Shown in pieces: positions 1-64,000 of a stretch of DNA of 64,000 nucleotides (its first letter is position 1; the number at the start of each line of letters is the position of its first letter). Made by a program: the position numbers and the translations under genes. The DNA is from Chryseobacterium sp. 7 (GTDB lineage: Bacteria; Bacteroidota; Bacteroidia; Flavobacteriales; Weeksellaceae): contig NZ_RCCA01000001.1 of assembly GCF_003663845.1 (NCBI RefSeq), positions 1,426,001-1,490,000 on the forward strand. Reading direction: 5' to 3'. The notes beneath the pieces were generated by a model. The model saw only the letters and a program-made list of their open reading frames with translations. It made no database searches and had not been told where the DNA came from.

Positions 1-482
1 CGGCTGCTTCCTATACTTTGACGATGTTCACTTCTAATACACTTGCTACCCATCTTCCGGTTTTCAGAAAGAGTATTATTATGTTGGCAGGTGGTTCAGT
101 AGTAGTCTTTGCATTTTTATTTTTTGCTCAGATAGGACCTATGTATTTTGATGGTTTAAAATCATTATACTTAAATTTTACAGACAATACAGAACATATC
201 CACTCATTTAACTATTCAATATTTTTGACCTATGGATTTGTTTTAGCGTTGTTTGGAACGATTATCCCTCCAATTTTATTCAATGTAGGGTTTCCAAATG
301 CAGGATTGGGGCTGGGAAGTATTGTTTCCTCACTGGAGCTTCCGGTTTCTGTAACGATGGCTTTTGTTTTATTGGGAGAGAAAGTGTTTCTCATCCAATG
401 GGTAGGAATTGCCCTTATCCTCTTTGCTATTGTTCTGATGAATTTACCTTCAAAGAAAGAAAAAGAAATTTCGATGGCATAA
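1..482 (+). CDS. DMT/EamA-family permease, C-terminal part (5' truncated by window edge)
   Basis: The frame is open to the left edge, so the true start lies outside the window; the first in-frame ATG here is internal. What remains is about 160 residues with four hydrophobic segments, including one with many small residues (GLGSIVSSLELPVSV) that is typical of the last helices of drug/metabolite transporter family permeases. It ends in a short charged tail (KKEKE). Family knowledge: such 10-helix inner-membrane proteins export or import small metabolites; nothing here identifies the substrate. A hairpin terminator follows, so it probably ends its transcript. Confidence 0.75.
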   Translation, partial: AASYTLTMFTSNTLATHLPVFRKSIIMLAGGSVVVFAFLFFAQIGPMYFDGLKSLYLNFTDNTEHIHSFNYSIFLTYGFVLALFGTIIPPILFNVGFPNAGLGLGSIVSSLELPVSVTMAFVLLGEKVFLIQWVGIALILFAIVLMNLPSKKEKEISMA

Positions 483-518
483 TATAGCTTAAAAAATATT
501 TAACTAAAAATAACAGTT

Positions 519-548
519 GAAACCGTTCCTTTTGGAGCGGTTTTTTTA
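519..548 (+). terminator. Rho-independent terminator after the DMT permease
   Basis: Stem AACCGTTCC / GGAGCGGTT (one G-U pair) with a TTTT loop, followed by a run of T. It lies 37 bases after the permease stop and 27 bases before the next gene. Confidence 0.75.
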
Positions 549-574
549 ATTTTAATCTTTAAAATTAAAGTTTC

Positions 575-1567
575 ATGAAACATTTCAGAAATATAATGAC
601 CATTTTTACTTTATCGGTTTCCGGTTTTATGTTCTCACAGATAAAACCTCTGGATGCAATGTTGTCTGATTATCAATATCCTTACGAAGTTCATTTTCTC
701 AATCTCACATCTCAAGGAGAAGATCTGAAAATGGCTTATATGGATGTAAAACCACAAAAATCCAATGGAAAAACAATTATGCTTCTTCATGGGAAAAATT
801 TTAATGGTGCATATTGGGAGAGAACTGCTAAAGATCTTTCTGCTAAAGGTTTCAGAGTGGTGATTCCGGATCAGATAGGATTTGGAAAATCTTCAAAACC
901 TCATGCGTACCAGTTTTCCTTTTCGCAACTGGCAGAAAATACAAAAGGAATTCTTGATGAACTCAAAATTGATAAGGCAATAGTGCTTGGACATTCAATG
1001 GGAGGAATGGTAGCAACCAGATTTACATTACTATATCCTGAAAAAGTCCAGAAACTGATTCTCGAAAACCCAATCGGGCTGGAAGATTATAAGACTTTTG
1101 CAGCATATCAAACCATTGATCAGGCTTATCAGTCCGAGCTGAAAAATACAGCCGAAACTTATAAAAATTATCAGCTGAAATTCTATTATGACAACAAATG
1201 GAAAGAAGAATACCAACCATGGCTTGACTTAATTGCTGGATGGACGCTTCATAAAGATTATCCGCAAGTGGCCTGGGATGCGGCGCTTACCTCAGATATG
1301 ATCTACAATCAGCCTGTTTGCTATGAATTTAAAAATATTAAAGTTCCTACATTGCTTATCATTGGCACAAGAGACAGAACGGCAATAGGAAAGGACAGAG
1401 CGCCCAAGGAACTTCAGTCTAAAATGGGGCAGTATCAGGAATTAGGAAAGAAAACCCAACGTGAAATTACCGGTTCAAAGCTTGTAGAAATTGAAAATGT
1501 AGGGCATCTTCCCCATATTGAAGTTTATCCAAAATTCATGGAAGCCCTGTATAATTTTATACAATAA
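575..1567 (+). CDS. Exported alpha/beta hydrolase
   Basis: A 330-aa alpha/beta-hydrolase-fold protein with an N-terminal signal peptide (about residues 1-21, cut near MFSQ), so probably periplasmic. Visible motifs: oxyanion-hole HG at 72-73, nucleophile elbow GHSMGG with Ser141, acid candidate Asp267 in IIGTRDR, and base His311 in NVGHLPH. These give a complete Ser-Asp-His triad in the expected order and spacing. The segment between about 165 and 245 would be the lid. The family covers esterases, lipases, haloalkane dehalogenases and epoxide hydrolases; the substrate cannot be read from the sequence. Stand-alone gene between a terminator and a long inverted repeat. Confidence 0.85.
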   Translation: MKHFRNIMTIFTLSVSGFMFSQIKPLDAMLSDYQYPYEVHFLNLTSQGEDLKMAYMDVKPQKSNGKTIMLLHGKNFNGAYWERTAKDLSAKGFRVVIPDQIGFGKSSKPHAYQFSFSQLAENTKGILDELKIDKAIVLGHSMGGMVATRFTLLYPEKVQKLILENPIGLEDYKTFAAYQTIDQAYQSELKNTAETYKNYQLKFYYDNKWKEEYQPWLDLIAGWTLHKDYPQVAWDAALTSDMIYNQPVCYEFKNIKVPTLLIIGTRDRTAIGKDRAPKELQSKMGQYQELGKKTQREITGSKLVEIENVGHLPHIEVYPKFMEALYNFIQ

Positions 1568-1589
1568 CTCAATCTTTAACTATAAAATA

Positions 1590-1671
1590 TTTGAAACATT
1601 AAGTTTTTGTAAGTGATTAAAATAATAAGCTCAGCTCATCTTATCACCTTCATTAAACTTAATGTTTCAAA
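1590..1671. repeat. 82-nt hairpin with 17-bp perfect arms between convergent genes
   Basis: Left arm 1590-1606 and right arm 1655-1671 are exact reverse complements (TTTGAAACATTAAGTTT). The 48-base interior contains a second, imperfect inverted pair (AAGTGAT / ATCACCTT), so the whole unit can fold into one long hairpin. It fills the gap between the hydrolase and MFS genes, whose 3' ends face each other. It has no T-run directly after the stem. It may act as a bidirectional terminator or be a dispersed REP/MITE-like unit. Confidence 0.7.
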
Positions 1672-1672
1672 A

Positions 1673-2815
1673 TCATTTATTTTTGTTCCTAAATAGCAAT
1701 AAAGTACAAACCCCAATTCCAGAAAACAGCACACACGAAATTCCCAGATTTTGTATAAAACCAATACTTATTAATCCTGAACCTATCAGAACATAATAAA
1801 TTAGTCCCAGTAAAGCTCCGGCACTTCCTGTTTCATTTTTATAATTGATAAGTGCTGTACTCAGAATATTAGGGATTGCTGTACTGAATGCCATCACAAT
1901 AAAAAAGTAGGGAACTAAAAAATAAATTCCCGTACCAATCAGGATCCACACCAAAACAGAGGCAATAAATGCGGTAAATGTACTTGCTTTAACTAAATGT
2001 TTAGGTTGTATGTTTCTCAATAACAGAAATCGGTTAAGTTTTGCTCCTGCAAAGGTGCCAGTTGCTAATATGATACTGCTGTATCCGAATGCATACGAAG
2101 AGTAATAGTATTTTTTAAAGATAAATGGAGCCAGTGAATAGTATGAAAACAACAGGACATTAAAGCTCATGATTAATAAACAGCATTTGATAATCTCCCT
2201 ATCCTGAATCATTCGTTTGAACAGGGTTTTCAAAGTCTCCGTATTGATTTCCTTTCGGGAATGATGAGTTTCAGTAATGTTTTGTTTCGAAAGAATAAAG
2301 AATAATAGCGCTAATATACATAATGTGATAAATACACCTTGATGTCCAACGAAGGAAGCTAGTACTGAACCGGTAATCATTCCTACCACAGGACTTATGG
2401 ATAAGCCAATTCCGATCCAGGAAAATACTTTACTGAGATTGTCTTTGTCATAGCTGTCTCTTAAAATAGTTTGTGTCACAATAGAACCTACAGAAATTCC
2501 AAATGCAGAAATAATTCTGGCTGATAGAAAAATAATAAAATTGGGAGCAAAAATAGCTATTAAAGCTCCGATTCCATAGGTGATGAGCCCGTATTCAAGT
2601 GATTTTTTCCTTCCGATTCTGTCACATTGAATGCCCCAAAACGCTACACCCAATGCAAATGCTATAAAATATAAACTGATCGTCAGAGTTACAGATTCTT
2701 CCTTTATTCCGAACTTTTGCTGAACCATAGGCAAAACAGGACTGTAAATGGTTTCTATGAACTGCGGAAACATTATAAGCAATGTCAACAGCCAGATAGG
2801 ATTTGTCTTTTTCAT
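1673..2815 (-). CDS. MFS transporter, Bcr/CflA-like drug exporter
   Basis: About 380 aa with around 12 hydrophobic segments. The first helix pair is followed by the MFS signature loop (WGIQCDRIGRKKSL). The N-terminus resembles Bcr/CflA multidrug exporters in its SPVLPMVQQKFG segment and its RIISAFGISVGSIVTQTILRD stretch. An ATG further upstream (2872) would add 19 residues and leave only 19 bases to the divergent AraC gene; I prefer the ATG at 2815 because the protein then starts right before helix 1. The divergent AraC-type regulator suggests inducible control. Family role: proton-driven efflux across the inner membrane; substrate not determinable. Confidence 0.85.
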   Translation of the reverse strand: MKKTNPIWLLTLLIMFPQFIETIYSPVLPMVQQKFGIKEESVTLTISLYFIAFALGVAFWGIQCDRIGRKKSLEYGLITYGIGALIAIFAPNFIIFLSARIISAFGISVGSIVTQTILRDSYDKDNLSKVFSWIGIGLSISPVVGMITGSVLASFVGHQGVFITLCILALLFFILSKQNITETHHSRKEINTETLKTLFKRMIQDREIIKCCLLIMSFNVLLFSYYSLAPFIFKKYYYSSYAFGYSSIILATGTFAGAKLNRFLLLRNIQPKHLVKASTFTAFIASVLVWILIGTGIYFLVPYFFIVMAFSTAIPNILSTALINYKNETGSAGALLGLIYYVLIGSGLISIGFIQNLGISCVLFSGIGVCTLLLFRNKNK

Positions 2816-2891
2816 TTTTTTTCTGCAAAGTTTCCAAAAAATCAATGTATATTTATAATGATATAAAAACAAAAAATATCAAAAATAGGAC

Positions 2892-3674
2892 ATGGCTGTA
2901 TTGAAGCAAAATGAAGAATTTAATGCCGATTCTATTTCGGAAAAGGTAATCGGAATAGCTTCAGATATGATATTGCATGATTCCGGTTTTCATTTTCATA
3001 AAACGAAAGCACAGTTGTTGTATGCACCATCAGGTTGTATGACGGTTACTACTTCTGACAAACAATTGGTGCTTCCTCCATTCCGAATGCTCTGGATTCC
3101 GGCAAATGAAGTTCACCGTGTTAATTTCCGGAATATTGTAGCTTACAGATCCATCTATTTTGATGAAAGCTATGCAAGAAAATATATCAGTACCGGTCTT
3201 AAGGTTTTACACGTAAACCCTTTGTTAAAGGAAATTATAGAACGAATTTGTTTTTGGGAATGGTCTGTCCTTAAAAATGATCAGGTTCATCTTTTAAAAG
3301 TATTTTGGGATGAAATGCAAAGAGCACCGGAAGAAAAACTGGAACTTAAAATGCCGAAGGACTGGCGCTTTAAAAAAAGTATAGAAGACTGGACTCAGCG
3401 TAATTCTATACCTCCCATGCTGAAAGATCTTGCTGAAAAAACGGGAGCGGTAGAGAAAACAATCAGCCGTATTTTTAAAAAAGAAACTGGATTATCTTAT
3501 CAGGACTGGAGACAGCAATGGAGGCTGCAGCGCTCCATTGAACTTTTAGTGGAAGGCAACTCAATAGGAGAGGTATCATATGTCCTGGACTTCTCATCTG
3601 ACAGCGCTTTTATTGAGTTTTTCAAAAAACATACAGGATCTACTCCATTGCAATATCTCATGAAAAACGATTAG
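2892..3674 (+). CDS. AraC-family transcriptional regulator
   Basis: A 260-aa two-domain protein. Residues about 25-105 form a cupin-like sensor domain (FHFHKTKAQLLYAPSGCMTV..., PPFRMLWIPANEVHRV). Residues about 165-258 carry two helix-turn-helix motifs, ending with the classical AraC segment around DFSSDSAFIEFFKKHTGSTPLQY. The gene is transcribed away from the MFS exporter with a 76-base intergenic region, a common arrangement for a local activator of an efflux pump. The effector is unknown. A palindromic repeat follows the stop. Confidence 0.88.
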   Translation: MAVLKQNEEFNADSISEKVIGIASDMILHDSGFHFHKTKAQLLYAPSGCMTVTTSDKQLVLPPFRMLWIPANEVHRVNFRNIVAYRSIYFDESYARKYISTGLKVLHVNPLLKEIIERICFWEWSVLKNDQVHLLKVFWDEMQRAPEEKLELKMPKDWRFKKSIEDWTQRNSIPPMLKDLAEKTGAVEKTISRIFKKETGLSYQDWRQQWRLQRSIELLVEGNSIGEVSYVLDFSSDSAFIEFFKKHTGSTPLQYLMKND

Positions 3675-3694
3675 TCATCGAGTATATATGATGA

Positions 3695-3725
3695 CCCCTG
3701 TCAAGGTTTTAAACCTTGACGGGGG
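3695..3725. repeat. Perfect palindromic hairpin (REP-like)
   Basis: The 15-bp arms 3695-3709 and 3711-3725 (core GTCAAGGTTT / AAACCTTGAC, one T-G wobble) pair around a single base. The 198 bases from here to the next gene show no coding potential. A weaker relative (AAACCTATAAGGTTT) lies near 26772. Possible roles are mRNA 3'-end stabiliser or dispersed repeat. Confidence 0.7.
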
Positions 3726-3922
3726 TAAAGACTTTATAGTAAAAAAGTCAAAATAGTTCTTGCTTCAAAAATCTTTGATTTTTCTTAACTTATCTTACCT
3801 CCTTAAAAACTCTTAATGGTTTAAAAACTGGTAAACATTCTTGCCCTATGCAAAGTCTATTGAAAAGTAATTTGCTTAAAATTGTATGAGTCAACAGGAT
3901 AGATTTACAAAAAATAAAGGAT

Positions 3923-4366
3923 ATGGACAATTATACTACTACAATTGAGCTCAAAGCTACGGCAGAGAAGGCTTATGATGCACTTGCTCATCAGATTCCT
4001 CTTTGGTGGTCTGAGTTGTTTACTGGTGCCTCGGCACAAGTGGGAGATATATTTACAGTAAGATTTGGAGAAAATATCCACAAGACAATACGGATAAAAG
4101 AATCAATACACAATTCAAGAGTGATCTGGCTTGTTGAAGATTCTCTGATTGCTGTTCCTGAATTAAAAAATCAGACAGAATGGATTGGGACAAGTATCGT
4201 CTGGGAAATGGAACAAAAGGAAAACAGCAGCTTGCTGCAGCTTACCCACGTGGGGTTAAATCCAGCTGTAGAATGTTATGATATTTGTTCGGGTGGCTGG
4301 GATCAGTTTATTGGAAGCCTGAAACTTTTTCTGGAAACCGGAAATGGAACTCCGTATAAGAAATAA
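3923..4366 (+). CDS. SRPBCC/START-like domain protein
   Basis: A 147-aa cytoplasmic protein without signal peptide. The opening (TTTIELKATAEKAYDAL) followed by W28/W29 and the C-terminal GGWDQFIGSLKLFLETG match the helix-grip SRPBCC/AHSA1-like family, which uses a hydrophobic cavity to bind lipids, polyketides or other apolar ligands. No catalytic residue can be assigned. It is monocistronic and shares a bidirectional terminator with rplS. Function beyond the fold is unknown. Confidence 0.75.
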   Translation: MDNYTTTIELKATAEKAYDALAHQIPLWWSELFTGASAQVGDIFTVRFGENIHKTIRIKESIHNSRVIWLVEDSLIAVPELKNQTEWIGTSIVWEMEQKENSSLLQLTHVGLNPAVECYDICSGGWDQFIGSLKLFLETGNGTPYKK

Positions 4367-4384
4367 GATATAAAATGCTTTAAC

Positions 4385-4422
4385 AAAAAAAGAGACTGTT
4401 TACGTGTAAACAGCCTCTTTTT
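4385..4422. terminator. Bidirectional terminator between SRPBCC gene and rplS
   Basis: A-rich/T-rich flanked stem AGAGaCTGTTTAC / GTAAACAGcCTCT with one internal mismatch and a GT loop. Both strands end in a T-run, serving the convergent genes on either side. Confidence 0.85.
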
Positions 4423-4441
4423 GTATGTATTGTTGTCTGAA

Positions 4442-4798
4442 TTATTTCTTCTTGTAAGCAGCGTCTTTGATTCTTGCTTTTTTACCTCTAAGGTCTCTGA
4501 AGTAGTAAATTCTAGCTCTTCTAACTCTACCTCTTCTATCAACTTCAATTTTTTGAAGTGCAGGCATGTTAATAGGGAATACTCTTTCTACACCTACATC
4601 ACCACTCATTTTTCTGATAGTGAAGGTTTTTGTAGATCCAGTACCTCTTAATTGGATAACTGTTCCTTTGAAGAACTGAGTTCTGGTCTTTTGTCCTTCT
4701 TTAATTTCGTAATACACAGTAATTGTATCACCTGCTTTGAATTCAGGGAATTCTTTTTTCGCAATGTACTTGTCTTGTACGTACTTTAATAAATCCAT
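4442..4798 (-). CDS. rplS: 50S ribosomal protein L19
   Basis: A 118-aa protein matching L19 over its whole length. Recognisable parts are the N-terminal helix (LLKYVQDKYI), the KAGDTITVYYEIKEG strand pair, the conserved FKGTVIQLRGTGSTKTFTIRK core, and the C-terminal basic stretch RVRRARIYYFRDLRGKKARI. L19 sits at the interface of the 30S and 50S subunits. Here it stands alone rather than with rpsP/trmD. It has its own promoter (-7 box at 4868-4875) and a bidirectional terminator. Confidence 0.98.
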   Translation of the reverse strand: MDLLKYVQDKYIAKKEFPEFKAGDTITVYYEIKEGQKTRTQFFKGTVIQLRGTGSTKTFTIRKMSGDVGVERVFPINMPALQKIEVDRRGRVRRARIYYFRDLRGKKARIKDAAYKKK

Positions 4799-4867
4799 TA
4801 TTAATAAAATAAAATGTTAAAGCTAAGCAACTTGCACGTTCTTCGTCAGAGGTTGAATAACAGGTTG

Positions 4868-4900
4868 CAAATGTACAAAATAGTTTTTGAATACACCAAA
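4868..4900 (-). promoter_or_regulatory. Bacteroidota-type promoter of rplS
   Basis: On the minus strand a TTTG (-33 box, 4900-4897) is followed after 21 bases by TACATTTG (-7 box, 4875-4868), a full match to the TAnnTTTG consensus. The start point would fall near 4860, giving a leader of about 60 bases. Confidence 0.75.
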
Positions 4901-5094
4901 TAATTAATGTGCTAAAAACTATAATTTTTTCATTCCGATTTTGCTGAAAATTTAACGGTTTCTTCAAAGTACCATCAGACTGAGTTTATATGGGAATTCT
5001 ACTTTTGCCCGAAATAAAAAATCAAAGCAACGATTTTTTAATTGACTGATTTACAATTCGAAATTCTATATGTTATTTTAAAACGAAAACGATT

Positions 5095-7833
5095 ATGAAA
5101 CATTATTTCTTCTTTTTTTGTTTCGCGGTCCAGATGGCTTTCGGGCAGGCTTTGTATCCTTATTTACAAAATCCTACTCCCAATTCTATGATCGTCAATT
5201 GGAAAACAGCTTCCAATAATGAAACAACAGTGATCTACGGAGATTCTCCAACCAACCTGAATGTAACGGTAACGGGAACAACTAACATCTTCTCCGATAC
5301 CGGATACAACAACAATTATTATTATCACACGGCAAAGATTAACAACCTGCAGCCGAATACCAAGTATTATTACAAAATTAAAACAGGAACAGGCGAGTCT
5401 GCTGTTTATAATTTCAGAACACTTCCTTTACCGGGACAACCTGTGACGGCTAATGGAAAGATCCGTTTCCTTATTATGGGAGACAACCAGATCAAAGCAG
5501 AACCAAGATATGATACGCTTACTTTGAATGCTTATAAAAAGCTAAAAGAAAAGTTCGGGGCTACATCAGATCCTTCTGATAATATTGCGCTTACTTTTAT
5601 GGTGGGTGATCAGGTAGACGTTGGAACGCTGGATCATTATGAAAACGTTCACTTCAAAAAGAATATCAAATTATCCCCATATCTGCCTATCCAGACCACA
5701 GTAGGAAACCATGAGACTTATGGAACAATGGGAATGAATTCTTACTATGCGCACTTTTATATTGATGAAATCAGTTATAAAGGAATCAGCTCAGGAAATG
5801 AAAACTATTATGCTCAGCAGGCTGGTAACGTATTATTTGTAAGTTTAAGTTCAGAACATACGGGATCTGCACAGCAGACATGGCTTCAGCAGGTCTTAAC
5901 AGCTGCTAACAATGATTCTACCGTAGACTGGATTATTTCTTTAAGCCACAGACCTTATCAGGCAGAGCAGTATGTAGGGGATATTTCTACATGGGTAAGA
6001 GAAAATGCGGTACCGCTTCTGGTAACTTCAGACAAATATCTGATGCACGTAGGAGCTCACCATCACCTGTATCATAGAGGTCAGCTTAAAAATACGCCGA
6101 ACTATCAGATTATTTCAGGGGGAACGGCATGGGATCAGTATTGGGGAATGTCTAATGAACAGGATTTTGATGATGTTCAGAAAACTCTGACAGACTGGAC
6201 CTATCAGATTGTAGAAGTAGATATTCCGACAGGAAAAGTGGATATTGAATGTTATTCTATCGGTGGGGTTTACAACAAGAAAAACAATGTGCTTGTAGAT
6301 TCTTTCCACAGATATAAAAATCAGCCTAAACCAGCAAAACCATCTATTAACAACAATTTCACGGGTACTATTACGTTACCATTAACATTGAATGGAAGTG
6401 CGTTTTCATCTTCAAACGGAGAACTTTTAAATACAACACAATTCCTGATCAGTAAAACTTCAAATTTTTCTGTAATTGAAAAGGAATTCTATCGCGATTT
6501 TGAAAACTGGTTCGGAAAAGACGGAAACGGAACTCCGGATAAAACCAAAAACCTGAATGACGGAGTAGATATTACAAAAGTAACACTGGATGCTAACTCT
6601 ATCCCAAATGGAATCTATTATGTAAAAACACGTTACAGAGACAGAAACCTTGAGTGGAGCGACTGGAGTGATGTAAAGCAGTTCGAAATTACAGGAAGTG
6701 TAGTTTCCAACCCTACATTTACTTTAAATAAAACAGAATATGCTCAAAATGAAGCCATCACAGCTACTTATACAGGAGGTCCCGGAAATCAGCAGGATTG
6801 GGTAGGAATTTATAAGAAAGGGCAAACTCCGGCATCTACCACTTCTCAAGGGTTTATTTATACAAATGGACAGACTGCCGGAACAGCTACTTTCACGAAT
6901 GGTCTGGCTACTAAAGGTCAGTATTTTGCAGGATTTTTTGCTAATGGTGGTTATACGGAAATCACAGCAAGAAAAAATTTCTATGTGGGCCCGAAAGTAC
7001 AGCTTCAGGCTACTGCTGATACCTATCCGGTAGGAGGAACGGTTGTTATCAATTTTACAGATGGTCCGAATTTGCAGAAAGACTGGATCGGAATTTATAA
7101 AATGGGACAGACTCCGGGAACAACGGCTTCTATCAAATGGAGCTATGTAACAACTGCTTCGGGAACGCTTAATTTCACAGGTCTTCCAAAAGGGTATTAT
7201 TATGCACAGTACTTATTGGAAGACGGATATAACGGAATCGGGGAGAAGGTATTCTTTAAAGTAGGAGATATCGTTACGGATCTGTGGATCAACAAACCGG
7301 TATATACTTTGGGTGAAAATATTACGGCTTCATGGACAGATTCTCCGGGAATCATCAAAGACTGGTTAGGAATTTATCCCCAAACTGTGCAGACACCAGA
7401 TGATAACTTTGTTTCTTACACCTATTTTGACGGGGTAACTCAGGGAACAAAAACAATTCAGGGAACTGCAGTGCCTGCCACTCCGGGTAATTATTATATG
7501 GTTATGTTTACCAATGATTCTTATACGGAAGTTTCGAACAGAGTACAGTTTCAGGTAGCTTCTCCTACTTTGGGAACAGAAGAAACAAGAAGCACAGAGA
7601 AAAATGTAGTGTTGTATCCAAACCCAACCAAACCGGGACAGCCTACTTTTATTAAGAGTGATTACCCAATTGAAAAAATTGAATTGGTCTCAGCTTCAGG
7701 AGAACTGCTTTATGTATCGAAAAATATCAATAACCAGCGTTTCTCTTTGGTAAATGAAAACCTTCCGGCAGGTGTGTATTTTGTAAAAGTACACGGAAGG
7801 AAATTATTTACTTTAAAACTGATTATTCAGTAA
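5095..7833 (+). CDS. T9SS-exported purple-acid-phosphatase-like metallophosphoesterase
   Basis: A 912-aa secreted protein. Domain order: signal peptide (1-18); fibronectin-III-like N domain (about 20-110) as in purple acid phosphatases; calcineurin-like phosphoesterase domain (about 120-380) with metal-ligand motifs GDNQ, GDQVD, GNHE, SHRP and GAHHH; a linker domain; three tandem repeats of about 90 aa starting near residues 543, 634 and 732, each with a DWxGIY motif; and a type A T9SS sorting domain (about 838-912, starting VVLYPNPTKPG). The GAHHH motif gives the usual histidine ligands. Likely a cell-surface or secreted phosphatase for phosphomonoesters; exact substrate unknown. Expected T9SS route: Sec export, then outer-membrane translocation and CTD removal. 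Confidence 0.9.
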   Translation: MKHYFFFFCFAVQMAFGQALYPYLQNPTPNSMIVNWKTASNNETTVIYGDSPTNLNVTVTGTTNIFSDTGYNNNYYYHTAKINNLQPNTKYYYKIKTGTGESAVYNFRTLPLPGQPVTANGKIRFLIMGDNQIKAEPRYDTLTLNAYKKLKEKFGATSDPSDNIALTFMVGDQVDVGTLDHYENVHFKKNIKLSPYLPIQTTVGNHETYGTMGMNSYYAHFYIDEISYKGISSGNENYYAQQAGNVLFVSLSSEHTGSAQQTWLQQVLTAANNDSTVDWIISLSHRPYQAEQYVGDISTWVRENAVPLLVTSDKYLMHVGAHHHLYHRGQLKNTPNYQIISGGTAWDQYWGMSNEQDFDDVQKTLTDWTYQIVEVDIPTGKVDIECYSIGGVYNKKNNVLVDSFHRYKNQPKPAKPSINNNFTGTITLPLTLNGSAFSSSNGELLNTTQFLISKTSNFSVIEKEFYRDFENWFGKDGNGTPDKTKNLNDGVDITKVTLDANSIPNGIYYVKTRYRDRNLEWSDWSDVKQFEITGSVVSNPTFTLNKTEYAQNEAITATYTGGPGNQQDWVGIYKKGQTPASTTSQGFIYTNGQTAGTATFTNGLATKGQYFAGFFANGGYTEITARKNFYVGPKVQLQATADTYPVGGTVVINFTDGPNLQKDWIGIYKMGQTPGTTASIKWSYVTTASGTLNFTGLPKGYYYAQYLLEDGYNGIGEKVFFKVGDIVTDLWINKPVYTLGENITASWTDSPGIIKDWLGIYPQTVQTPDDNFVSYTYFDGVTQGTKTIQGTAVPATPGNYYMVMFTNDSYTEVSNRVQFQVASPTLGTEETRSTEKNVVLYPNPTKPGQPTFIKSDYPIEKIELVSASGELLYVSKNINNQRFSLVNENLPAGVYFVKVHGRKLFTLKLIIQ

Positions 7834-7858
7834 AATAAGCTAAATGCAATTATAATTT

Positions 7859-7890
7859 TAGAGGCTGCCAGCAATGATAGTCTCTTTTTT
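7859..7890 (+). terminator. Probable terminator after the phosphatase gene
   Basis: Stem AGAGGCT / AGTCTCT (one G-U pair) with a 12-base loop, then TTTTTT. The stem is weak. Confidence 0.5.
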
Positions 7891-8023
7891 ATTTATTTGA
7901 TTATTAATGTTTTAAATGTGTAATGATGATGTTTAAAAAAAACGTGAAATTCAGTACTGTTTCCCTTCACCAGATATCCCGGAAAATTTATTAAATTTAG
8001 CCAACAGAAAAATCTAATATTTC

Positions 8024-8725
8024 ATGATAGATAAAAGAGTAAAAAATGCAAAGGAGGCCATTGAAGGCATTAATGATGGAATGACCCTGATGCTTGGCGG
8101 ATTCGGACTTTGTGGAATCCCGGAAAACTCAATTAATGCTTTGGTAGAAAGTGATGTGAAGGATCTTACCTGTATTTCGAACAATGCAGGAGTAGATGAT
8201 TTCGGGTTAGGATTATTGCTTCACAAAAGACAGATTAAGAAGATGATCTCTTCGTATGTAGGAGAAAATGCTGAGTTTGAAAGACAGATGCTTTCCGGTG
8301 AACTGGATGTAGAACTTACTCCACAGGGAACTTTAGCAGAAAAATGCAGAGCCGCTCAGGCTGGAATTCCTGCTTTTTATACTCCTGCAGGTTACGGAAC
8401 CGAAGTAGCAGAAGGGAAAGAAGTAAAAGAATTCAAAGGGAAGCCTCACATCCTGGAGCACGCTTACGATGCAGACTTTTCTATCGTAAAAGCATGGAAA
8501 GGGGATCATGCAGGAAACCTTATTTTCAAAGGATCTGCGAGAAACTTCAATCATCCGATGGCGGGTGCAGCAAAAATTACCATTGCTGAAGTAGAAGAAC
8601 TGGTAGAGCCAGGTCAGTTAGATCCAAACGAAATCCACATTCCGGGAATCATGATTCAGAGAATTTTCCAGGGAGAAAAATTTGAAAAAAGAATTGAGCA
8701 GAGAACAGTGAGAACTAAAGAATAG
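8024..8725 (+). CDS. scoA: 3-oxoacid CoA-transferase subunit A
   Basis: A 233-aa family I CoA-transferase alpha subunit. The glycine-rich [13 protein letters not shown] near residues 24-36 and the [23 protein letters not shown] segment are characteristic. Together with scoB it moves CoA between succinyl-CoA and acetoacetate or other 3-oxoacids, in ketone-body and branched-chain/fatty acid catabolism, in the cytoplasm. Subunit B lies 2 kb downstream on the same strand (10702-11355), but a complete ABC exporter gene in the opposite direction separates them, so the subunits cannot share a simple mRNA. A strong bidirectional terminator follows the stop. Confidence 0.93.
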
Positions 8726-8741
8726 GCTCAAATCATAAAAT

Positions 8742-8776
8742 AAAAAAGCGCTGAACTTACATTCAGCGCTTTTTTT
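8742..8776. terminator. Bidirectional terminator between scoA and the ABC exporter
   Basis: Stem AAAAAAGCGCTGAA / TTCAGCGCTTTTTT with a CTTACA loop. T-runs on both strands serve the two convergent genes. Confidence 0.9.
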
Positions 8777-8777
8777 A

Positions 8778-10577
8778 TCATTGAGGAGTAAGTGTTTTTC
8801 TTTCTCCGATCTGTTGTCTCCACATGGCGTAGTAAAGTCCTTTTTCGTCAATAAGATTGGCATGGGAACCTGTTTCTACAACCTGTCCGCGTTCAAGAAC
8901 ATAAATTTTGTCTGCATGCATAATCGTACTTAAACGGTGTGCAATCAGCACGGTGATCTGTTCTCTTTCCTTAGAAATGTCTTTAATAGTTGTCGTAATT
9001 TCTTCTTCAGTGATGCTATCCAGTGCAGAAGTTGCCTCGTCAAAAATCAACAGATGAGGTTTTCTTAAAAGTGCTCTTGCAATAGCAATTCTTTGTTTTT
9101 CACCGCCACTCAGTTTCAGACCACCTTCTCCAATAACCGTTTCTATTCCTTTTTCTGCTCTTTCCAATAATGCCGTACAGCTTGATTTCTGTAAAGCAAC
9201 TGCCAGTTCCTCTTCAGTAGCGGAAGGATTAACGAAAAGAAGGTTTTCCTTAATAGTTCCTGCAAATAACTGGGTATCCTGAGTTACAAAACCAATCTGA
9301 TTTCTCAGTTCATCAAAATCAAATTCTTTTCCATTAATTCCATTATAAAAAATATTCCCTTCCTGAGGTCTGTACAATCCCACCAACAGTTTTACCAAAG
9401 TACTTTTCCCTGAACCACTAGGTCCTACAAAGGCAATGGTCTCACCGTTTTTAAGATCAAAAGAAATATTATTTAAAGCTTTATACTGAGCAGACTGATG
9501 TTTGAAAGAAACATGTTCGAATTCTAGTTCTTCAATTGCTCCGATTTTTTTCGGATGAAGAGGTTTCTCTTCCACCTCTTTTTTCATCAAACGGTCAAAA
9601 TTCTGAAGAGATGCCTCCGCTTCACGGTAAGAAATAATAATATTCCCGATTTCCTGCATGGGCCCGAAAATAAAGAAACCATAAAACATCAGAGACAAGT
9701 ACTGACCTGGAGTAACAATATTTTTAAATATTAAATACAGTAAAGTCAGTGTAATCATCTGCTGAAGGAAATTAACCATTGTTCCCTGAATAAAACTTAA
9801 AGAACGGATGCTTTTCACCTTTCTCAGCTCAAGACCAAGAATCTTATAGGTATTGTTATTTAAACGGATCACCTCCTGATTGGTTAATCCTAAACTTTTA
9901 ACGATCTCGATATTTCTAAGGCTTTCTGTAGTACTTCCGGCTAAGGCTGTTGTTTCAGTTACAATATTTTTCTGGATAACCTTGATTCTCTTGCTTAATA
10001 AATTGGTAACAATGGCAATAAAGAAAATTCCGCAGATATAAACAGGCATAATAGACCAGTGTAAGCGGATGGCATATACCGAAACGAAAATAATACTCAC
10101 CAGAATTCCGAAGAAAATATTGATGAAATTTGTGATAAATTTTACTGTATCTTCTCTTACTTTGGTTAAAATCGACAGGGTTTCACCACTTCTCTGATCC
10201 TCAAATTCCTGATAAGGCAATGCCATGGAATGTTTTAAACCGTCCGTAAATATTTTGGCTCCAAACTTTTGGGTAATCACGCTTACCACATAATCCTGGA
10301 AAGCTTTGGCAATTCGGCTCACCATTGCAGTTCCGATCAGAAGTCCCAAAAAGTAAAAAGCCCCATGGTATACAGAACTTCCGTATAAATATTCATTCAG
10401 GTTTCTGGACAATAACTTTTCTTTATCAAAAAAGTTAGGATGGGTAACCAGCTGATCAAGGATATTTCCTGTGATAGCCGGAGCAAATAAAGAAAAAACC
10501 TGGTTCACTGTAGCTAAGAATAAAGAAATGATTATCAGCCACTGATAAGGTTTAAGATATCTAAAAAGTATTTTCAT
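8778..10577 (-). CDS. ABC exporter, fused permease-ATPase
   Basis: A 599-aa half-transporter. Residues about 1-320 carry six membrane helices (ABC type-1 exporter fold). The nucleotide-binding domain follows, with Walker A GPSGSGKST near 385-393, Q-loop (IGFVTQDTQLF), signature LSGGEKQR near 487 and Walker B LLIFDEATSALD near 507, then the H-loop AHRLS. All key residues are present. Such homodimers export lipids, peptides or drugs from the inner membrane; MsbA-like lipid flipping cannot be separated from multidrug export by sequence alone. It lies antisense between scoA and scoB, with a 124-base divergent gap to scoB. Confidence 0.92.
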   Translation of the reverse strand: MKILFRYLKPYQWLIIISLFLATVNQVFSLFAPAITGNILDQLVTHPNFFDKEKLLSRNLNEYLYGSSVYHGAFYFLGLLIGTAMVSRIAKAFQDYVVSVITQKFGAKIFTDGLKHSMALPYQEFEDQRSGETLSILTKVREDTVKFITNFINIFFGILVSIIFVSVYAIRLHWSIMPVYICGIFFIAIVTNLLSKRIKVIQKNIVTETTALAGSTTESLRNIEIVKSLGLTNQEVIRLNNNTYKILGLELRKVKSIRSLSFIQGTMVNFLQQMITLTLLYLIFKNIVTPGQYLSLMFYGFFIFGPMQEIGNIIISYREAEASLQNFDRLMKKEVEEKPLHPKKIGAIEELEFEHVSFKHQSAQYKALNNISFDLKNGETIAFVGPSGSGKSTLVKLLVGLYRPQEGNIFYNGINGKEFDFDELRNQIGFVTQDTQLFAGTIKENLLFVNPSATEEELAVALQKSSCTALLERAEKGIETVIGEGGLKLSGGEKQRIAIARALLRKPHLLIFDEATSALDSITEEEITTTIKDISKEREQITVLIAHRLSTIMHADKIYVLERGQVVETGSHANLIDEKGLYYAMWRQQIGERKTLTPQ

Positions 10578-10701
10578 TCTGTTAAAAAATAATGGAGCAA
10601 AATTACATATATTATTTTAACTAACAGTGTTAATTATTGAACAGAACAAAGCCCTTTTGTATTCTAGTGAAAATAATTAAATTGCAGTCTAAGTTTTTAT
10701 T

Positions 10702-11355
10702 ATGCTTACAAAAGAACAAATTGCCAAAAGAATTTCAAAAGAACTGAAAGATCGTTATTATGTAAACCTGGGAATTGGGATTCCTACTTTGGTTGCCAAC
10801 TATGTTCCGGAAGGTATTTCCGTAGAATTCCAGAGTGAGAACGGAGTTTTGGGGATGGGACCTTTCCCTTTCGAAGGAGAAGAAGATGCAGATATTATCA
10901 ATGCCGGAAAACAAACCATTACTATTCTGGAAGGAGGCTCATTCTTTGATTCTGCCTTTAGTTTCGGGATGATTCGTGGTCAGAAAGTAGACCTTACCAT
11001 TCTTGGAGCTATGGAAGTTTCAGAAAACGGAGATATTGCCAACTGGAAAATTCCCGGAAAAATGGTGAAAGGAATGGGAGGAGCGATGGATCTTGTGGCC
11101 TCCGCTGAAAATATTATCGTTGCCATGATGCACGTAAACAAAGCAGGAGAAAGTAAAATCCTTAAAAAATGCACCCTTCCTTTAACGGGTGTAAACTGCG
11201 TGAAAAAAGTAGTTACTGAATTAGCTGTTCTGGACATAACTCCTGCAGGATTCAAGCTGGTAGAACGAGCACCAGGTGTTTCGGTAGAAGATATTATCAA
11301 AGCTACAGAAGCAGATCTGATTATTGAAGGAGAAATTCCTGAAATGCAGTTCTAA
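10702..11355 (+). CDS. scoB: 3-oxoacid CoA-transferase subunit B
   Basis: A 217-aa family I CoA-transferase beta subunit. The catalytic glutamate lies in the SENGVLGMGP motif (about residues 51-60), where it forms the glutamyl-CoA intermediate. The LGIGIPTLVANYVPEG and GGAMDLVASA stretches are also typical. It partners with scoA (8024-8725). The two genes have the same orientation but are interrupted by the ABC exporter, so scoB must use its own promoter, probably in the 10578-10701 gap. A very long palindrome follows the stop. Confidence 0.93.
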   Translation: MLTKEQIAKRISKELKDRYYVNLGIGIPTLVANYVPEGISVEFQSENGVLGMGPFPFEGEEDADIINAGKQTITILEGGSFFDSAFSFGMIRGQKVDLTILGAMEVSENGDIANWKIPGKMVKGMGGAMDLVASAENIIVAMMHVNKAGESKILKKCTLPLTGVNCVKKVVTELAVLDITPAGFKLVERAPGVSVEDIIKATEADLIIEGEIPEMQF

Positions 11356-11367
11356 TCTGTTTAAAAA

Positions 11368-11412
11368 ATATACAAGTTTCGGCCTCACAAAGTGAGGCCG
11401 AAACTTGTATAT
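11368..11412. repeat. 21-bp perfect-stem palindrome
   Basis: Arms 11368-11388 and 11392-11412 are exact reverse complements around an AAA loop; the core is GTTTCGGCCTCAC. No T-run follows, so it is not a standard terminator, although the stem is strong enough to stall RNA polymerase or protect the scoB mRNA 3' end. Confidence 0.85.
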
Positions 11413-11661
11413 GACGTCGGTAATGAAACGACATAGGAACTCGCAGCGTTAAAAAAATAATTCCAGTGAACGTTAAGAAAATTCTCCTGTCCGAAGCGCA
11501 ACACGAATTCAGAACCGATTAAGCAATATGGAAATCGCGCAAGTTTAGAATTTTTAGAGAACAGGATTTATTTTTAGCGGAGAGATCCAAGTCTTGAATT
11601 TTTGTTTCTTTTGTTTGACTACGTCGAATCTTCGATTTCAAGACAAAAGAAATTAAAACAA
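11413..11661. other. Non-coding stretch between scoB and the DUF4197 gene
   Basis: No credible ORF. The last part contains imperfect inverted pieces (TCTTGAATTTTTGTTTCTTTTG near 11595 and TTTCAAGACAAAAGAAA near 11637), which suggests a decayed repeat element. I see no promoter or RNA gene. Confidence 0.4.
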
Positions 11662-11690
11662 AAAAACTGTTTCATCATGAAACAGTTTTT
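11662..11690. terminator. Bidirectional terminator beside the DUF4197 gene
   Basis: 14-bp perfect stem AAAAACTGTTTCAT / ATGAAACAGTTTTT around one C, ending in T-runs on both strands. It lies 39 bases beyond the DUF4197 stop. Confidence 0.85.
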
Positions 11691-11728
11691 ATATCTAAAA
11701 AGCTAGAAAGTCAATTTAACCACTTATT

Positions 11729-12547
11729 TTATTTCCCATCCGCGGCCCCAAATACCTTCTGTAAAATACTGGTAGTTCTCATGGCAGGTGTATTTCTGAT
11801 TCCGCTTTCTTTATCTGCAACCATTTTGAATACACCATTAATGGTTTCTGTAGTAACATATTCGTTAAGGTCAGTGGTTACAGCCTGTCCGGTAAATGTA
11901 TTATATTTTGAAATCAGGTTTTTCCAAAGTGTGTCGGCACCTACTTTTCCTAAAGAAGCTTTTACTTTAGGCTGAAAAGCATTGAATAGCTGAGACTGGG
12001 TTTTTCCCTGCAGGTAGCTTGTTGCTGCATTATTACTGCCTAATAAAATATTTTTGGCATCTGTAATCGACATGGAAGTAATGGCATTCGCGAAGATAGG
12101 GGCAGCTTCTGTTACAGCGTCTTCAGCAGCTCTGTTCAGTAATTTTACTCCCTGATCAGCAAGACTTCCCATCCCGATGGAACGTAAAGTAGTATCAATC
12201 TTTCTTAATTTTTCAGGCATTAAAATCTTTACTGCTTCATTTTTGAAGAAACCGTCCGTTACCCCCAGTTTTTTTACTCCATCTGTTACCCCCATGCTTA
12301 AAGCCTCTTTTAATCCTGACGAGATCTGAGAAGAAGTAAGATTTCCAAGGTTAGCGGATGAATTATTCGTCTGACCGGCAGATGTAGTTGTTGTAGTGGT
12401 AGAAGTTGCAGTACCATTATTTTTTACGGGAAGATCAAGATCTACACCCGTTTTGCTTTTAACGGTAGATTTTATGATATCTAAAAGTTGTGCCTGTGCT
12501 GACATTGAGAATAATAATCCGGCTGCTAGAAAAATGCTCTTTTTCAT
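11729..12547 (-). CDS. DUF4197 domain exported protein
   Basis: A 272-aa protein with a signal peptide (MKKSIFLAAGLLFSMSAQA, cut before QLL), then a low-complexity Thr/Ser linker (about 45-62), then the DUF4197 region. The region is recognisable by SSGLKEALSMGVTDGVKKLG, the helical LLNRAAEDAVTEAAPIF segment and the C-terminal TTETINGVFKMVADKE. The family is periplasmic, helical and functionally uncharacterised. The IS copy lies 21 bases upstream of the start codon in the same orientation. A perfect -7 box (TAAATTTG, minus strand, 12567-12560) remains in those 21 bases, so the insertion has displaced the -33 region and expression is probably altered. Confidence 0.85.
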   Translation of the reverse strand: MKKSIFLAAGLLFSMSAQAQLLDIIKSTVKSKTGVDLDLPVKNNGTATSTTTTTTSAGQTNNSSANLGNLTSSQISSGLKEALSMGVTDGVKKLGVTDGFFKNEAVKILMPEKLRKIDTTLRSIGMGSLADQGVKLLNRAAEDAVTEAAPIFANAITSMSITDAKNILLGSNNAATSYLQGKTQSQLFNAFQPKVKASLGKVGADTLWKNLISKYNTFTGQAVTTDLNEYVTTETINGVFKMVADKESGIRNTPAMRTTSILQKVFGAADGK

Positions 12548-12568
12548 CGTATTTTTTTACAAATTTAA

Positions 12569-13414
12569 GAGCCTGTTTAAATTTTATTGAGTAATAATTT
12601 TATAGCGGATAATTTGGTCATATTTTCGGAAGACTCATGCAGTAGTTCATAGTTCCTACAAAGCCTTCTGTCATTATCAAACCAAGCAAAAGTTCTTTCT
12701 ATTACCCATCGTTTACTTACGGGTTTAAACTCTTTTTTAGCTTGTTTTTCTTTATCCCGACTTACCACTTTTACCAGGTATGAATAAAGGCTATGAGCTT
12801 TATCTAGAAAATCTCCTCTATAGCCTGCATCAGCAAGAATACACTTGAAATTCATCAGCTCTTCCCTGAGTAATCTAAGCAAAAGCAATCCAGCCTTACT
12901 ATCATGAATATTGGCTACACAAACCATCACTGCGATTAAAAATCCATTCTTATCTACTAGCACATGGCGTTTTATTCCTTTTATTTTCTTATTTCCATCT
13001 ACGCCATGAAGACCTCTATTATTGCCCCAGCGTACACTTTGGCTATCCATTATTCCTAAGGAGGCTTCTGCTCGCTGACCCTTTTTTATACGAACTTTCA
13101 TTCGTAGCTTTTCTAGAATTAAGTCAAAATATCCCAACTCCGTCCAACGGATATAATAGTAATAAACCAATTGCCATTTGGGGAAATCTTTAGGAAGCAT
13201 ACGCCACTGGCAACCTGTTTTTATCAAATACATTAAGGAGTTCCAAATCAAAAGAAGAGGATATTTTCTCTTTCTCTCTTTTAGGTTCATCGTTTTCTTT
13301 ATATATTGCCACTGGTTTTCAGTTAAATCGGTTGGGTATTTCATTTTTTTTTTTCAAATATCCAACCTCTGAAAGCCTCTTAACAAAATTTTCTACGAAA
13401 ATTTAAACAGGCTC
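12569..13414 (-). mobile_element. IS5-family insertion sequence, copy 1 (846 bp)
   Basis: Bounded by 17-bp perfect terminal inverted repeats (GAGCCTGTTTAAATTTT at 12569-12585 and its complement at 13398-13414). One transposase ORF fills the element. The left flank is TAA and the right flank AAA, so the expected 3-bp target duplication is imperfect. The sequence is identical to copy 2 (22952-23797) as far as I compared it, implying very recent movement. It sits directly against the promoter of the DUF4197 gene. Confidence 0.93.
12577..13344 (-). CDS. IS5-family transposase (copy 1)
   Basis: A 255-aa DDE transposase in one frame. The N-terminal part (YPTDLTENQWQYI, W..LPKDFPKWQLVYYYYIRW) is the DUF4096-type region of the IS5 family. 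Catalytic residues: first Asp in IMDSQSV, second Asp in ILADAGYRG, Glu in WVIERTFAW, then the Y-R region RRLCRNYE. The 255-aa length and the TTA duplication at copy 2 fit the IS1031/IS427-type subgroups. The ATG is preceded by a run of ten A. It appears intact and probably active. Confidence 0.93.
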   Translation of the reverse strand: MKYPTDLTENQWQYIKKTMNLKERKRKYPLLLIWNSLMYLIKTGCQWRMLPKDFPKWQLVYYYYIRWTELGYFDLILEKLRMKVRIKKGQRAEASLGIMDSQSVRWGNNRGLHGVDGNKKIKGIKRHVLVDKNGFLIAVMVCVANIHDSKAGLLLLRLLREELMNFKCILADAGYRGDFLDKAHSLYSYLVKVVSRDKEKQAKKEFKPVSKRWVIERTFAWFDNDRRLCRNYELLHESSENMTKLSAIKLLLNKI

Positions 13415-13697
13415 AAATCTTTTAATTTTTAAAGTCATCTAAAATGATCAAAAAGCAAACCATAACTTATTGTTTATTGCAGATTCAATTCAATCATTTA
13501 GACGATGTAAAGAAACAATAGGAGCTAAGAGAAAATCATAGATTTTTTTCTATAGAGTTGATCTTACTATTCTTAAACACTGATAACAGGCTGAGGATTA
13601 CGTTAAATTGTTTTTAAATACCTGTTAATCAGTTAGGTGGAAGTGAGTCATAAGTCTTTAAAAATAATTATCTTAGCTCAAACCTTAACCCCATCCA
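13415..13697. other. Non-coding upstream region of the hexosaminidase gene
   Basis: AT-rich, with no convincing ORF. It must hold the promoter of the hexosaminidase-crp pair, but I found no full TAnnTTTG box at a good distance. It was separated from the DUF4197 promoter by the IS copy. Confidence 0.4.
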
Positions 13698-15956
13698 ATG
13701 ATACGGACTTTTTTAGCATTTTTTATACTGATTTCAAACGTGATTCTTGCCCAAAATACATTAAACTTAATTCCTTACCCTCAAAAAGTTCAACTTTTAC
13801 AGGGAGAATTTGTAATTCCGGATACTTTTGTATTAAGTGGTGATCTGCCGAAAGAAGAGACCGAATATTTCAAAAAACGAATAGGCTCTCAGTTAGAATT
13901 TCAATATGCTCAGAAAGGTGGTGAAATCCACTTAACGAATTCTATAATTCCTTCCGGAATAGATGCAGAACAGAAAAAAGAATATTATTCACTGGAAATT
14001 TCTCCAAAGCAGATTCATATTAAGTCATATACCAAGCAAGGATATTTTCTGGCATTACAAACTTTAATTCAGATTATTGATCAGTATAAGGATACTAAGA
14101 AAATTCCGGTGATGAAAATCGAAGATCAGCCTAAGTTGGCATGGAGAGGAATGCATCTGGATGTTTGCCGACACTTTTTTACGGTGGATGAAGTGAAACA
14201 ATACATCGATTATCTGGCAATGTATAAACTGAATACCTTCCATTGGCATTTGACGGATGATCAGGGATGGAGAATTGAGATCAAAAAATATCCAAAGCTT
14301 ACTCAGATCGGATCAAAACGTAAAGAATCCATGATTGGAGCTTATGTTGATAATACCTTTGACGGTCAGCCTTACGGACCTTATTTTTATACTCAGGAAG
14401 ACATAAAGGATGTGGTAAAATATGCTCAGGAAAGACATATTACAGTGGTTCCGGAGATTGAAATGCCGGGGCACGCGTTGGCAGCACTGTCTGCATATCC
14501 TGAACTGGCATGTACTAAAGGACCTTTTGAACCTGCTACAAAATGGGGCGTTTTTGATGATGTTTTCTGCCCGAAAGACGAAACATTTACCTTTCTGGAA
14601 AACGTTTTGGATGAAGTGATGCAATTATTCCCATCCAAATACATTCATATTGGTGGTGACGAGTGCCCGAAAACAAGATGGAAAGAATGTTCACACTGCC
14701 AGGAATTGATTAAGAAAAATAACTTAAAAGACGAGCATGGCTTACAAAGCTACTTTATTCACCGAATTGAAAAATACGTTAACAGTAAAGGACGAAAAAT
14801 TATTGGGTGGGACGAAATTTTAGAAGGAGGGTTGGCTCCGAATGCAGCTGTAATGAGCTGGACAGGCGTGAACGGAGGTATTGAAGCTGCAAAATCAAAA
14901 CACTTTGCCGTAATGACACCGGGTGCATATTGTTATTTCGATCATTATCAGGGAGATCCACAGTCTGAACCTAATGCTTTTGGAGGGTTTACGCCTTTAG
15001 AAAAAGTATATTCTTATAATCCTATCCCTTCTGAGCTGAATGCTGAACAGGCAAAATACATAATAGGGGTTCAGGCTAATCTTTGGACAGAATATATCTT
15101 AGATTTTAAACATGTACAGTACATGATTTTCCCAAGATTAATGGCTCTTTCTGAAGTGGGATGGGGAACATCTGACCCTAAAAAATATAAAGAATTTGAA
15201 AACAGAGTGATCAGCCAGTTTAAAGTGCTGGATAATATTCAGGTGAACTATGCGAAAAGTATTTATAATATCATAGGAGAAGTAGTTCCTTCCAATAACG
15301 GAATTGGGTATGAACTTTCAACATCACAGAATTCGAATGGAATAAGATATACTTTGGACGGAACTAATCCTACCATCAATTCTAAAACCTATCAGAATGC
15401 CGTTCAGATTCCTAATTCTTTAACAATTAAATCTGCCTATTTCGAAGAAGGTCAATTGAAGAGTGCCATATCTACACAGGAATTTACGGTTTCAAAAACA
15501 ACCGGAAAAAAGATAACCCTTGAGCAGCAGCCTAACGAAAATTACTCTTTTGGAGGCGCTTTTACATTGGTAGATGGTATTATCGGGAACGTAAAACAGT
15601 TGGGCAAAACATGGCTGGGCTTCCAGGGGAAAGATGTTGCGGCGACAATAGATTTTGGAAAAAAAACGGCTTTTACAGAAGTGTATTTCAATACGCTTGA
15701 AAATAAAGGAAGCTGGATTCATCTGGCCAAATCTGCAAAGATCTTTGTTTCCGATGATAACACGAATTTTAAGCTGATCAAAGAAATCGGAACTACAGAA
15801 ATTCAGGATGCCTATGGAAAAATCAAAGTAAATGTAGGAGCTCAGAATGCAAAATATTTGAAAGTAACAATTGAAAATGCAGGTATTATTCCGGCTGGAA
15901 ATCCTGGGGCAGATTCCAAAGCATGGTTATTTGTGGATGAAATTGGCGTAAATTAG
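13698..15956 (+). CDS. Beta-N-acetylhexosaminidase, GH20
   Basis: A 752-aa exported enzyme with a signal peptide (1-18, cut near ILAQ). Domains: GH20b N-terminal domain (about 20-130), GH20 TIM barrel (about 135-480) and C-terminal beta domains: a chitobiase-like/FN3 part near 500-590 and a carbohydrate-binding (F5/8-like) part from about 620. The catalytic Asp321-Glu322 pair sits in HIGGDECPKTRW; acidic and tryptophan residues of the binding pocket (WHLTDDQGWRIEI) are present. It releases terminal GlcNAc or GalNAc from glycans or chitin fragments by substrate-assisted catalysis. Only 7 bases separate it from the Crp/Fnr gene, so the two are probably co-transcribed. Confidence 0.93.
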   Translation: MIRTFLAFFILISNVILAQNTLNLIPYPQKVQLLQGEFVIPDTFVLSGDLPKEETEYFKKRIGSQLEFQYAQKGGEIHLTNSIIPSGIDAEQKKEYYSLEISPKQIHIKSYTKQGYFLALQTLIQIIDQYKDTKKIPVMKIEDQPKLAWRGMHLDVCRHFFTVDEVKQYIDYLAMYKLNTFHWHLTDDQGWRIEIKKYPKLTQIGSKRKESMIGAYVDNTFDGQPYGPYFYTQEDIKDVVKYAQERHITVVPEIEMPGHALAALSAYPELACTKGPFEPATKWGVFDDVFCPKDETFTFLENVLDEVMQLFPSKYIHIGGDECPKTRWKECSHCQELIKKNNLKDEHGLQSYFIHRIEKYVNSKGRKIIGWDEILEGGLAPNAAVMSWTGVNGGIEAAKSKHFAVMTPGAYCYFDHYQGDPQSEPNAFGGFTPLEKVYSYNPIPSELNAEQAKYIIGVQANLWTEYILDFKHVQYMIFPRLMALSEVGWGTSDPKKYKEFENRVISQFKVLDNIQVNYAKSIYNIIGEVVPSNNGIGYELSTSQNSNGIRYTLDGTNPTINSKTYQNAVQIPNSLTIKSAYFEEGQLKSAISTQEFTVSKTTGKKITLEQQPNENYSFGGAFTLVDGIIGNVKQLGKTWLGFQGKDVAATIDFGKKTAFTEVYFNTLENKGSWIHLAKSAKIFVSDDNTNFKLIKEIGTTEIQDAYGKIKVNVGAQNAKYLKVTIENAGIIPAGNPGADSKAWLFVDEIGVN

Positions 15957-15963
15957 AATAAAA

Positions 15964-16605
15964 ATGCAGAACGACACCGTACTTTCTTCCGAATTCTCAT
16001 CATCCCCGGAACTGGTAGAAAAGCTGTATCAATATGGTACAACAAAAAATTATCATGAAGGAGATATTGTTTTAGATGAAAATGCTTCCATCCGTTCTAT
16101 TCCAATTGTGATGAAAGGAATGCTGAAAGTCATCAGAACAGAAGAAGACGGACGCGAAATTCTGTTATACTACATTAAAGCTGGAGAGAGTTGTATCATG
16201 TCTTTTCTGGGTGGAATGCACAATGAAAAAAGCATCGTAAAAGCAGAGATTGAAGAAGATGCAGAAATCCTTTTTCTGCCAATAGACAAAGTGTCTTTAT
16301 TCATCAAAGAGCATCCGGAATGGCTGGATTATATCTTCAGACTATATCATAAAAGATTTGAAGAACTGCTGGATATTATTAATGCCATTGCATTCAAAAA
16401 AGTAGACGAAAGGCTTTTAAATTTTCTACAGAAAAAATACGAGCTTACCGGCTCTGAAACCATTCATACAACCCACGAACAGCTGGCCAATGAACTGGGA
16501 ACCGCAAGAGTAGTAGTATCAAGACTTCTGAAACAGTTAGAAGAAGATGGAAAACTTAAGCTGGGCAGAAACAAAATCACTCTACTGAAACCCCTGAACT
16601 CGTAA
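15964..16605 (+). CDS. Crp/Fnr-family transcriptional regulator
   Basis: A 213-aa regulator. Residues about 20-130 form the cyclic-nucleotide-type beta barrel (GDIVLDENASIRSIPIVMKGMLKVI). A long dimer helix follows, and the C-terminal winged HTH (about 150-208) has the typical recognition segment TTHEQLANELGTARVVVSRLLKQLEEDGKL. There is no N-terminal Fe-S cysteine cluster like that of Fnr. It directly precedes the sulfur genes, and the two following promoters carry matched Fnr-size sites (16801-16822, 17673-17694), so it probably activates them. It is also likely co-transcribed with the hexosaminidase. Confidence 0.9.
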   Translation: MQNDTVLSSEFSSSPELVEKLYQYGTTKNYHEGDIVLDENASIRSIPIVMKGMLKVIRTEEDGREILLYYIKAGESCIMSFLGGMHNEKSIVKAEIEEDAEILFLPIDKVSLFIKEHPEWLDYIFRLYHKRFEELLDIINAIAFKKVDERLLNFLQKKYELTGSETIHTTHEQLANELGTARVVVSRLLKQLEEDGKLKLGRNKITLLKPLNS

Positions 16606-16650
16606 ACTCCACTTCAATTGAATCAAAGGCACTCATATTACCCACTTTCG

Positions 16651-16695
16651 GAGGGGTAGCAAAAATTCAAAAAATTTTTGACGGGGTGGTAAAAG
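16651..16695. repeat. AT-rich inverted repeat in the gap before the TauE gene
   Basis: The segment CAAAAATTCAAAAAATTTTTG (16660-16680) is a palindrome framed by GGGG-containing stretches (GGAGGGGTAG and GACGGGGTGG). The rest of the 16606-16800 gap has direct repeats of TTCGTGTT near 16770-16788. Neither part codes for protein; both look like dispersed intergenic repeats of this genus. Confidence 0.45.
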
Positions 16696-16800
16696 TCATT
16701 GAGAACCGTAGGTGAAGCAATCTCAAAATATAGCCTCCCCAAAAAACTTATTTGTGTTCTTTGTGAACCTATTCGTGTTCATTCGTGTTAAAAAATCTCC

Positions 16801-16822
16801 TTATGTAACAAAAGTAGCTGTA
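16801..16822 (+). promoter_or_regulatory. Putative Crp/Fnr-type operator upstream of TauE/SafE gene
   Basis: The core GTAAC-AAAA-GTAGC (16805-16818) has the 5-4-5 geometry of Fnr-family sites and is nearly identical to the site at 17673-17694. The TTTGTATCA element that follows starts 40 bases after the core, so the site would be centred near -41 to -43 of the start point, the usual place for class II activation. Confidence 0.55.
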
Positions 16823-16871
16823 GCTTCCTTCTTACATTCCCATTTTTGTATCATAATTATTGGATTGGAAA

Positions 16872-17666
16872 ATGGAAATCATAGGATATACAGCTGCAGT
16901 TTTAATAGGAGTTTCTCTTGGCTTAATCGGAGGCGGAGGAAGTATTCTTACCGTTCCCGTACTCGTTTATCTCTTTGGAATAGATGTTTTTATGGCAACG
17001 GAATACTCTCTTTTTGTAGTAGGGATAAGCAGTTTGGTAGGATCAATATCGTATTTTAAAAAAGGATTAATCAATTTTAAGGTGGCGTTGATATTCGGAA
17101 TTCCTTCTGTTATTTCCATCTTTCTGACGAGATTATATCTTCTTCCCTTAATTCCTGAGGAAGTACTAAAAATACAGAACTTTACCGTAACCAAAAATAT
17201 TTTTTTACTCCTGATTTTTGCGGTCTTAATGATTTTGGCTTCTTATAAAATGATAAGGAAAAGTATTTCAGAAAAGTCTTTAGATTATCAAACAGGTAAG
17301 AATAGCGCTTTTGTGGCAGCTGGACAAGGCTTAATAGTGGGCATTTTGACCGGATTGGTAGGAGCCGGAGGCGGTTTCATGATCATTCCGGCATTAGTCA
17401 ACCTTCTAAAAATTCCGATGAAAATTGCCATAGGAACTTCATTAGTTATCATTTCCATCAACTCTCTGATCGGTTTTCTTTCCTCTGTAAATCATGTACA
17501 AATACAATGGAAACTATTAATTTCTATTACAGGTATTGCTGTTGCAGGAATTATTATAGGCTCACAAATATCAAAAAAGATAGACGGTACAAAACTGAAA
17601 CCCGCATTCGGATGGTTTATCCTTGTAATGGGCATTTATATTATTACCAAAGAAATCTTCCTTTAA
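16872..17666 (+). CDS. TauE/SafE-family sulfite/anion permease
   Basis: About 264 aa with eight hydrophobic segments and the duplicated glycine-rich motif of the family (GLIGGGGSILTVPVL near the start, GLVGAGGGFMIIPALV in the middle). Start chosen at the ATG 16872; a TTG 12 bases upstream would add only four residues. TauE/SafE proteins export sulfite, sulfoacetate or related anions across the inner membrane. The neighbours (persulfide dioxygenase-rhodanese and YeeE/YedE proteins) support sulfite export after sulfane-sulfur oxidation. Fnr-type site upstream. Confidence 0.88.
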   Translation: MEIIGYTAAVLIGVSLGLIGGGGSILTVPVLVYLFGIDVFMATEYSLFVVGISSLVGSISYFKKGLINFKVALIFGIPSVISIFLTRLYLLPLIPEEVLKIQNFTVTKNIFLLLIFAVLMILASYKMIRKSISEKSLDYQTGKNSAFVAAGQGLIVGILTGLVGAGGGFMIIPALVNLLKIPMKIAIGTSLVIISINSLIGFLSSVNHVQIQWKLLISITGIAVAGIIIGSQISKKIDGTKLKPAFGWFILVMGIYIITKEIFL

Positions 17667-17672
17667 TTTTCT

Positions 17673-17694
17673 TATGTAACAAAAGTAACTGTAC
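17673..17694 (+). promoter_or_regulatory. Putative Crp/Fnr-type operator upstream of the persulfide dioxygenase gene
   Basis: The core GTAAC-AAAA-GTAAC (17677-17690) is a near-dyad (4 of 5 pairs match). Twenty of 22 positions equal or resemble the 16801-16822 site. A TTTGTATCA element begins 39 bases after the start of the core, the same spacing as in the first promoter. Confidence 0.6.
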
Positions 17695-17752
17695 AGGAAA
17701 AAGGAAAGCAGGAGATTTGTATCAGATAACAGAATCAAAAAAATAAAATACA

Positions 17753-19174
17753 ATGAAAATAGAACAGATTTATACAGGATGCCTCGCACAGGGTGCTTAC
17801 TATATCACCTCAGCCGGAGAAGCTGCAATTATTGATCCTTTAAGAGAAACACAGCCTTATATCAACAGACTGGAAGAAGATGGAGTACAGTTAAAATATA
17901 TTTTTGAAACCCATTTTCATGCAGATTTTGTAAGCGGACATCTTGATTTAAGCCACAAAACCGGAGCTCCTGTCGTTTATGGTCCCACAGCTAATCCTGA
18001 ATTTGAAGCGATTATCGCAAAAGATGAGCAGGTATTTGAATTGGGAAATATTAAAATTAAAGTTCTTCATACACCAGGACACACCCTGGAAAGCTCATGC
18101 TACCTACTGATCGATGAAAATGGGATTGAAAAAGTACTTTTCAGTGGTGATACCTTGTTCCTGGGAGATGTAGGCCGTCCGGATCTAGCCCAGAAAGGAG
18201 CTGATATGACGCAGGAAGAGCTGGCAGGACTTTTATATGATAATTTGTACAATAAAATATTGCCTTTAGATGATGATATTACTGTCTATCCAGCTCACGG
18301 AGCTGGTTCTGCCTGTGGTAAAAATATGCAGAAAGAAACCATAGATACACTGGGAAATCAGAAAAGAACCAATTATGCTTTGAATCAAAAGGATAAACAG
18401 AGTTTTATCAATGAAGTAACAGATGGTCTTTTGCCTCCGCCAGCATATTTCGGGATGAATGTGATGATGAATAAAAAAGGGTGCAGCAGTTTTGAAGAAG
18501 TCCTTTCGCAAGGGCTGCATGCTATTCCCCTAGAACAGTTTGAAGAAATTGCTGAAGCTTCAGGAGCTTTGATTTTAGATGTAAGAACCAGTAGTAAATT
18601 TGCCAGTGGTTTTATTCCACAGTCTGTCAATATAGGATTGGATGGTGATTTTGCCCCTTGGGTGGGTGCTTTAGTGGCAGATGTAAACCAGCCTATTCTG
18701 CTGGTAACGGAAAATGGAAACGAAGAAGAAGCTGTAACGCGTTTGAGCAGGGTCGGATTTGATCATATTTTAGGCTTTTTGGAAGGAGGTTTCGAAGCCT
18801 GGAAAAAAAATGGAAAAGAAACAGACTTTGTCAATCGTATTTCGGCACAACAGTTTGAAGCCGAAATCAAAGAAAAAGAAGCAAAAATCATTGATGTAAG
18901 AAAAGAAAGCGAATATCATGCAGAACATATTCATGAAGCCTACAGCAAGCCTCTTGCTTACATCAACGAATGGATTCATAAGATAAAGTCAGTGGAGCAT
19001 TTCTATATACACTGTGGAAGCGGTTATAGAAGCATGATAGCAGCGAGCATCCTTCAGGCAAGAGGGTACAGGAACTTTTCAGAAATTGAAGGAGGTTTTA
19101 AAGCGATCGCATCTGAAAATATTCCTAAAAGTGATTTTGTGTGTCAGACTAAAATTTTAAATAAATTAGATTAA
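17753..19174 (+). CDS. MBL-fold persulfide dioxygenase fused to two rhodanese domains
   Basis: A 473-aa cytoplasmic protein. Residues 1-240 are a metallo-beta-lactamase fold of the ETHE1/persulfide-dioxygenase type, with THFHADFVSGH (His54, His56, Asp58), HTPGHT and the GDTLFLGDVGRPDL segment. Two rhodanese domains follow (about 262-355 and 365-470). The first lacks the active-site Cys (LLVTENGNEEEA), so it is probably inactive. The second has Cys421 in HCGSGYRS. Likely reaction: oxidation of glutathione- or protein-bound persulfide to sulfite, with the rhodanese handling sulfane sulfur. Eleven bases before the YeeE gene, forming an operon. Confidence 0.9.
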   Translation: MKIEQIYTGCLAQGAYYITSAGEAAIIDPLRETQPYINRLEEDGVQLKYIFETHFHADFVSGHLDLSHKTGAPVVYGPTANPEFEAIIAKDEQVFELGNIKIKVLHTPGHTLESSCYLLIDENGIEKVLFSGDTLFLGDVGRPDLAQKGADMTQEELAGLLYDNLYNKILPLDDDITVYPAHGAGSACGKNMQKETIDTLGNQKRTNYALNQKDKQSFINEVTDGLLPPPAYFGMNVMMNKKGCSSFEEVLSQGLHAIPLEQFEEIAEASGALILDVRTSSKFASGFIPQSVNIGLDGDFAPWVGALVADVNQPILLVTENGNEEEAVTRLSRVGFDHILGFLEGGFEAWKKNGKETDFVNRISAQQFEAEIKEKEAKIIDVRKESEYHAEHIHEAYSKPLAYINEWIHKIKSVEHFYIHCGSGYRSMIAASILQARGYRNFSEIEGGFKAIASENIPKSDFVCQTKILNKLD

Positions 19175-19184
19175 AAAATAAAGA

Positions 19185-19748
19185 ATGTTGGAGATTATAA
19201 AAGAACCATGGCCGTGGTATGTTGCTGGTCCGTTGATTGGGCTTACCGTTCCTGCTTTGTTAATTATGGGAAATAAATCCTTTGGAATAAGTTCCTCACT
19301 AAGGCATATCTGTGCGGCTTGTATACCTGCCAATTTGAATTTTTTCAAATACGACTGGAAAAAAGAAGCCTGGAATTTATTTTTTGTGCTGGGAATCTTC
19401 TTCGGTGGAATGATTGCTGCTCATTTTTTAGTGAACCCTAATGAAATAACAGTAAATCCCAATCTGAAAACAGAACTGGCCGGCTATGGAATTACAGACT
19501 ACAGCAATCTGGTTCCCGTACAGCTGATGAATTTTGAAAGTCTTTTGACACTGAGAGGATTTATCACAATGGTTGCGGGAGGATTTTTGGTAGGCTTCGG
19601 GACAAGATATGCAGGAGGATGTACCAGCGGGCATGCCATTATGGGGCTTTCCAATCTGCAGTGGCCCTCTTTGGTAGCAACAATATGTTTTATGATCGGA
19701 GGGTTTTTAATGGCCAATCTTATTCTGCCTGCCATTCTTTCCCTGTAA
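19185..19748 (+). CDS. YeeE/YedE-family membrane protein (first of pair)
   Basis: A 187-aa membrane protein with four to five hydrophobic segments. The signature GFGTRYAGGCTSGHAIMGLS (near residues 133-152) contains the conserved Cys of YeeE/YedE (TsuA-like) proteins, which relay thiosulfate or other sulfur species through membrane cysteines. A second pair of Cys lies in ICAACIPANL near residue 43. It is a half-length form; the second half is encoded next (19776-20267), and together they probably form one channel. Same operon as the persulfide dioxygenase. Confidence 0.88.
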   Translation: MLEIIKEPWPWYVAGPLIGLTVPALLIMGNKSFGISSSLRHICAACIPANLNFFKYDWKKEAWNLFFVLGIFFGGMIAAHFLVNPNEITVNPNLKTELAGYGITDYSNLVPVQLMNFESLLTLRGFITMVAGGFLVGFGTRYAGGCTSGHAIMGLSNLQWPSLVATICFMIGGFLMANLILPAILSL

Positions 19749-19775
19749 GTATAATTTTAAAAGAGAATTTGAATC

Positions 19776-20267
19776 ATGATAAAAGAAAAAGAACAGGATA
19801 TTCATTATCAGGATGCTGTTTGTGGGAACGAAGAAAAGGCTCTTACTCATCAGTGGTATCACAATCTGAAATATCTCGCTGCAGGAATTATTTTCGGGAT
19901 TATTTTTGTGAAAGCTGAAGTCATCAGCTGGTTCAGAATACAGGAAATGTTCCGCCTGCAGTCTTTTCATATGTACGGAATTATTGGAAGTGCTGTATTA
20001 GTGGGCGTAATTTCAGTTTGGCTGATCAAAAAATTCAATATAAAAACAATCCATGGTGAACCCATTACCCTGACTCCTAAAAAGTTTAATAAAGGCCAGA
20101 TCTATGGAGGGTTGATATTTGGTTTTGGCTGGGCTATTACAGGAGCTTGCCCCGGACCTTTGTTTGCTCAGATCGGAACAGGAGCATTAGCCGTATCCGT
20201 TACTCTTTTGAGTGCTGTTGCCGGAACATGGGTATATGGATATTTTAAAGATCAATTACCACATTAG
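19776..20267 (+). CDS. YeeE/YedE-family (DUF6691-type) membrane protein, second of pair
   Basis: A 163-aa protein: a hydrophilic N-terminus (MIKEKEQDIHYQD...) and then four hydrophobic segments. The motif GWAITGACPGPLFAQIGTG near the C-terminus matches the second-half YeeE/YedE signature with its conserved Cys. It follows the first YeeE gene by 27 bases, and a terminator closes the operon. The division of one YeeE-type transporter into two genes is common in Bacteroidota and Proteobacteria. Confidence 0.87.
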   Translation: MIKEKEQDIHYQDAVCGNEEKALTHQWYHNLKYLAAGIIFGIIFVKAEVISWFRIQEMFRLQSFHMYGIIGSAVLVGVISVWLIKKFNIKTIHGEPITLTPKKFNKGQIYGGLIFGFGWAITGACPGPLFAQIGTGALAVSVTLLSAVAGTWVYGYFKDQLPH

Positions 20268-20328
20268 AAAGAATTTGATGATGCTTACAACAAAATAATA
20301 CCATCAATTTTTGTAATTAAAAATAGAT

Positions 20329-20361
20329 AAAGACTGCAGATCATTTTTCTGTAGTCTTTTT
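20329..20361 (+). terminator. Terminator of the sulfur operon
   Basis: Stem AAAGACTGCAGA / TCTGTAGTCTTT (one G-U pair) and a short T-rich loop, followed by TTTT. Confidence 0.8.
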
Positions 20362-20412
20362 ACTTTTCTACCAGCCGGAAAATCGTTAATTTGTAGGCCT
20401 AATAAACCTGAT

Positions 20413-21404
20413 ATGCAAAGTAGACGAAACTTTATAAAAAAAACCGCTGCAGCTTCCCTTGCATTGGCTGTAAATCCACTAGATTTAATCGCTAAAGACA
20501 TTCCTGAAACTCCTAAAACGATTAACAAACCCATTGTCCTTTCTACATGGAATTTCGGGCTAAAAGCCAATGAAGAAGCCTGGACAATCCTTGGAAAAGG
20601 AGGAAAAGCTTTGGACGCGGTTGAAAAAGGAGTACGTCTCGTAGAGTTGGATCCAAAAGAAAGAAGTGTAGGATACGGAGGCCGTCCGGACAGAGATGGA
20701 AGAGTGACATTGGATGCCTGCATCATGGATGAAAATTATAATATCGGTTCTGTTGCATGTCTGGAACATGTTAAAAATCCAATTTCTGTTGCAAGAGCCG
20801 TAATGGAAAAGACCCCCACGTAATGCTGGTAGGAGATGGAGCATTGCAGTTTGCCCTTTCACAGGGATTTAAAAAAGAAAATCTTCTCACTCCCGAATCG
20901 GAAAAAGAATGGAAAGAATGGTTAAAAACCAGCCAGTATAAGCCAATTGCCAATATTGAAAACCACGATACGATAGGAATGATTGCTTTGGATGCTCAGG
21001 GAAATCTTTCCGGAGCCTGTACAACCAGCGGAATGGCATTCAAAATGCATGGCAGAGTAGGAGATTCTCCAATTATCGGAGCAGGTCTGTTTGTAGATAA
21101 TGAAGTGGGAGCCGCTACAGCAACAGGTCATGGTGAAGAGGTGATAAGAACTGTAGGAACTCATCTTGTGGTTGAACTGATGAGACAAGGCAGAAATCCA
21201 CAGGAAGCCTGTAAAGAAGCCGTTGAAAGAATCGTAAAGATTACTCAGCGAAGAAACAAAAATCTGAAAGATATTCAGGTAGGCTTCATCGCCATCAATA
21301 AACAGGGAGAATATGGCTCTTACTGTATTCAGGACGGATTCAACTTTGCGGTGTATGACCAGAAAGGTAACCGCCTTGAAAAACCTGAATTTGCTTTAAA
21401 ATAA
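20413..21404 (+). pseudogene. N4-(beta-N-acetylglucosaminyl)-L-asparaginase, frameshifted
   Basis: The two parts together match flavobacterial glycosylasparaginase. Part 1 (20413-20823) has a Tat-like signal (RRNFIKKTAAASLALAV) and the alpha-subunit N-terminus (STWNFGLKANEEAW, SVGYGGRPDRDG). Part 2 (20823-21404) contains the autocleavage and catalytic site NHDTIGM (nucleophile Thr codon at 20970-20972) and GRVGDSPIIGAGLF. The frame breaks at a run of five C (20814-20818); a sixth C would restore EKTPHVMLVGDG. The break leaves TAATG, where stop and next start overlap. It therefore could be a pseudogene, a sequencing error, or two coupled polypeptides. The enzyme cleaves the GlcNAc-Asn bond of glycopeptides in the periplasm. 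Confidence 0.85.
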
Positions 21405-21568
21405 TTGTATAATAGAAGCAATAAATAGCCAGAGTTATAAATAAACTTTATCGGAGATAAAATCCTTGCGCCCTAAAAGAATGCTACAGGAAAAATCTTT
21501 GTGTTATTCCAACAAAAAATAGCAAATCAATAGGAATTTAGCCCATTTAAACAAATCAACGACATCTA

Positions 21569-21582
21569 TTGGCTTTAGCCAA
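21569..21582. repeat. Palindrome TTGGCTTTAGCCAA (dispersed family)
   Basis: Perfect 14-base palindrome just before the lipoprotein gene. The same sequence occurs at 55782-55795, with variants at 55746-55757 and near 27928. The surrounding gap 21405-21568 shows no gene. Confidence 0.6.
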
Positions 21583-21595
21583 ACATAAAATAAAC

Positions 21596-22150
21596 ATGAA
21601 AAGAACGATAATCGCTTCCTTATTTCTCATCATTGCATGTAAGGAAGAAAAGAAGGAAATTAAAATAGCCGTAGAATCACCTCAAATAGAAGAAAAAGTA
21701 ATTCAGAATAATCAGTCTGATGAAGCTGAAGCTGCAAAAAAATGGCTGGAAAAAAGTATAGTTGATTATTTTAAAGCCAATATTGAAAACGGAGAAAAGA
21801 ATTTGCAGAAGATCACTACCAAAGACTATTTTGATTATAAAATGGACGCTATGAATGTTGATCTTGATGTAGACGGAAGTCTTACTCAAAAAGAATTTCA
21901 GGATAAATGGAAATCTAAATTTGATACCACCAAAGCAGGTATTGGTATAGGATTTCTCATTCCTGCACAGGATTGGATTAATATTGAAGTAGAAAGCTGT
22001 GATTTAAAATCCTCCTCTAAAGATGAATATATCTTCAATGTTGTGTTGAGAGATGATGGTTTTAAAGCACATTATCCATCTGTTGTAAAAGTAGTAAAAG
22101 AAAGCGGTTCATTTCTTATAGCAGATGTATTGCAGGATGAACCGAAGTAA
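21596..22150 (+). CDS. Hypothetical lipoprotein
   Basis: About 184 aa from the ATG at 21596; an upstream in-frame TTG (21569) lies inside a palindromic repeat and would spoil the signal peptide. The N-terminus is a lipoprotein signal (MKRTIIASLFLIIAC, Cys15), followed by a charged linker. The rest (AKKWLEKSIVDYFKANIENG..., DYKMDAMNVDLDVDGSLTQKEF...) looks like a small alpha+beta domain; an NTF2-like/DUF3828-type fold is possible but not shown. I do not recognise a function. It is 18 bases upstream of cutC and may be co-transcribed with it. Confidence 0.7.
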   Translation: MKRTIIASLFLIIACKEEKKEIKIAVESPQIEEKVIQNNQSDEAEAAKKWLEKSIVDYFKANIENGEKNLQKITTKDYFDYKMDAMNVDLDVDGSLTQKEFQDKWKSKFDTTKAGIGIGFLIPAQDWINIEVESCDLKSSSKDEYIFNVVLRDDGFKAHYPSVVKVVKESGSFLIADVLQDEPK

Positions 22151-22168
22151 AATTAAATAAATCATAGA

Positions 22169-22831
22169 ATGTCAAAAATAGAAATAGCTTGTTTTAACCC
22201 TGAATCAGCAGTAATTGCGTTTGAAAACGGAGCAGACAGAATAGAATTATGTGACGGTCTTAGTGAAGGAGGAACTACTCCGGATTTCGAAACCATGAAA
22301 AAACTTCGCGAAAAAATTACAATTCCGATATTTGTGATGATTCGTCCCAGAGGCGGAGATTTTACCTATTCTGATTCTGAATTTGAACAGATGAAAAATG
22401 ATTTGATTCATTTAAAAACTTTACAGGCAGACGGTTTTGTATTCGGAATTTTAGATAAAAATGATGAGGTTAATACAGAACAGAATAAAGCTTTAGTTGA
22501 ATTAGCTGCACCACTTCCATGCACTTTTCACCGCGCTTTCGATCGTGCTGTAAGTCTGGGAGATTCTTTAGAAAAAGTAATTGAATGCGGCTTTACAACG
22601 ATCCTTACTTCCGGCCAGAAACCGAATGTATCTGAAGGAAAAGAAAATCTTAAAAAACTGATTGAACTTTCCGATGGAAGAATAGAAATCCTTGTTGGAG
22701 GTGGACTTCGTTCATCCAATATTGAAGAAATTAGAGCTGTTACCAATGCCGGTTACTTTCACTCTTCAGCCATTACGGATGGCGGTGCTTTTGCCAATCC
22801 GGATGAAGTGATTGCATTGAAGAGCAAGTAA
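22169..22831 (+). CDS. cutC: CutC-family protein
   Basis: A 220-aa TIM-barrel protein. Typical stretches: GADRIELCDGLSEGGTTPDF, FVMIRPRGGDFTYSD, DGFVFGILDKND, CTFHRAFDRAVS, and the C-terminal GGGLRSSNIEEI with FHSSAI. CutC was linked to copper homeostasis in E. coli and human, but the biochemical role remains unclear. The length and conserved Arg/His residues look normal. It follows the lipoprotein gene closely. The repeat element with IS copy 2 begins 24 bases after the stop. Confidence 0.93.
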   Translation: MSKIEIACFNPESAVIAFENGADRIELCDGLSEGGTTPDFETMKKLREKITIPIFVMIRPRGGDFTYSDSEFEQMKNDLIHLKTLQADGFVFGILDKNDEVNTEQNKALVELAAPLPCTFHRAFDRAVSLGDSLEKVIECGFTTILTSGQKPNVSEGKENLKKLIELSDGRIEILVGGGLRSSNIEEIRAVTNAGYFHSSAITDGGAFANPDEVIALKSK

Positions 22832-22951
22832 TGTAACTGTACAATTGCAATAAATTAAACGCAAAGTTTAAAAATAAACTATATTATAATTTGAGAGAGC
22901 AAAGAGTTGCGGCAAAGCCGCTGAAAGCTTAAGAATAAATACATTCGCTTA

Positions 22952-23797
22952 GAGCCTGTTTAAATTTTATTGAGTAATAATTTTATAGCGGATAATTTGG
23001 TCATATTTTCGGAAGACTCATGCAGTAGTTCATAGTTCCTACAAAGCCTTCTGTCATTATCAAACCAAGCAAAAGTTCTTTCTATTACCCATCGTTTACT
23101 TACGGGTTTAAACTCTTTTTTAGCTTGTTTTTCTTTATCCCGACTTACCACTTTTACCAGGTATGAATAAAGGCTATGAGCTTTATCTAGAAAATCTCCT
23201 CTATAGCCTGCATCAGCAAGAATACACTTGAAATTCATCAGCTCTTCCCTGAGTAATCTAAGCAAAAGCAATCCAGCCTTACTATCATGAATATTGGCTA
23301 CACAAACCATCACTGCGATTAAAAATCCATTCTTATCTACTAGCACATGGCGTTTTATTCCTTTTATTTTCTTATTTCCATCTACGCCATGAAGACCTCT
23401 ATTATTGCCCCAGCGTACACTTTGGCTATCCATTATTCCTAAGGAGGCTTCTGCTCGCTGACCCTTTTTTATACGAACTTTCATTCGTAGCTTTTCTAGA
23501 ATTAAGTCAAAATATCCCAACTCCGTCCAACGGATATAATAGTAATAAACCAATTGCCATTTGGGGAAATCTTTAGGAAGCATACGCCACTGGCAACCTG
23601 TTTTTATCAAATACATTAAGGAGTTCCAAATCAAAAGAAGAGGATATTTTCTCTTTCTCTCTTTTAGGTTCATCGTTTTCTTTATATATTGCCACTGGTT
23701 TTCAGTTAAATCGGTTGGGTATTTCATTTTTTTTTTTCAAATATCCAACCTCTGAAAGCCTCTTAACAAAATTTTCTACGAAAATTTAAACAGGCTC
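22952..23797 (-). mobile_element. IS5-family insertion sequence, copy 2 (846 bp)
   Basis: Same length, same 17-bp terminal repeats and same sequence as copy 1 (12569-13414). It is flanked on both sides by TTA, a clean 3-bp target duplication of the TNA type. The two copies have the same orientation and are 9.5 kb apart, so recombination between them could delete or duplicate the intervening genes. Confidence 0.95.
22960..23727 (-). CDS. IS5-family transposase (copy 2)
   Basis: Protein identical to the copy 1 transposase: 255 aa, intact DDE residues (MDSQSV, ADAGYRG, WVIERTFAW). No outward ORF is truncated by this insertion. Confidence 0.93.
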   Translation of the reverse strand: MKYPTDLTENQWQYIKKTMNLKERKRKYPLLLIWNSLMYLIKTGCQWRMLPKDFPKWQLVYYYYIRWTELGYFDLILEKLRMKVRIKKGQRAEASLGIMDSQSVRWGNNRGLHGVDGNKKIKGIKRHVLVDKNGFLIAVMVCVANIHDSKAGLLLLRLLREELMNFKCILADAGYRGDFLDKAHSLYSYLVKVVSRDKEKQAKKEFKPVSKRWVIERTFAWFDNDRRLCRNYELLHESSENMTKLSAIKLLLNKI

Positions 23798-23906
23798 TTA
23801 ATCCAATCGATTGAAAATCGATTCTTTCTTAGCTCCCTTAAAATAGTGCATAAAAGAAATAAATACTTTGCGTTTAAATAAATAATTAAAATAAAAACAC
23901 AAATGA

Positions 23907-24293
23907 ATGACCGAAAACGAATTATCCTACAAAATAATAGGAGCTGCTATAGAAGTACATAAAAACCTAGGAGTTGGTCTTTTAGAAAATGCATATGAAA
24001 CAGCTTTAGCTTATGAATTAAAGATGTTGGGACTGAATGTTAAGCAACAGTCGTCTTTATCTTTAAAGTATAAAGAAATTTGTATAGAAAATGCCTACAG
24101 AATTGACTTGATTGTAGAAGATAAAGTTATTGTAGAAGTGAAATCTATATTGGAGCTACATCCTATTTTTCATTCACAGGTATTGACGTATCTGAAACAG
24201 ACTGATATAAAATTGGGATTGCTTATTAATTTTAATAATGAACTTATTAAATACGGTATCCACAGAATTGTAAACAAAATTATTGATGAATAG
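23907..24293 (+). CDS. GxxExxY protein
   Basis: A 128-aa protein containing the defining motif (GLLENAY, residues 24-30). The core RIDLIVEDKVIVEVKS carries the Asp-(Glu-x-Lys) arrangement of PD-(D/E)xK nuclease-like folds. The family is widespread in Bacteroidota, often beside mobile elements; its function is not established, and a nuclease role is only inferred. It lies just after IS copy 2 and overlaps the beta-mannosidase start by 8 bases, so the two may be translationally coupled. Confidence 0.85.
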   Translation: MTENELSYKIIGAAIEVHKNLGVGLLENAYETALAYELKMLGLNVKQQSSLSLKYKEICIENAYRIDLIVEDKVIVEVKSILELHPIFHSQVLTYLKQTDIKLGLLINFNNELIKYGIHRIVNKIIDE

Positions 24294-26754
24294 AACGATC
24301 CTTTTTGCTTTCCTTTTCACACAGAATATCCTTTCCGCACAGTTTTCACAAAGGAATCTGTCTTCCGAGAACTGGCAGTTCAGAAATTCAAAAGACCAAA
24401 ACTGGCTTCCTGCGAAAGTTCCGGGAACGGTTCATCTGGATTTAATGGATAACAAGATCATTCCCGATCCTTACAAAGATGAAAATGAAAAGAAAGTACA
24501 ATGGATAGAAAATGAAGATTGGGATTATCAGACTGCATTTACGGTTTCTTCCGAAGAATTAAGAAATGATAATATTGATATTGTTTTTAATGGATTGGAT
24601 ACATTTTCGGAAATTTATCTCAATGGTAAACTATTGAGGAAAACCGACAATATGTTCCGGAAATGGGAAATTCCGGTGAAGCAATATCTGAGAGCAGGAC
24701 AAAATACAGTTAATATTAAGTTTAAGTCTGCTGTCAATACCGGAAAGGAATTAGCCAAAAAAGTTCCGTTCACCATGCCGGAATCACCAAGAAGTTTTGT
24801 GAGAAAAGCACAATATCAGTTTGGATGGGATTGGGGACCAAGACTGGTCACAGCAGGAGTGTGGAAAGATGTTCAGCTGGAATTCTGGAATAATGCCAAA
24901 ATTATTACCGTTAAAGACATTCAGAACAGATCTGATAAAGGGGTGAATGATTTACATTTTGATGTAGAAATTGATGTGCAAAATGCCGGAAATTATACTT
25001 TAGATCTGAATAAAACCCACCAAAAAGTATCTTTAAAAAAAGGAATAAATACAATATCAGTCCCTTATGCAACAGCCGGGATGAAGCTTTGGCAGCCTAA
25101 CGGACGTGGTGAAGCTAACCTCTATGATTTCGAAGTAAAACTTTCAAAAGATCAGAAAAAGATTGATGCTAAAAATATCAGAATAGGGTTGAGATCGGTT
25201 GAATTGGTTCAGGAAAAAGACGAAAAAGGAAAATCATTCTCCTTTAAAGTCAATGGACAGCCATTATACATTAAAGGAACCAACTGGATTCCGGGAGACA
25301 GTTTTTCACCAAGAATGACCAAAGAAAAATACCAGAAACTGATCAGGGACACGAAGGAGGCCAATATGAATATGATCCGTATCTGGGGTGGAGGAATCTA
25401 TGAAGACGATGAATTTTACAAAGCCTGTGATGAAAACGGAATCTTAGTCTGGCAGGATTTTATGTTTGCAGGAAGTTTTTATCCGGCAGATGAAGCCTTT
25501 TTAAATAATGTAAAAGAAGAAGTAAAAGATCAGGTCAGCAGACTTCAAAATCACCCGTCAATTGCCTTGTGGTGTGGAAATAATGAAATTGATGAAGCCA
25601 TTGTCAACTGGGGATATCAGAAACAGTTCAAATATTCAAAAAATGATTCATTACAGGTTTGGAAAGACTATAAAAAACTTTTCCATGATGTAATTCCCAA
25701 TGCATTGGCAGAAAACCTGAAATCTGATAAAAATATATACTGGCCAAGCTCTCCATCCATTGGTTGGGGGCATAAAGAAAGCCTTACAGAAGGAGATTCT
25801 CATTATTGGGGAGTCTGGTGGGGAGAACAGCCCTTTGAAATTTATAACGAAAAAGTAGGACGTTTCATGTCTGAATATGGTTTTCAGGGCACACCCACTC
25901 TTGAAACCACAAAATCCATGTTTTCAGGAACTCAGGATTTAAGCCTTCATAATCCAACCATTAAAGCTCACGAGAAACATGCCCGTGGCTGGGATATTAT
26001 TAATGAATACCTGAAACGGGATTATAAAATCCCGACCGATTTTGTACAATACCATTACGTTTCACAACTATTGCAGGCAAGAGGAATGCAGATTGCCATT
26101 GAAGCTCACCGCCGTGCAAAACCCTATAATATGGGAACGTTGTACTGGCAGCTCAACGATTGCTGGCCGGTGGTTTCCTGGTCTTCCATAGATTACCTCG
26201 GAAACTGGAAAGCCTTCCATTATCAGGCAAAAAGAAGCTTCGAATCTGTTTTGGTATCAGTAGCCGAGACTGATAAAAGTTATGACGTTTATCTGATCAG
26301 TGATTTATTGAAAGAATTTAAAGCAGACACAAAGTTTGAATTAATTGATTTTAAAGGGGAAACACTTTGGGAATCAAATCAATCAGATGTTATCAATGCG
26401 GATGTAAGTAAGAAAATTAGAAGCATCAGTAAATCAGAACTGGCTCAGTTTGATTTGTCCGGAGCTGTTTTAAAAATCAGTTCTCAAAAAGATTCAAAAT
26501 TTGAAAAACTGTTCTTTTTTAATAAGCCGAAAGATTTAAAGCTTTCAAAACCGGAAATTATAATCAAAAAAATATCACCCACTGAAATTGAAATATCAAC
26601 GGATATTCTGACGAAAGATGTTTACCTGATAGGAGATACTCATTTCAGTGATAATTTCTTTGATCTTTTACCAGGGACTTCGAAAAGAATCCTACTTTCA
26701 AAACCTTTGGATAAAATTGAAGTAATGAGTCTTTGGGAGGTAATGAAGAATTAA
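24286..26754 (+). CDS. Beta-mannosidase, GH2
   Basis: An 822-aa exported enzyme with a signal peptide (MNRTILFAFLFTQNILSAQ). The start is the ATG at 24286; a TTG directly before it would add one residue. GH2 architecture: jelly-roll sugar-binding domain (about 20-190), Ig-like domain, then the TIM barrel with TNWIPGDSFSPR, IRIWGGGIYEDDEFY and VWQDFMFAG. The acid/base is Glu434 in WCGNNEID, the nucleophile Glu530 in FMSEYGFQG. It releases beta-linked mannose from N-glycan cores or mannan. With the GH20 hexosaminidase and glycosylasparaginase nearby it suggests use of host glycoprotein glycans. Confidence 0.93.
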   Translation: MNRTILFAFLFTQNILSAQFSQRNLSSENWQFRNSKDQNWLPAKVPGTVHLDLMDNKIIPDPYKDENEKKVQWIENEDWDYQTAFTVSSEELRNDNIDIVFNGLDTFSEIYLNGKLLRKTDNMFRKWEIPVKQYLRAGQNTVNIKFKSAVNTGKELAKKVPFTMPESPRSFVRKAQYQFGWDWGPRLVTAGVWKDVQLEFWNNAKIITVKDIQNRSDKGVNDLHFDVEIDVQNAGNYTLDLNKTHQKVSLKKGINTISVPYATAGMKLWQPNGRGEANLYDFEVKLSKDQKKIDAKNIRIGLRSVELVQEKDEKGKSFSFKVNGQPLYIKGTNWIPGDSFSPRMTKEKYQKLIRDTKEANMNMIRIWGGGIYEDDEFYKACDENGILVWQDFMFAGSFYPADEAFLNNVKEEVKDQVSRLQNHPSIALWCGNNEIDEAIVNWGYQKQFKYSKNDSLQVWKDYKKLFHDVIPNALAENLKSDKNIYWPSSPSIGWGHKESLTEGDSHYWGVWWGEQPFEIYNEKVGRFMSEYGFQGTPTLETTKSMFSGTQDLSLHNPTIKAHEKHARGWDIINEYLKRDYKIPTDFVQYHYVSQLLQARGMQIAIEAHRRAKPYNMGTLYWQLNDCWPVVSWSSIDYLGNWKAFHYQAKRSFESVLVSVAETDKSYDVYLISDLLKEFKADTKFELIDFKGETLWESNQSDVINADVSKKIRSISKSELAQFDLSGAVLKISSQKDSKFEKLFFFNKPKDLKLSKPEIIIKKISPTEIEISTDILTKDVYLIGDTHFSDNFFDLLPGTSKRILLSKPLDKIEVMSLWEVMKN

Positions 26755-26886
26755 AATATAAAAGTTCTCAAAACCTATAAGGTTTAAATATCTTATCCCG
26801 CATTAGAAATTCTACTGAAAAAATATAAATTTTACCCTTCCAACTCAAAAATCAGCCGTAAATTTGTACCCTATTTCTTTATAATT

Positions 26887-27795
26887 ATGGTAAATTTTGT
26901 TCTGATTGCAGTGTGTATCATTGCAGGAATGATATTCAAAGCAACAAAATCTATCCACCCCGATGCCCACAAAGGTATCAACACCTGGATTCTTTATCTT
27001 GCTCTTCCGGCAGTTTCTTTTAAATATCTGCCTAAAGTAAAATGGACAACAGAAATGCTGTTCCCGATTGCAGCCACATTTTTAATTTCTGTGTTCTGCT
27101 TTTTCTTTATGATGCTGTACAGTAAGAGCAAAGGATATTCAAGACGTTCCAGAAGTACTTTAGAACTGGCAAGCGGCTATAGCAATACATCATTCATAGG
27201 ATTTCCTTTAATCAGTGCTTTTTATGGCGAAGGATTGTTGAGTATTGCCATTATCTGTGATCAGACTATGTTTTTTTCCCTTTCCACACTCGGAATTATT
27301 GCTGCAGTGAAAGGAGGAAGCAGATCAGGAAAAGTAAGTGCACTATTCATTTTAAAAAGACTTATTACGTTTCCTCCGTTAATAGGATGTATTTCCGCTT
27401 TGGTATTGTCGCAGTTCATTGATTTTACCGTGGCAGAACCGTTTTTTGATAAATTAGCTGCAACAGTAAGTCCGTTAGCTTTGTTTTCCGTGGGATTACA
27501 GCTGAAATTCAACGGATGGAAAAAACTGATACCACAAATGTCGATGTCTATGCTTTATAAACTGATTCTGGCGCCGGCAATTGTTTTGGGAATGGCTTTG
27601 TTATTCGGAATAAAAGGAGATGTGGCAAAAATTACAGTCTTTGAAGCAGCAATGCCTACACTCGTTACCTCAAGTATCATCGCAGAACAATTTAGACTAA
27701 ATACAAAACTGACCAATCTGATCATCGGAGTCAGTATTATTGTCGGATTTTTTACCTCCGCATTTTGGTACGAGATGACTCAAATCTTTTTTTAA
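26887..27795 (+). CDS. AEC-family transporter (auxin efflux carrier-like)
   Basis: A 302-aa membrane protein with about ten hydrophobic segments and a short central loop (SGKVSALFILKR). Typical elements: KGINTWILYLALPAVSFKYL at the start and the SGYSNTSFIGFPLISAFYG stretch in the fourth helix. The family transports small carboxylates, amino acids or auxin in plants; the substrate here is unknown. A full -7 box (TAAATTTG, 26859-26866) lies 20 bases before the ATG, so the leader would be very short. Flanked by non-coding gaps on both sides. Confidence 0.85.
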   Translation: MVNFVLIAVCIIAGMIFKATKSIHPDAHKGINTWILYLALPAVSFKYLPKVKWTTEMLFPIAATFLISVFCFFFMMLYSKSKGYSRRSRSTLELASGYSNTSFIGFPLISAFYGEGLLSIAIICDQTMFFSLSTLGIIAAVKGGSRSGKVSALFILKRLITFPPLIGCISALVLSQFIDFTVAEPFFDKLAATVSPLALFSVGLQLKFNGWKKLIPQMSMSMLYKLILAPAIVLGMALLFGIKGDVAKITVFEAAMPTLVTSSIIAEQFRLNTKLTNLIIGVSIIVGFFTSAFWYEMTQIFF

Positions 27796-27920
27796 CCACA
27801 AAAGCTTAAGGTTAAATACTGATTGTGTAAAGTTTACATAATGAAAATCTTCATATTTTTGAACTTATATGTACTTTTATACATAAAGATTGGCACTAAA
27901 AGAGTTAGATCTTTTGTGGT
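27795..27920. repeat. Inverted-repeat unit between the AEC and priA genes
   Basis: Perfect 10-bp arms ACCACAAAAG (27795-27804) and CTTTTGTGGT (27911-27920) enclose 106 non-coding bases. Inside lies a palindrome TGTAAA-G-TTTACA (27826-27838), which could be a regulator site. A GGCCTTTAGCCCC variant of another palindrome family follows at 27928-27940. Confidence 0.5.
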
Positions 27921-28021
27921 AGAACAGGCCTTTAGCCCCAAGTTTTAAATGTCACGAAAGAATTTCTGCAAAGTTGCAGTTCTCTCAGGAAAATTCTAAT
28001 TTTACACTTTAAATATTTCCC

Positions 28022-30469
28022 TTGCAGTACGCTCAAATTGTATTACCCCTGAACCTCAAAGGATCTTTTACCTATAAAGTTCCCGAAGAAATGATGTCTG
28101 AAATCCAGCCCGGAATGCGTGTGCTGGTACCATTTGGCGGAAAGAAAATCTATACAGGAATTGTATTTGAGCTTCATGATAACGCACCGGAAAACTTTGT
28201 GGTAAAAGAAGTCATCAGCATGCTGGATGATCAGCCGATTATGCCTGAAGAACAGATTAATTTCTGGAACTGGCTGTCGGAATATTATATGTGCAGCCTT
28301 GGGGAAATTTACAGGTTTTCGTTTCCTTCTTCATTAAAACTGGAAAGTGAAACTTATTTAAAATTAAAACCGGGTGCCGTTGTTGATTTTGAAAATCTGG
28401 ATGTCAACGAAATGTACCTTATTCAGGCATTGGAAGTACGCCAGCTGATCAATCTTACAGACATTGAAGCTTTTATTCCTAAAAAGGATATTATTAAGAC
28501 TATCAATTCATTAATTGATCTTCAGTACATTGAGATTGATGAAAAAATTGCTGAGAAATATAAAGCAAAAGAAGTAGCTTATGTAAGAATCAATGATGAG
28601 GTTTTGGCCAATCAGAATCTTACGGACATACTTTTAAAATTGAACAGAGCTCAAAAGCAAAAGGATTTGTTTCTTCTTATCTTAGAAAAGCAGACAGAAA
28701 ACCCTGATATTCCTATTAAAAAATCTGAACTTTTTGAAGACGGTTATTTCGGTAGTTCCCACTTAAAACCTTTGGCAGACAAAGGTCTTGTAGAGGAATA
28801 CTACATGCAGAAGGACAGAATTGAAAGCTATGACGGAGAAATTGAGGAGCTTGAAGAGCTTTCTGAGCAGCAGAAAACAGCAAAAACTGAAATTGATGAA
28901 GCCTTTGAAGAAGGAAAGAATGTTCTGCTTCACGGGGTCACTTCATCAGGAAAAACCCATATTTATTTAGAGAAAATTGATGAATATATCAAAGAAGGGA
29001 AAAATGTTCTCTTTTTACTTCCTGAAATTTCTCTGACGAAACAAATTACTCAAAGATTAGAAAAAAAATACGGCAGACAGCTTGGTTTTTATCATCAGAA
29101 ACTGACAGATTTTGAAAGAGTAGAAGTATGGCGAAGAATCAGGCAGAATGATATCCGTATTTTGATTGGAACCCGTAATGCTTTGTTTTTGCCTTATCAG
29201 AATCTGGGACTTATTGTGGTAGATGAAGAGCATGATTCAGCATACAGGCCAAGAGAAGTTTCTCCCTATTTTAATGCTAAAGATGCATCATTGGTGCTGG
29301 GTGGATTTTACAATGCAGGAGTGATTTTAGGTTCTGCAACGCCTTCCGTTGAAAGCTATTACAGAGCCCGAAAAGATAAAATGAAATATGTTTTCCTGAA
29401 TGAAAGATTCGGGAATGTTAATCTGCCGGAATATGAACTGATTAATTTCAAAGAAGCCCAGGAATCTAAAAAGGTTTCCGGTAATTTTTCTTTGAAATTG
29501 ATTGATGAAATTAAGAAAACGGTGGATGAAAAAAATCAGGCGATCGTTCTGCACAATCGTCGTGGTTATTCCAATGTCATAGAATGTGAGAGCTGTGGTT
29601 ATGTGAATTATTGCTCCAATTGTGATGTCGTGATGACGTATCACAAGGCTGCTAATGAAATGAAATGTCATTATTGCGGACAAAGAGCTTCCAAACCGAG
29701 AACCTGCCCGAAATGTAATTCCGAAAAGCTGAATGAAAGAGGAGTTGGAGTAGAGCAGATTCACGAGGAAGTTTCCAAGCTGTTCCCTGAAAATGAGGTG
29801 GACAGAATGGATGTAGACTCTATGCGTAAGAAATTTGCCTACGAAAAGCTGTATGAAAAGATTGAAGACGGAGAAACAGACATTATCGTAGGAACACAGA
29901 TGATTTCCAAAGGACTTGATTTTGACCATATCGAACTGGTAACCATTCCTAAAGCAGATTCCTTATTATATGTACAGGATTTCAGAGCGGAAGAAAGAGC
30001 TTATCAACTGATCACGCAGGTTTCAGGTAGAGCGGGAAGAGTTTCCGGGAAAGGGAGAATCCTGATTCAGACCTATAATCCTGAACATTCTGTATTTCAG
30101 CTGATTAAAATGAATAATCCTGCCAAGATTTATAAATATATTCTTACAGAGCGTCAGAAATTTCATTATCCGCCCTTTACCAAGCTGATTATGATTGAAA
30201 TGAAGCACAGAAAGGAAGATAAAGTAGACCGTGCTTCTCAGTTTCTGGGCTCCATTCTTAGAAAATATCTTCCGGAAGATTGTGTTTTAGGGCCGGAAAG
30301 AGCTCAGATTGCAAGGCTGAATAATTTGTACCAATTCCAGATTATGCTGAAGCTTCCCCGCGGTAAAAACTATGAGAAATTCAAAAATAGGGTTTTGATA
30401 AGTTTGAAAGAATTTGATGAAATCACTGCTTATCAAAGCATTAAAAAAGATGTTTTTGTGGATTTTTAA
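28022..30469 (+). CDS. priA: Primosomal protein N' (replication restart helicase)
   Basis: An 815-aa PriA. The N-terminal 3'-DNA-binding domain starts YAQIVLPLNLKGSFTYKVP, which requires the TTG at 28022 as start; an in-frame stop lies four codons upstream and no ATG is available before residue 24. Helicase motifs: Walker A with Lys311 (HGVTSSGKTH), DEEH at 401-404, and SGRAGR of motif VI. The zinc region has eight Cys (CESCGY, CSNCD, CHYCG, CPKCN). PriA reloads the replisome at stalled forks. The gene is monocistronic in appearance. Confidence 0.96.
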   Translation: MQYAQIVLPLNLKGSFTYKVPEEMMSEIQPGMRVLVPFGGKKIYTGIVFELHDNAPENFVVKEVISMLDDQPIMPEEQINFWNWLSEYYMCSLGEIYRFSFPSSLKLESETYLKLKPGAVVDFENLDVNEMYLIQALEVRQLINLTDIEAFIPKKDIIKTINSLIDLQYIEIDEKIAEKYKAKEVAYVRINDEVLANQNLTDILLKLNRAQKQKDLFLLILEKQTENPDIPIKKSELFEDGYFGSSHLKPLADKGLVEEYYMQKDRIESYDGEIEELEELSEQQKTAKTEIDEAFEEGKNVLLHGVTSSGKTHIYLEKIDEYIKEGKNVLFLLPEISLTKQITQRLEKKYGRQLGFYHQKLTDFERVEVWRRIRQNDIRILIGTRNALFLPYQNLGLIVVDEEHDSAYRPREVSPYFNAKDASLVLGGFYNAGVILGSATPSVESYYRARKDKMKYVFLNERFGNVNLPEYELINFKEAQESKKVSGNFSLKLIDEIKKTVDEKNQAIVLHNRRGYSNVIECESCGYVNYCSNCDVVMTYHKAANEMKCHYCGQRASKPRTCPKCNSEKLNERGVGVEQIHEEVSKLFPENEVDRMDVDSMRKKFAYEKLYEKIEDGETDIIVGTQMISKGLDFDHIELVTIPKADSLLYVQDFRAEERAYQLITQVSGRAGRVSGKGRILIQTYNPEHSVFQLIKMNNPAKIYKYILTERQKFHYPPFTKLIMIEMKHRKEDKVDRASQFLGSILRKYLPEDCVLGPERAQIARLNNLYQFQIMLKLPRGKNYEKFKNRVLISLKEFDEITAYQSIKKDVFVDF

Positions 30470-30534
30470 CAATTTTTAACAAACTTTACACTCTTTTATA
30501 AGACGCTGGTAGCTCGTTGTATAACAATAATTTC

Positions 30535-30542
30535 TACTTTTG
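30535..30542 (+). promoter_or_regulatory. Putative -7 box for dacB
   Basis: TACTTTTG matches TAnnTTTG exactly and lies 88 bases before the dacB ATG. I see no well-spaced -33 partner. Confidence 0.35.
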
Positions 30543-30630
30543 GACGTTGATTAAGTGTCTGACTTTTTAATTAAATGATTTAACCTCTCATTTTTTATAG
30601 AGTCAAAGCTATAGAACTAAAAGAAGATAG

Positions 30631-32100
30631 ATGGTAAATTTCAGAAAATATTTTTCAAGTGCGGCGGTGTTGGCTTCTGGTTTTTTCCTGGCTCAATCTA
30701 CCGTTTCTACCGTTCTTTATTCTCAGAATTATGACAGTCAGAAAAGCAGCTTAAACCTGCCTTCACCCGTTAGTACGATGGTGGAGAAAACTGTGCTGTC
30801 AGCAAAAGAACTGGTAGACATTAACGTAAACACAATGATGGCGGATCCTGTGCTGAAAAACGCAAGCTGGGGATTCGTAGTGTACGATCCGAAAACGAAG
30901 AAAGTAATCTCTTCGTACAATGAAAACACTCCTTTAGTACCTGCTTCTACTACAAAGCTCCTTACAACGGAAACAGCTTTAAACCTTTTAGGTGAGAACT
31001 ACCGTTGGATGACGCAGCTTGAGTATTCAGGAACGATAGATGAAAATGGAGTTTTAAATGGAAATCTTTATGTAATAGGAAGCGGTGACCCGTCTTTGGG
31101 AACCAATAAAGCTGGTGCTGCATCTTACAGAGATATTATTTCAGATTTCGTAGGCGGAGTTTCAAGAGAGGGAATCAAAAAGGTAAATGGTGATATTATC
31201 ATTCAGACAGCGCTTTTCAAAGGCAATATTTCAGTGCTTCCGGAAAATGTTGTATGGTTGGAAAATAATAATTATTATCTGCCTGCAGGAAGTACCCGAG
31301 ATATTAACCCGGCCAACGAAAAGCTGATTGTTAAAAAAGGAAGCTTCTCTACAGACAAGAAGTTTTTCTATGTTTCTCCTTATAATCATCAGATGGTATA
31401 TGCTGATAAATATGAAGGAAACGGAGTTTTAACGACCAAAATTCCTGATGCTCCAGCATTTCTCGCTAACTCTTTCAGAACCACATTGGTGAAAAGCGGA
31501 ATTCCTGTTACCGGAAAAGTAACTCCGAAAATGACAGATTCAGCTCCGGAAGGAAGAAAAATGCTTTCGGCATATAAATCTCCAACTTTAGGTGATATTA
31601 TTTATTATACCAATCAGCACAGTGATAACTCATTAGCCGAAGCTTTATTAAAAACTGCGGGTTATCAGAAAATGGGTGATCAGACTTCAGAATCTGGAAG
31701 AATTGTGGTGACAAACCACTTAAGAGAGGCAGGTTTTGATATGAATGGTCTTAATTATATGGATGGAAGCGGACTTTCAAGAAGCAATAATGTAACTCCT
31801 ATATCCCAGGCGAAATTTCTTACCTCGCTGATGGATCAGAAGTATTACAGATCTTATCTTACTTCGCTGCCGGTTGGAGGACAATCCGGAACTTTAAAAA
31901 GAATGTTCATTGGAGAAGGTAACGGACAGGTTTTTGCAAAAACCGGAACTTTAAACAAAGTAAAAACATTAGCAGGTTATCTGAAAACAAATTCCGGGAA
32001 AACATTAGTGTTCTCCTTAATGGTGAACAACTATGCCGGATCGGTAGACATGGTGAAAAAGAGAATGGAAAAAATTCTTGAACCGGCACTGGATCTTTAA
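30631..32100 (+). CDS. dacB: D-alanyl-D-alanine carboxypeptidase/endopeptidase (PBP4 type)
   Basis: A 489-aa exported penicillin-binding protein with a signal peptide (about 1-22). All three active-site motifs are present: SxxK with Ser106-Lys109 (PASTTK), SxN with Ser331-Asn333 (HSDNSLAE) and KTG at 437-439 (FAKTGTL). The large insert between the first two motifs is typical of class C low-molecular-mass PBPs. It trims D-Ala from peptidoglycan stem peptides and may cut cross-links in the periplasm. A terminator follows. Confidence 0.94.
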   Translation: MVNFRKYFSSAAVLASGFFLAQSTVSTVLYSQNYDSQKSSLNLPSPVSTMVEKTVLSAKELVDINVNTMMADPVLKNASWGFVVYDPKTKKVISSYNENTPLVPASTTKLLTTETALNLLGENYRWMTQLEYSGTIDENGVLNGNLYVIGSGDPSLGTNKAGAASYRDIISDFVGGVSREGIKKVNGDIIIQTALFKGNISVLPENVVWLENNNYYLPAGSTRDINPANEKLIVKKGSFSTDKKFFYVSPYNHQMVYADKYEGNGVLTTKIPDAPAFLANSFRTTLVKSGIPVTGKVTPKMTDSAPEGRKMLSAYKSPTLGDIIYYTNQHSDNSLAEALLKTAGYQKMGDQTSESGRIVVTNHLREAGFDMNGLNYMDGSGLSRSNNVTPISQAKFLTSLMDQKYYRSYLTSLPVGGQSGTLKRMFIGEGNGQVFAKTGTLNKVKTLAGYLKTNSGKTLVFSLMVNNYAGSVDMVKKRMEKILEPALDL

Positions 32101-32128
32101 AAATATTTTATTTTATATATTATAACAG

Positions 32129-32159
32129 CCTTTTAATCATTGATTAAAAGGTTTTTTTT
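32129..32159 (+). terminator. Terminator of dacB
   Basis: Perfect stem CCTTTTAATCA / TGATTAAAAGG with a one-base loop, followed by eight T. Confidence 0.85.
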
Positions 32160-32183
32160 ATATTTGATTAAATTTTTCTAAAC

Positions 32184-34115
32184 ATGACAAAATTGTACCT
32201 GTTGGTGTTGGGTTTTGTATTATTTCAGCCATTTTATGGCCAGAAGTATGAGCAAAATACCGATATGAAAGGATTGATCGAGAAAGAGAAAAAATCCTTT
32301 ACCCAGAAAATGAATATTGGGAATACGAATCCCAATACATTAAATTATGACTTGCAGTATCAAAGGATGGACGTGAGCCTGGATCCTGCGGTATATAATA
32401 TCTCCGGATCGGTAACTTCGCATTTTAAGCCTAACCAAAGTATGGGAAGTATTTATTTTGATCTTTCCAATTCTTTGACCGTTTCTCAGGTGAAATATCA
32501 CGGTACTAATATTACCAGCTTTCAACAGCTTCCATCAAAAGAGCTGAAGATTGATTTCCCGGCTTCTATTCCTGCCAATACATTAGATTCTCTTACGATT
32601 TATTATGCAGGAGCACCAACTACCGAAAACGATGCATTCAGAACATCACTTCAGGGCGGAACTCCGGTTCTTTCTACTTTGAATGAGCCTTATGGAGCAC
32701 AGGACTGGTTCCCTACAAAACAAAGTTTGAATGATAAAATTGAAAGATTTGATTTTAAAATTACAACTCCATCCAATTACAGCGTAGCAGCAAACGGAAA
32801 GTTGATGTCTGAAACTTTTCCAACAGGATCTACAAAGCTTACTTTTTGGAGAACTATGTATCCTACAGCAGCATATTTGATTGCTTTGTCTATCACTAAC
32901 TTTGTGAAACTTACTGATACAATGGGCAATCCTCCGTTTCCTTTTATCAACTATATCTACCCTTCTACCAATTCAAATGCAACCAGTGTATCGAATATTA
33001 ACTGGACAAAGCAGGTGATGGATACTTTTGAAACCTATTTTGGCTCTTACCCTTTCCGTAATGAAAAATACGGCCATATGGAATTTATGTATGGAGGAGG
33101 GATGGAGCATCAGACCATGTCCTCAATGGGAGCGTGGAGCAAACAGCTTATTGCTCATGAGCTTACTCACCAGTGGTTTGGAGATAAAGTGACCTGCGGT
33201 GCATGGAACGATATCTGGCTGAATGAAGGCTTTGCTACTTTTGGAGAGCATGTTGCCAATGAAAAACTATTGATGCCCAATACAGATTTTCTAAACTATT
33301 TACAGGGGCAGTCCAGCTTTATTACGGGAAGTGCAGGTGGTAGCGTTTATGTACCTGCCAGTGGGCTTAACAGTATCGGCAGAATATTTGACAGCAGACT
33401 TACCTATGCTAAAGGTGGCTATGTACTAAGAATGCTGAAGTGGATTTTAGGCGATGCCGCTTTTTATCAGGCACTTAAAGATTATCATGCAAGACCAAAT
33501 CTGGCTTACAGCTATGTACGTACTTCAGATTTTAATGCTTCTTTGCTTCAGTCTACCGGAACAGATTTTACAGAATTTTTCAATGACTGGATCTATGGAG
33601 AAGGTTATCCTACTTACAATATAAAATGGATGCAAAGTGGTAATCAGGCCGTATTCAAAGTTTCTCAGACGCAGAGTAGCCCTACAGTAAGCTTTTTTGA
33701 AATGCCTTTGCCTATAAAAGTAACCGGAACAGGTGGTCAGACCGCTTATCTGGTTCTTAACAATACTTCCAATAACCAATATTTTCTTCAATCGGTAACT
33801 TTTCCTATTGCAAGTGTTCAGTTTAATTATGAATACCAGATTATTGAGAAAAACTCTACAGTTGCTCAGGATAATACGTTAAGTGTTTCTTCCGTTGAAA
33901 AAGAAAGCTTTGGGTTATACCCAAATCCAGCCAAAAATGAAATTAATCTGAAAGGTCTTAACAGAGCAGCAGATTATACTATTCATGCTATAGATGGTAA
34001 ACTGGTAGGAAAAGGGACTTATCAGCCGGGTAAGGCAATTGGGATTTCAGAATTGGTTCTGGGGGCATACTTTATTACCATTAATGAAAAGAATATTAAA
34101 TTTATCAAGCATTAA
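32184..34115 (+). CDS. M1-family metallopeptidase with T9SS sorting domain
   Basis: A 643-aa secreted peptidase with a signal peptide (1-19, ending FYGQ). The N-terminal beta domain (about 45-220) is followed by the gluzincin catalytic domain: exopeptidase motif YGGGMEHQ, zinc site HELTH (His325, Glu326, His329) and third ligand Glu348 in NEGFATF. A type A T9SS sorting domain occupies about 570-643 (FGLYPNPAKNEINLKG). It probably removes N-terminal residues from peptides outside the cell, feeding amino acid uptake. It is shorter than classical PepN and resembles other flavobacterial M1 enzymes. Confidence 0.92.
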   Translation: MTKLYLLVLGFVLFQPFYGQKYEQNTDMKGLIEKEKKSFTQKMNIGNTNPNTLNYDLQYQRMDVSLDPAVYNISGSVTSHFKPNQSMGSIYFDLSNSLTVSQVKYHGTNITSFQQLPSKELKIDFPASIPANTLDSLTIYYAGAPTTENDAFRTSLQGGTPVLSTLNEPYGAQDWFPTKQSLNDKIERFDFKITTPSNYSVAANGKLMSETFPTGSTKLTFWRTMYPTAAYLIALSITNFVKLTDTMGNPPFPFINYIYPSTNSNATSVSNINWTKQVMDTFETYFGSYPFRNEKYGHMEFMYGGGMEHQTMSSMGAWSKQLIAHELTHQWFGDKVTCGAWNDIWLNEGFATFGEHVANEKLLMPNTDFLNYLQGQSSFITGSAGGSVYVPASGLNSIGRIFDSRLTYAKGGYVLRMLKWILGDAAFYQALKDYHARPNLAYSYVRTSDFNASLLQSTGTDFTEFFNDWIYGEGYPTYNIKWMQSGNQAVFKVSQTQSSPTVSFFEMPLPIKVTGTGGQTAYLVLNNTSNNQYFLQSVTFPIASVQFNYEYQIIEKNSTVAQDNTLSVSSVEKESFGLYPNPAKNEINLKGLNRAADYTIHAIDGKLVGKGTYQPGKAIGISELVLGAYFITINEKNIKFIKH

Positions 34116-34172
34116 AATGACAGAAAGTAAACGATAATTTTTTACTTTTTCAAAAGTCAATTGTACTATAAA

Positions 34173-34205
34173 CAAAGAAGCTTTCATATTTGAAAGCTTC
34201 TTTGT
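34173..34205. terminator. Bidirectional terminator overlapping the cupin gene stop
   Basis: Stem CAAAGAAGCTTTCA / TTGAAAGCTTCTTTG-type arms with a TAT loop. The stop codon of the leftward cupin gene (34184-34186) lies inside the hairpin. Confidence 0.75.
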
Positions 34206-35062
34206 TTTCTTGCAGCTCTGGCCCCTCTTTTTCTGGCTGTTTTTACTTTATATTCAAACCATTTTTCTTTGAATATTCTCCGCATGAGATTATCAAAATG
34301 CCTGGTAATGACTAAGTTTTTAAAGCCACGCCATTTTTCAAGAGCGCTCGAAGGAAGTGCCCTCACAGATATAGAGTAACCTTCTGTATCATATTGAATA
34401 TAATGCCACCATCCGGAAGGAATGTAAAGGGTTTCTCCGGGGTGAATAATTGCTTCATAACCATTCAAATAGAGTAGTGCCGGATATTTCCTGTAATCCG
34501 GATTTTTTATCTGAGTAAGACTGTGAAAATTATAAGGCAGTTTATACATAAAATCAGACTGTTCCCACGGGAAAAGCCATACCCTTTTGATTCCCTGAAA
34601 TTGAATGATGAAAACATGTGACATGTCAATATCAATATGATTTCTGGTTACAGAACCTTCACCACCAAAGAACATAAAAGGCAGCCATTTTAATATTTTC
34701 CCGTTCGTAACATCGTTGTAGATGATATCATTCTTGAGTTCAGGTTTTATTTTTAATAGATTAAATAAGAAAAGTCTGTGTTCAGTAGGGCCAGACTGGA
34801 TCAAATCAAGATATTCCGAAAATGTGGATTGTGCTATGGGATCACTCGCTACCCTGTCCAGAGAATCAAGTTCACTGCCATATATACTGACCACATGATC
34901 GCCTGCAATTTCTTTGAAATACTCGTAGTTCCACTTTTTGAAAGCTGGACTTTCCGGATGAATAAAGTTCTCAAGAATAATAGGAATTCCTGGCTTCATA
35001 TGTTTATTAATGAACGTTTCTGAACTTATTTGCTTTATTTTTTGTACCGGCTGTAGTCTCAT
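34184..35062 (-). CDS. Cupin-like (JmjC-type) Fe(II)/2-oxoglutarate oxygenase
   Basis: A 292-aa cytoplasmic protein of the cupin_8/JmjC-like family. The metal triad is visible: H-x-D in RNHIDIDMSHVF (about residues 141-143) and the distal His in IPSGWWHYIQYD. The N-terminal segment PGIPIILENFI and the WLFPWEQ stretch are typical of FIH-like proteins. Such enzymes hydroxylate protein or RNA-associated residues using 2-oxoglutarate; the target is not known. The C-terminus is very basic (ARKRGARAARKQR), which could bind nucleic acid or ribosomes. Confidence 0.8.
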   Translation of the reverse strand: MRLQPVQKIKQISSETFINKHMKPGIPIILENFIHPESPAFKKWNYEYFKEIAGDHVVSIYGSELDSLDRVASDPIAQSTFSEYLDLIQSGPTEHRLFLFNLLKIKPELKNDIIYNDVTNGKILKWLPFMFFGGEGSVTRNHIDIDMSHVFIIQFQGIKRVWLFPWEQSDFMYKLPYNFHSLTQIKNPDYRKYPALLYLNGYEAIIHPGETLYIPSGWWHYIQYDTEGYSISVRALPSSALEKWRGFKNLVITRHFDNLMRRIFKEKWFEYKVKTARKRGARAARKQRSFQI

Positions 35063-35220
35063 GCATTAAAATTTTAAACAAATATAAATATTATCCCACT
35101 AAATTTGTAGACTAATAATGTTAAAACTGAAATCTCTACTGATTTTTTAGAATTAAACTGATAAAAGGTTTTATTTTACTGCCTTTTTAGTAAATTAGCA
35201 CATCTAAAAAATTACCAAAA

Positions 35221-36417
35221 ATGATCTCTGAAAAATACCTTCAACATTTACAGAATGAACTTCAGAATATTGAGAATGACGGACTTTACAAACGTGAAAG
35301 AATCATTACCTCTCAACAAAGTGCAGAAATAGAAGCCAACGGAAAAAAGCTTTTGAACTTCTGTGCCAACAATTATCTGGGATTATCTAACCATCCGGAA
35401 GTAATGAAAGCTTCTCAGGATATGATTCAGTCTCATGGTTACGGGATGTCTTCTGTACGTTTTATTTGTGGAACACAGGATATTCACAAAGATTTGGAGA
35501 AAAAAATTGCTGATTTCTTAGGTCTTGAAGATACTATTCTTTATGCTGCAGCATTTGATGCGAATGGGGGAGTTTTTGAACCTTTGTTTACAGAAGAAGA
35601 TGCTATTATTTCAGATGAATTAAACCACGCTTCAATTATTGATGGTGTTCGTTTGTGTAAAGCAGCGAGATACAGATATAAAAACAATAACATGGCTGAC
35701 CTTGAAGCTCAGCTGATTGCTGCTTCTGAAAAAAATCACCGTTTTAAAATCATCGTTACAGACGGAGTATTCTCAATGGACGGAATTGTGGCAGACTTAA
35801 AAGGAGTTTGTGACCTTGCCGATAAATATGATGCTTTGGTAATGGTAGATGATTCTCACGCAACAGGTTTCATCGGGAAAACTGGTCGTGGAACTCACGA
35901 AGCAAATGAAGTAATGGGTAGAGTAGATATCATCACTTCTACTTTAGGAAAAGCTTTAGGTGGAGCTTTAGGTGGATTTACTTCCGGTAAGAAAGAAATC
36001 ATTGATATGCTGAGACAACGTTCAAGACCTTATCTGTTCTCTAACTCTCTGGCACCTGGAATTGTAGGAGCCGCTTTGAAAGTATTGGATATGATTTCTG
36101 ATGATACATCTCTTCGTGATAAAGTAATGGAAAATGCAGAATATTTCAGAACGGAAATGAAAGCGAAAGGTTTTGATATTCCGGAAGGAGATGCTGCTAT
36201 TGTTCCGGTAATGCTTTACGACGCACCGCTTTCTCAGAAAATGGCTGAAAAGCTTATGGATGAAGGTATTTATGTAATCGGATTCTTCTATCCTGTAGTA
36301 CCGAAAGGAAAAGCGAGAATCAGAGTACAGTTATCTGCAGCTCATACAAGAGAGCATTTGGATAAGGCTATTGCTGCATTTGAAAAAGTTGGAAAAGAGT
36401 TAGGAGTGATCTCTTAA
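35221..36417 (+). CDS. kbl: Glycine C-acetyltransferase (2-amino-3-ketobutyrate CoA ligase)
   Basis: A 398-aa PLP enzyme of the alpha-oxoamine synthase family. Lys244 in [13 protein letters not shown] is the PLP lysine, at the same number as in E. coli Kbl. Also visible are [13 protein letters not shown], the aromatic/His segment [11 protein letters not shown] and DDSHATGF. It splits 2-amino-3-ketobutyrate with CoA into glycine and acetyl-CoA, the second step of threonine breakdown. No threonine dehydrogenase gene lies next to it here. A strong terminator follows. Confidence 0.94.
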
Positions 36418-36450
36418 TCGTTGAATTGGTTACAATAATGAAAATATAAT

Positions 36451-36494
36451 GTTCGGCTCGGGCAGCTTCGCTGCCCCGAGCCGAACTATTTTTT
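36451..36494 (+). terminator. Terminator of kbl
   Basis: GC-rich stem GTTCGGCTCGGGCAGC / GCTGCcCCGAGCCGAAC with one bulged C and a short TTCG-type loop, followed by TATTTTTTA. Confidence 0.9.
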
Positions 36495-36589
36495 ATAGAA
36501 ATCTGTTTTTACTTATATTTTCCTGATCAAAAGAAAATTATTTTTAACAATTAGATAAAAACTTATCTTTGTGCCTGATTAAAATTGAT

Positions 36590-37060
36590 ATGTTTTTAAA
36601 ATCCAAATATCAGGTTGTATTTTCGAAACCAAAGAAATTGATACTGTATAAAATTGAAGAGAGTATATTTCATGGCTTTCCTGATTATAATGGTAAAAAA
36701 TTTAAAGGTGAAGTGACTGATAATGGATTTGAAGTAAAAGTAATGGGAAATGAATACTTATCTTTTATAGGAAAGTTTGTTTCAGAAAAGAATGATGAAG
36801 AAAATCTTGAATTATCGGTTGGAATAAAATATTTTGATCTGCTTATTCTTGTTCTTCTTTCTGGAATTTTTGTTCCTTTTTATACAGATGAAAATTCAGG
36901 AACAAAATACGGAATTATGTTTGTCTGTCTTGGGCTAATTATTTTTATGGGATATTCTTATTATAATAATTCAAAGAACATGAAAAAGATTTTTTTTGAT
37001 GCATTGAAAAATTTCGACCAGGACTGTAAAATTACTTCTATCAATAAATTTATTTATTAA
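36590..37060 (+). CDS. Hypothetical protein with two membrane segments
   Basis: About 156 aa from the ATG at 36590; an upstream TTG (36569) overlaps a perfect -7 box (TATCTTTG, 36564-36571), so it is unlikely to be the start. The N-terminal half is soluble and beta-rich; two hydrophobic segments follow (DLLILVLLSGIFVPFY and YGIMFVCLGLIIFMGYSYY). I do not recognise the family. It ends one base before the hemJ start. Confidence 0.65.
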   Translation: MFLKSKYQVVFSKPKKLILYKIEESIFHGFPDYNGKKFKGEVTDNGFEVKVMGNEYLSFIGKFVSEKNDEENLELSVGIKYFDLLILVLLSGIFVPFYTDENSGTKYGIMFVCLGLIIFMGYSYYNNSKNMKKIFFDALKNFDQDCKITSINKFIY

Positions 37061-37061
37061 A

Positions 37062-37612
37062 ATGCTTTATACAATAATCAAAGCGCTGCACATTATTTTT
37101 ATGGTAAGCTACTTTGCTGGAATTTTTTATCTCGTGAGGATTTTCGTTTACTATAAGGATACCGATGAATTTCCGGAAGAAAAAAGAAAATTCTGAGAGA
37201 ACAGTATACCTTTATGGCCAGAAGACTGTGGAATATTATCACTGTTCCTGCGGGAGTAATCATGGCAGTTTGCGGATTGGTCATGATCTTTTTAAATCCG
37301 GGGCTGATGAAAATGGGGTGGTTTCATTTGAAACTTACTTTCCTTATCGGGCTTGCAATTTACCATTACTGGTGTTGGAAAAAAGTTCTTCATTTAAAAG
37401 TATTGAACGGAAATACACTACCCATTGCCAATATCAAACTGAGACAGGCTAATGAAATTGCCACTTTCATTCTGTTTCTGGTAGTATTTACGGTTATTTT
37501 AAAATCAATGGTGATCGAATACTGGTGGCAATTAATTGCAGGATTTTTCGTTCTTGTATTTCTGATCATGATGACGGTGAAACTGGTTAATAAAAATAAA
37601 AAAAACAAATAA
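37062..37612 (+). pseudogene. hemJ: Protoporphyrinogen oxidase HemJ, frameshifted
   Basis: Reading from ATG 37062 gives 44 residues (MLYTIIKALHIIFMVSYFAG... PEEKRKF) and then a TGA at 37194. The rest of HemJ continues in another frame from about 37193 to 37612 (EQYTFMARRLWNIITVPAG..., AIYHYWCWKKVLHLK). Inserting one A in the A-rich tract 37180-37190 would restore a normal protein of about 183 aa with four membrane helices and the conserved histidines. HemJ oxidises protoporphyrinogen IX to protoporphyrin IX in heme synthesis. The conservation of both parts suggests either a sequencing error or a very recent mutation. Confidence 0.85.
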
Positions 37613-37671
37613 TTGTTGAGTAGGACGTATGTCTTAAAACATTCATCCTTTTTATATCTTACAAAAAAACT

Positions 37672-38400
37672 ATGATTGCAATTTTAAAGAAAGAACTTTG
37701 GAGTTACTTTGGAAACTGGAGTGCGTGGGTGATTATTGCCGCTTTCAGTCTGATAGCAACCCTTTTCCTGTTCTTTTTCGACAACGATTCTAATATTTTT
37801 GAGATCGGAATGGCATCGCTTCAGAGCTATTTCGTATTGGTGCCATGGCTGCTGATGTTTATCATTCCTGCACTTTCTATGAAAACTTTTGCGGAAGAAC
37901 AGCAAACCGGAACCTTAAACTGGCTTTTTTCACAACCATTAAAAGTTTCAGAACTGGTAACCGGAAAATTTCTTTCTGTATGGATTGTTGGTATCTTATG
38001 CCTTATTCCTTCATTAATTTACCTTTATACAGTATATGTGCTGGGTGTTCCTGCAGGAAATATTGACCTTGGAATGACCTTTGGAAGCTATCTTGGCTTG
38101 ATCATGCTAATTGCAGCATTTTCAGCAGTGGGAATTCTGGCTTCTTCATTATCACAGAATCAAATTATGGCTTATTTGCTAGGCGTTTTCATGTGCTTTA
38201 TCATGTATTTTGGAATCGAACAGCTGGCAAGTTATAAACTATTGGGAGGAGCAGACTTTATCCTTCAGAATATCGGTTTTTATCAACATTTCTTAGGCTT
38301 TACAAGAGGGCTTATTGATTTTAAAGATGTAGCCTATTTTGTACTTGTAATAGGAGCTTCATTAGTATTGTCTAATCATTTTATTAACAAAAAGAAGTAG
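37672..38400 (+). CDS. gldF: Gliding motility ABC transporter permease GldF
   Basis: A 242-aa membrane protein with six hydrophobic segments, of the ABC-2 permease type. The start (MIAILKKELWSYFGNWSAWVI) and the FAEEQQTGTLNWLFSQPLKV loop are characteristic of GldF. It forms an ABC transporter with GldG and the ATPase GldA (not in this window) that is needed for gliding in Flavobacterium johnsoniae. gldG starts 4 bases later. Confidence 0.93.
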   Translation: MIAILKKELWSYFGNWSAWVIIAAFSLIATLFLFFFDNDSNIFEIGMASLQSYFVLVPWLLMFIIPALSMKTFAEEQQTGTLNWLFSQPLKVSELVTGKFLSVWIVGILCLIPSLIYLYTVYVLGVPAGNIDLGMTFGSYLGLIMLIAAFSAVGILASSLSQNQIMAYLLGVFMCFIMYFGIEQLASYKLLGGADFILQNIGFYQHFLGFTRGLIDFKDVAYFVLVIGASLVLSNHFINKKK

Positions 38401-38404
38401 AATC

Positions 38405-40075
38405 ATGAAGAAGTTCAATGCTAAATCTCCGCTGGGAATTTTCTTAATTGTAATTGTTCCTTTAGTGATTATCCTGACCTATTCGGGAATCAGATTAGAT
38501 TTAACGAAAGAAAAAAGATATACACTTTCAGATAATACCATCAAAGTTCTGGAGTCCGTTAAAAAGCCTCTGACTGTTGAAGTATACCTGGAAGGTGATT
38601 TTCCTGCAAGTTTCAAGCAGCTGCAAAGCGAAACGAAATTTATGCTGGAAGAATTCAGAAAAATTAATCCGAAGATTGATTTTAAATTTATAGATCCGAT
38701 TAAAACAAAAATGTCTCAGGATACGCTGATGGCAATGGGCATGCAGCCGTCCATTCTTCCGGATGTAAAAGACGGAAAGATCTCACAGATTACCCTTTTC
38801 CCATACGCTGTGATCAAATATGGGGATGGCGGAGCTTCTATACCATTAGTAGTACAGCAGGCAGGAATTGATGCGGATCAACAGCTGACAAGATCTATTG
38901 AAGGATTAGAGTACAATCTTGTTTCTAACATTAAGAATATTTCAGCAGCAAAAAGAAAAAAAATCGGGATCCTGGTGAATCATGATGAGCTAAATCCGGA
39001 CGAGTTTCAGGGATTTGTAAAGCTGGCTATGGAAAATTATGATGCAGGACCTATAATTCCTAAAAATCAGACTGAACTTTCCGTAGAAGATATTCCGTTA
39101 TTGAAGCAGATGAGTGCTTTGGTGATTGCAAAACCAAGAAAAGCCTTTACAGATAATGAAAAGGTAATTCTTGACCAGTACATTATGAATGGCGGAAAAA
39201 CCCTTTGGATGATTGATGCGGTAAATGCTGAAATGGATACTTTAACAAGGTCTAAAAAAGTAATGCCTTTCCCTGTAGATATCAACATGACAGACTTTTT
39301 CTTTAATTATGGAGTGAGAATCAATCCTGCTTTAGTAAAAGACGTTAAAAAGTTTGCCCTTTTAAGACTGGTTACAGGTGAAGTAAGTGGAAATCCTCAG
39401 TATACAAGCTTACCTTGGCCCTATTATCCGCTTGGAATTGCTGAAAATAATAACCCGATCACCAAAAATATCAATCCTGTAAAATTTGAATTCCCAACTT
39501 CCATTGATACATTAGGAGGAAGAAAGAATATCAAAACAAAAGTTCTTTTCGAGTCCAGCGAGAGAACATTATTGAAACAGGTTCCGAACTATGTAGATCT
39601 GAAAGAAATTGCAAGCGTAGACAGTCTTGGACAAATGGAGAAACCAAGTACTCCAAAGATCTTCGCTGTTGCTCTGGAAGGGAAGTTTAACTCTGCATAT
39701 GCATCAAGAATTGAAAGAAAATCTTACCCTGGATTCAAAGCATCAAGCCCGGAAAACAAAATGATCGTTATTGCAGACGGAGATGTAGGAAGAAATAAAG
39801 TGATCAAAGGAAAACCGCTTCCGCTGGGAGTAGATCTTTTAACCAACGAACAGTTTGGAAACGAACAGTTTCTTAGAAATGCTTTAGATTATTTACTGGA
39901 TGACAGCAACTTAATGGAGCTGAGAAACAGAAATATTGAAGAAAGACTTCTGGACAGACAAAGAATTACTGAAGAGAAATCTACCTGGCAATGGCTGAAT
40001 TTACTGCTTCCGCTGGTGATTATCGGTCTTATCGGAGGATTGTTTTTCTGGTTAAGAAAAAAGAAATTTGGATAA
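38405..40075 (+). CDS. gldG: Gliding motility protein GldG
   Basis: A 556-aa protein with one N-terminal membrane helix (about 12-28), a large periplasmic ABC-type uncharacterised domain (SGIRLDLTKEKRYTLSDNTIKVLES..., RSIEGLEYNLVSNI), and one C-terminal helix (about 527-545) followed by a basic tail. Length and layout match GldG. It is translated right after gldF, and a strong terminator ends the pair. Confidence 0.93.
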   Translation: MKKFNAKSPLGIFLIVIVPLVIILTYSGIRLDLTKEKRYTLSDNTIKVLESVKKPLTVEVYLEGDFPASFKQLQSETKFMLEEFRKINPKIDFKFIDPIKTKMSQDTLMAMGMQPSILPDVKDGKISQITLFPYAVIKYGDGGASIPLVVQQAGIDADQQLTRSIEGLEYNLVSNIKNISAAKRKKIGILVNHDELNPDEFQGFVKLAMENYDAGPIIPKNQTELSVEDIPLLKQMSALVIAKPRKAFTDNEKVILDQYIMNGGKTLWMIDAVNAEMDTLTRSKKVMPFPVDINMTDFFFNYGVRINPALVKDVKKFALLRLVTGEVSGNPQYTSLPWPYYPLGIAENNNPITKNINPVKFEFPTSIDTLGGRKNIKTKVLFESSERTLLKQVPNYVDLKEIASVDSLGQMEKPSTPKIFAVALEGKFNSAYASRIERKSYPGFKASSPENKMIVIADGDVGRNKVIKGKPLPLGVDLLTNEQFGNEQFLRNALDYLLDDSNLMELRNRNIEERLLDRQRITEEKSTWQWLNLLLPLVIIGLIGGLFFWLRKKKFG

Positions 40076-40080
40076 AATTT

Positions 40081-40114
40081 AAAACTCCCGGAAGATTTTC
40101 TTCCGGGAGTTTTT
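40081..40114 (+). terminator. Terminator of gldFG
   Basis: Perfect 12-bp stem ACTCCCGGAAGA / TCTTCCGGGAGT, loop TTT, then TTTTG. Confidence 0.92.
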
Positions 40115-40145
40115 GTTAATAATATTGAACCTTGTCTTATCGGAA

Positions 40146-40811
40146 TTAATTCAGCTTAATAACTCCTGATGAAGGTGCACCACCACCCGCAGGAGGAGGA
40201 CCGCCGGCAGAAGCCTGATCGGATAACATACGGTACTGTGATGTTCCTTTTTCAGTTTTGATCGTTCCCGAAACAGTGTACAGATAAAGATCCCCGGAAA
40301 CAGAATAACTGTTGGCAGAATTGTTTACATAAAAATCAATTTGTACTGTAGACATTTTTTTTGCCATTTCCAGGAAGGTATTCATCAATGTAGTGATCTG
40401 AGCTTCAGTAAGCCCTTTTGATTTCATTAAATTCTTTGTTTTTTCATAAGAGGCCGAAGCACCTCCACCACCAAAAAACCAAGTCCATACAGATAGATTA
40501 GCGCTCGCTGATGTTTTTTCAAACTCTCTGATTTCTTCTTTGGCGCTGGCATTCAACATACCCATAGCAAGATCATTAAGTTTTTTTACATCCTCGCTGG
40601 ACATAGCATTGATCTGAAGTTTTGCTTTTATTCTTCCTTCTGTGTGAGCAGGTACCGTGTAAGAAAGTCCTGTAAGCTGGCCCTGTCCTGCCACTTCAAT
40701 AGAGTAGGACTCTGTGGATGCTCCGGTCAAACTTTCCGGTTGATCAAAAATAACTCTTTGAAAGGGATCGTTAATCCCTACCTCAGTTCTTGTGATTTCA
40801 ATTGTTTCCAT
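40146..40811 (-). CDS. Unknown protein with Gly-rich WFFGGGG motif
   Basis: A 221-aa protein without signal peptide; I do not recognise the family. An N-terminal beta-rich part (about 1-70) is followed by a helical part (SSEDVKKLNDLAMGMLNASAKEEIREFEK), the unusual patch VWTWFFGGGGASASYEKTK (about 107-125), another helical stretch, and a strand-rich end. The tail is a Gly/Pro/Ala-rich linker (GGPPPAGGGAPSSG). The aromatic-glycine patch could insert into membranes or mediate oligomerisation, but that is speculation. It faces gldG and shares no operon. Confidence 0.6.
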   Translation of the reverse strand: METIEITRTEVGINDPFQRVIFDQPESLTGASTESYSIEVAGQGQLTGLSYTVPAHTEGRIKAKLQINAMSSEDVKKLNDLAMGMLNASAKEEIREFEKTSASANLSVWTWFFGGGGASASYEKTKNLMKSKGLTEAQITTLMNTFLEMAKKMSTVQIDFYVNNSANSYSVSGDLYLYTVSGTIKTEKGTSQYRMLSDQASAGGPPPAGGGAPSSGVIKLN

Positions 40812-41291
40812 GTTTTTGCTTTTGGTTGTTGATTAGTTTTTACCCGTTATAACGTTATAATGAGTTGGTTTTTTCAGCTTTAGGAAACCAAAGTAACAAA
40901 GAAAAAAATAAGAATTTTAGAGTATAAATAACCAAAAACTATTTTGTGTGGAAATACCTAATGATCTGTTTAATAAATGATTGAAGTTGTTTTGTAAAGT
41001 AAATAGCAGATATGTTTACAGCTTATCTTGATATTTTCCAACACATTCCAGATTCCGAAAAAAGCATCATTCCCTTTTTTATCAGAAAATTGATATAAGA
41101 TCATATAATAGGCATTAAAAAAACTGCCCCTAATAAGAGACAGTCAATATTATTTTTCTAAAGATTCAATCTTATGAAAAGATCAATCTTGTAGATATTT
41201 ATTAAGTTCAGGATTTAATTGCTTCCTGTTTGATAAAAAATAGAGTTCACTTCGATTAATAATTTTTTGAGATAAGTGTTTTTAGTAAAAA
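40812..41291. other. 480-bp non-coding gap
   Basis: AT-rich (for example around 40900-40970), with no credible ORF and no clear RNA gene. A dyad-like TTATAACGTTATAA (40847-40860) lies about 36 bases upstream of the leftward gene and could be an operator or part of its promoter. Confidence 0.4.
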
Positions 41292-41930
41292 TTATGACTG
41301 ATAAGCTTCTTTGGGAAGTAAAGCGGCGGTTCTGTAATAGCTGATGTCAGTAGATATTTTTGCCTGAAGGTCCGGGAAGGTATCGTAATCATAATGGGAC
41401 CAGTTTTCTTCATGTTCAGGATCTGAAGTTTTGTCTACAGCTAGCTCCAGTTTTCCGTCTTCCTGATAGCTGCATTCTATGGCTGCGTATTTTTCTCCGT
41501 TTTCGTCGTGGGTGTACCAGCATTTTATGGTTCTTTCAAGCAGCGGTTCATGGGTTTCGTTGTCTATCACCTGGGAGCAGATGAAGTTTTCAGGGTCGTC
41601 CGCTTTGAAAACCGTTTTAGAAATTAAGGGCAGCTCATCTACAGATAGTGAATACAGCTTATTGGTGGAGATCATAAAGCTGTCGGTGGTTTCTTTCTTT
41701 TCAATGTCAAAAAAGTCAGATTTTTCCCCGAGGTAAGCCGCTACCTGTGCCTCGTCTTCGTCTTCACTTAGATAGTAATTGATGTTGTAAACACTGTCTT
41801 CGTTGATGAATTCAATCTCCTTCAGAAAATCGGAGCCTTCCTCATAATAATACAGATGATATTCATTTAGCTTTACAGCTTTACTTTTGGAGATAACTTC
41901 CCCAAAAATGTTTTTGTACACTTTTCTCAT
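41292..41930 (-). CDS. Hypothetical acidic protein
   Basis: A 212-aa acidic, soluble protein with no signal peptide or membrane segment. It starts with MRKVYKNIFGEVISKSKAVKLNEYHLYYYEEGSDFLKEIEFIN and continues as a beta-rich domain. Its acidity and isolated position next to other small unknown genes recall immunity-type proteins, but no toxin gene is nearby. I do not recognise the family. Confidence 0.6.
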   Translation of the reverse strand: MRKVYKNIFGEVISKSKAVKLNEYHLYYYEEGSDFLKEIEFINEDSVYNINYYLSEDEDEAQVAAYLGEKSDFFDIEKKETTDSFMISTNKLYSLSVDELPLISKTVFKADDPENFICSQVIDNETHEPLLERTIKCWYTHDENGEKYAAIECSYQEDGKLELAVDKTSDPEHEENWSHYDYDTFPDLQAKISTDISYYRTAALLPKEAYQS

Positions 41931-42042
41931 TTTTAATCATGTTAGTTTAGTTTCATCTATTAGTTTAAGTGGTGTGGCAAAGATAAGTTTTCTTTTTTTA
42001 TCTTAAAACTAAGCATGAAATAGTATTTTTTTCGTAAGTATA

Positions 42043-42471
42043 TTAAATATCTTTTATAAAGTCTTCATATTCGTAGTAAAACCTCTCAAAGCCATCCATT
42101 TTGTCTATAAAAAACTCGAAAGTTTCCTGCCAGGTATTTTTATTAAAAACAGAAACACCATGTTTTTCTATCCATATTCTGCTGATAACCTTGCCGTTTT
42201 CTAAGGTAAAATATTCTTCTTTATGAAAATCTCCAATGAAATCTTTTAAAATATCTTCCAAAGACCAGATCTTCTCGTAGTAGGCATTTCGGAAAATTTC
42301 GTCCTTCATTTCAATATCCAGAGAAACTTCTGCTTTTTTGTTGTCTGCAGAAAATTTAAATGCCATATCCTTGATTTTGGTATCATATAGAATCCATTTT
42401 CGGGGAAATGATCTTCCAAAAGCAGTCCAAAATTCCTTTTTTAATTGCTGTGCCTCTTGTTTACTGAACAT
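42043..42471 (-). CDS. DUF4268 domain protein
   Basis: A 142-aa cytoplasmic protein resembling DUF4268, in the stretch LKKEFWTAFGRSFPRKWILYDTKIKDMAFKFSADNKKAEVSLDIE. The family often occurs as a domain in restriction or defence-related proteins, but a stand-alone copy like this one has no assigned role. It is transcribed divergently from the Rrf2 gene with a 150-base gap. Confidence 0.75.
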   Translation of the reverse strand: MFSKQEAQQLKKEFWTAFGRSFPRKWILYDTKIKDMAFKFSADNKKAEVSLDIEMKDEIFRNAYYEKIWSLEDILKDFIGDFHKEEYFTLENGKVISRIWIEKHGVSVFNKNTWQETFEFFIDKMDGFERFYYEYEDFIKDI

Positions 42472-42608
42472 ACGGCAAACTTAATGATTTAATGGGAGAA
42501 AGACAAAAGTATGGTACTGAAAACCGTAAAATTACGGATAAAGAAATCTGCCTTTTTACCCTTTTATAATTTCATTTTTGTCCTTTTTCAAATATTAAAC
42601 AATTTTCT

Positions 42609-42616
42609 TATTTTTG
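42609..42616 (+). promoter_or_regulatory. -7 box for the Rrf2 gene, near-leaderless
   Basis: TATTTTTG matches TAnnTTTG exactly and ends six bases before the ATG at 42622. The predicted start point would coincide with the start codon. No TTG lies at the ideal -33 spacing. Confidence 0.5.
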
Positions 42617-42621
42617 CTGTA

Positions 42622-43029
42622 ATGCTTTCAAAAAAATCTCAATATGCTTTTAAGGCGCTTTCATATCTTGTAGAAAAAAGAAATGATGGCCCGATTCTTA
42701 TTTCTGAAATTGCGGAACACAAAAAGATTCCTTTAAAGTTTTTGGAAAATATCCTGCTTGAACTGAAAAAAGCGGATATCCTTGACAGTAAAAAAGGAAA
42801 GGGTGGTGGATATTTTTTCAAGGAAAAGCCAGAAAATGTGAAACTGGCTAAGATTATCCGCCTTGTTAATGGTCCTATCGCTATGCTTCCCTGCGTAAGT
42901 CTGAATTTCTACGAAAAATGTGATGACTGCAATGAAGATCACTGCGGACTTCACGATGTTTTGATAGAAGTTCGGGACGCTTCACTTAATATTCTGGAAA
43001 GTAAAACTTTAATGGATCTGGTAGATTAA
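42622..43029 (+). CDS. Rrf2-family transcriptional regulator
   Basis: A 135-aa protein from the ATG at 42622; a longer frame from 42511 adds a hydrophobic stretch foreign to the family. The N-terminal winged HTH (MLSKKSQYAFKALSYLVEK... IAEHKKIPLKFLENILLELKKADIL, then KGKGGGYFF) is classical Rrf2. Cys91, Cys100, Cys103 and Cys108 could hold an Fe-S cluster or sense thiols, as in IscR/CymR relatives. The adjacent TauE/SafE permease suggests control of sulfur metabolism. Confidence 0.9.
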   Translation: MLSKKSQYAFKALSYLVEKRNDGPILISEIAEHKKIPLKFLENILLELKKADILDSKKGKGGGYFFKEKPENVKLAKIIRLVNGPIAMLPCVSLNFYEKCDDCNEDHCGLHDVLIEVRDASLNILESKTLMDLVD

Positions 43030-43117
43030 CCTGATCCTTTTTTTTGAATTATTAGTCTACTTATTTTGTAGGATAAATATTTTATCAGATATTTGCACTA
43101 CTTCAAATGAATAAATT

Positions 43118-43306
43118 ATGATTTCAAAAGAAGAAGCAAACCAATTACAAAAGCTTTCACATTCTGCAATAACAGTAAATTCAGCTGTTGGACTCATTTT
43201 ATACGGAGAAAAAATGAGATGCTGTTCTGAAAAAGAAATACGGTCAGCTGTTTTTATGGTAAAAACAGCTGTAGATGAAGTAGAATGGGCTAAAAAGATT
43301 CTGTGA
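43118..43306 (+). CDS. Small unknown protein (62 aa)
   Basis: A 62-aa helical protein (MISKEEANQLQKLSHSAITVNSAVGLILYGEKMRCCSEKEIRSAVFMVKTAVDEVEWAKKIL) whose stop is one base before the TauE start, implying translational coupling. It carries a CC pair at residues 35-36. It may be a partner or sensor of the permease; I do not know the family. Confidence 0.6.
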   Translation: MISKEEANQLQKLSHSAITVNSAVGLILYGEKMRCCSEKEIRSAVFMVKTAVDEVEWAKKIL

Positions 43307-43307
43307 T

Positions 43308-44195
43308 ATGGTGATTTCAAGAAAAATTCAGGTAAGGCTTAATGTCCTTTTTATAACAGCTGCTGTTATATTCATTGCTGTTTTTTCAATGTACGAACTT
43401 GGGTATCTGGATGAGCTGCTGAACATTTTAGCAAAAGACAATTATATTTTTTACTGGATGCTTCTGGTAGGTGTTTTTGCAGAAATTGTCGCTGGATCTA
43501 TGGGAATGGGATATGGTGTCATCTGTACTACAACTCTTATGCTCCTGAATATTCCGCCGCATATTGTAAGTGCCAGTATTCATTCTGCGGAAAGCTTTAC
43601 GACAGCAGCAGGAAGTCTCAGCCATATAAAACTGAAAAATGTAAGCAAAAGCCTGGTGAAAAAACTGGCAATTCCTGCTGTAATTGGTGCTGTAATCGGT
43701 GCTGTATCTCTTACATACCTTGGAGAATATTATTCAAAGATCACCAAAACATTAATTGCCTTTTATACTTTATACCTCGGATTCCAGATTCTGTCCAACG
43801 CTTTTAAAGAAAAACAAAGCAAGGCCCTGAAAAGGAAAACCAATCTGACAAGACTTGGAGTGATAGGAGGTTTTATAGATTCTTTTGCAGGTGGAGGATG
43901 GGGACCTTTGGTTACCGGGACACTTATAAAAAATGCTTTTACCCCAAGATTCGCGGTGGGAAGTTCTACAGTGGCGAAATTTATCCTTACCATCACTGCT
44001 GCGGTTACTTTTTTCTTTACCCTGGGAATTCAGCACTGGAACATTATTCTGGGTCTTTTAATAGGGGGAATTATTACTGCTCCTTTCTCTGCAATGCTTA
44101 CGGCTAAGCTTCCTGTAAAGAAAATGTTTGTGATTATCGGAACATTGGTGATTGTGATGAGTTCTATAACTATTTATAAATCAGTTTTTAATTAA
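43308..44195 (+). CDS. TauE/SafE-family permease (second copy)
   Basis: A 295-aa membrane protein with eight to nine hydrophobic segments. Family motifs: AEIVAGSMGMGYGVICTTTLM in the first half and GGFIDSFAGGGWGPLVTGTL in the second, with the conserved SIHSAESFTTAAGSLSH loop. It has an extra N-terminal helix compared with the copy at 16872. Role: probable sulfite or sulfonate exporter. It follows an Rrf2 regulator and is coupled to a 62-aa gene. Confidence 0.88.
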   Translation: MVISRKIQVRLNVLFITAAVIFIAVFSMYELGYLDELLNILAKDNYIFYWMLLVGVFAEIVAGSMGMGYGVICTTTLMLLNIPPHIVSASIHSAESFTTAAGSLSHIKLKNVSKSLVKKLAIPAVIGAVIGAVSLTYLGEYYSKITKTLIAFYTLYLGFQILSNAFKEKQSKALKRKTNLTRLGVIGGFIDSFAGGGWGPLVTGTLIKNAFTPRFAVGSSTVAKFILTITAAVTFFFTLGIQHWNIILGLLIGGIITAPFSAMLTAKLPVKKMFVIIGTLVIVMSSITIYKSVFN

Positions 44196-44283
44196 AAAAT
44201 AAGTCCGGTGTTGAAAAATAAAGGCATAAAATAGATATTCGGTTTTGAAAATATTTTACTTTTACATCACTAAATATTAGAAC

Positions 44284-44574
44284 ATGAATTTACATATCAT
44301 TGCACTTTTTAAGTTTAATGAAAATTATCTGATGGATGCCGTAGAGCTGTTTCAGAACCTGGTGAAAGAAACAAGAAAAGAAGAAGGCTGCCTGCAGTAT
44401 GATCTTATTGAGGATAAAGATAATAAAGGAACTTTTTTCCTTATTGAGCTTTGGGAAAGCGTAGAGCACCACAACAGACATAACGGTCAGGATCACCTTT
44501 TAGACTTCCGTAAAGATGCTTCCAAAATCATGGAAAGCTCTGCAGAGGTTTACAAAGGATTTAAAATATATTAA
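44284..44574 (+). CDS. ABM-domain monooxygenase (putative quinol monooxygenase)
   Basis: A 96-aa antibiotic-biosynthesis-monooxygenase-like dimeric ferredoxin fold, with the typical TRKEEGCLQYDLIED and LIELWESVEHHNRHNGQDHL segments. YgiN-like members oxidise quinols without cofactor; other members of the fold degrade heme, but the heme-degrading residues are not evident. It stands alone, ended by the bidirectional terminator at 44588. Confidence 0.85.
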   Translation: MNLHIIALFKFNENYLMDAVELFQNLVKETRKEEGCLQYDLIEDKDNKGTFFLIELWESVEHHNRHNGQDHLLDFRKDASKIMESSAEVYKGFKIY

Positions 44575-44587
44575 AATTTAAAAGAAT

Positions 44588-44622
44588 AAAAGGCGGTTCC
44601 AATAGTTTGAAACCGCCTTTTT
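44588..44622. terminator. Bidirectional terminator between ABM and HmuY-T9SS genes
   Basis: Stem AAAGGCGGTT / AACCGCCTTT with a loop that can extend by CAA/TTG pairing. T-runs on both strands. Confidence 0.88.
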
Positions 44623-44658
44623 ATTAGAAAAAATAGAAAGTATTAAAATAAAAATATT

Positions 44659-45951
44659 TTATTTTACGATAAGTTTTTTCGTTTCCGAATGCCCGCCGTA
44701 AGTTATTTTTACAAGGTAATTCCCTGAAGTAAGGGTTGAAAGGTTCAGCTCCTGCTTGTAGAATCCTGCCTGATTGGTAAGTTCCTCAGAATATACCTTT
44801 TTACCAGTAAGATCATACACTTCCACGCTTCCTTTGTTACTTGCCTTTTCTTTTACATCAAAAAGAACCGTTACTTTTTTATCAGCTGTAGCCGGGTTGG
44901 GATAAATACCGAAAGAAGCTTTTTTACCTACTTCAGTAATTCCCAGAGTTTCCGTGATCTTTTTGTATTTGAAATACATATTTCCTGTAGTGGCACCACC
45001 GTTGGTTGTGAAGTACATTCTGTAGTAATCGTCGCCTTTTTTAACGTAATATACAACATCATTTTTCACCGTTCCGATACCCTTCCAGGAATGTCCTACT
45101 GTCGTAATCGCAGAAGAAAAACTTGTAGTGGCAGGAATTGCTGAAGCTGCTGTTGCCTGGGTTTCCGGCTGAACCATGGCCACTTTTATATTCGGGTTTT
45201 GGATGGCTCCTGAAAGTGGATACATCTGTACACCCATATAGAAAGTATAATATTTAGTAAATACAAAATCCCATGCCGCTTTAGATGGTTCTAAACTAGG
45301 AACTTTTGCACCTGTATCAAATGAGAAATAATTGAAATAAGAATCATCTGTTCCGTTAGCGATTGTTCTTGTTTCTGTAGCTCCCCATGCGGTACCGTTC
45401 CATTTTGAATACCTGAAGGTATATCCTGCAAAAGCATCTTCAATGGCAAATTTAATATAAGTTCCTGAAGCATATTTTAAAACAAAAATAGCCTTCCCCT
45501 GAATATGATGATTAACGGGGTTGTATACTCCCCATCCTGTTGATGGAATGTTAGGATTTGAAGAAGTTACAGGGCCTTGCTCAAAAGCACCCTGACTCCA
45601 GTCAGTCGTCTGGTCTGGATTATAAAGAGGGGCTCCCCATGAAGCCTCATTGCTGATGCTGATATTATCCCAGTCTGCTAAGTTTGTAGAAGCGGTGAAT
45701 ACTTCAATATCTTTTGCATCATTTACTCTTGATCCGAATGCATAGTTTGAGTTTCTATAAAAAGCAATATCCCAGCTATTGGCAGGTTGAGAAACCATAT
45801 TACCATCTGCAAGGTTTACAAACACGCGGTTCTGATATCCACCTCCCATTGTCATATTTACCTGTGAGTATCCCAATGCATCAGTTTGTGCCAAAACAGT
45901 CTGCTGAACAGACAGTGCCAATGCTGAAGCCAAAAATAGTTTTGTTTTCAT
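44659..45951 (-). CDS. HmuY-like heme-binding protein with T9SS sorting domain
   Basis: A 430-aa secreted protein. A signal peptide (1-21, ending VLAQ) is followed by a HmuY-like region (about 25-330) recognisable by the paired motifs NSWDIAFYR and KAAWDFVFTKY that also occur in the HmuY lipoprotein at 49172. A type A sorting domain occupies about 350-430 (FGIYPNPATADKKVTV). HmuY proteins bind heme and deliver it to the HmuR receptor; this version would be exported through T9SS rather than anchored as a lipoprotein. It is transcribed leftward from a promoter block nearly identical to the one at 46966-47020. Confidence 0.82.
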   Translation of the reverse strand: MKTKLFLASALALSVQQTVLAQTDALGYSQVNMTMGGGYQNRVFVNLADGNMVSQPANSWDIAFYRNSNYAFGSRVNDAKDIEVFTASTNLADWDNISISNEASWGAPLYNPDQTTDWSQGAFEQGPVTSSNPNIPSTGWGVYNPVNHHIQGKAIFVLKYASGTYIKFAIEDAFAGYTFRYSKWNGTAWGATETRTIANGTDDSYFNYFSFDTGAKVPSLEPSKAAWDFVFTKYYTFYMGVQMYPLSGAIQNPNIKVAMVQPETQATAASAIPATTSFSSAITTVGHSWKGIGTVKNDVVYYVKKGDDYYRMYFTTNGGATTGNMYFKYKKITETLGITEVGKKASFGIYPNPATADKKVTVLFDVKEKASNKGSVEVYDLTGKKVYSEELTNQAGFYKQELNLSTLTSGNYLVKITYGGHSETKKLIVK

Positions 45952-45970
45952 AACTTATTTTTTAAATCCT

Positions 45971-46024
45971 TATTTAGAATGATTCCACAAAAATATATAA
46001 TTATTTTTAATAAGTCTAAATAAA
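45971..46024. promoter_or_regulatory. Fur-like promoter block A, upstream of the HmuY-T9SS gene
   Basis: A minus-strand -7 box TATTTTTG (45995-45988) lies between two Fur-like arms, TTAGAAT-G-ATTC on the gene side and AAT-A-AGTCTAA on the far side. The 52-bp block repeats at 46966-47020 with only a few differences. Iron- or heme-responsive repression is inferred. Confidence 0.6.
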
Positions 46025-46086
46025 AACATGATTTTTATCGTGTTTTTATTTTAACTGGCATTTAAAATAGAAAGAAATAGGCACAG

Positions 46087-46120
46087 GAAAAAGCCGGAAG
46101 GAGTAATCCCGCCGGCTTTA
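46087..46120 (-). terminator. Terminator of the 46148 gene
   Basis: On the minus strand: stem AAAGCCGG / CCGGCTTT with a 14-base interior that can extend, ending in TTTTTCC. Confidence 0.75.
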
Positions 46121-46147
46121 TAAAGGTCAATAATAGTCTAATAAACC

Positions 46148-46954
46148 CTATTTCTTGATGAATTTCGACTGAATAAGTTTTCCTTCCGCAGTTTCAATAT
46201 TCATATAGTAAACCCCTGTCTTAAGGGTGTTGATGTCAAATCTTCTTTCGTTTAGTTTTCCTTCTGCGACTTTACTTCCCGCGGCAGAATAGATCTGGAT
46301 GTTCTTTGGATCTTTCTTCACGATAAACTCCAATGCACTTTGATCAGCATTCAGTGCAAATCTGAAATTTTCTGTTGCTTTATTATTGTCGGATACCCCT
46401 AAAGATGCCGTTGTATTATAAACAACATTATCTACCTGGATAGCAGTGTGTGAAGCTGTTGGGGTAAATTTAAACACAATATATGATCCCGTGGAAGCAG
46501 GAATATTTACACTCACATTCTGAACTGTTCCAATAGTAGTTACGCTGATTGGGCTTCCTACAGCAACAAATGTTGCCATATCCGCAGGGTTGGATGCTAC
46601 TCCTACCTGGATGGTTCCGGTACCCGGAGACTGAACAACTAATGTTGTATCAAAAGTTAATGTTTTATTTCCTGTAGGGGCTTCAATTTGTGGAGTAATC
46701 AGATAAGATGATCCGGTAGCATTGTTTCCTGCATAAGACTGAACAGCTCTGTTAGGATCTCCAGCCACAATCATTCTGGGAGGTACAGGAGGAATTTCTC
46801 CGGTAATAGGGGCAACGATGGCAGACCATCCAAACTGAGGGAATGTAGTGTTCCCAAGCGTGAAATTGTTGAAATTTTCATTGATGTTAGACACCTGAGC
46901 ATTTACAGTTAAGGCTGTAAGCATCAGAGTTCCTAAAAGTAATTTTAATTTCAT
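46148..46954 (-). CDS. T9SS-exported beta-sandwich protein of the heme locus
   Basis: A 268-aa secreted protein: signal peptide (1-19, TVNAQ), then a jelly-roll-like domain (about 20-180) with the FNNFTLGNTTFPQFGWS start resembling choice-of-anchor/cleaved-adhesin domains, and a C-terminal type A sorting domain (about 195-268, ending QSKFIKK). It has no HmuY motif. Its promoter is the shared divergent Fur-like block, so it should be induced with the TonB receptor. The role (heme capture, hemoglobin binding, adhesion) is inferred from position only. Confidence 0.72.
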   Translation of the reverse strand: MKLKLLLGTLMLTALTVNAQVSNINENFNNFTLGNTTFPQFGWSAIVAPITGEIPPVPPRMIVAGDPNRAVQSYAGNNATGSSYLITPQIEAPTGNKTLTFDTTLVVQSPGTGTIQVGVASNPADMATFVAVGSPISVTTIGTVQNVSVNIPASTGSYIVFKFTPTASHTAIQVDNVVYNTTASLGVSDNNKATENFRFALNADQSALEFIVKKDPKNIQIYSAAGSKVAEGKLNERRFDINTLKTGVYYMNIETAEGKLIQSKFIKK

Positions 46955-46965
46955 GAGATTATTTT

Positions 46966-47020
46966 TATTTAGAATTATTCCACAAAAATATACATTTATT
47001 TTTAATGAGTCTAAATAAAG
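46966..47020. promoter_or_regulatory. Fur-like promoter block B, divergent control of 46148 gene and TonB receptor
   Basis: A minus-strand -7 box TATTTTTG (46990-46983) serves the leftward gene. On its gene side is TTAGAAT-T-ATTC, on the far side AAT-G-AGTCTAA (47004-47017). The second arm lies next to the plus-strand -7 box TATATTTG (47024-47031) of the TonB receptor. The outer arms form a 16-bp inverted repeat with 13 matches. One repressor could close both promoters. Confidence 0.65.
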
Positions 47021-47049
47021 TTTTATATTTGTCGAAAATTTGTACCCTT

Positions 47050-49155
47050 ATGAAGAAGAAAGTGCTTTCCGTTCTTTCATTATCCATAGCTTTCTGGATG
47101 AATGCCCAAGAAAAGGATTCTCTTAATCAAAAGAAAATTGAAGAGGTTGTTATTACAGGACAGTATATGCAGCAGTCCATTAACAAATCCATCTATAAGG
47201 TTGACGTTATTGATGCTGAGCAGATTAAAAATATGGCAGCAACCAATGTTGCAGAAGTTTTGAATCAAAGTCTTAACATACAGATTACACCAGATACCCG
47301 TTCCGGGAACTCCACAGCCAATATTATGGGACTGAACGGAGATTATGTGAAAATCCTTATTGATAATATTCCGGTGGTAGGAGATACTGGATTAGGAAGT
47401 AATATTGACCTTACAAAAATTACTCTAAGCAATATAGAGAGAATTGAAATTGTAAAAGGAAGTATGGGAGTTGAGTACGGAAATGGTGCTGTAGCCGGGG
47501 TAATCAATATTATTACAAAGAAAACCAATACAAAAAAGATCAGTGTAAGAGGCTCATTGCAGGAGGAAACGGTAAGAGATCAGTATGATCTTAAGAAAAG
47601 AGGAAACGGAAGACATATTCAGAACCTGAATGTAGACTACAACATCAGCAATGAATGGTTTGCAAGTATCAATTTCAACCATAATCAGTTTATGGGATAC
47701 GCAGGAGAAAGTAAAGGTTACAAATATTTCGGTCAGGATAACCAAAGAGGGTACGACTGGAATCCGAAAGATCAGTATGATGCCTCTGCATTACTGAGAT
47801 ATACCAAAAATAAAACAACATTCTTTTATAAACTGTCTTATCTGAATGAAAAATTCAACTTCTATAATCCGGAAGTAAGCAGAAATCCTCTTAATGACGG
47901 CTTGGGTGGAGTAGCCTACGAAAGCAGAGACAGAGAATACAATACAGACCGTTGGATTCACCAGTTCAATATTCAAACCAATTTGGGACATATCCGCTAT
48001 ATGGGAGATTTCTCCTATCAAAATCAGGATAGAAAATATTTTGACTACAACTACGATATTCCGAACAGAGTAGTGAAAAGCAAACAGGAAGAAAGATCTT
48101 ATTATAAAACAGATGTGATCTATTCAAGAGGGATGTTCAGCAACTTCCTGGATAGTAAAGTGTTTGACTTCCAACTAGGATATGAGTTAGACTATACCAA
48201 CGGATACGCCGCACTTATTGCAGGTGACTTCTTTGGTGAAGCGGTAAAGAGAAAAATATTTACCTACTCTAATTTCCTTTCTGCAGAATGGAATGTTTCA
48301 GACAAATTTTCTTTGAGACCGGGAGTAAGACTTTCTCTAAGTGAGAATTTCAACAATCAATACAATTACTCTTTATCAGCCAGATATAAAACTTCTGAGA
48401 ATTCAAATCTGAGAGCTGTAGTAGGATCAGCAAACCGTTTTCCTAAGTATGACGAGCTGTATACCTACTTTGTGAATCTTAACCATGACGTACAGGGAAA
48501 TCCTGATTTAAATCCTGAAAAAGGTTTCTCCGCAGGGCTTTTCTGGAATCAGAATTTTACCGTAGATAACGGCTGGAAAATCGCTTACGGATTAGATGCA
48601 TTATATCTGGATGTACGCGACAGGATTGAAATGGTGATGGTGAAGGAACCTTCTACCTATAAATACATGAACCTTGATACGTATAAAAACCTATTGTTCT
48701 CCGCTAATGTAGATTTCAAAAAAGATCAGTTTGCCCTGTCTTTAAGAGGATCGGTAAACGGAACATCTGTATCTATGAATGATTTGAAATCTTCTTCCCC
48801 TACAGATTTCCAGTATCTGGTTCAGGCAGGAGCTTCCGCAACTTATAAACTGAAAAGTACCGATACCAATTTCGCCCTTTATTATAAATTCACCGGTCCG
48901 GACAGAATTTACGTATCAGACGGTGCAAGCGGGTTCCGATTAGGGAAAGTAGACAGCTTTCATATGATGGATTTCATTGTGAGCCAGCCTTTCTGGAACA
49001 GGCATTTTGAAATTTCTGCCGGGGTGAAAAATATATTTGATGTAACAAGATTAAACTCTACTGCAACTGCCGGAACAGCCCATACCGCAGCGAATGGTTT
49101 TGTTAATTTATACTATGGCAGAAGTTATTTTGCCCGATTAATGTTTCAATTTTAA
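47050..49155 (+). CDS. TonB-dependent heme receptor (HmuR-like)
   Basis: About 701 aa from the ATG at 47050; an upstream frame from 47005 overlaps the promoter. Signal peptide (1-20, ending MNAQ). TonB box-like VVITGQ near 33-38, plug domain (about 45-155, IDNIPVVGDTGLGSNIDL and GSMGVEYGNGAVAGVINIIT), then a 22-strand barrel ending in ARLMFQF with the terminal Phe needed for BAM insertion. The adjoining hmuTUV, HmuS and HmuY genes identify heme as the cargo. It moves heme through the outer membrane using TonB energy. Confidence 0.92.
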   Translation: MKKKVLSVLSLSIAFWMNAQEKDSLNQKKIEEVVITGQYMQQSINKSIYKVDVIDAEQIKNMAATNVAEVLNQSLNIQITPDTRSGNSTANIMGLNGDYVKILIDNIPVVGDTGLGSNIDLTKITLSNIERIEIVKGSMGVEYGNGAVAGVINIITKKTNTKKISVRGSLQEETVRDQYDLKKRGNGRHIQNLNVDYNISNEWFASINFNHNQFMGYAGESKGYKYFGQDNQRGYDWNPKDQYDASALLRYTKNKTTFFYKLSYLNEKFNFYNPEVSRNPLNDGLGGVAYESRDREYNTDRWIHQFNIQTNLGHIRYMGDFSYQNQDRKYFDYNYDIPNRVVKSKQEERSYYKTDVIYSRGMFSNFLDSKVFDFQLGYELDYTNGYAALIAGDFFGEAVKRKIFTYSNFLSAEWNVSDKFSLRPGVRLSLSENFNNQYNYSLSARYKTSENSNLRAVVGSANRFPKYDELYTYFVNLNHDVQGNPDLNPEKGFSAGLFWNQNFTVDNGWKIAYGLDALYLDVRDRIEMVMVKEPSTYKYMNLDTYKNLLFSANVDFKKDQFALSLRGSVNGTSVSMNDLKSSSPTDFQYLVQAGASATYKLKSTDTNFALYYKFTGPDRIYVSDGASGFRLGKVDSFHMMDFIVSQPFWNRHFEISAGVKNIFDVTRLNSTATAGTAHTAANGFVNLYYGRSYFARLMFQF

Positions 49156-49171
49156 ATAATAAGTTACTGTT

Positions 49172-50287
49172 ATGAAGTATTTAAAAATATTTTCTATTCT
49201 TTCTGTTATGCTGGCCGCACAATCTTGTCTTTCTGCTGACGAAGATCCGGTTCCGGTTCCTCCTATGACAGGGTCTGAAGTGAATGCTAAAATAGGAGGT
49301 CCTACAGAGCCTAACCAGGTGTGGATAGATTTGAGCGACTATACCAATCCGGCTATTAATAAAAGAACAGATTGGGATCTTGGTTTTTATACAGGAGATG
49401 AATTCCGTGTCATCATGAACGGTTCTCTTGCCATGACGGCCATTAAAATTCCCAATACTACAAATATCAGCCAGGTAAAAGAATCTGATATAGCCGCTTT
49501 AAAAGATGTAGCCCAAGTAGGAACATTTGATGCTGCAAACATGAAGTACGTTGACAATCCGAACGGAAATTTCTTAACACAGACTACCGGGATTGATGCT
49601 GTAAAAGAAAATGATGCAGATAATCCTATCTATCTGATCAATCTTGGAAGAGAAATTCCTTCTTCAAACAATATCGGGGCAGGTTCTGTTTCTTTATCAG
49701 GAGATCCGAGAGGATGGAAAAAAGTACAGATTGTAAGAGCTCCGGGCGGATACAAAATCCGTTATGCTGATGTGAATGCTACCGGAACAGATATCAAAGA
49801 ATATATCATTACAAAAGATACAGAATATAATTTCACATTCTTCAATCTGAAAATGGGAACTCCTGCAAAAATTCAGCCTAAGAAAAAGAGCTGGGATCTT
49901 GCATTTACAACATTTACCAATGAAGTGTTCATGGGGCCTACAACCAGCGCGGGAAGTTATTTCTATGCAGATTTTATTACCACCAATACATTGAATGGAG
50001 TAGGTGCTTATCAGGTAACGGTTACCGGAAATCTGGAACAGGCTTACGCTGCATTTAAACTGAAAGATGTAGAACCTGCTAAATTTGTTTTTAATGATCA
50101 GAGAGCCATTGGTGATAAGTGGAGAACCACTACCGGTACGGCAGCCAATCCGGTTCCGTTTGTGTATGCAGACCGCTTCTTTGTGTTGAAAGATGCTGAA
50201 GGTTTTTACTTTAAGCTGAGGTTCAATAAAATGAAAGACGATAACGGAAACCGCGGGTACACCAATTTTGAATTCGAACCTTTATAA
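49172..50287 (+). CDS. HmuY-family lipoprotein
   Basis: A 371-aa lipoprotein: lipobox Cys19 in VMLAAQSCLSADED, and Asp/Glu after Cys compatible with surface export. The HmuY motifs KRTDWDLGFYTGDEF and KKSWDLAFTTFTN are present. In Porphyromonas the HmuY hemophore passes heme to HmuR; here the gene follows the receptor by 16 bases in the same operon. The histidines that bind heme cannot be assigned by eye. Confidence 0.88.
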   Translation: MKYLKIFSILSVMLAAQSCLSADEDPVPVPPMTGSEVNAKIGGPTEPNQVWIDLSDYTNPAINKRTDWDLGFYTGDEFRVIMNGSLAMTAIKIPNTTNISQVKESDIAALKDVAQVGTFDAANMKYVDNPNGNFLTQTTGIDAVKENDADNPIYLINLGREIPSSNNIGAGSVSLSGDPRGWKKVQIVRAPGGYKIRYADVNATGTDIKEYIITKDTEYNFTFFNLKMGTPAKIQPKKKSWDLAFTTFTNEVFMGPTTSAGSYFYADFITTNTLNGVGAYQVTVTGNLEQAYAAFKLKDVEPAKFVFNDQRAIGDKWRTTTGTAANPVPFVYADRFFVLKDAEGFYFKLRFNKMKDDNGNRGYTNFEFEPL

Positions 50288-50308
50288 ATAATCAAATAAT
50301 AGTATATC

Positions 50309-51187
50309 ATGAAAAAATTCATCCTTGCAGCTTCTGTACTTGTAGCAGTATATTCTTGCAAAAAAGCAGAGGGAACAGCAAAAGAAAATACGACGGAAGC
50401 TACTTCTGAAGCACCAAAAACAAACAATAAAATAGTAACATTAAACGGAGGAATTACTGAAATTGTAGCTGCTCTTGGCCACGAAAAAGAAATCGTAGCA
50501 ACAGATGTTACCAGTACTTATCCTGCCTCTTTAAAAACGACAGCTAAAGATTTGGGGCATATGAGATCCATGACTATAGAACCGATTATGGCAGTTTCTC
50601 CAACGTTAATTTTAGCTTCTGATAAAGATATCAACCCTGAATTAATGGGAAAAATCAAATCTTCCGGGATCAAAACTGAAGTTTTCAAACAGGAATATAC
50701 TGTTGAAGGAACTAAAAAACTGATTGAACAGGTAGCAAAAGCAATCGGAAATACAGATTATCAGAAATTAAATGATAAAATTGATGCTGACTTGAAACAG
50801 GTACAGCCTATTGCTAAAAAACCAAAAGTATTGTTCATCTATGCCAGAGGAAACATGCTGATGGTAAGTGGTAAAAATACCCCAATGGCTTCACTGATTA
50901 CCCTTGCAGGAGGAGAAAACGCTGTTACTGATTTTGAAGATTTCAAACCTTTGACACCGGAAGCCGTAGTAAAAGCTAATCCTGACGTACTATTCTTCTT
51001 TGAAACTGGTCTACAGGGAGCAGGAGGAAATGAAGGAGCATTAAAAATGCCGGGAGTATCTCAAACCAATGCAGGTAAAAACAAAAAGATTATTGCAATG
51101 GACGGAGGTTTAGTATCAGGTTTTGGACCGAGAGTAGGAGAAGCAGCAGTAGGATTAAACAAACTTTTAATTGAAAGCACAAAGTAA
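50309..51187 (+). CDS. hmuT: Heme ABC transporter substrate-binding lipoprotein
   Basis: A 292-aa lipoprotein (signal MKKFILAASVLVAVYSC, Cys17) with the helical-backbone TroA/BtuF-type fold. Typical stretches: ITLNGGITEIVAALGHEKEIVATDVTSTYP, DLGHMRSMTIEPIMAVSPTLILAS and the second-lobe LITLAGGENAVTDFEDFKPLTPEAVVKANPDVLFFFETG. It binds heme in the periplasm and delivers it to HmuUV. Its end overlaps the permease start by 17 bases. Confidence 0.92.
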   Translation: MKKFILAASVLVAVYSCKKAEGTAKENTTEATSEAPKTNNKIVTLNGGITEIVAALGHEKEIVATDVTSTYPASLKTTAKDLGHMRSMTIEPIMAVSPTLILASDKDINPELMGKIKSSGIKTEVFKQEYTVEGTKKLIEQVAKAIGNTDYQKLNDKIDADLKQVQPIAKKPKVLFIYARGNMLMVSGKNTPMASLITLAGGENAVTDFEDFKPLTPEAVVKANPDVLFFFETGLQGAGGNEGALKMPGVSQTNAGKNKKIIAMDGGLVSGFGPRVGEAAVGLNKLLIESTK

Positions 51188-52211
51188 ACTATACTTTTAT
51201 CTTATTATAAGTGCAGTACTGCTTGCCATTATAGCGGTACTGTCACTTAATACAGGAGTTTATGATTTTGGAGAAAAATCTCCGTTCATGGCCCTGTGGC
51301 AATTTATAAAAGGAGATTCCGGTTTATCACTCAGTGATAAATATGTGATTTGGGACGTAAGAGCAGCCAGAATTATTATGGCCATTTTAGTAGGAAGTAT
51401 GCTGTCGGTTTCAGGAACCAGTCTTCAGGGACTTTTCAAGAATCCGCTGGCAACGGGAGATTTAATAGGACTTACATCAGGAGCAACTTTGCTGGCAGCC
51501 ATTGCGATTGTTTTAGGAGGACATTTCAAAGAATATCTTCCTGAAGCTGTACAATTTTCACTGGTAGGAATAGCGGCTTTTATCGGTTCTTTTTTATCAA
51601 TGATGCTGGTTTACAGAATTTCAACAAGCGGAGGAAAAACAAATGTAGTCATGATGCTGCTTACCGGAGTTGCCATAACAGCTATTGGTTTTTCAATCAC
51701 CGGATTTTTGATCTATATCTCAAAAGATGAGCAGCTCAGAGATCTCACTTTCTGGAATTTAGGAAGCCTGGCAGCCGCTACATGGACGAAGAATATCATT
51801 CTGGCGGTTGTTGCCGTCATTGCTTACATTATTTTACTCCCAAAAGGAAAAGCTTTGAATGCTATGATGCTGGGAGAAAAAGATGCTCAGCATCTGGGAA
51901 TAAATGTTGAAAGACTGAAAAAGCAGATTATAATCATCGTGGCTTTAATGGTGGGAAGCTGTGTGGCATTCTCAGGAACCATTGGTTTTGTAGGTCTTAT
52001 TGTACCTTATATTTTAAGATTGTTATTCAAATCCAATTATACCTTTATTTTGCCATTATCGGCAATGTGCGGAAGCATTTTGTTATTAACAGCAGATACC
52101 TTCAGCAGAAGTATTGTAGCACCGTCTGAACTGCCGATCGGAATTTTAACAGCCTTAATGGGAGGCCCTATTTTTATCGCTATTTTGGTTAAATTTAAAA
52201 AATCACTTTAA
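51171..52211 (+). CDS. hmuU: FecCD-family heme ABC permease
   Basis: A 346-aa permease with about ten membrane helices. Typical FecCD stretches: DVRAARIIMAILVGSMLSVSGTSLQGLFKNPLATGDLIG and GTIGFVGLIVPYILRLL. The only fitting start is a TTG (51171) inside hmuT; an in-frame stop precedes it, so the start is translationally coupled to hmuT. It forms the channel for heme import with HmuV. Its stop shares a base with the hmuV start. Confidence 0.93.
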   Translation: MKAQSKLYFYLIISAVLLAIIAVLSLNTGVYDFGEKSPFMALWQFIKGDSGLSLSDKYVIWDVRAARIIMAILVGSMLSVSGTSLQGLFKNPLATGDLIGLTSGATLLAAIAIVLGGHFKEYLPEAVQFSLVGIAAFIGSFLSMMLVYRISTSGGKTNVVMMLLTGVAITAIGFSITGFLIYISKDEQLRDLTFWNLGSLAAATWTKNIILAVVAVIAYIILLPKGKALNAMMLGEKDAQHLGINVERLKKQIIIIVALMVGSCVAFSGTIGFVGLIVPYILRLLFKSNYTFILPLSAMCGSILLLTADTFSRSIVAPSELPIGILTALMGGPIFIAILVKFKKSL

Positions 52212-52984
52212 TGATCAAGGCACACCAGATTAATTATAAACATAAAGAATTCAGGATTCTGGACGGGGTAGATGTCTCTCTGGAATACGGTGAATTTTTG
52301 GCCATTGTGGGACCCAACGGAGCAGGGAAGTCAAGCCTTATGAGTGTATTGGCAGATGAAGTGAAATCCGGCCATAACAAAGTTTTGTTTAAAGATAAAC
52401 CCATCAGAGAATGGAATATACAAGAACTTTCAAAGCACAAAGCAAAGTTCTCACAGCATAACAGCAATGATATTCCGCTTGAGGTAAAAGATGTGATCAT
52501 GATGGGAAGGTATCCGTATTTCGATGCCCAGCCCGGAAAAGAAGATCTGGAAGCCATGAATAATATGATGTACGAAACGGATATTTTTCACCTGAAAGAA
52601 AGAGAATACAACACCCTTTCAGGAGGAGAAAAGCAGCGAGTACACTTATCAAGAGTCATGGCACAGCTTGAAAATGATATTGCCCATAAGCTGGCTTTTC
52701 TGGACGAACCTTTGAATAATTTGGATATAAAACATCAGTATAAAGCATTGGAAATCATCAAGAATTTCACAAAAAAAGCCAACAGTGCTATTGTTGTTTT
52801 GCATGATCTGAACCTGGCTGCACAGTTTGCAGATAAGATTTTATTAATGAAATCAGGACAGGTTTCCGCCTATGGGACACCACAGGAAGTTTTTACTGCT
52901 GAAAACATCAGCAATGCCTATAATTTTCCCTGTACCATTTGCGAACACCCTATTACCAATAACCCAATGATCATTTTTGGATAA
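52211..52984 (+). CDS. hmuV: Heme ABC transporter ATP-binding protein
   Basis: A 257-aa ATPase: Walker A VGPNGAGKSS (about 34-43), signature LSGGEKQR, Walker B LAFLDEPLNNLD, H-loop HDLN. The start overlaps the permease stop (TAATG). The wide spacer before Walker B (QLENDIAHKL) is typical of HmuV. It powers HmuTU heme import. Confidence 0.94.
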   Translation: MIKAHQINYKHKEFRILDGVDVSLEYGEFLAIVGPNGAGKSSLMSVLADEVKSGHNKVLFKDKPIREWNIQELSKHKAKFSQHNSNDIPLEVKDVIMMGRYPYFDAQPGKEDLEAMNNMMYETDIFHLKEREYNTLSGGEKQRVHLSRVMAQLENDIAHKLAFLDEPLNNLDIKHQYKALEIIKNFTKKANSAIVVLHDLNLAAQFADKILLMKSGQVSAYGTPQEVFTAENISNAYNFPCTICEHPITNNPMIIFG

Positions 52985-52986
52985 CC

Positions 52987-53637
52987 ATGGAAAAAGACGA
53001 ACTCAAAATCCTCGCACAGAATCTTGCCAATCCTCAAGGTGAAAAAGGCATCGAGATTGGTGAAATGATGAATGCTACTAATATCAGCATGACGTTGGAA
53101 AGCATCAAAACATTGGTGATTGATGACGAGCAGCAGATCCTTGAAATAGGACACGGAAATGCAGCCCATCTGAAAAGTATAATGAGTCTTGCCAAAAACC
53201 TCAGATATACAGGGATTGATATTTCTGAAACCATGCACAATGAAGCCAAAAGGCTCAATAAAGAATTTGAAAGCGAGGCAGATTTTGTTCTGTATGAAGG
53301 TAAAAAGCTCCCTTTTCGGGATAGATCTTTTGATAAAATATTCACTGTAAACACAGTTTATTTCTGGGAAAATCCGGTAGAATTTCTAAACGAGATCTAC
53401 AGAGTTTTAAAAGACGACGGAACATTCGTCCTTACGTTCGGACAAAGGGAGTTCATGGAAAAACTGCCGTTTACAGAATATGATTTCACCTTGTACAGCA
53501 ACAGTGAAATGGAAGAACTCATCTCCAAAAGCCGCTTTAAAAGAATGAAAACTTCTGAAAAAGAAGAAGAAATAAAAAGTAAAACAGGAAACGAAACCAT
53601 ACGAAGAATTTATACAATTTTAACCATAAAAAAGTAA
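52987..53637 (+). CDS. Class I SAM-dependent methyltransferase of the heme operon
   Basis: A 216-aa Rossmann-type methyltransferase. SAM motif ILEIGHGNAAHL (about 49-60), acidic TGIDISETMH, then FDKIFTVNTVYFWENP and LKDDGTFVLTFG typical of the methyltransf_11 family. It starts 2 bases after hmuV and ends 4 bases before hmuS, so it belongs to the operon. Its substrate is unknown; placement between HmuV and HmuS suggests something linked to heme, its breakdown or a porphyrin. Confidence 0.88.
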   Translation: MEKDELKILAQNLANPQGEKGIEIGEMMNATNISMTLESIKTLVIDDEQQILEIGHGNAAHLKSIMSLAKNLRYTGIDISETMHNEAKRLNKEFESEADFVLYEGKKLPFRDRSFDKIFTVNTVYFWENPVEFLNEIYRVLKDDGTFVLTFGQREFMEKLPFTEYDFTLYSNSEMEELISKSRFKRMKTSEKEEEIKSKTGNETIRRIYTILTIKK

Positions 53638-53641
53638 AGTA

Positions 53642-54670
53642 ATGAGCACATTAGTTAATGATTTAAAGGAAAAATGGGAAGCTCTGAAAGCAGAAAATCC
53701 ACATATCAGAATAAGAAATGCAGCAGCACAGTTAGAAGTAAGTGAGGCAGAATTATTGGCAACAAGCATAGGAGAAGGCGTTACTGTCCTGAACCCGGAT
53801 TTCCAGGGAATCCTTACAGAAGCTGAGCAATTAGGAAAAGTAATGGCTCTTACCCGTAATGATGAATGTGTTCATGAAAGAAAAGGAACTTACCTGAACG
53901 GAGATTTCAGCAGTCCTCATGCACAGCTTTTTGTGGGTGAAGATATCGATCTTAGAATTTTCCTTAACCACTGGAAATTTGCTTTTGCAGTATTGGAAGG
54001 AGACAAGAAAAGTCTTCAGTTTTTCGGAAAAGATGGGTTGGCACTTCACAAGATTTATCTGACTAAAGACAGCAATGAAGCAGGTTTCGATGTGATTGTA
54101 GAAAAATTCAAAGCTGAAGATCAGAATCAGGCATTGGTTTTTGAAGCAGTAGCTCCAAAACAGGCTGAAAAAGCAGATTCAGATATTGATGTGGAAGGAT
54201 TCAAAAAAGCATGGACAGAATTGAAAGATACTCACGATTTCTTCATGATGACCAGAAAATATGGAGTAAGCAGAACACAGGCATTAAGACTGGCTCCTGA
54301 AGGATTTGCTAAGAAAATTGATAATGCGAAAGTAGTCAACATCCTTGAAGATGCTTCTGAAAAAAATACACCGATCATGGTTTTCGTTGGAAACAGAGGT
54401 ATTATCCAGATCCACACTGGAAATGTGAAGAAAACACTTTGGCACCAGCAATGGTTCAACGTAATGGATCCGGATTTCAACCTACACCTTGATGTAACGA
54501 AAATTGCTGAAGCATGGATCGTTAAAAAACCAACTGAAGACGGAGAAGTGACCGCTATCGAAGTATTCAACAGTGAAGGTGACTTCATTGTTCAGTTCTT
54601 CGGAAAAAGAAAACCTGGAATTCCTGAACTTCAGGAGTGGAAGGACCTTGTAGCAGCATTAGAGAAATAA
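53642..54670 (+). CDS. hmuS: Hemin-degrading factor (HmuS/ChuS-like)
   Basis: A 342-aa cytoplasmic protein with the duplicated ChuS/HmuS fold: repeat 1 about 20-165, repeat 2 about 185-340. Typical stretches: IRIRNAAAQLEVSEAELLATSIGEGVTVL and MALTRNDECVHERKGTYLNG in the first half, and VFVGNRGIIQIHTGNVKKTLWHQQWFNVMDPDFNLHLD in the second. It accepts heme from the ABC importer and stores or degrades it to release iron. Last gene of the rightward operon before a terminator. Confidence 0.93.
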   Translation: MSTLVNDLKEKWEALKAENPHIRIRNAAAQLEVSEAELLATSIGEGVTVLNPDFQGILTEAEQLGKVMALTRNDECVHERKGTYLNGDFSSPHAQLFVGEDIDLRIFLNHWKFAFAVLEGDKKSLQFFGKDGLALHKIYLTKDSNEAGFDVIVEKFKAEDQNQALVFEAVAPKQAEKADSDIDVEGFKKAWTELKDTHDFFMMTRKYGVSRTQALRLAPEGFAKKIDNAKVVNILEDASEKNTPIMVFVGNRGIIQIHTGNVKKTLWHQQWFNVMDPDFNLHLDVTKIAEAWIVKKPTEDGEVTAIEVFNSEGDFIVQFFGKRKPGIPELQEWKDLVAALEK

Positions 54671-54689
54671 TAATTAGATGATTTGAATG

Positions 54690-54728
54690 AGACCGTTTTG
54701 TTTGTAAAATTCAAAGCGGTCTTTTTTA
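54690..54728 (+). terminator. Terminator of the heme operon
   Basis: Stem AGACCGTTTTG / CAAAGCGGTCT (one G-U pair), loop of 12 bases, then TTTTTTA. Confidence 0.85.
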
Positions 54729-54787
54729 TTGCATGTGATCTGAAAGTGCCGAATATTTGTGTAATTTGTGATTAAATATAAAATAAA

Positions 54788-55660
54788 ATGAAAAATATTT
54801 TCATAGCGATACTGCTTGCCGGCTTCTGCTCATTAAAAGCGCAGGATTTTAAGGCGTATCAGTTTTATGATAAAAAAGGAAAAGAAGTAAAGACCGAAAA
54901 GCTGGTAAAAGAACTGGCAGATTATGATGTGGTTTTTTTTGGTGAAAATCATAACAGCTCTATCAATCACTGGCTTCAGCTTAAAATTACAGAAGCGCTC
55001 TTTGCCAAAAAGAACGGTCAGCTTATTTTAGGAGCAGAAATGTTTGAAAGAGATAATCAGGCTCAGCTGGATCAATATTTAAACGGTAAATTTGATGCTA
55101 AAACACTGAAAGATTCTGCCCGTTTGTGGAACAATTATGCAACAGATTACAAACCTTTGGTAGATTTTGCCAAAGATAAAAAGCTGAATTTCATTGCCAC
55201 CAATATTCCAAGGAGATATGCCTCTCAAACCGCGAAAGAAGGTCTTGAGTCCTTAAATAAATTAGGCGAAAAAGAGAAAACCTATATTGCTCAGCTGCCT
55301 ATCAAAGTAACTTTAGACACTCCCGGATATCCGGAAATGAAAAAAATGATGGGAGATCATGCTGAAGGAACAAAAGTGATGAATTTTATCTCGGCTCAGG
55401 CTACAAAGGATGCTACGATGGCTGAATCTATCCTGAAAAGTTATCAAGCCGGAAAAACTTTCATCCATTACAATGGAAACTACCACAGCAAAGAATTCGG
55501 GGGAATTTATTGGTACATCAAACAGAAAAATCCTAATCTGAAAATGGCGGTTATCTCTGTTTTTGAATCAGATGATCCGGAGCTGAAAGTACCAGCCAAA
55601 GATTATATCCCTACAGACTTTAATCTGATTATTCCGGGAGATATGACGAAGACTTTTTAA
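54788..55660 (+). CDS. ChaN-family exported protein
   Basis: A 290-aa protein with a signal peptide (MKNIFIAILLAGFCSLKAQ). The Cys14 context (AGFC) is a poor lipobox, so it may be soluble rather than a lipoprotein. The ChaN-like domain is recognisable by VVFFGENHNSSINHWLQL and GNYHSKEFGG. ChaN of Campylobacter binds paired heme molecules and is iron regulated. Its place directly after the heme operon fits, although a terminator separates it. Confidence 0.85.
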   Translation: MKNIFIAILLAGFCSLKAQDFKAYQFYDKKGKEVKTEKLVKELADYDVVFFGENHNSSINHWLQLKITEALFAKKNGQLILGAEMFERDNQAQLDQYLNGKFDAKTLKDSARLWNNYATDYKPLVDFAKDKKLNFIATNIPRRYASQTAKEGLESLNKLGEKEKTYIAQLPIKVTLDTPGYPEMKKMMGDHAEGTKVMNFISAQATKDATMAESILKSYQAGKTFIHYNGNYHSKEFGGIYWYIKQKNPNLKMAVISVFESDDPELKVPAKDYIPTDFNLIIPGDMTKTF

Positions 55661-55745
55661 TCTTATAAAGTGTCATTCTGACGAAGGAAGAATCTCACTG
55701 TTAAATTATTATGAGATTCTTTACTACATTATATTCAATAGGGTG

Positions 55746-55795
55746 GGGCTTTAGCCCGACTATTTTTAATTAAAATATTCATTGGCTTTAGCCAA
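55746..55795. repeat. Two GGCTTTAGCC palindromes in tandem
   Basis: GGGCTTTAGCCC (55746-55757) and TTGGCTTTAGCCAA (55782-55795) sit 24 bases apart in a 206-bp non-coding gap. The second equals the palindrome at 21569-21582. A full -7 box (TACCTTTG, 55842-55849) for the next gene follows. Confidence 0.6.
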
Positions 55796-55866
55796 AACTT
55801 AAAATTCCACGGTAAATAAATTATTTTTACTCCACAATATTTACCTTTGTATCACATTCAAAAAAC

Positions 55867-56502
55867 ATGAAGAAATTACCCATCCTGCTGATCTTTTTTA
55901 TCGGACTGTTCAATGCGCAAAAATTGACTTCCTATGAGGTTTCAATCATCAATCAGGGAGACGTAAACACCGCTTTACCCGTCTATCAGACCACCGATTC
56001 TAATCAGCATAAAACATTATTGAGCATTTCTTCAGAAGCAGACCCTCTTGATCCGAATACAGCTGTTCTGGTAAAAAGAATGAAAGAATCTCTTCTGTCA
56101 ACAGATGGTGGAGTAGGAATTGCAGCTCCTCAGGTGGGAATCAACAGAAAGATCATCTGGGTACAGCGTTTTGATAAGGAAGGAACACCGTTTGAATACT
56201 TCATCAACCCGGTAATTGTATGGCGTTCCGATTTGCAGAATCTTGGTCCTGAAGGCGATTTGTCTATTCCTGACTTCAGAGATCAGTTCTACCGAAGCAA
56301 AGTCATTCAGCTGGAATATGTGGATTTGAAAGGACAGAAATATTCAGAAATTGTAGAAGGTTTCACAGCGGTTATTTTCCAACATGAGATCGACCATCTT
56401 TTTGGAATTCTGATTTCCGATAAAAAAGAAAAAGAAAAAAACGATTCTTACAGAAAAGTAGATGCCTATCAGAAAAGTGACGTAAATAAAGACAGAAGGT
56501 AA
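55867..56502 (+). CDS. Exported peptide-deformylase-like protein with altered metal ligand
   Basis: A 211-aa protein with a clear signal peptide (MKKLPILLIFFIGLFNAQ). Deformylase motif 1 (GVGIAAPQ, 82-89) and motif 3 (HEIDH, 173-177) are intact. Motif 2, normally EGCLS, reads EGDLS (129-133), so the metal-binding Cys is replaced by Asp131. True deformylases work in the cytoplasm on nascent chains; an exported one with a changed ligand is unlikely to do that. It could use Asp as a ligand, act on secreted formyl or other peptides, or be inactive. A basic, repetitive tail ends the protein. Confidence 0.85.
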   Translation: MKKLPILLIFFIGLFNAQKLTSYEVSIINQGDVNTALPVYQTTDSNQHKTLLSISSEADPLDPNTAVLVKRMKESLLSTDGGVGIAAPQVGINRKIIWVQRFDKEGTPFEYFINPVIVWRSDLQNLGPEGDLSIPDFRDQFYRSKVIQLEYVDLKGQKYSEIVEGFTAVIFQHEIDHLFGILISDKKEKEKNDSYRKVDAYQKSDVNKDRR

Positions 56503-56634
56503 TGATGAATTATGAATTATAAATGATGAATGATGAATGATGAATGAAATTCTTAAGCATTATATAAAAAAATATCCTCAATCATCTGTGCTCATCTGCG
56601 AAATCTGTGGTTAAATCATATAATGAAAAAATTA

Positions 56635-56668
56635 AAAGGAGCTGTTTCTACTGAAACAGCTCCTTTCG
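56635..56668. terminator. Bidirectional terminator between the deformylase-like gene and ohr
   Basis: Perfect stem AAAGGAGCTGTTTC / GAAACAGCTCCTTT with a TACT loop. The preceding gap 56503-56634 has TGATGAATGATGAATGA-like and TCTGTG-type repeats, but no gene. Confidence 0.85.
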
Positions 56669-56693
56669 TTATAACTATGCTTAAAAAATTGGA

Positions 56694-57119
56694 TTAATTG
56701 TTGTTGGTTACTGAAAGTTTCACCTCCATATTATTTCTGGTAGCATTAGAATAAGGACAGATCTGGTGTGCCTTTTCTGTCAAGGCCTGCGCTTCCTCAA
56801 GAGAAACACCAGGAATGTTCACATCCAGTTCTGCTGCCAGTCCGAAACCGCCATTCTCAAGCTGACCGATGCTAACTTGAGCGGTTACTGTTGTTTCTCC
56901 GGTTTTTACTTTAGAAAGAGTGATTACTCTGTTCAAGGCACTGTCGAAACATGCTGAATATCCAGCTGCAAAAAGCATTTCAGGGTTGGCAAAATCTTCA
57001 TTAGCTCCTCCTAATGCTTTTGGCATTCTTACATCAAGTTCTAAAACTCCGTTTTCGCTTTTTACATGTCCGTTTCTACCTCCCTGTGCAGTTACTTTTG
57101 TGGTGTACAATGTTTTCAT
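56694..57119 (-). CDS. ohr: Organic hydroperoxide reductase Ohr
   Basis: A 141-aa OsmC/Ohr-fold protein. The two redox cysteines are Cys57 (YSACFDSAL) and Cys121 (HQICPYSN); the Arg of the N-terminal VRMPKALGG stretch is the usual partner. It reduces organic and fatty acid hydroperoxides using lipoylated proteins as electron donors in many bacteria; lipB lies 4 kb away. Its start overlaps the ohrR stop by 4 bases. Confidence 0.95.
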   Translation of the reverse strand: MKTLYTTKVTAQGGRNGHVKSENGVLELDVRMPKALGGANEDFANPEMLFAAGYSACFDSALNRVITLSKVKTGETTVTAQVSIGQLENGGFGLAAELDVNIPGVSLEEAQALTEKAHQICPYSNATRNNMEVKLSVTNNN

Positions 57120-57553
57120 TTGTGTTCTATTTTGTTTAATATTTTTAATACTGTGTCTTTAAGGTGCAGCAGCTCTTCCGGTTGTATTCCCAATTTTTCC
57201 TGGATTTTTCCTGGAATTTCACAAGCTTTCTGCTGAAGCTGTTTTCCAGCCTCATCTAAAAATACTTCAACTACTCTTTCGTCCTCTTTTTTTCTTTTTC
57301 TGCTGATAAATCCTTTAGACTCCAGCCTTTTCAGGAGAGGGGTCAAAGTTCCACTATCCAGATAGAGTTTTTCTCCGATGTGCGTTACCGTAAGTCCGTC
57401 ACCATCCCATAATATCATCATCACAAGATACTGCGGATACGTAATGCCCAGTTCATCAAGAAAAGGACGGTAAAGCCCTGTAATCTCTTTGGCAATTACA
57501 TACAGCGGGAAGCAGATCTGGTTTTCTAATTTAGGTGTTTTCGGATTTTCCAT
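57116..57553 (-). CDS. ohrR: MarR-family peroxide regulator OhrR
   Basis: A 145-aa MarR-fold repressor. Cys14 in NQICFPLYVI is the reactive cysteine expected in OhrR. The winged HTH (DSGTLTPLLKRLESKGFISRKRKKEDERVVEVFL) is complete. Oxidation of Cys14 releases DNA. It is encoded between the nitroreductase and ohr; an OhrR-type dyad lies in the promoter upstream of the nitroreductase, so it probably represses its own operon. Confidence 0.92.
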   Translation of the reverse strand: MENPKTPKLENQICFPLYVIAKEITGLYRPFLDELGITYPQYLVMMILWDGDGLTVTHIGEKLYLDSGTLTPLLKRLESKGFISRKRKKEDERVVEVFLDEAGKQLQQKACEIPGKIQEKLGIQPEELLHLKDTVLKILNKIEHK

Positions 57554-57585
57554 AATGTTTGAGTACGAAAGATTCGATGAAGGTA

Positions 57586-58218
57586 TTACTTTTTTATGAT
57601 AAATTCATCCATTGGAATTCTGACTTTTTTCATAGAAGAAAGCCAGTCATTAGCTTCGTCACGGTATCCAAGATATAAAAGTGTCACACTTTTTAATCCC
57701 AGTTCTTTCAATCCCAGTACTTCATCCACTACAGCATTGTTGAATCCTTCTGCCGGAGTACTGTCAATTTTAAGTTCTGCCGCCTGTGCAAGAGCAATTC
57801 CTAATGCTATATAAGTCTGGCGGGCAGTATGTGCAAAATGTTCTTCAGCAGTTTGTGCTCCGTACATTTTTTTGATAGTATCAGTGTAGCTTCCGAAACG
57901 ACCTCTTGGAAGATCTCTTACATCCGTGTGATAATCGTAAACTTTGTCAATTTTTTCATTAGAATAGCTGTCCCATGCTGCAAAAACCAAAACATGAGAA
58001 GAATCTCTCATGACTTCAGGATTTAAAGCACCTGCTACCATTTTTTCTTTCAGTTCCTGATTTTCCACTACAATAATTCTGAACGGTTGTAGTCCGGATG
58101 AAGTAGGGGCCAGCCTTGCTGATTCAAGAATGGTATTAAGATCTTCCTGTGATACTTTTTTGGTTGGGTCATACGCTTTTACAGCATGTCTCCAGTTTAG
58201 GTTTTCTATTAATGACAT
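57586..58218 (-). CDS. NAD(P)H-dependent nitroreductase-family flavoprotein
   Basis: A 210-aa FMN oxidoreductase of the NfsB/YfkO type. Visible: N-terminal NWRHAVKAYDPTKKVSQEDLN, the FMN segment APTSSGLQPFRIIVV and the C-terminal LGYRDEANDW. It reduces quinones, nitro compounds or other electrophiles with NAD(P)H. As first gene of the peroxide operon it may handle quinone or lipid oxidation products. Confidence 0.9.
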   Translation of the reverse strand: MSLIENLNWRHAVKAYDPTKKVSQEDLNTILESARLAPTSSGLQPFRIIVVENQELKEKMVAGALNPEVMRDSSHVLVFAAWDSYSNEKIDKVYDYHTDVRDLPRGRFGSYTDTIKKMYGAQTAEEHFAHTARQTYIALGIALAQAAELKIDSTPAEGFNNAVVDEVLGLKELGLKSVTLLYLGYRDEANDWLSSMKKVRIPMDEFIIKK

Positions 58219-58294
58219 TTTTATTTTTGTTTTAAATTAAACTACTTGGCGATTATTAAACTTCATGATTTTATGTTGAAGTAAATTAACAGTA

Positions 58295-58324
58295 CAAATG
58301 TACACTCAATTTAATTGTGTGCAA
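58295..58324 (-). promoter_or_regulatory. Promoter with OhrR-type operator, nitroreductase-ohrR-ohr operon
   Basis: On the minus strand TTG (-33, 58324-58322) and TACATTTG (-7, 58302-58295) are 19 bases apart. The spacer is exactly the 19-bp dyad CACTCAATTTAATTGTGTG (58303-58321, 8 of 9 pairs). Its core CAATTTAATTG resembles known OhrR boxes of the TACAATTnAATTGTA type. Confidence 0.75.
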
Positions 58325-58473
58325 TTTAATTTTGAAAGATTTTATTGATCGCGATTATTGATGAAATTTAAAAAGATAAATTATAGCTTCAATTTTGTTG
58401 ATTTTCACATGATTCGGATTTTTTCAAAGCCTTTGTATTACAATCTTTGCAATAGAAATTTAAACTAAAAACA

Positions 58474-59226
58474 ATGCAGAGATTTAAAAACAAAACCGCT
58501 TTAATAACCGGAGGAACCAATGGAATGGGTTTCGCTACTGCTCAGAAATTCGTTGAAGAAAGAGGAAAAGTGATCATCACAGGTAGAAGTGAAGAAACCT
58601 TAAATAATGCTTTGGAAAAGCTTGGAGAAATGGCTTTTGGAATCGTATCCAATGCAGGAGATATGAAAGACCTGATGAATCTTCAGCAGGAAGTCAGAAA
58701 ATATACAGACCATATTGATCTGGTCTTTCCCAATGCGGGGTACGGAAGATTTGCTCCTGTAGAATATGTAGATGAAAATCAGTTTGAGGAACTTTTTAAT
58801 ATGCTGGTAAAAGGACCGTTTTTTACAGTTCAGCAAATATTACCCTTGATGAAAAGCGGAAGTTCTGTTATTTTCAATACTTCTGTGGCAACGGAGATTG
58901 CGATGCCTAATTTTTCAGCGTATTCTGCTGCTAAATCTGCAGTGCAGTCATTCATTAAAACTTTTGCTGTAGAACTTACAGAACGTGGAATCCGTGTCAA
59001 TGGAGTAAGCCCCGGACATATTAAAACCAATATTTTTAATAATACAGGATTAACACGAGAGCAGATAGAAAGTGCCATTGATGCTATTATTCCTACCATT
59101 CCTTTTAGAAGACAAGGCGAACCGTCAGAAATTGCCAATGTGGTTCTGTTTCTGGCTTCAGAAGAAGCTTCATACATTCATGGGGCAGAGGTGAAAGTGG
59201 ATGCCGGAATTTCCGTAATCAGATGA
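58474..59226 (+). CDS. SDR-family oxidoreductase
   Basis: A 250-aa short-chain dehydrogenase. Cofactor motif TGGTNGMG (about 13-20), NAG (SNAG) and the active-site Tyr in YSAAKSAVQSF with upstream Ser (NTSVA); the C-terminal GEPSEIANVVLFLASEEASYIHG is typical. The basic Arg after the cofactor motif (TGRSEE) suggests NADP(H). Substrate unknown. It is transcribed away from the nitroreductase operon. Confidence 0.9.
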   Translation: MQRFKNKTALITGGTNGMGFATAQKFVEERGKVIITGRSEETLNNALEKLGEMAFGIVSNAGDMKDLMNLQQEVRKYTDHIDLVFPNAGYGRFAPVEYVDENQFEELFNMLVKGPFFTVQQILPLMKSGSSVIFNTSVATEIAMPNFSAYSAAKSAVQSFIKTFAVELTERGIRVNGVSPGHIKTNIFNNTGLTREQIESAIDAIIPTIPFRRQGEPSEIANVVLFLASEEASYIHGAEVKVDAGISVIR

Positions 59227-59232
59227 ACCTGA

Positions 59233-59544
59233 TTATTTGACCTCTTTCATTTCTTTGATGATATTGGTTTTATTTTCAATACCGATATTATAGATTTTAC
59301 TCTTTTTAAAGCTCTGGTTAGCTTTTTCCAGGAGATTTTTATAATCTGGTGATTTTTTTGAAAGATAAAAAACCTGAGCACTTATTCCAATGGAAACGCG
59401 TACAACCTCGTTCGGTTTGTCCGGATCTTCTGTGATATTTGAAATAGTGGCATTATTATACCATGTTAAATTCTGTGAACTGGAATTACCGGAACAGGAT
59501 GTAATCATAATAAAAAGCAATAATAAATAGGACCAGGCTTTCAT
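59233..59544 (-). CDS. Small lipoprotein resembling the protein-glutaminase prosegment
   Basis: A 103-aa predicted lipoprotein (MKAWSYLLLLFIMITSC, Cys17, lipobox ITSC). By eye, residues 48-100 align with the prosegment of the adjacent protein-glutaminase (its residues 59-110): VRVSIGISAQVFYL against FKVSFMVSAQPYHI, then a helix with Y..LLEKA against Y.SMIKEA, and an NKTNIIK / NSNEIAK end. The shared SAQ is the part of the prosegment that plugs the active site. It lacks any catalytic domain. It may inhibit the enzyme in trans or protect the producing cell. It lies 69 bases downstream of the enzyme gene, after a hairpin. Confidence 0.75.
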   Translation of the reverse strand: MKAWSYLLLLFIMITSCSGNSSSQNLTWYNNATISNITEDPDKPNEVVRVSIGISAQVFYLSKKSPDYKNLLEKANQSFKKSKIYNIGIENKTNIIKEMKEVK

Positions 59545-59563
59545 AGCAAAAAGTATTAAGTAA

Positions 59564-59601
59564 AAAGCTCCTGCAATATAGTAAAATACAGGCAGGAGCT
59601 C
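59564..59601 (-). terminator. Terminator between the protein-glutaminase and the small lipoprotein gene
   Basis: On the minus strand: stem AGCTCCTGC / GCAGGAGCT with a 17-base loop, then TTTTTA. It may be partial, letting some transcription continue into 59544-59233. Confidence 0.7.
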
Positions 59602-59613
59602 TATATAAGTTAA

Positions 59614-60573
59614 TTAAAATCCACAGCTTCCTACGCTAGGTGCAGGAGAAGGAGAGCATCCTGAAAGGGATGAGAATATATTCAATACACAATTGGTATT
59701 TACATAGTTGTTGTCATATAATAAAGATCCGGACGGACTTCTGTAATATACATTTCCTGCAGTATTGGCATAAGAAGATACAGAAGCAGATCCACAGCTT
59801 GTATTGGTACAAGCAGCTCTCCATGCAGCGTCAGTTACAGGTCCGCTGGAGAATAATGAAGGGTCAATGATTCTTTTTTCAACAATTCCGGAAGCATTTT
59901 TGAAGCTTACCAAAATTGCCACGTGATATACCCATGATACACAGCATGTTCCTGTAGAAGCTCTAAGGTTACCATAAACGAACTGTTTTTCACAATCGTA
60001 GCCTGCGTTCAAAAGAATTTGTCTCATTTTGTGAGCTCTTGCATAGCATCCATCCACAGGATATCTGAAAGTAATACACGGTGAAGATGCCGTAGAAGTT
60101 CCGCAAGCCTGGTTTTTGATTTGAGTAAATAAGCTGTTCAGAGTTGCAAGATTTGGAATAACGCTTACGGCTTTTTTGCTGTCACCTCTTTCTTCTTTGT
60201 TAAATACAGATTTGAAATAACGGATGTCATCAGCAGTTGCTTTGTCTACCTTTGCAATCTCATTAGAGTTAGCTTTCAGGAAAACCTGAACTGGAGTTTC
60301 GTTTTCTACAGCTTCTTTGATCATGGAGATGTATCCTGCATTTTCCTTAGTATCTTTAATATGATACGGCTGAGCAGAAACCATAAAGGAAACTTTAAAC
60401 TTTCCATCCTCTTTTTCTATCCCTACCGGAACAGTTTTACCGAAATCTTTCATAGCAACGTTGTTTGACTCTTTGGCTACGAGATTAGGATCCTGGTTGG
60501 CACTTGAATCCGAACAGGCATTGAATGACAGCATCGTCACGAATACCATCATGGATAACAGAAATTTTTTCAT
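59614..60573 (-). CDS. Protein-glutamine glutaminase precursor (protein deamidase)
   Basis: A 319-aa preproenzyme. Signal region about 1-20 (ending FNAC), prosegment about 21-134, mature enzyme about 135-319 (185 aa, the known mature length of the C. proteolyticum enzyme). Catalytic triad: Cys176 (DGCYARAH), His217 (YHVAILV) and Asp237 (IIDPSLF); in mature numbering these are 42, 83 and 103, agreeing with the known enzyme. Several Cys pairs would form disulfides. It converts glutamine side chains in folded proteins to glutamate, releasing ammonia, outside the cell. The prosegment, with SAQ at 66-68, keeps it inactive until proteolysis. Confidence 0.95.
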   Translation of the reverse strand: MKKFLLSMMVFVTMLSFNACSDSSANQDPNLVAKESNNVAMKDFGKTVPVGIEKEDGKFKVSFMVSAQPYHIKDTKENAGYISMIKEAVENETPVQVFLKANSNEIAKVDKATADDIRYFKSVFNKEERGDSKKAVSVIPNLATLNSLFTQIKNQACGTSTASSPCITFRYPVDGCYARAHKMRQILLNAGYDCEKQFVYGNLRASTGTCCVSWVYHVAILVSFKNASGIVEKRIIDPSLFSSGPVTDAAWRAACTNTSCGSASVSSYANTAGNVYYRSPSGSLLYDNNYVNTNCVLNIFSSLSGCSPSPAPSVGSCGF

Positions 60574-60600
60574 AGTTTTTATATTTTGGTGGTTAATGTT

Positions 60601-60631
60601 TAGTGAACTTTTTATTTATAATAGTTCACTA
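60601..60631. promoter_or_regulatory. Perfect 8-bp dyad upstream of the protein-glutaminase gene
   Basis: TAGTGAAC (60601-60608) and GTTCACTA (60624-60631) are exact reverse complements with a 15-base spacer, 28-58 bases upstream of the start codon. It could be an operator or a leader hairpin. Confidence 0.6.
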
Positions 60632-60945
60632 TTTTGTGATATTAAAATTAATAAAAATTAAAATACCCGCAAGAATTTTTTCAAAAAAATATAATATTCT
60701 GCTTTATTTTTGATTTTATGGTATTAAAAATGGAATAAAACCTAATTATTTTGATAGTGAATTAGGAAAAACAGAAAAATTTTAAAATTGTTAAATCTGT
60801 CATTTTTTGCGTTTTGGATTCCTGCGGAAAGAACAGGGTGGAGGTATATATCTGTTTTAGCTGACAAACACTTCTAATGTGTGTATGGTCTAACCAATTC
60901 CATAGGAATCTAAGCAATCCAAGAATAATAATCCAATTTAAACTA
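60632..60945. other. Non-coding gap upstream of the protein-glutaminase gene
   Basis: A very AT-rich first part (to about 60800) likely contains the promoter; the rest shows no ORF, RNA gene or repeat that I can identify. Confidence 0.4.
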
Positions 60946-60978
60946 AAAACCCGGTTTCAATTATTGAAACCGGGTTTA
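60946..60978 (-). terminator. Terminator of the trp-lipB transcript
   Basis: 15-bp perfect stem AAACCCGGTTTCAAT / ATTGAAACCGGGTTT around one T. On the minus strand it is followed by TTAGTTT. Confidence 0.85.
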
Positions 60979-61000
60979 TTATATGGTAAGTAAACTTTGA

Positions 61001-61729
61001 CTATTTGTAAATCAATTCTGCCTGAAACACATCCGCAAAATGTTTTCTGATTTTTGCTTTCAGTTCTTCCATTTCTTCCGGTGTCAGTTCTCTTTCAAGC
61101 TCTCTTTTCAAAGAAGTAACCTGCTTATCTTTTATTCCGCATGGGATGATGTATTCAAAATAACGCATATCCGTATTCACATTCAATGCAAAACCGTGCA
61201 GCGTTACCCATCGGGAAGCTTTTACTCCCATGGCACACATTTTTCTGGCGTAAGGTTTTCCCACATCCAGCCATACTCCGGTTTCTCCTGGAGAGCGTTC
61301 TCCTTTAATACCGTATTCGGCAATAGTTCTGATGATCACTTCTTCCAGATTCCTCATATATAAATGAATATCTGTGAAAAAATTTTCCAAATCCAGAATA
61401 GGATAGCCTACAACCTGTCCGTAGCCGTGATACGTAATGTCACCACCACGGTTTACTTTCACGAAAGTAGCATCAATTTCTTTCAGCTTATCAATACCGG
61501 CAAGCATATTTTCTTCATGTCCGCTTTTTCCCAAAGTATAAACATGAGGATGTTCTACAAAAAGAAGGTGATTGGGAGTGGTGCTATGCTGTTCTGCAGG
61601 AAGATCTCTGTTTTTTATTTTGGTGTCAATGATGTTTTTCATCAGTTGTTCCTGATAATCCCAGGCTGGCTGATATTCTTTGACTCCTAAATCTTCAAAT
61701 TCTACTGCTTTATTTTGATTTGTATTCAT
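61001..61729 (-). CDS. lipB: Lipoyl(octanoyl) transferase
   Basis: A 242-aa LipB. The catalytic dyad is visible as Lys163 (ARKMCAMG) and Cys197 (IIPCGIKD), in the arrangement of E. coli Lys135/Cys169. The RGGDITYHGYGQVVGYPILDL and SRWVTLHGFALNVN segments are hallmarks. It transfers octanoate from acyl carrier protein to lipoyl domains of 2-oxoacid dehydrogenases. A full -7 box (TAAATTTG, minus strand 61753-61746) lies 16 bases upstream, so it can be expressed separately from trpA, 31 bases away. Confidence 0.96.
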   Translation of the reverse strand: MNTNQNKAVEFEDLGVKEYQPAWDYQEQLMKNIIDTKIKNRDLPAEQHSTTPNHLLFVEHPHVYTLGKSGHEENMLAGIDKLKEIDATFVKVNRGGDITYHGYGQVVGYPILDLENFFTDIHLYMRNLEEVIIRTIAEYGIKGERSPGETGVWLDVGKPYARKMCAMGVKASRWVTLHGFALNVNTDMRYFEYIIPCGIKDKQVTSLKRELERELTPEEMEELKAKIRKHFADVFQAELIYK

Positions 61730-61760
61730 TTCAATTTTTGATATACAAATTTAGTGAATT

Positions 61761-62495
61761 TTACGCTTTTATGGAATGGATAAAATCTATAGCGCTTTTC
61801 TTCCAGTCTCTATCCTGAAGTAAAATATTCACAAAGGCTGTCCCGATGATTCCGCCATCTGCTTTTTCCGTCACATTTTCAAAATCTTCTTTGGATTTAA
61901 TTCCAAATCCGATCATCACCGGATTTTTAAGCGGAAGAGATGCTACCCTGGAAAGGTAGTTCTCATTTTTTAAAACAGCATTTTCATTTCCGGTGGTGGA
62001 GGAAGAGCTTACGGCATACAGGAAACCTGAGCTTAAGGAATCCAAATAGATCATTCTTTCATCAGACGTTTCCGGAGTGACCAGAAAGGTGAAATTGAGA
62101 TTATATTGCTTTAGAATATGCTTGTAATTTTTTTCAAACTCAATAGGAGGAAGGTCAGGAAGAATCAATCCTGAAACACCACTTTCCGCACATGCTGCAC
62201 AGAATTTTTCAAATCCAAAGCTCAAAACAGGATTGATATAACCCATCAGGATAATCGGAATTCTGATTTCATCTTTGATGGCTTTCAGTTGAGATAAAAG
62301 CTTTTCGATAGTCATTCCGTTTTGTAAAGCCAGTTCATGAGCTTTCTGGATCACAGGTCCGTCTGCCACAGGATCAGAATATGGCATTCCGATTTCGATC
62401 ATATCTGCTCCGGAATCCTGAATCAATTTTATAATATCAGCGGTATCTTCCAATTGAGGAATTCCTGCTGTGAAGTATATATTTAATTTTTTCAT
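61761..62495 (-). CDS. trpA: Tryptophan synthase alpha subunit
   Basis: A 244-aa TIM barrel. Catalytic Glu34 (DMIEIGMPYSDP) and Asp45 (VADGP) are present, as are GVSGLILPDLP and GFGIKSKEDF. It splits indole-3-glycerol phosphate to indole and glyceraldehyde-3-phosphate, passing indole to TrpB. It follows trpB by 89 bases, a gap holding an imperfect GTAAAATG / CATTTTAC inverted repeat. Confidence 0.96.
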   Translation of the reverse strand: MKKLNIYFTAGIPQLEDTADIIKLIQDSGADMIEIGMPYSDPVADGPVIQKAHELALQNGMTIEKLLSQLKAIKDEIRIPIILMGYINPVLSFGFEKFCAACAESGVSGLILPDLPPIEFEKNYKHILKQYNLNFTFLVTPETSDERMIYLDSLSSGFLYAVSSSSTTGNENAVLKNENYLSRVASLPLKNPVMIGFGIKSKEDFENVTEKADGGIIGTAFVNILLQDRDWKKSAIDFIHSIKA

Positions 62496-62584
62496 TTTTT
62501 TATTGTATTGATGTATTCACGTAAAATGTATTAATGATCAGTTTTTATATATTAAAATCATTTTACATAAATACTTTTTACATT

Positions 62585-63763
62585 TTACAGATTTTTCAAA
62601 TACGTTTCCATATCCTTATCTCCGCGGCCGCTCAGACAAATGACAACAACATCATTTTCATTAAATTTTTTCTTGTCTAAAACTGCCAAAGCATGAGAAC
62701 TTTCCAGTGCCGGAATAATTCCTTCCAGTTTGGTAAGGTCAAAAGCACATTTTAAAGCTTCATCGTCATTAATACTAAAAAATTCTGCTCTTTTTTCTTT
62801 AAATAAATGCGCGTGGAAAGGCCCTATTCCAGGATAATCTAATCCTGCGGAAATAGAATGAGGTTCTATAACCTGCCCGTCTTCTGTCTGCATTACAAGG
62901 CTTTTGCTTCCGTGAAGCACTCCAAGCGTTCCTAAAAAGGTAGTAGCCGCAGATTTTCCGGAATCTACTCCTAATCCTCCGGCTTCAGCAGCAATAATTT
63001 TCACCTCTTTTTCCTCCACAAAATGATAAAAAGTCCCTGCTGCATTACTTCCTCCACCTACACAGGCAATCACATAATCTGGGTTTTCTCTTCCGATTTT
63101 TTCTTTAAGCTGTTCTTTGATTTCTTTTGAAATAATACTTTGAAATCTTGCCACAAGATCTGGAAAAGGATGTGGGCCTACCACGCTTCCAATTACATAA
63201 TGAGTGGTTACAGGATTGTTGATCCAGTCTCTTAAAGCTTCATTTACGGCATCTTTAAGGGTTTTGGATCCAGAAATAGCTGCTACAACTTCTGCACCCA
63301 GCATTTTCATTCTTGCTACGTTGGGAGCTTGCCTCTGAATATCAATTTCTCCCATGTAGACGATACACTCCAGACCTAATAAAGCACATGCCGTAGCAGT
63401 TGCAACACCATGCTGTCCTGCTCCGGTTTCAGCAATAATCCTGGTTTTTCCAAGACGTTTTGCCAGTAGAACCTGTCCCAGCGCATTGTTGATCTTATGA
63501 GCTCCGGTATGGTTGAGATCTTCCCGCTTTAAATAGATCTGTGTCTGGTATTTCTGGCTTAAGTTTTTAGCAAAATATAAAGGAGTAGCCCTTCCGACAT
63601 AGTTTTTGAGCAAATCCTGATATTCAGCCTGAAAATCTTCAGATTCTATAATTTCAAGGTAGCTTTTTTGCAATTCTTCTACATTAGGATAGAGCATTTC
63701 GGGGATAAAAGCTCCTCCAAACTCTCCGTAATATCCGTTTTCATCGGGGTTTTTATAATTCAT
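62585..63763 (-). CDS. trpB: Tryptophan synthase beta subunit
   Basis: A 392-aa PLP enzyme. Lys90 in [13 protein letters not shown] binds PLP; the glycine-rich [10 protein letters not shown] phosphate loop and the C-terminal [12 protein letters not shown] are present. It condenses indole and serine to tryptophan, in complex with TrpA. The upstream partial gene ends 4 bases before the start, so trpB is inside a longer trp operon continuing past the window. Confidence 0.97.
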
Positions 63764-63767
63764 TTTT

Positions 63768-64000
63768 TTATTCTTTAGTAATTAAATAAGCATTGTTTTG
63801 TGAGCTTAACTGATTGAACAGTTCTTTTCTTTCCTGTGAGGTATGAAAAATCAAAATATCATCATCTTCAGAATTCACCCAGTCTGAACCGATGCTTTCT
63901 TTGATCATTTTGGCTTTGTCATAAAGAATTTCTACATCACATTTTTCATAAAATGGACGAAGATCCGAATGACAAAAGCCTATAGTTTCTATATTTCTCT
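63768..64000 (-). CDS. Partial gene upstream of trpB, possibly a GNAT-like protein
   Basis: C-terminal 77 residues of an ORF open to the right edge. It reads ...[33 protein letters not shown] and ends [12 protein letters not shown]. The segment [11 protein letters not shown] resembles the end of GNAT acetyltransferases (FYEKCGFE), but I cannot confirm it. The 4-base gap to trpB places it in the trp operon. Confidence 0.5.

What the first reader, a model, noticed from the sequence alone, without database searches (positions are those of the whole stretch)
59233..60573. Free-standing prosegment-like lipoprotein beside a protein-glutaminase: candidate trans inhibitor
The 103-aa lipoprotein encoded just downstream of the secreted deamidase looks like a paralogue of that enzyme's inhibitory prosegment, without the catalytic domain. 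Residues 48-61 (VRVSIGISAQVFYL) align with 59-72 of the precursor (FKVSFMVSAQPYHI), followed by a similar helix and strand. The conserved SAQ is at the site where, from memory of the published proenzyme structures of the C. proteolyticum enzyme, a prosegment alanine occupies the substrate position. A membrane-anchored inhibitor could protect the producer's envelope proteins from deamidation, in the manner of an immunity protein. I know of no described system of this kind.
Basis: partly seen in the sequence, partly recalled or inferred. Interest (0 to 1): 0.85.

Follow-up and report, generated by a model that had tools for sequence, protein, structure and literature searches.

The report
Lipid-anchored free copy of enzyme prosegment
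Next to a secreted enzyme that deamidates proteins, these bacteria keep a small membrane-anchored protein with the same fold as the enzyme's own built-in inhibitory segment, most likely a separate blocker that keeps the enzyme off the cell's own proteins.

Summary
The 103-aa lipoprotein (59233-59544, -) directly follows the protein-glutaminase (PG) gene (59614-60573, -). Sequence similarity to the PG prosegment is weak but non-random: hhalign beats 400/400 column shuffles, and the PG model NF040782 is the NCBIfam family matched by most lipoproteins (41/50). Structure decides: an AlphaFold model built from lipoprotein sequences alone (pLDDT 88.9) has the prosegment of pro-PG (3a56/3a54, residues 19-93) as best match among 350,542 PDB chains (Z 11.7, 1.5 A over 75 residues). 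The family is present in 101 of 320 family-level genomes, always just downstream of PG, never without it. Its most conserved stretch (IGIS[A/P/Q]QxFY) aligns with the active-site plug around Ala47; purifying selection is strong (dN/dS about 0.10). A covarying terminator-like hairpin separates the two genes.

Inhibition itself is untested. The most likely function is a trans-acting, membrane-held inhibitor guarding the envelope. Against an essential immunity role, one clade lost the lipoprotein but kept PG. The architecture is not without precedent: SpeB-Spi (propeptide-like adjacent inhibitor) and Bacteroides C10 proteases with lipoprotein inhibitors work alike. It appears new for a deamidase. 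My complex model failed (pTM 0.39) and says nothing.

The parts
59233..59544 (-). 103-aa lipoprotein, stand-alone paralogue of the protein-glutaminase prosegment (OB-like fold: strands, one helix, strands)
   Evidence: ORF; family; fold; dN/dS
59494..59496 (-). lipobox cysteine Cys17 (MITS-C-SG)
   Evidence: at least 98% conserved in 92 homologues
59353..59400 (-). residues 49-64 RVSIGISAQVFYLSKK, counterpart of the prosegment's active-site plug; position 56 is Ala, Pro or Gln in the family, Gln57 invariant
   Evidence: 10 of 16 positions at least 98% conserved against 13 of 70 elsewhere, Fisher p 9e-4
59560..59602 (-). conserved terminator-like hairpin with U tract between the two genes
   Evidence: 11 of 12 pairs with compensatory changes, 0/500 shuffles; -19.9 kcal/mol, z -5.35
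59614..60573 (-). protein-glutaminase precursor, 319 aa (NF040782; PF18626 catalytic domain)
60514..60516 (-). Cys20 of the precursor signal peptide, in a lipobox-like context (FNAC-SD): the zymogen may itself be a lipoprotein
   Evidence: Cys followed by x-[DE] in essentially all 94 distinct PGs; inference as to lipidation
60172..60513 (-). prosegment of the precursor (residues 21-134)
   Evidence: alignment to 3a56/3a54; mature N-terminus AVSVIPNL as determined for C. cucumeris PG (PMC9396377)
60373..60375 (-). Ala67 = prosegment Ala47
   Evidence: A47Q mutant is PDB 3a54
59617..60171 (-). mature protein-glutaminase, 185 aa

Best explanation
The lipoprotein is a free-standing, lipid-anchored paralogue of the protein-glutaminase prosegment. 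After a prosegment duplication it lost the helix-and-linker tail that leads to the cleavage site, and kept the OB-like inhibitory domain. It most likely docks on the mature enzyme the way the cis prosegment does, putting its IGIS[A/P/Q]QxFY segment into the active-site cleft, and so blocks enzyme that has been matured while still at or inside the cell envelope. The cis prosegment silences the zymogen; the lipoprotein would silence stray mature enzyme that can no longer be silenced in cis. Shown here: homology and fold, pairing with PG, selection on the plug segment. Inferred: binding, inhibition, location, protective purpose. The hairpin between the genes suggests less lipoprotein than enzyme is made, which suits a local guard better than a stoichiometric bulk inhibitor.
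For: Fold: model from 49 lipoproteins only, pLDDT 88.9, pTM 0.77; best PDB matches are pro-PG 3a54/3a56, prosegment residues 19-93, Z 11.4-11.7, 1.5 A; the next unrelated OB folds (AB5 toxin B subunits) score Z 9.7 at about 2.5 A; another pro-PG (8z3i) is rank 7. Sequence. Linkage: 101/320 genomes have it, all with PG on the same strand directly upstream; none has it without PG. In 20 PG-less congeners the flanking genes lipB and nitroreductase remain, within 3 kb of each other in 13 and 130-270 nt apart in 6, with neither PG nor lipoprotein: the pair is present or absent as a unit. Function-like conservation: plug segment most conserved, dN/dS 0.096, comparable with the prosegment's 0.127. 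Precedent for the mechanism: SpeB-Spi.
Against: No binding or inhibition evidence; the fusion model meant to probe docking failed (pTM 0.39). Sequence evidence alone is marginal: unrelated ORFs score as well as prosegments, and the lipoprotein profile does not retrieve pro-PG from PDB sequences. PG is retained intact where the lipoprotein is decayed (G019), deleted (G033, G049) or frameshifted (G013), so it is dispensable at least there. Co-occurrence mostly reflects one vertically inherited locus, so the Fisher p of 8e-77 overstates independence. OB folds are common.
Confidence: 0.6

Rival explanations
1. Trans-acting folding or export helper: the lipoprotein, like a steric chaperone (as lipase foldases do), helps PG fold or pass the envelope instead of inhibiting it.
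For: Prosegments commonly serve folding as well as inhibition; membrane anchoring fits a periplasmic helper; obligate pairing with PG.
Against: PG already carries its own prosegment in cis; PG genes persist intact without the lipoprotein; Chryseobacterium PG is produced and purified as active mature enzyme in work that mentions no such partner (PMC13298967 abstract; PMC9396377).
Confidence: 0.17
2. Retention or sensing device: the lipoprotein holds mature PG at the cell surface, or acts as a pseudosubstrate that reports or times PG activity (8 of 92 homologues carry Gln at the substrate position).
For: Gln at the Ala47 position in 8 of 92 and Pro in 24, a position that is always Ala in PG prosegments; 3a54 is the same Ala-to-Gln change made by engineering.
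Against: 84 of 92 have Ala or Pro there, which cannot be deamidated.
Confidence: 0.12
3. Unrelated small OB-fold lipoprotein that merely sits next to PG; the resemblance is convergent or chance.
For: OB folds are common; pairwise BLAST finds nothing; some profile hits to unrelated ORFs are equally strong.
Against: Prosegment is the best of 350,542 chains by a clear margin; 0/400 shuffles; NF040782 is the family matched by most members; matching SAQ register; obligate adjacency.
Confidence: 0.05
4. Non-functional duplicate of the prosegment.
For: Lost in one clade.
Against: dN/dS 0.096, comparable with the functional prosegment; retained across about 100 species.
Confidence: 0.02

Closest known systems
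Prosegment of Chryseobacterium protein-glutaminase (3a56, 3a54, 3a55; NF040782)
   Same: Fold, register, the S-A-Q-x-[YF] plug, the strand-helix-strand order after it, and possibly lipid anchoring
   Different: Encoded as its own gene, no catalytic domain, no C-terminal tail or cleavage site, about 17-20% identity
SpeB-Spi of Streptococcus (propeptide-analogue inhibitor beside a C10 cysteine protease)
   Same: A gene next to the enzyme codes for a propeptide-like trans inhibitor; the enzyme is a secreted cysteine-nucleophile zymogen
   Different: Spi is thought to act in the cytoplasm and inhibits a protease; here a lipoprotein and a deamidase, with no sequence relation tested
Bfi/Bti inhibitors of Bacteroides C10 proteases
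   Same: Bacteroidota, small adjacent genes, several lipoproteins, zymogen itself predicted a lipoprotein, proposed envelope protection
   Different: Staphostatin-like, explicitly not propeptide-like
I29/CTLA-2 and I9 propeptide-like inhibitors (from memory)
   Same: Propeptide domain turned into a free inhibitor
   Different: Other enzymes, eukaryotic examples, no lipid anchor

Membership tests
Protein-glutaminase prosegment domain family | Same fold as the solved prosegment | tested here: met
   3a56_B Z 11.7, 1.5 A over 75 residues, chain residues 19-93, rank 1
Protein-glutaminase prosegment domain family | Statistically supported sequence relation | tested here: met
   0/400 shuffles; NF040782 matches 41/50 members, far below its curated cut-off. 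Modest: hhalign probability only 19-28%, PDB profile search negative
Protein-glutaminase prosegment domain family | Ala47-Gln48 plug motif | tested here: inconclusive
   Gln48 equivalent invariant in 92/92; Ala47 equivalent is Ala 60, Pro 24, Gln 8
Protein-glutaminase (NF040782/PF18626) | Catalytic domain with Cys-His-Asp | tested here: not met
   Absent; the lipoprotein ends after the OB-like domain
Propeptide-like trans inhibitors of the SpeB-Spi kind (works like) | Encoded beside the cognate enzyme | tested here: met
   101/101
Propeptide-like trans inhibitors of the SpeB-Spi kind (works like) | Homologous to the cognate propeptide | tested here: met
Propeptide-like trans inhibitors of the SpeB-Spi kind (works like) | Inhibits the cognate enzyme | not testable with these tools
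   Needs an assay; docking attempt failed
Propeptide-like trans inhibitors of the SpeB-Spi kind (works like) | Co-transcribed with the enzyme | tested here: inconclusive
   Same strand, gap mostly about 70 nt, but a conserved terminator-like hairpin lies between

The most novel reading that the evidence does not exclude
A lipid-anchored trans-prosegment family is a dedicated inhibitor of protein-glutaminase, the first such system for a protein deamidase. In some species the plug carries a natural Gln at the substrate position and works as a pseudosubstrate, while the enzyme's own prosegment always keeps Ala.
Probability: 0.45. Interest if true: 0.75.

Novelty: new variant of a known kind. Interest (0 to 1): 0.62.

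Why it matters
Protein-glutaminase is an industrial food enzyme whose natural role and control are poorly described in what I could read. A ready-made genetic inhibitor would explain how a producer tolerates a deamidase that could alter its own envelope proteins, would supply an off-switch for enzyme production and use, and would extend the propeptide-turned-inhibitor principle from proteases to deamidases. The prediction is directly testable with two small soluble proteins and a standard ammonia assay.

Tried and rejected
Pairwise BLAST of the two proteins: nothing. Prosegment profile against the window's own genome: found PG but not the lipoprotein up to E 10. Lipoprotein profile against PDB sequences: pro-PG not retrieved. 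Lipoprotein against Pfam: no family (an ExbD hit at E 0.028, below cut-off). Read-through fusion of mature PG and lipoprotein, used as a stand-in for a complex: mean pLDDT 57, pTM 0.39, PG part poorly folded, so no conclusion. Circular rotations of the lipoprotein alignment keep the matching segment and are no null, so only column shuffles were counted. Weak hits L079 and L141 (243-247 aa membrane proteins) and L090/L091: judged unrelated, they share only the signal region or one helix. Three PF18626-positive genomes of another family in the order (G444, G584, G596): no small lipoprotein seen beside their PF18626 genes. Paper PMC3207460, on the pro-form structures, is not held, so details of the Ala47 contact rest on memory and on the PDB title of 3a54.

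Full report
What is there. The minus strand of the window carries a protein-glutaminase (PG) precursor of 319 aa (59614-60573) and, 69 nt after its stop codon, a 103-aa lipoprotein (59233-59544). The precursor matches NF040782 over its full length (E 7e-143) and the solved proenzymes 3a56 and 3a54 over residues 22-319. A convergent SDR gene ends 6 nt beyond the lipoprotein stop.

Is the resemblance real? From the two sequences alone it is not detectable. With families it is. A scan of the 50 lipoproteins against 18,950 NCBIfam models puts the PG model first by members matched (41 of 50, best E 6e-4), although below its curated cut-off; the next family, MG095 lipoprotein, matches 21. These numbers are modest: some unrelated ORFs score similarly, and a PDB sequence search misses pro-PG.

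The fold settles it. AlphaFold2 on an alignment holding lipoproteins only gave pLDDT 88.9, pTM 0.77. Against 350,542 PDB chains the first three Foldseek matches are pro-PG. VIA-align gives 3a56_B Z 11.7 and 3a54_A Z 11.4, 1.5 A over about 75 residues, confined to prosegment residues 19-93. Other OB-fold chains (AB5 toxin B subunits) follow at Z 9.7 and about 2.5 A; the prosegment of another PG, 8z3i, is at Z 9.6. pro-PG was probably in AlphaFold's training set, so the model is not fully independent of it, but the input held no PG sequence.

Distribution. Among 320 family-level genomes 101 have the lipoprotein (one, G013, frameshifted) and 107 have PF18626 genes. Every lipoprotein lies directly downstream of a PG on the same strand and none occurs without PG. 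A scan of 84,980 species genomes returns 65 loci, 64 titled Chryseobacterium and one a Weeksellaceae MAG, C. cucumeris, a characterised PG producer, among them. The flanks (lipB, nitroreductase) are mostly the same, so this is largely one inherited locus and the Fisher p overstates independence. However, 20 congeners without PG still have lipB and a nitroreductase; in 13 the two lie within 3 kb and in 6 only 130-270 nt apart, with neither PG nor lipoprotein. The two genes are present or absent together. A second genus (G256) has the pair, its lipoprotein carrying an extra Ig-like Big_14 domain.

Selection. dN/dS is 0.096 for the lipoprotein, 0.127 for the prosegment and 0.028 for mature PG. 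Conservation peaks at residues 49-64, the counterpart of the prosegment's active-site plug: 10 of 16 positions at least 98% conserved against 13 of 70 elsewhere (p 9e-4). The Gln after the plug alanine is invariant in all 92 homologues. The alanine itself is Ala in 60, Pro in 24, Gln in 8, whereas the cognate prosegments always have Ala. Gln at that place is what the engineered A47Q proenzyme (3a54) has.

Layout and expression. A hairpin of 12 pairs with a U-rich tail lies between the genes in nearly all species; 11 of 12 pairs show compensatory changes, 94.7% of cells pair, 0 of 500 shuffles come near. It folds at -19.9 kcal/mol, z -5.35 in the window. In genomes that lost the lipoprotein (G033, G049) the hairpin remains after PG, so it is probably PG's own terminator and the lipoprotein would depend on read-through. 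I infer lower expression of the lipoprotein; this is not measured.

Location (inference). Both proteins have a signal with a conserved cysteine. PG has C-x-[DE] in essentially all 94 distinct sequences; acidic residues after the cysteine mark surface export of Bacteroidota lipoproteins (PMC5080379). The lipoprotein has C-S-[GS] with no nearby acid. A surface-directed zymogen and a guard left facing the periplasm would fit, but PG's single acid is weaker than the published signals.

Mechanism. I favour a trans inhibitor that uses the prosegment's binding mode on mature enzyme within the envelope (0.6). Shown: homology, fold, pairing, conserved plug. Inferred: binding, inhibition, protective role. 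The strongest counter-evidence is the clade in which PG stays intact while the lipoprotein is decayed (G019), deleted (G033, G049) or frameshifted (G013, possibly a sequencing slip); the lipoprotein cannot be essential there. The attempt to model the complex through the in-frame read-through failed.

Known relatives. SpeB is encoded beside Spi, described as a propeptide analogue (PMC2873492), thought to act on prematurely active protease in the cytoplasm (PMC3462683). Bacteroides C10 proteases are lipoprotein zymogens with adjacent, often lipoprotein, staphostatin-like inhibitors that are not propeptide-like. The present pair combines features of both for a different reaction. I found no paper describing this gene in searches of open-access full texts; subscription papers and patents were not searched. 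Hence: new variant of a known kind.

Noticed in passing
59560-59602 and orthologous gaps (alignment A4): Strongly covarying terminator-like hairpin between PG and lipoprotein, kept even where the lipoprotein gene is gone.
   Followed up: yes
60514-60516: The PG precursor itself has a conserved lipobox-like Cys followed by x-Asp/Glu, although the literature describes an ordinary signal peptide; the zymogen may be a surface lipoprotein.
   Followed up: partly
L077 (G029:C2:200000-219000): Tandem array of PG-like and papain-like lipoproteins with near-identical leaders (TSCNQDRD); several PG-like copies of 216-250 aa lack a prosegment.
   Followed up: no
L140:6440-7081 (-): Lipoprotein of another genus fused to a C-terminal Big_14 Ig-like domain.
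   Followed up: partly
L072:3919-6695: PG - lipoprotein - second PG in tandem in one genome (G034).
   Followed up: no
L029, L072, L074, L115, L134, L142, L151, L153 lipoproteins: Natural Gln at the position equivalent to prosegment Ala47, the same substitution as the engineered A47Q proenzyme.
   Followed up: partly
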